A DNA stretch of 7,499 bases from Bacillota bacterium (GTDB lineage: Bacteria; Bacillota; Bacilli; Bacillales_B; DSM-18226), in contig JAKACS010000142.1 of NCBI GenBank assembly GCA_021821235.1, positions 1 to 7,499 on the forward strand. The letters run 5' to 3'. Below are positions 1-7,499 of this stretch, piece after piece. A program made the position numbers and the translations under genes. Under the pieces are notes generated by a model that searched no databases, was not told the origin of the DNA, and saw nothing but the letters and a program-made list of their open reading frames with translations. Each line of letters opens with the position of its first letter. Position 1 is the first letter of the stretch.

Positions 1-2
1 CA

Positions 3-107
3 AAAGACAGCTGGTTTGAACACATTGCCATTACTGCTGGTACACCTGAATGGTTGGAACCAGTATCAGATGAGGAGTATGACAAAGTAAACATAGCCCC
101 TCATTGA
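3..107 (+). CDS. 3' end of an upstream gene, probable cupin-domain protein (partial)
   Basis: An open frame enters from the left edge and runs for 34 codons to a TGA at 105-107. It encodes a tail containing DSWFEHIAITAG and EWLEPVSDEEYDKV. From memory this resembles the C-terminal end of single-domain cupin proteins, including those fused or linked to carboxymuconolactone decarboxylase-like proteins, where a WLEPVsdeeY motif closes the protein. That assignment rests on a short stretch and no metal-binding histidines are visible, so the product is tentative. The last codons (NIAPH) overlap the first copy of a 20-bp direct repeat, so the natural C-terminus may have been altered slightly. A Rho-independent terminator follows 30 bases later, which supports a real gene end here and a gene unrelated to the ars operon. 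Confidence 0.5.
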   Translation, partial: KDSWFEHIAITAGTPEWLEPVSDEEYDKVNIAPH

Positions 108-171
108 TTCCCGTTTTTAGCGAGAACCGTTTATTTTGGGAATCATAGGCTCTCATTGATTCCCGTTTTTA
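100..171. repeat. 20-bp direct repeat pair at the end of the upstream gene
   Basis: An identical 20-bp unit beginning CTCATTGATTCCC and ending in GTTTTTA occurs at 100-119 and again at 152-171, with 32 bases between copies. The second copy supplies the 3' arm and T-run of the terminator at 138-170. The first copy carries the same arm sequence TGATTCCC, so the arm GGGAATCA at 138-145 can pair with either copy. The first copy overlaps the last codons and stop of the upstream gene. It looks like a local duplication of the terminator's right half; no transposase or insertion sequence is seen beside it. Confidence 0.8.
138..170 (+). terminator. Rho-independent terminator of the upstream gene
   Basis: GGGAATCA (138-145) pairs perfectly with TGATTCCC (157-164) across an 11-nt loop, and is followed by G and five T (166-170). 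It lies 30 bases after the TGA of the upstream partial gene and before the ars promoter, so it separates the two transcription units. Confidence 0.75.
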
Positions 172-201
172 CATGCCACGCTAACTTTCCACTAATGGGA
201 C

Positions 202-230
202 TTGAAATCAATTTGCTCTTGTTTTAATAT
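202..230 (+). promoter_or_regulatory. Candidate SigA promoter of the ars operon
   Basis: TTGAAA (202-207) and TAATAT (225-230) are separated by exactly 17 bases. These are the same two hexamers and spacing seen at the mtlA promoter in this window. It would give a leader of roughly 155 nt before arsR. A second -10-like TATACT at 342-347 lies closer to the gene but has no convincing -35 partner. A small dyad TGAGTCTCA (347-355) nearby could be part of an ArsR operator, but I cannot assign the operator with confidence. Confidence 0.5.
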
Positions 231-269
231 ATAAGTAAATAGTTATGTGTTAATCTAAAAATTCTTAAA

Positions 270-310
270 TGCCGATTGGTCAATAAGAAGGGTTCTATAG
301 CCCTCCGGCA
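270..310 (+). other. Possible folded leader upstream of arsR
   Basis: An outer pair TGCCG (270-274) with CGGCA (306-310) encloses an inner 6-bp hairpin, AGGGTT (289-294) with AGCCCT (299-304), which contains one G-U pair and a CTAT loop. No T-run follows, so it is not a terminator. If the promoter at 202-230 is used, this element lies in the 5' leader and could protect the transcript or affect translation. It matches no riboswitch family I recognise. Confidence 0.25.
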
Positions 311-393
311 GTGAAAAATCGAGTATGAATGATGATCGAATTATACTGAGTCTCAATTTTGACTATTAAAGCTTTTTGAAAGAGGTCGATGCC

Positions 394-741
394 ATGTTGA
401 CATCAATAGTGGAATTGGAACGTGCTGCCAATGTGTTAAAGTTATTAGGTGATAAAACGCGCTTAACCATTGTGGCGATTTTAAAACAACGTGAATGCTG
501 TGTCTGTGAATTTCAAGAAGTTTTTGACATGAGTCAGCCATCCATTAGCCAGCATCTTCGTAAGTTAAAAGATGCCGGGATGGTGAAGGAAGAACGAAGA
601 GGGCAATGGATTTACTATTCTTTAAATCAAAAGAGTGAACTATATGAACTTGTAGAAACTATTTTAGAGCATGTACCCGATCAGACCGAGAAAATCAAAA
701 TGATAGAAAAAAGTAATCCTACGATTCGATGCGGTTGTTAA
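394..741 (+). CDS. arsR: ArsR/SmtB-family As(III)-responsive repressor
   Basis: This is a 115-residue winged-helix repressor that blocks its own operon until As(III) or Sb(III) binds. The family start VLKLLGDKTRL is at residues 14-24. The metalloid site ECCVCEF (34-40; Cys35, Cys36, Cys38) sits at the start of the DNA-binding region, as in the classical ELCVCDL motif. The recognition helix SQPSISQHLRKLKDAGMV (47-64) and the wing RRGQWIYYSL (68-77) follow. The protein ends in Cys-Gly-Cys (113-115), an additional possible thiolate pair. I chose ATG 394 because AGAGG (381-385) stands 8 bases upstream; the in-frame TTG at 376 would add six residues but lacks a ribosome binding site. It is the first gene of the operon, 45 bases before arsC. 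Family and function are secure. Confidence 0.96.
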   Translation: MLTSIVELERAANVLKLLGDKTRLTIVAILKQRECCVCEFQEVFDMSQPSISQHLRKLKDAGMVKEERRGQWIYYSLNQKSELYELVETILEHVPDQTEKIKMIEKSNPTIRCGC

Positions 742-786
742 CTTGAAAAGCAGTGAAATTTAAAACATATTAGAAGGGCGGAAAAC

Positions 787-1212
787 ATGATGGAAAACAA
801 AAAGAAACTTTACTTCTTATGCACAGGGAATTCTTGCAGAAGCCAAATGGCAGAAGGATGGGCAAAAAATTATTTAGGTGATGAGTGGGAGATTCGAAGT
901 GCGGGCATTGAAGCGCATGGTTTAAATCCAAATGCAGTAAAAGCCATGAAAGAGGCCGGAATCGACATTTCCTATCATACTTCAGATATCATTGATCCTA
1001 GTTATTTAAACAATGCTGATTTGGTTGTTACATTATGCGGCGATGCAGCAGATAAGTGCCCAGTAACCCCACCGAAAGTAAAACGGGAGCACTGGGGATT
1101 TGATGATCCTGCAAAAGCTCAAGGAACAGAGGAAGAAAAGTGGGCAGTCTTTCAACGTGTCCGTGATGAAATCGGAGACCGGATTAAGCGCTTTGCCGAA
1201 ACAGGTCAGTAA
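787..1212 (+). CDS. arsC: Thioredoxin-coupled arsenate reductase (low-molecular-weight phosphatase fold)
   Basis: This cytoplasmic enzyme reduces arsenate to arsenite using thioredoxin. The P-loop CTGNSCRSQ covers residues 12-20 (CX5R: nucleophile Cys12, Arg18, second Cys17). The redox relay pair is Cys84 and Cys91 in [10 protein letters not shown]. The general-acid loop EHWGFDDPA lies at 101-109. All three or four thiols needed for the Cys-to-Cys-to-Cys relay of the Bacillus/Staphylococcus ArsC class are present, and the length of 141 is normal for the class. It is not the glutaredoxin-linked E. coli type. A GAAGGGCGG ribosome binding site ends at 781. The tandem ATG at 787 and 790 leaves the start ambiguous by one residue; 790 (MENK...) matches the B. 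subtilis protein as I remember it. The product As(III) would be handled by arsD and arsA, which follow directly. Confidence 0.97.
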
Positions 1213-1237
1213 ACAAGGAAAGTTGAGGGGATAATTC

Positions 1238-1603
1238 ATGAAAAAAGTAGAGATTTTTGATCCGGCATTGTGCTGTCCTACGGGCGTTTGCGGTCCAAGT
1301 GTCGATCCAGAGTTAACAAGAGTGGCAACTGCCATCTTTTTATTAGGGAAAAAGGGCTTAGATATAGCGCGATACAACCTTGGAACAGAGCCAGGAGTTT
1401 TCGTTGAGAACAAAGAAGTAAACAAAGCCCTTCATGAGACAGGCCCCGATTCACTTCCGATCACACTTGTTGAAGGAAAAGTGGTTAAAATTGGCTCCTA
1501 TCCAAGCAACGAAGAGCTTGCCGATTGGTTTGGCGTGAATCCAGAGGAACTCCGTGTAAAACCTAAAGCAGGTGTGAAAATCGAGCTCAATCCGATGAAA
1601 TGA
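1238..1603 (+). CDS. arsD: ArsD arsenite metallochaperone / weak trans-acting repressor
   Basis: ArsD carries As(III) in the cytosol and hands it to ArsA, raising ArsA's activity at low arsenite. The 121-residue protein has the family start with KKVEIFDPALCCPTGVCG; Cys12, Cys13 and Cys18 form the As(III) site required for transfer. The rest (thioredoxin-like fold) includes LPITLVEGKVV (93-103) and the SYPSNEELADWFGV segment. The two extra C-terminal vicinal cysteine pairs of the E. coli plasmid R773 ArsD are absent; the same absence was reported for Bacillus ArsD in strain CDB3. The ribosome binding site TTGAGGGG lies just upstream of ATG 1238. arsC ends 25 bases before and arsA begins 15 bases after the stop, so translation of arsD and arsA is likely closely coordinated. 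Confidence 0.96.
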   Translation: MKKVEIFDPALCCPTGVCGPSVDPELTRVATAIFLLGKKGLDIARYNLGTEPGVFVENKEVNKALHETGPDSLPITLVEGKVVKIGSYPSNEELADWFGVNPEELRVKPKAGVKIELNPMK

Positions 1604-1618
1604 GAAAGAAGTGAAAAT

Positions 1619-3388
1619 ATGTTTCAATCTTTCGATACAAAATATGTAAGTAACACAAAATTTTTATTTTTTACCGGAAAAGGTGGGGTAGGAAAAACTT
1701 CGACTGCTTGTGCTACAGCTGTATCGTTAGCAGATGAAGGAAAAAGGGTGTTGCTCGTCAGTACAGACCCTGCTTCAAACTTACAGGACGTACTAGAAAT
1801 CGAATTGACAAATACACCAATCGCCATGCCCAATGTCCCGAATCTAGCTGCTTGCAATCTCGACCCCGAAGAAGCAGCAAGAGCCTATCGAGACAGAATG
1901 ATTGGACCGTATCGCGGCAAGCTTCCCGAGACAGTAGTGAAAACAATGGAGGAACAATTGTCTGGGGCATGCACTGTAGAAATAGCGGCTTTTGATGAAT
2001 TTACAAACTTACTTGCAGATACTTCCGTAGTTGAGGCATATGAACATATTATCTTTGATACAGCTCCAACCGGACACACACTTCGATTGCTGCAGCTGCC
2101 GACAGCATGGAGTGGATTTTTAGAAGAAAGTACACATGGAGCTTCTTGCCTCGGTCCCCTTTCAGGATTATCTGAAAAGAAACAGATTTATTCGCTAACA
2201 ATGGATGTGCTTTCTGATTCAACCAAAACGACCTTAATCCTTGTTGCACGACCGGACGAATCATCCTTATTCGAAGCGAATCGCGCATCTAAAGAATTAA
2301 AAGAAATGGGCATTTCAAACCAGGCATTTATTGTTAATGGGTTAATGCAGTCTTTTCTGCCAGAAGATGAAATTTCGTCGTCGTTTTTTAACCGACAACA
2401 GCATGCTCTAAACCAAATGCCAAAAGAGTTAAAGCAAGTGGTTACTTATTATTTGCCGTATGTCTCCTATTCGTTAACCGGAGTTAAAAACCTCCGCAAT
2501 CTTTTTAAGCTAAATGTTACACCAGCCTTGCAGTTGGATGTTGAAAAGCAGATGATCCGTTTGCATGGATTAAATAAAGTCATTCAGGATTTTTCGGAAA
2601 GCAATAAAAGAGTGATTTTTACAATGGGTAAAGGTGGAGTTGGGAAGACAACGATCGCTGCGGCAATTGCAGTTGGTTTGGTTGAAAAAGGTCATAAGGT
2701 TCATCTGACTACAACAGACCCTGCAGCAAATGTAGAATTTATGTTTGAAAATAATGAATTTGATAGCAATTTAACGACCAGCCGGATCAATCCGAAAGAA
2801 GAAGTGGAGGCATATCGGGCTGAAATTTTATCGAAAGTAAGCAATGAACTCGATGAGGAGGCAATTGCTTATCTGCAGGAAGACTTAAACTCGCCTTGTA
2901 CCGAAGAAATTGCTGTATTTCGAGCTTTTGCAGATGTTGTGTCAAGGTCAAATGAAGAAATAGTGGTGATTGATACAGCGCCAACCGGACACACTCTCCT
3001 CCTTTTAGATGCTGCGCAGTCGTATCATAAAGAATTGGCTCGTTCAACAGGAGAAGTTCCCGAGAGTGTGGCGTCCTTATTACCACGGTTAAGAGATCCA
3101 AATGAAACGAGCGTGGTCATTGTTACATTGGCTGAAGCAACTCCAGTATTGGAAGCTAGCCGGTTACAAGAAGATTTGCAGCGTGCAGGAATTGTTCCAA
3201 AATGGTGGGTAATCAACCAAAGCTTATATGCTACTGACACAAATGATCCGGTTTTAAAGGGTCGGGCAAGAGAAGAAATTGGTTGGATTCAAAAGGTGAC
3301 AAAAGAGTTTTCCGATACATGTGCAATTGTTCCTTTAATGATTGAAAAAAATAGCCGATTCGACCACATTAAAAATCTTATTGGTTGA
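1619..3388 (+). CDS. arsA: ArsA arsenite-stimulated ATPase, two-domain form
   Basis: ArsA is the cytosolic ATPase that binds As(III) and normally energises export through the ArsB permease. At 589 residues it is the full double-domain form. P-loops GKGGVGKTS (20-28) and GKGGVGKTT (337-345) and two signal-transduction motifs DTAPTGHT (147-154 and 452-459) mark the halves, joined by a linker around 300-330. The three cysteines of the metalloid site are recognisable: Cys118 in SGACTVEIA, Cys177 in GASCLGP and Cys427 in SPCTEEIA, equivalent to Cys113, Cys172 and Cys422 of R773 ArsA. The ribosome binding site is weak (AAGAAGTG), which fits coupling to arsD just upstream. No arsB or acr3 permease gene is in the window, so its export partner is not visible. 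The gene looks intact. Confidence 0.97.
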   Translation: MFQSFDTKYVSNTKFLFFTGKGGVGKTSTACATAVSLADEGKRVLLVSTDPASNLQDVLEIELTNTPIAMPNVPNLAACNLDPEEAARAYRDRMIGPYRGKLPETVVKTMEEQLSGACTVEIAAFDEFTNLLADTSVVEAYEHIIFDTAPTGHTLRLLQLPTAWSGFLEESTHGASCLGPLSGLSEKKQIYSLTMDVLSDSTKTTLILVARPDESSLFEANRASKELKEMGISNQAFIVNGLMQSFLPEDEISSSFFNRQQHALNQMPKELKQVVTYYLPYVSYSLTGVKNLRNLFKLNVTPALQLDVEKQMIRLHGLNKVIQDFSESNKRVIFTMGKGGVGKTTIAAAIAVGLVEKGHKVHLTTTDPAANVEFMFENNEFDSNLTTSRINPKEEVEAYRAEILSKVSNELDEEAIAYLQEDLNSPCTEEIAVFRAFADVVSRSNEEIVVIDTAPTGHTLLLLDAAQSYHKELARSTGEVPESVASLLPRLRDPNETSVVIVTLAEATPVLEASRLQEDLQRAGIVPKWWVINQSLYATDTNDPVLKGRAREEIGWIQKVTKEFSDTCAIVPLMIEKNSRFDHIKNLIG

Positions 3389-3468
3389 TGCATAGTGTGA
3401 AATCAAGATGGACGGGTTATGCGAACAAAATCCGATTGGTATGGAAGGAACAATCGGAAGAACTATGA
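3388..3468 (+). other. Possible 26-codon ORF overlapping the arsA stop
   Basis: An ATG (3388-3390) overlaps the arsA TGA (3386-3388) by one base. It opens a 26-residue frame (starting MHSVKSRWTGYANK, rich in Lys and Arg) that ends at 3466-3468. The overlap is of the kind used for translational coupling, but there is no Shine-Dalgarno sequence and I recognise no family. It is as likely to be chance as a real peptide. It covers the inverted repeat at 3432-3457. Confidence 0.15.
3432..3457 (+). repeat. Inverted repeat in the arsA-phosphatase gap
   Basis: CCGATTG (3432-3438) pairs perfectly with CAATCGG (3451-3457) over a 12-nt loop, in the 110-base gap between arsA and the next gene. No T-run follows, so it is not a terminator. 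It could be an RNA processing or stabilising hairpin, or the scar of a lost gene; in a related Bacillus operon (CDB3) a thioredoxin-reductase gene follows arsA. Confidence 0.45.
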
Positions 3469-3498
3469 ATAAGTCGATAGAAAAAGGTGGATGCAAAG

Positions 3499-3927
3499 AT
3501 GACAACAAAGAACTATCACGAATTAATGAAAGACCGCATTTATTTTGGCGGGGCAGATGATGTGAAAGACATGATGGAAAATGAAAAGGCGGATGTTATT
3601 TTCGATTTGCGTGCAGAGTCTCACGAGAATAAGTCGGGGTATGATCGTATCCATAGTCCGATTGTTGATGACGCTGAACACCAAGATGAATCAATCAAAA
3701 AGTCGATTGAACATGTTGTAAATGCTTATAACGAAGGGAAAAAGGTGTATTTTCATTGCGGCGGTGGAAGTAACCGTGCAGGTACCGTAGCAGTTGGAAC
3801 ATTATTGTCATTAGGTAAAGCAAAGACCCTTGATGAAGCGGAAAAAATGGCAAAATCGATTCGTCCCAAAGTGAATGTAAAACCGGAAATGAAAGAAGCA
3901 TTACAACGCTTATTTCCAAATTCTTAA
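3499..3927 (+). CDS. HCX5R protein phosphatase-like protein of the ars operon
   Basis: This 142-residue cytoplasmic protein has the dual-specificity/tyrosine phosphatase signature HCGGGSNRAGT (His86, Cys87 nucleophile, Arg93). It lies in the usual context of a preceding strand (KKVYFHC), a following helix (AGTVAVGTLLSLG), and an upstream Asp pair (Asp57-Asp58) that could hold the general acid. The N-terminal RIYFGGADDVKDMM and DVIFDLRAE resemble other compact dual-specificity phosphatases. I chose ATG 3499 because AAAGGTGG (3483-3490) is 8 bases upstream; the GTG at 3487 lies inside that site. It matches the protein-phosphatase gene named arsP in Bacillus sp. CDB3 ars cluster 1; that symbol is also used for an unrelated methylarsenite permease, so I leave it off. 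Its substrate is unknown. A role with arsenate or arsenylated phospho-analogues is only inference from context. Confidence 0.85.
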   Translation: MTTKNYHELMKDRIYFGGADDVKDMMENEKADVIFDLRAESHENKSGYDRIHSPIVDDAEHQDESIKKSIEHVVNAYNEGKKVYFHCGGGSNRAGTVAVGTLLSLGKAKTLDEAEKMAKSIRPKVNVKPEMKEALQRLFPNS

Positions 3928-3975
3928 ACCAGAATGCATGTTAAGTTCATTGAAAAATGGGAAGGGAATGTGCAA

Positions 3976-4254
3976 ATGAATATCACCGATCCGGCGCGCG
4001 AAGCATTGAAGCAATTGTTCCAAGCACACAATGCCACTAACATTCGTGTCTATTTTGCTGGCTTTGGCTGAGGACAGCCACAAGTAGGACTGGCTCTGGA
4101 TGAGCCAGATGAAAAGGATAAAGTGGAAACCATTAACGAAATACAAGTTGCGATTGAGCCTGCAATTGAATCCTATACAGAGGCCCTCACTCTTGATTTT
4201 AACCAAGAAGCGAATGGGCTTGTATTAGTAGGAAATGAAAGTAACTGCTGTTAA
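3976..4254 (+). CDS. HesB/IscA-like selenoprotein (Sec at in-frame TGA 4069-4071)
   Basis: Read through one TGA, this frame gives a continuous 92-residue protein related to A-type iron-sulfur carriers (HesB/IscA). It begins MNITDPAREALKQLF. The strand IRVYFAGFG (23-31) leads to the TGA at codon 32, followed by GQPQVGLALDEP (33-44). The end is GLVLVGNESNCC with Cys91-Cys92. Codon 32 coincides with the first conserved cysteine of the HesB domain (IscA Cys35), and Cys91-Cys92 with the C-terminal cysteine motif. The HesB-related selenoprotein family (TIGR01911) is known to carry Sec at this position. A bSECIS-like hairpin follows at 4090-4108. The ribosome binding site GAAGGGA (3961-3967) is 8 bases before ATG 3976. 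The gene is 48 bases after the phosphatase gene and closes the operon. It may bind or deliver Fe-S, or bind As(III) through Sec/Cys. A nonsense-mutated gene is the alternative, but there is no other damage. Confidence 0.85.
4069..4071 (+). other. Recoded TGA (selenocysteine codon)
   Basis: This in-frame TGA lies at codon 32 of the HesB-like gene. It differs from a Cys codon (TGT/TGC) only in the third base and sits at the position of the conserved domain cysteine. Family-like sequence continues in the same frame on both sides with no insertion or deletion. Confidence 0.82.
4090..4108 (+). promoter_or_regulatory. Bacterial SECIS-like hairpin
   Basis: CTGGCTC (4090-4096) pairs perfectly with GAGCCAG (4102-4108) around the five-base loop TGGAT (4097-4101). 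The apical loop begins 25 nt after the TGA, inside the 16-37 nt window accepted for bacterial SECIS elements. The second loop base is G, meeting the rule of a G in the first two loop positions. This is where SelB would bind to bring Sec-tRNA to the ribosome. The stem is inside the codons for LALDEP, so sequence and structure are under joint constraint. Confidence 0.78.
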
Positions 4255-4265
4255 CGAAGAAGAAT

Positions 4266-4300
4266 GAGGGGTGTTAGGAAACTAGCACCCTTTCTTGTTT
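4266..4300 (+). terminator. Rho-independent terminator of the ars operon
   Basis: GGGTGTTAG (4269-4277) pairs with CTAGCACCC (4282-4290), nine pairs with one G-U, over a GAAA tetraloop, and is followed by TTTCTTGTTT. It starts 12 bases after the TAA of the HesB-like gene. This supports 4254 rather than 4071 as the functional gene end. Confidence 0.9.
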
Positions 4301-4389
4301 AAACCATATGGAACCTCTCTAGGGACACCTTATTTTTCCACTTATTAGCAAGAATGGCTGGCGGTAAAATGCGTATAGTTCAACCAATC

Positions 4390-4422
4390 GGGAGCCGTAC
4401 ATGGGTACAGCTCCCATTTTTT
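4390..4422 (+). terminator. Second intergenic terminator with no gene in front of it
   Basis: GGGAGC (4390-4395) pairs with GCTCCC (4410-4415). After a C/A mismatch, GTAC (4397-4400) pairs with GTAC (4405-4408) around ATGG. A and six T (4417-4422) follow. The previous gene already has its own terminator 90 bases upstream, and 4301-4389 holds no convincing gene or promoter. It may be a backup terminator, the end of a small RNA, or the remnant of a lost gene. Confidence 0.75.
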
Positions 4423-4448
4423 CATTTAATCAAACGTTTGATTAAATG
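4423..4448. promoter_or_regulatory. 26-nt perfect palindrome, TetR-operator-like
   Basis: CATTTAATCAAAC (4423-4435) is followed directly by its exact reverse complement (4436-4448), with no spacer. The core TCAAACGTTTGA has the look of operators bound by TetR-family dimers. It begins immediately after the T-run of the preceding terminator and lies 173 bases before the mtlA start. No TetR-family gene is in the window and no promoter clearly overlaps it, so its user is unknown. Confidence 0.5.
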
Positions 4449-4463
4449 GTGGTAAGAACGGAA

Positions 4464-4490
4464 AAGCCAACGATTGGAGCTTGTTTTTTT
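4464..4490 (+). terminator. Weak terminator-like hairpin before the mtlA control region
   Basis: AAGC (4464-4467) pairs with GCTT (4479-4482), and CAA (4468-4470) with TTG (4474-4476), with a two-base bulge, followed by a run of seven T (4484-4490). The stem is weak. It may insulate the mtlA promoter from transcription from the left. Confidence 0.3.
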
Positions 4491-4514
4491 AAACTATTTT
4501 TTTGATTTTTAACA

Positions 4515-4536
4515 TTGTCAACAAGCGATGTGACAA
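4515..4536 (+). promoter_or_regulatory. MtlR-binding box upstream of mtlA
   Basis: TTGTCA (4515-4520) and TGACAA (4531-4536) form an inverted pair, with the right half reading TGTGACAA. This resembles the MtlR consensus TTGNCACA-N4-TGTGNCAA known from Bacillus, although the spacing here is two bases longer. The box ends 18 bases before the -35 hexamer, a position suited to an activator. Its left half, TTGTCAACAA, recurs twice upstream of mtlR. Confidence 0.7.
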
Positions 4537-4554
4537 AATGCAATTTTATAAGAA

Positions 4555-4583
4555 TTGAAACAGTGTTGAAAACGCTTTAATAT
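4555..4583 (+). promoter_or_regulatory. mtlA promoter (SigA type)
   Basis: TTGAAA (4555-4560) and TAATAT (4578-4583) are separated by 17 bases. Transcription would start near 4590, giving a leader of about 30 nt that holds the strong ribosome binding site AAGGGGG (4607-4613). A cre-like site overlaps the -10, and an MtlR-like box lies 18 bases upstream of the -35. Confidence 0.75.
4567..4580 (+). promoter_or_regulatory. CcpA catabolite-responsive element (cre) at mtlA
   Basis: TGAAAACGCTTTAA matches the cre consensus TGWAANCGNTNWCA at 13 of 14 positions, with A for C at position 13. It overlaps the -10 of the mtlA promoter, so CcpA binding would block transcription when glucose or another preferred sugar is present. 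Confidence 0.65.
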
Positions 4584-4620
4584 CAAAGTGTAGGAACAAT
4601 AGAAACAAGGGGGAAATACA

Positions 4621-6048
4621 ATGGACGAAATAAATAAACAAAGTTCAGATATCAAAGTCAAAATACAGAGATTTGGCAGTTATTTAAGCGGTATGGTCAT
4701 GCCGAATATCGGTGCATTTATTGCATGGGGGATTATCACCGCTCTATTTATTCCAACAGGTTGGTTCCCAAATGAAAGCCTTGCCAAACTGGTGGGACCG
4801 ATGATCACTTACTTGCTGCCACTATTAATTGGTTTTACCGGCGGCAGAATGGTTCACGATATCCGTGGAGGAGTAGTTGGTGCTGTCGCAACAATGGGTG
4901 TTATCGTTGGAACGGATATCCCGATGTTCTTGGGAGCAATGATTATGGGGCCGCTTGGCGGTTACGTGATTAAGAAGTTTGACCAAGCCATTCACGGAAA
5001 AGTAAAATCCGGTTTTGAAATGCTAGTTAATAACTTCTCTGCTGGTATATTAGGTGGACTTTTAACTTTATTAGCATTTAAAGGTGTTGGTCCAGTCGTT
5101 GAAGTGTTAAGTAAGGGTTTAGCTTCAGGTGTACAATTTATTGTAAATAATAATATGCTGCCTTTGGCAAACATCTTTATTGAGCCAGCAAAGGTTCTCT
5201 TCCTAAACAATGCCATTAACCATGGCGTTTTAACACCATTAGGCGTTGAACAGGCTTCAAAAGTTGGTAAATCCATTCTTTTCATGCTTGAAGCAAACCC
5301 TGGCCCTGGGTTGGGAATCTTGCTTGCTTACTGGTTATTTGGTAAAGGAACAGCAAAACAAACAGCTCCAGGAGCAGCAATCATTCATTTCTTTGGTGGT
5401 ATTCATGAAATCTATTTTCCTTATATTTTGATGAAACCGATCTTAATTCTTGCTACGATGGCCGGTGGGGTAAGCGGTGTTTTCACATTTACCATTTTCA
5501 AGGCCGGACTCGTTGCAGCTCCATCACCTGGAAGTATTTTCGCATTCCTTGCTATGACGCCAAAAGGCGGGTATATAGCTACACTTTCAGGGATCATTGT
5601 GGGGGCAGCCGTTTCATTCGCAGTGGCCTCATTACTGTTGAAAACAAGCAAATCCAAGGAGGAAGACTTATCGTCTGCAGCAGCAAAAATGGAAGAAATG
5701 AAAGGAAAGAAAAGCAGTGTTTCTTCAATCTTAACAGCCGAATCCGAACCAAAAACATTTGAAGCTGAAAAAGTAAACAAAATCGTATTTGCTTGTGATG
5801 CGGGAATGGGGTCAAGCGCCATGGGTGCCTCTATTCTAAGAAATAAGGTAAAAAAGGCTGGTCTGGATACGACTGTCATTAATACAGCGATTAATAATTT
5901 ACCAGATGATGCCGATGTAGTAGTCACCCATAAAGATTTAACAGACCGTGCAAAAGCAAAACTGCCAAACACTATTCACATCTCTGTTGAAAACTTCTTA
6001 AATAGCCCAAAATATGATGAATTAGTGAATCGTTTAAAGGAAAAATAA
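4621..6048 (+). CDS. mtlA: Mannitol-specific PTS permease, EIICB
   Basis: MtlA imports D-mannitol across the cytoplasmic membrane and phosphorylates it to mannitol 1-phosphate with phosphate from HPr through EIIA and EIIB. Residues about 15-342 form the membrane IIC domain, starting RFGSYLSGMVMPNIGAFIAW and containing the conserved substrate loop GGIHE (259-263) followed by IYFPYILM. A polar, lysine-rich linker (about 343-384) leads to the IIB domain, whose P-loop ACDAGMGSSAMGAS carries the phosphorylated Cys392. The length of 475 fits the Bacillus EIICB form. The IIA domain found fused in E. coli MtlA is absent here and should be a separate mtlF gene, probably beyond the window. The start is well placed after AAGGGGG. 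Expression should need MtlR and be reduced by CcpA, as its control sites indicate. Confidence 0.97.
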   Translation: MDEINKQSSDIKVKIQRFGSYLSGMVMPNIGAFIAWGIITALFIPTGWFPNESLAKLVGPMITYLLPLLIGFTGGRMVHDIRGGVVGAVATMGVIVGTDIPMFLGAMIMGPLGGYVIKKFDQAIHGKVKSGFEMLVNNFSAGILGGLLTLLAFKGVGPVVEVLSKGLASGVQFIVNNNMLPLANIFIEPAKVLFLNNAINHGVLTPLGVEQASKVGKSILFMLEANPGPGLGILLAYWLFGKGTAKQTAPGAAIIHFFGGIHEIYFPYILMKPILILATMAGGVSGVFTFTIFKAGLVAAPSPGSIFAFLAMTPKGGYIATLSGIIVGAAVSFAVASLLLKTSKSKEEDLSSAAAKMEEMKGKKSSVSSILTAESEPKTFEAEKVNKIVFACDAGMGSSAMGASILRNKVKKAGLDTTVINTAINNLPDDADVVVTHKDLTDRAKAKLPNTIHISVENFLNSPKYDELVNRLKEK

Positions 6049-6054
6049 AAATGC

Positions 6055-6090
6055 AAAAGAAAAAGTCCAGATTGCTGGACTTTTTCTTTT
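6055..6090 (+). terminator. Strong terminator between mtlA and mtlR
   Basis: A 16-bp perfect stem (6055-6070 with 6075-6090) with core AGTCCAG/CTGGACT closes on the loop ATTG. Its 3' arm ends in TTTTTCTTTT, and the A-rich 5' arm makes it able to act in both directions. It begins 6 bases after the mtlA TAA. It should cut most mtlA transcripts before mtlR and so lower regulator output relative to transporter. Confidence 0.92.
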
Positions 6091-6096
6091 TAAGTA

Positions 6097-6118
6097 TTGT
6101 CAACAAGTCAAGTGACTA
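6097..6118 (+). promoter_or_regulatory. MtlR-binding box upstream of mtlR
   Basis: TTGTCAACAAG at the left and GTGACTA at the right repeat the mtlA box at most positions in a 22-base span. The box ends 18 bases before the -35 of the mtlR promoter, the same distance as at mtlA. It suggests that MtlR acts on its own gene. Confidence 0.6.
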
Positions 6119-6136
6119 TTTTAGTTTTGATTCTTG

Positions 6137-6165
6137 TTGTTTTAGGCGTGAAATCGTTTTATTAT
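6137..6165 (+). promoter_or_regulatory. Candidate mtlR promoter
   Basis: TTGTTT (6137-6142) and TATTAT (6160-6165) are 17 bases apart. The hexamers are weaker than those of mtlA, but spacing to the MtlR-like box is identical. It lies after the mtlA terminator, which gives mtlR a way to be transcribed on its own. Confidence 0.5.
6149..6162 (+). promoter_or_regulatory. Weak cre-like site at the mtlR promoter
   Basis: TGAAATCGTTTTAT matches 12 of 14 cre consensus positions; both mismatches are in the last two bases. It starts 11 bases before the -10 hexamer, exactly as the better cre does at mtlA, which is the main reason to take it seriously. Confidence 0.4.
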
Positions 6166-6192
6166 TTTATTGCAGGCTAGAAAAATTAAATT

Positions 6193-6212
6193 TTGTCAAC
6201 AACTTGTGATTG
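6193..6212 (+). promoter_or_regulatory. Third MtlR-like box, downstream of the mtlR promoter
   Basis: TTGTCAACAA is followed by CTTGTGATTG, a left arm identical to the other two boxes and a degenerate right arm (TGTGATTG for TGTGNCAA). It lies about 28 bases after the -10, inside the presumed leader, where binding could obstruct elongation and limit MtlR level. Confidence 0.35.
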
Positions 6213-6251
6213 GAGGACGAGGATCAGAAAACGTCAGACGGAGTGAAAACG

Positions 6252-7499
6252 ATGTATATTTCCGCAAGAGAAAGACAGATTCTTGAAATCTTATTAAACG
6301 AAAAAGATGAATTAACAGTTAAAGAACTAGCAGACAAAATAGGTGTGAGCGGTCGAACAATCCATCGCGATTTAAAAAATATTGAGGATATAGTAGAGGA
6401 ATACCAGCTTTCTTTACAGAAAAAATCTGGAGTAGGCGTCCAAATTATAGGAGATAAAAAGAATATTCAAGAGCTGGAGTTATTCCTATTTAATCTTTAT
6501 CATACAGAATATACCCCTGATGAGCGGCAAACGGTCATTTTGTGTGAATTATTGGAGTCCAGTGAGCCTGTAAAGTTGCTTGGACTAGCCAATGATTTGA
6601 GTGTGACCATTGCAACTGTAAGTAATGATTTGACAAAATTGGAAGAATACATTCGGAAATTTGGGTTATCACTGATACGTAAAAGGGGTTATGGCGTAGA
6701 AATTAGCGGGACAGAAGATGCAAAAAGGCGTGCAATTCGGAATGTCATTTCCGAATATGTGGATGAGTCGGAAATTCTAAACCTTGCCAGAGAAAGTATC
6801 CAAAAACGATCCACTCATCAAATTCATTCTATCTCCGAAAAGCTTTTAGGTTTGGTAGAAAAGAAAAAACTGTTCATGATCGAGAATGTCATTGCATCTA
6901 TTAGTGGGGACTTGCCTTATACGTTGGCGGATAGCGCCTATATTGGTTTGGTTGTCCATCTGGCATTGGCCGTTGAGAGAATCCAAAAAGGTGAAGGGAT
7001 TAAAATTGATCATGCTTACCTCGAAAATCAGCAATCGACAAAAGAGTTTAAATTTGCAAAGAAAATTGTTGACCAATTAGAGCAAGTTTTTCAAATCGAA
7101 ATTCCTATGGCGGAAGTAGGATATATAACGATGCATTTAAAAGGTGCGAAGCTTCGCCATGATCATGAATATCTTTCTGAAGCTTCAAGCCTTCATGTGG
7201 CCATTAAAACGAGGAATCTTATAAAGTATGTTGGGAATTACTTAAGTATTGACTTATCAGAAAATCGTTCGTTATTTGAAGGGTTAGTCATGCATTTAAA
7301 GCCGGCTCTCTATCGGTTAAAGCAAAATATGGGCATTAGCAACCCTTTGTTGGCTAAAGTCAAAAAGGATTACGGAGACTTATTTTCGATTGTAAAAAAA
7401 GCTGTTGAACAGGTATTTCATGAATTTGCTGTCCCCGACGAAGAAATTGGCTATCTTGTGATGCATTTCGGCGCCGCGGTACTTGGCTATAAAGAAATG
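6252..7499 (+). CDS. mtlR: MtlR, PRD-type transcriptional activator of mannitol genes (3' end outside window)
   Basis: The first 416 codons are open to the window edge; family members run to nearly 700 residues. Residues 1-45 are a DeoR/HTH_11-type DNA-binding domain (LTVKELADKIGVSGRTIHRDLK). A second helix-turn-helix (about 90-150) contains LANDLSVTIATVSNDLTKL. PRD-I (about 195-305) carries His236 (GLVVHLALA) and His295 (YITMHLKGAK). PRD-II (about 310-416) carries His348 (GLVMHLKPA) and His405 (YLVMHFGAA). These four histidines correspond to the PTS phosphorylation sites by which HPr and the mannitol EII set its activity. The EIIB-like and EIIA-like C-terminal domains are expected beyond the edge. 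ATG 6252 has GGAG 8 bases upstream; an in-frame GTG at 6243 is a poorer start. Gene order mtlA-mtlR resembles the mtlARFD arrangement of Geobacillus. Confidence 0.95.
   Translation, partial: MYISARERQILEILLNEKDELTVKELADKIGVSGRTIHRDLKNIEDIVEEYQLSLQKKSGVGVQIIGDKKNIQELELFLFNLYHTEYTPDERQTVILCELLESSEPVKLLGLANDLSVTIATVSNDLTKLEEYIRKFGLSLIRKRGYGVEISGTEDAKRRAIRNVISEYVDESEILNLARESIQKRSTHQIHSISEKLLGLVEKKKLFMIENVIASISGDLPYTLADSAYIGLVVHLALAVERIQKGEGIKIDHAYLENQQSTKEFKFAKKIVDQLEQVFQIEIPMAEVGYITMHLKGAKLRHDHEYLSEASSLHVAIKTRNLIKYVGNYLSIDLSENRSLFEGLVMHLKPALYRLKQNMGISNPLLAKVKKDYGDLFSIVKKAVEQVFHEFAVPDEEIGYLVMHFGAAVLGYKEM

Follow-up and report, generated by a model that had tools for sequence, protein, structure and literature searches.

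The window, the whole stretch of 7,499 nt that was analysed, contains arsR, arsC, arsD, arsA, a phosphatase-like gene, a hesB-type gene with an in-frame TGA codon and a terminator-like hairpin, in this order. The individual features are as follows.

394..741, plus strand: arsR, ArsR/SmtB-type metalloregulator (HTH_metalloreg 101.3 bits, cut-off 55); an alternative TTG start at 376 is possible
787..1212, plus strand: arsC, thioredoxin-linked arsenate reductase of the pI258 family (TIGR02691 237 bits, cut-off 174.3)
1238..1603, plus strand: arsD, As(III) metallochaperone (NF033727 129.5 bits, cut-off 90)
1619..3388, plus strand: arsA, arsenical pump-driving ATPase (TIGR04291 851.3 bits, cut-off 650)
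3499..3927, plus strand: dual-specificity-phosphatase-like gene, the probable counterpart of CDB3 ars1 orf8 (PF00782 43.8 bits, cut-off 33.5)
3976..4254, plus strand: hesB-type gene, very probably of a selenoprotein, 92 codons and TAA, with Sec at codon 32 and a Cys91-Cys92 C-terminus (conserved TGA, Sec machinery in relatives, hairpin covariation, synonymous constraint, fold)
4069..4071, plus strand: TGA codon 32, very probably read as selenocysteine (aligns with the Cys of HI1723 and, where homologues have Cys, with the leading Cys of CCGP)
4090..4108, plus strand: SECIS hairpin with a 7-bp stem CTGGCTC/GAGCCAG, loop TGGAT and -11.8 kcal/mol, 25 nt from the TGA to the loop
4266..4293, plus strand: intrinsic terminator-like hairpin of 12 pairs, 3' of the hesB TAA (consensus scan)

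An ars operon is comprised of arsR and arsC together with the gene of an As(III) exporter. The exporter gene is missing from the window: neither arsB nor acr3 was found within the 7,499 nt in the open reading frame list or by the family search. As arsD and arsA are present, the pump served by ArsA is either encoded elsewhere or missing. The hesB-type gene is nevertheless the last gene of an arsenic-resistance operon, as the initial annotation described it. It is presumably co-transcribed with the ars genes and would be induced by As(III).

Many relatives have ArsB or Acr3 between arsR and arsC, where the window has a gap (742-786), and some have there a gene resembling those of MIP-like channels. 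Upstream of arsR, the sequence CTCATTGATTCCCGTTTTTA, some 20 nt long, is seen by eye twice at 98-170. Family searches detected two genes downstream of the operon, an mtlA-type gene of the mannitol PTS and one for a regulator with a PRD domain. When positions 4300-7499 were compared with 193 genomes of one family, G147 and G007 (Neobacillus sp. OS1-33) gave the best DNA matches, at 75% identity, and the source therefore probably belongs in or close to Neobacillus.

The hesB-type frame and its SECIS hairpin

The frame at 3976-4254 has a single in-frame TGA, at codon 32. The initial annotation had proposed a 92-codon frame interrupted at this codon, preceded by a ribosome binding site and followed by a terminator, and all three elements are present: the TGA is at 4069-4071, a Shine-Dalgarno-like sequence, GGGAAGGGA, is found by eye upstream of the ATG, and the terminator-like hairpin of 12 pairs lies behind the TAA.

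A scan of species genomes yielded 66 loci, of which 63 are close relatives (L011-L073) and three are clostridial. Codon 32 is TGA at 61 of the 63 close loci, and the three clostridial loci have Cys at the aligned position, so that the homologues carry TGA or Cys where the initial annotation had suggested looking for them. The close loci are nearly all labelled Bacillaceae; the outside labels are Pseudomonas (L029 and L045), Bacteroidetes (L038), Paenibacillus (L066) and Sporosarcina (L064). The two exceptions to the TGA are a frameshifted gene (L072) and that of Bacillus sp. V3-13 (L022, 10001-10300), which has TAA at codon 32. The genome of the latter encodes tRNA-Sec, SelB and SelD, and the protein is therefore dispensable. 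Between arsD and hesB of this strain there is no arsA match.

The homologous sequence noted earlier on both sides of the TGA evolves under selection. Compared with the window, 14 relatives have dN/dS values of 0.04-0.32 for the part preceding the TGA and of 0.06-0.31 for the part following it; without the SECIS region, dS is not computable in five of the 14. A lone TGA mutation followed by downstream decay, which had been named as the observation that would speak against a selenoprotein, was thus not seen.

The published bSECIS model calls for a loop of 3-9 nt, a stem of 4-16 bp, a G within the first two loop positions, a distance of 16-37 nt from the UGA and a minimum free energy of -7.5 kcal/mol or lower, according to the part of the review consulted (PMC13188914). 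The hairpin downstream of codon 32 conforms to this model, with its loop UGGAU, 7-bp stem, distance of 25 nt and -11.8 kcal/mol. The stem was examined in 53 sequences, 52 of them distinct, a set without L022 (TAA), L072 (frameshift), L073 and identical rows. Pairing is retained in 98.6% of 364 cells, and changes occur on both sides in five of the seven pairs. None of 500 shuffles matched this covariation, and versions slid along the sequence pair at 16-45%.

The same region is constrained at synonymous positions. Among 58 distinct genes, a set from which L022 and L070-L073 were excluded, the excess of synonymous identity is 0.47 at codons 39-45, the highest of any stretch of seven codons in the gene, versus 0.09 over the 68 other codons, a figure that is not a probability because the genes are related. 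Codons 29 and 31 (4060-4068), just before the TGA, also have a synonymous excess, 0.41 and 0.64, with GGC in 49 and 50 of the 58 genes, respectively; the constraint at these two codons is unaccounted for by the hairpin.

When 279 TGA triplets on both strands (171 + 108) were scanned, triplets closer than 80 nt to an end being excluded, four had a hairpin of -7.5 kcal/mol or lower at SECIS distance: codon 32, the TGA at 4236, whose hairpin coincides with the terminator, and two minus-strand triplets, which are attributed to a hairpin at 6055-6090. Taken as a whole, the 45-nt stretch has only a moderate folding advantage over shuffled versions of itself (z -2.30, equalled by 5 of 200 shuffles). 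A chance hairpin is ruled out by the covariation, the synonymous constraint and the scan of TGA triplets. A search for Rfam elements gave none at the hesB locus; the six matches, all under the gathering score, lie at 6022-6130.

The initial annotation had asked for the Sec machinery, and in the relatives it is present. Among 50 carrier genomes, tRNA-Sec scores above the gathering score in 50, SelB above its cut-off in 49 and SelD is found in 50; every SelD has an in-frame TGA of its own. This set leaves out the genomes of L038, L046, L066, L071 and L072, and several loci share one genome. The genome of L066 is, as G093, part of a second set, the 193 genomes of the family of Neobacillus sp. OS1-33. 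SelB occurs in 170 of these and a HesB match at 1e-12 in 136.

The 23 family genomes without SelB, that is, with no match at 1e-60 (20 listed and three, G189, G199 and G200, inferred), consist of 14 that lack a hesB homologue and nine that have one. Seven of the nine homologues are Cys-coded and contain no stop, one is a TGA gene and one is a relic of such a gene, its start now missing. The TGA gene belongs to G030, a draft bin with no SelB match that has both tRNA-Sec and SelD. The relic (locus L093, 1501-1716) belongs to G183, which has no match to SelB or tRNA-Sec; its SECIS hairpin is readable. Three of the 23 genomes contain tRNA-Sec (G030, G056 and G199). Among the matches listed, Cys-coded copies are found also in SelB-containing genomes (G042, G053, G124 and G132). 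This distribution of machinery and TGA genes is the one expected of a TGA form that depends on Sec decoding.

That positions 3976-4254 represent a selenoprotein gene within an ars operon is very likely. The conservation of the TGA, the SECIS, the machinery of the relatives, the selection on both halves of the gene, the fold and the operon context are all computed results; Sec insertion in the source organism itself would depend on Sec machinery deduced from these relatives.

Protein family and genomic setting

The protein scores 34.4 bits against PF01521 (gathering score 26.3) and is predicted to have an IscA-like fold. The structure model has a pLDDT of 92.0, and its least certain part is the last block, the C-terminal tail, with 64. 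The best Foldseek matches of the model are E. coli IscA (1r94 and 1s98), followed by AQ_1857, HI1723, SufA and DsrR of Allochromatium. Sec32 aligns with the Cys of HI1723, which corresponds to the first of the conserved cysteines in A-type carriers. A-type carriers have three cysteines, one N-terminal and two in a C-terminal Cys-x-Cys motif; the hesB-type protein has Sec32 and a C-terminal Cys91-Cys92 instead. The Cys-Cys terminus is present in 14 of 14 aligned rows and, by eye, at the 61 TGA loci; P0020, P0047 and P0048 are exceptions among the protein relatives.

The initial annotation compared the protein with the HesB-related selenoproteins of TIGR01911, which have Sec at a conserved Cys position. 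The position holds: codon 32 aligns with TGA or Cys of the relatives, including the clostridial TIGR01911 matches. The scores, however, are below the curated cut-offs (47 bits for TIGR01911, cut-off 66.35; 48.5 bits for NF038090, IscA_HesB_Se, cut-off 85), and the protein is therefore placed outside the curated membership; it is a relative of the TIGR01911/NF038090 family that operates in a similar way. The motif in the window is UGQP, while many relatives have UGGP. In a tree of 43 hand-picked rows, seven clostridial rows are split from the Sec and Cys rows of the Bacillaceae group with a support of 100/98. The Bacillaceae Sec rows as one clade are neither shown nor rejected by this tree (p-AU 0.42), and consequently no direction of the change between Sec and Cys is claimed.

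The genes of this group are found mostly in ars operons, as are the Cys-coded relatives. At least two of arsA, arsB, arsC, arsD and acr3 are present in the fetched flank at 43 of the 63 close loci. Of another 20 copies in the family, chosen from the best 150 HesB matches, ten adjoin ars genes, and so does one of the two second copies in Salipaludibacillus (L134). Seven of eight plasmid records with the Cys-type gene have at least two ars genes; the eighth, L009, is cut at the record end and lists arsC only. No ars genes were detected near the 16 clostridial loci obtained by TIGR01911 searches, with Bacillaceae queries that could miss divergent ones; three of these loci (L119, L120 and L122) hold matches without a stop.

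The remaining 20 of the 63 close loci have fewer than two ars genes nearby. Some Bacillaceae Sec copies sit in sulfur clusters with rhodanese-, DsrE- and MBL-like genes, named by resemblance, and with several of the 20 loci in apparent sulfane-sulfur clusters the role of the protein is not restricted to arsenic.

Such an apparent cluster, of DsrE-, TusA-rhodanese-, MBL-rhodanese- and TauE-like genes, follows a close copy of the Sec HesB gene at L052 (10001-13862), and at L096, L097 and L109 Sec HesB copies adjoin apparent tungstate-type ABC transporter genes; these names are likewise given by resemblance. A search for hesB relatives in viral contigs gave 27 stretches that matched a pattern, none of which was confirmed.

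Function and rival readings

The gene would be translated into a 92-residue selenoprotein of the IscA/HesB fold. The SECIS hairpin would recruit SelB carrying Sec-tRNA-Sec, and the UGA at codon 32 would be read as Sec, which is predicted to occupy the place of the first cluster-binding Cys of A-type carriers. Together with the conserved Cys91-Cys92, Sec32 would most likely form a soft-metal site. Such a site may handle As(III) directly, the protein being a selenol/thiol carrier or buffer beside ArsD and ArsA and not a factor of general Fe-S building. The handling of As(III) at a Sec/Cys/Cys site is the most likely function, at somewhat short of an even chance. A selenol-dithiolate As(III) site acting as a selenium-dependent arsenic carrier or buffer next to the ArsD/ArsA relay, which would tie arsenic resistance to the selenium supply in Bacillaceae, is put forward tentatively.

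Second in rank is a role in which the same selenoprotein would carry Fe-S clusters, or mend those that As(III) has damaged, and would be an A-type carrier specific to stress. The IscA fold, the PF01521 score above the gathering score and the alignment of Sec32 with the Cys of HI1723 agree with this role, which is possible yet doubtful: the C-terminus ends in Cys-Cys and not in the Cys-x-Cys of IscA, and the ars-type Cys relatives have CC at the Sec site.

The third function considered is persulfide or thiol redox chemistry of reactive sulfur; the selenoprotein would then have been recruited to ars operons because arsenite disturbs the low-molecular-weight thiols. Close paralogues are accompanied by genes resembling those of rhodanese, DsrE, TusA and MBL proteins, DsrR of Allochromatium is among the fold matches, and trxB is present in several of these ars operons. 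The neighbourhood of ars genes at 43 of the 63 loci and at half of the 20 further copies argues against this role. So does the finding that none of the window's six operon genes has a match above cut-off to a sulfur-metabolism family, and the role is considered unlikely.

Two further readings, both rejected, deny the selenoprotein itself. A nonsense mutation or true stop at codon 32, with the gene a pseudogene, is very improbable: the TAA in one relative and the start-less relic in one SelB-less genome indicate that loss occurs, but the TGA is kept at 61 of 63 loci and dN/dS after it is low, on which grounds this reading is dismissed, and the SECIS covaries and the Sec machinery co-occurs with the gene. 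That TGA is read as tryptophan, as W at the codon-32 position in all full-length protein matches might suggest, has next to no likelihood, since arsD and arsA of the window end at TGA, Cys homologues align at the position, and Cytobacillus plasmid DNA has TGA there.

These W residues belong to the annotation of the relatives. The protein search returned 47 relatives. Nineteen (P0002-P0020) are full-length, and every one of them has W where Sec is expected; the other 28 measure 52-56 residues and start after the TGA. The latter bear out the expectation that automated annotation would truncate the gene. As the Cytobacillus plasmid DNA reads TGA at codon 32, the W is most simply, and probably, a product of code-4 gene calling on short contigs. 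One of the full-length relatives, P0005, is named 'HesB-like selenoprotein' by one source. At the hesB site of two Cytobacillus plasmids no gene is listed, in gene tables that are incomplete by design. Public annotation thus often truncates or omits the hesB-type selenoprotein gene, and searching protein databases systematically for W of this kind could reveal more missed selenoproteins.

Relation to known systems

The folds of Sec arsenate reductase and Sec arsenite methyltransferase are unrelated to the HesB-type protein. What they have in common with it is Sec in arsenic metabolism, Sec forms of both enzymes being described in the consulted part of a 2026 review (PMC13188914). In the same part of the review, a HesB-like selenoprotein with the motif UxGP is given, and HesB-like proteins were already counted among the bacterial selenoproteins in 2006 (PMC1794560). 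Like the HesB-like selenoproteins of TIGR01911/NF038090, the protein in the window is of the IscA/HesB type and has its Sec at the corresponding position of the alignment. It differs from them in scoring under both cut-offs and in its UGQP, which departs from UxGP; the clostridial loci differ in having an ars-like gene at none of 16 and in forming a separate group of rows (100/98).

HesB-like genes of ars operons are also known. The ars1 operon of Bacillus sp. CDB3 (arsRYCDAT) has a HesB-like orf7 and a dual-specificity phosphatase gene, according to the available portion of its description (PMC4562236), and the statement of the initial annotation that an Fe-S-type protein gene had been reported in this cluster is correct. 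The window likewise has a HesB-like gene in an ars operon alongside a dual-specificity phosphatase gene. Sec is unmentioned in that portion of the account of orf7 (PMC4562236). An Exiguobacterium hesB lies in an ars operon and increased under salt along with arsA, arsR and arsD, as stated in the accessible part of the report (PMC8779447).

HesB-like selenoproteins and ars-operon HesB genes were thus already known separately. Searches of the open-licence PMC literature gave no account of a HesB selenoprotein encoded in an ars operon, and within that literature the combination appears to be unreported. It would add a selenoprotein group to arsenic operons, one that is widespread in a single Bacillaceae family and sometimes carried on plasmids, and would link selenium and arsenic in a family where most genomes encode SelB (170/193).

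Cys-type HesB genes of the same family and in the same ars-operon setting are found on plasmids of Priestia, Niallia, Peribacillus, Sporosarcina, Paenibacillus, B. arachidis, Stenotrophomonas and Alicyclobacillus. They differ from the Sec genes in having CC at the Sec site. In the seven Cys-coded homologues of the SelB-less genomes, which were read at the DNA level, the CTGGCTC/GAGCCAG hairpin is, by eye, not kept. As both Sec- and Cys-containing forms occur naturally in comparable ars operons, the contribution of selenium is directly testable.
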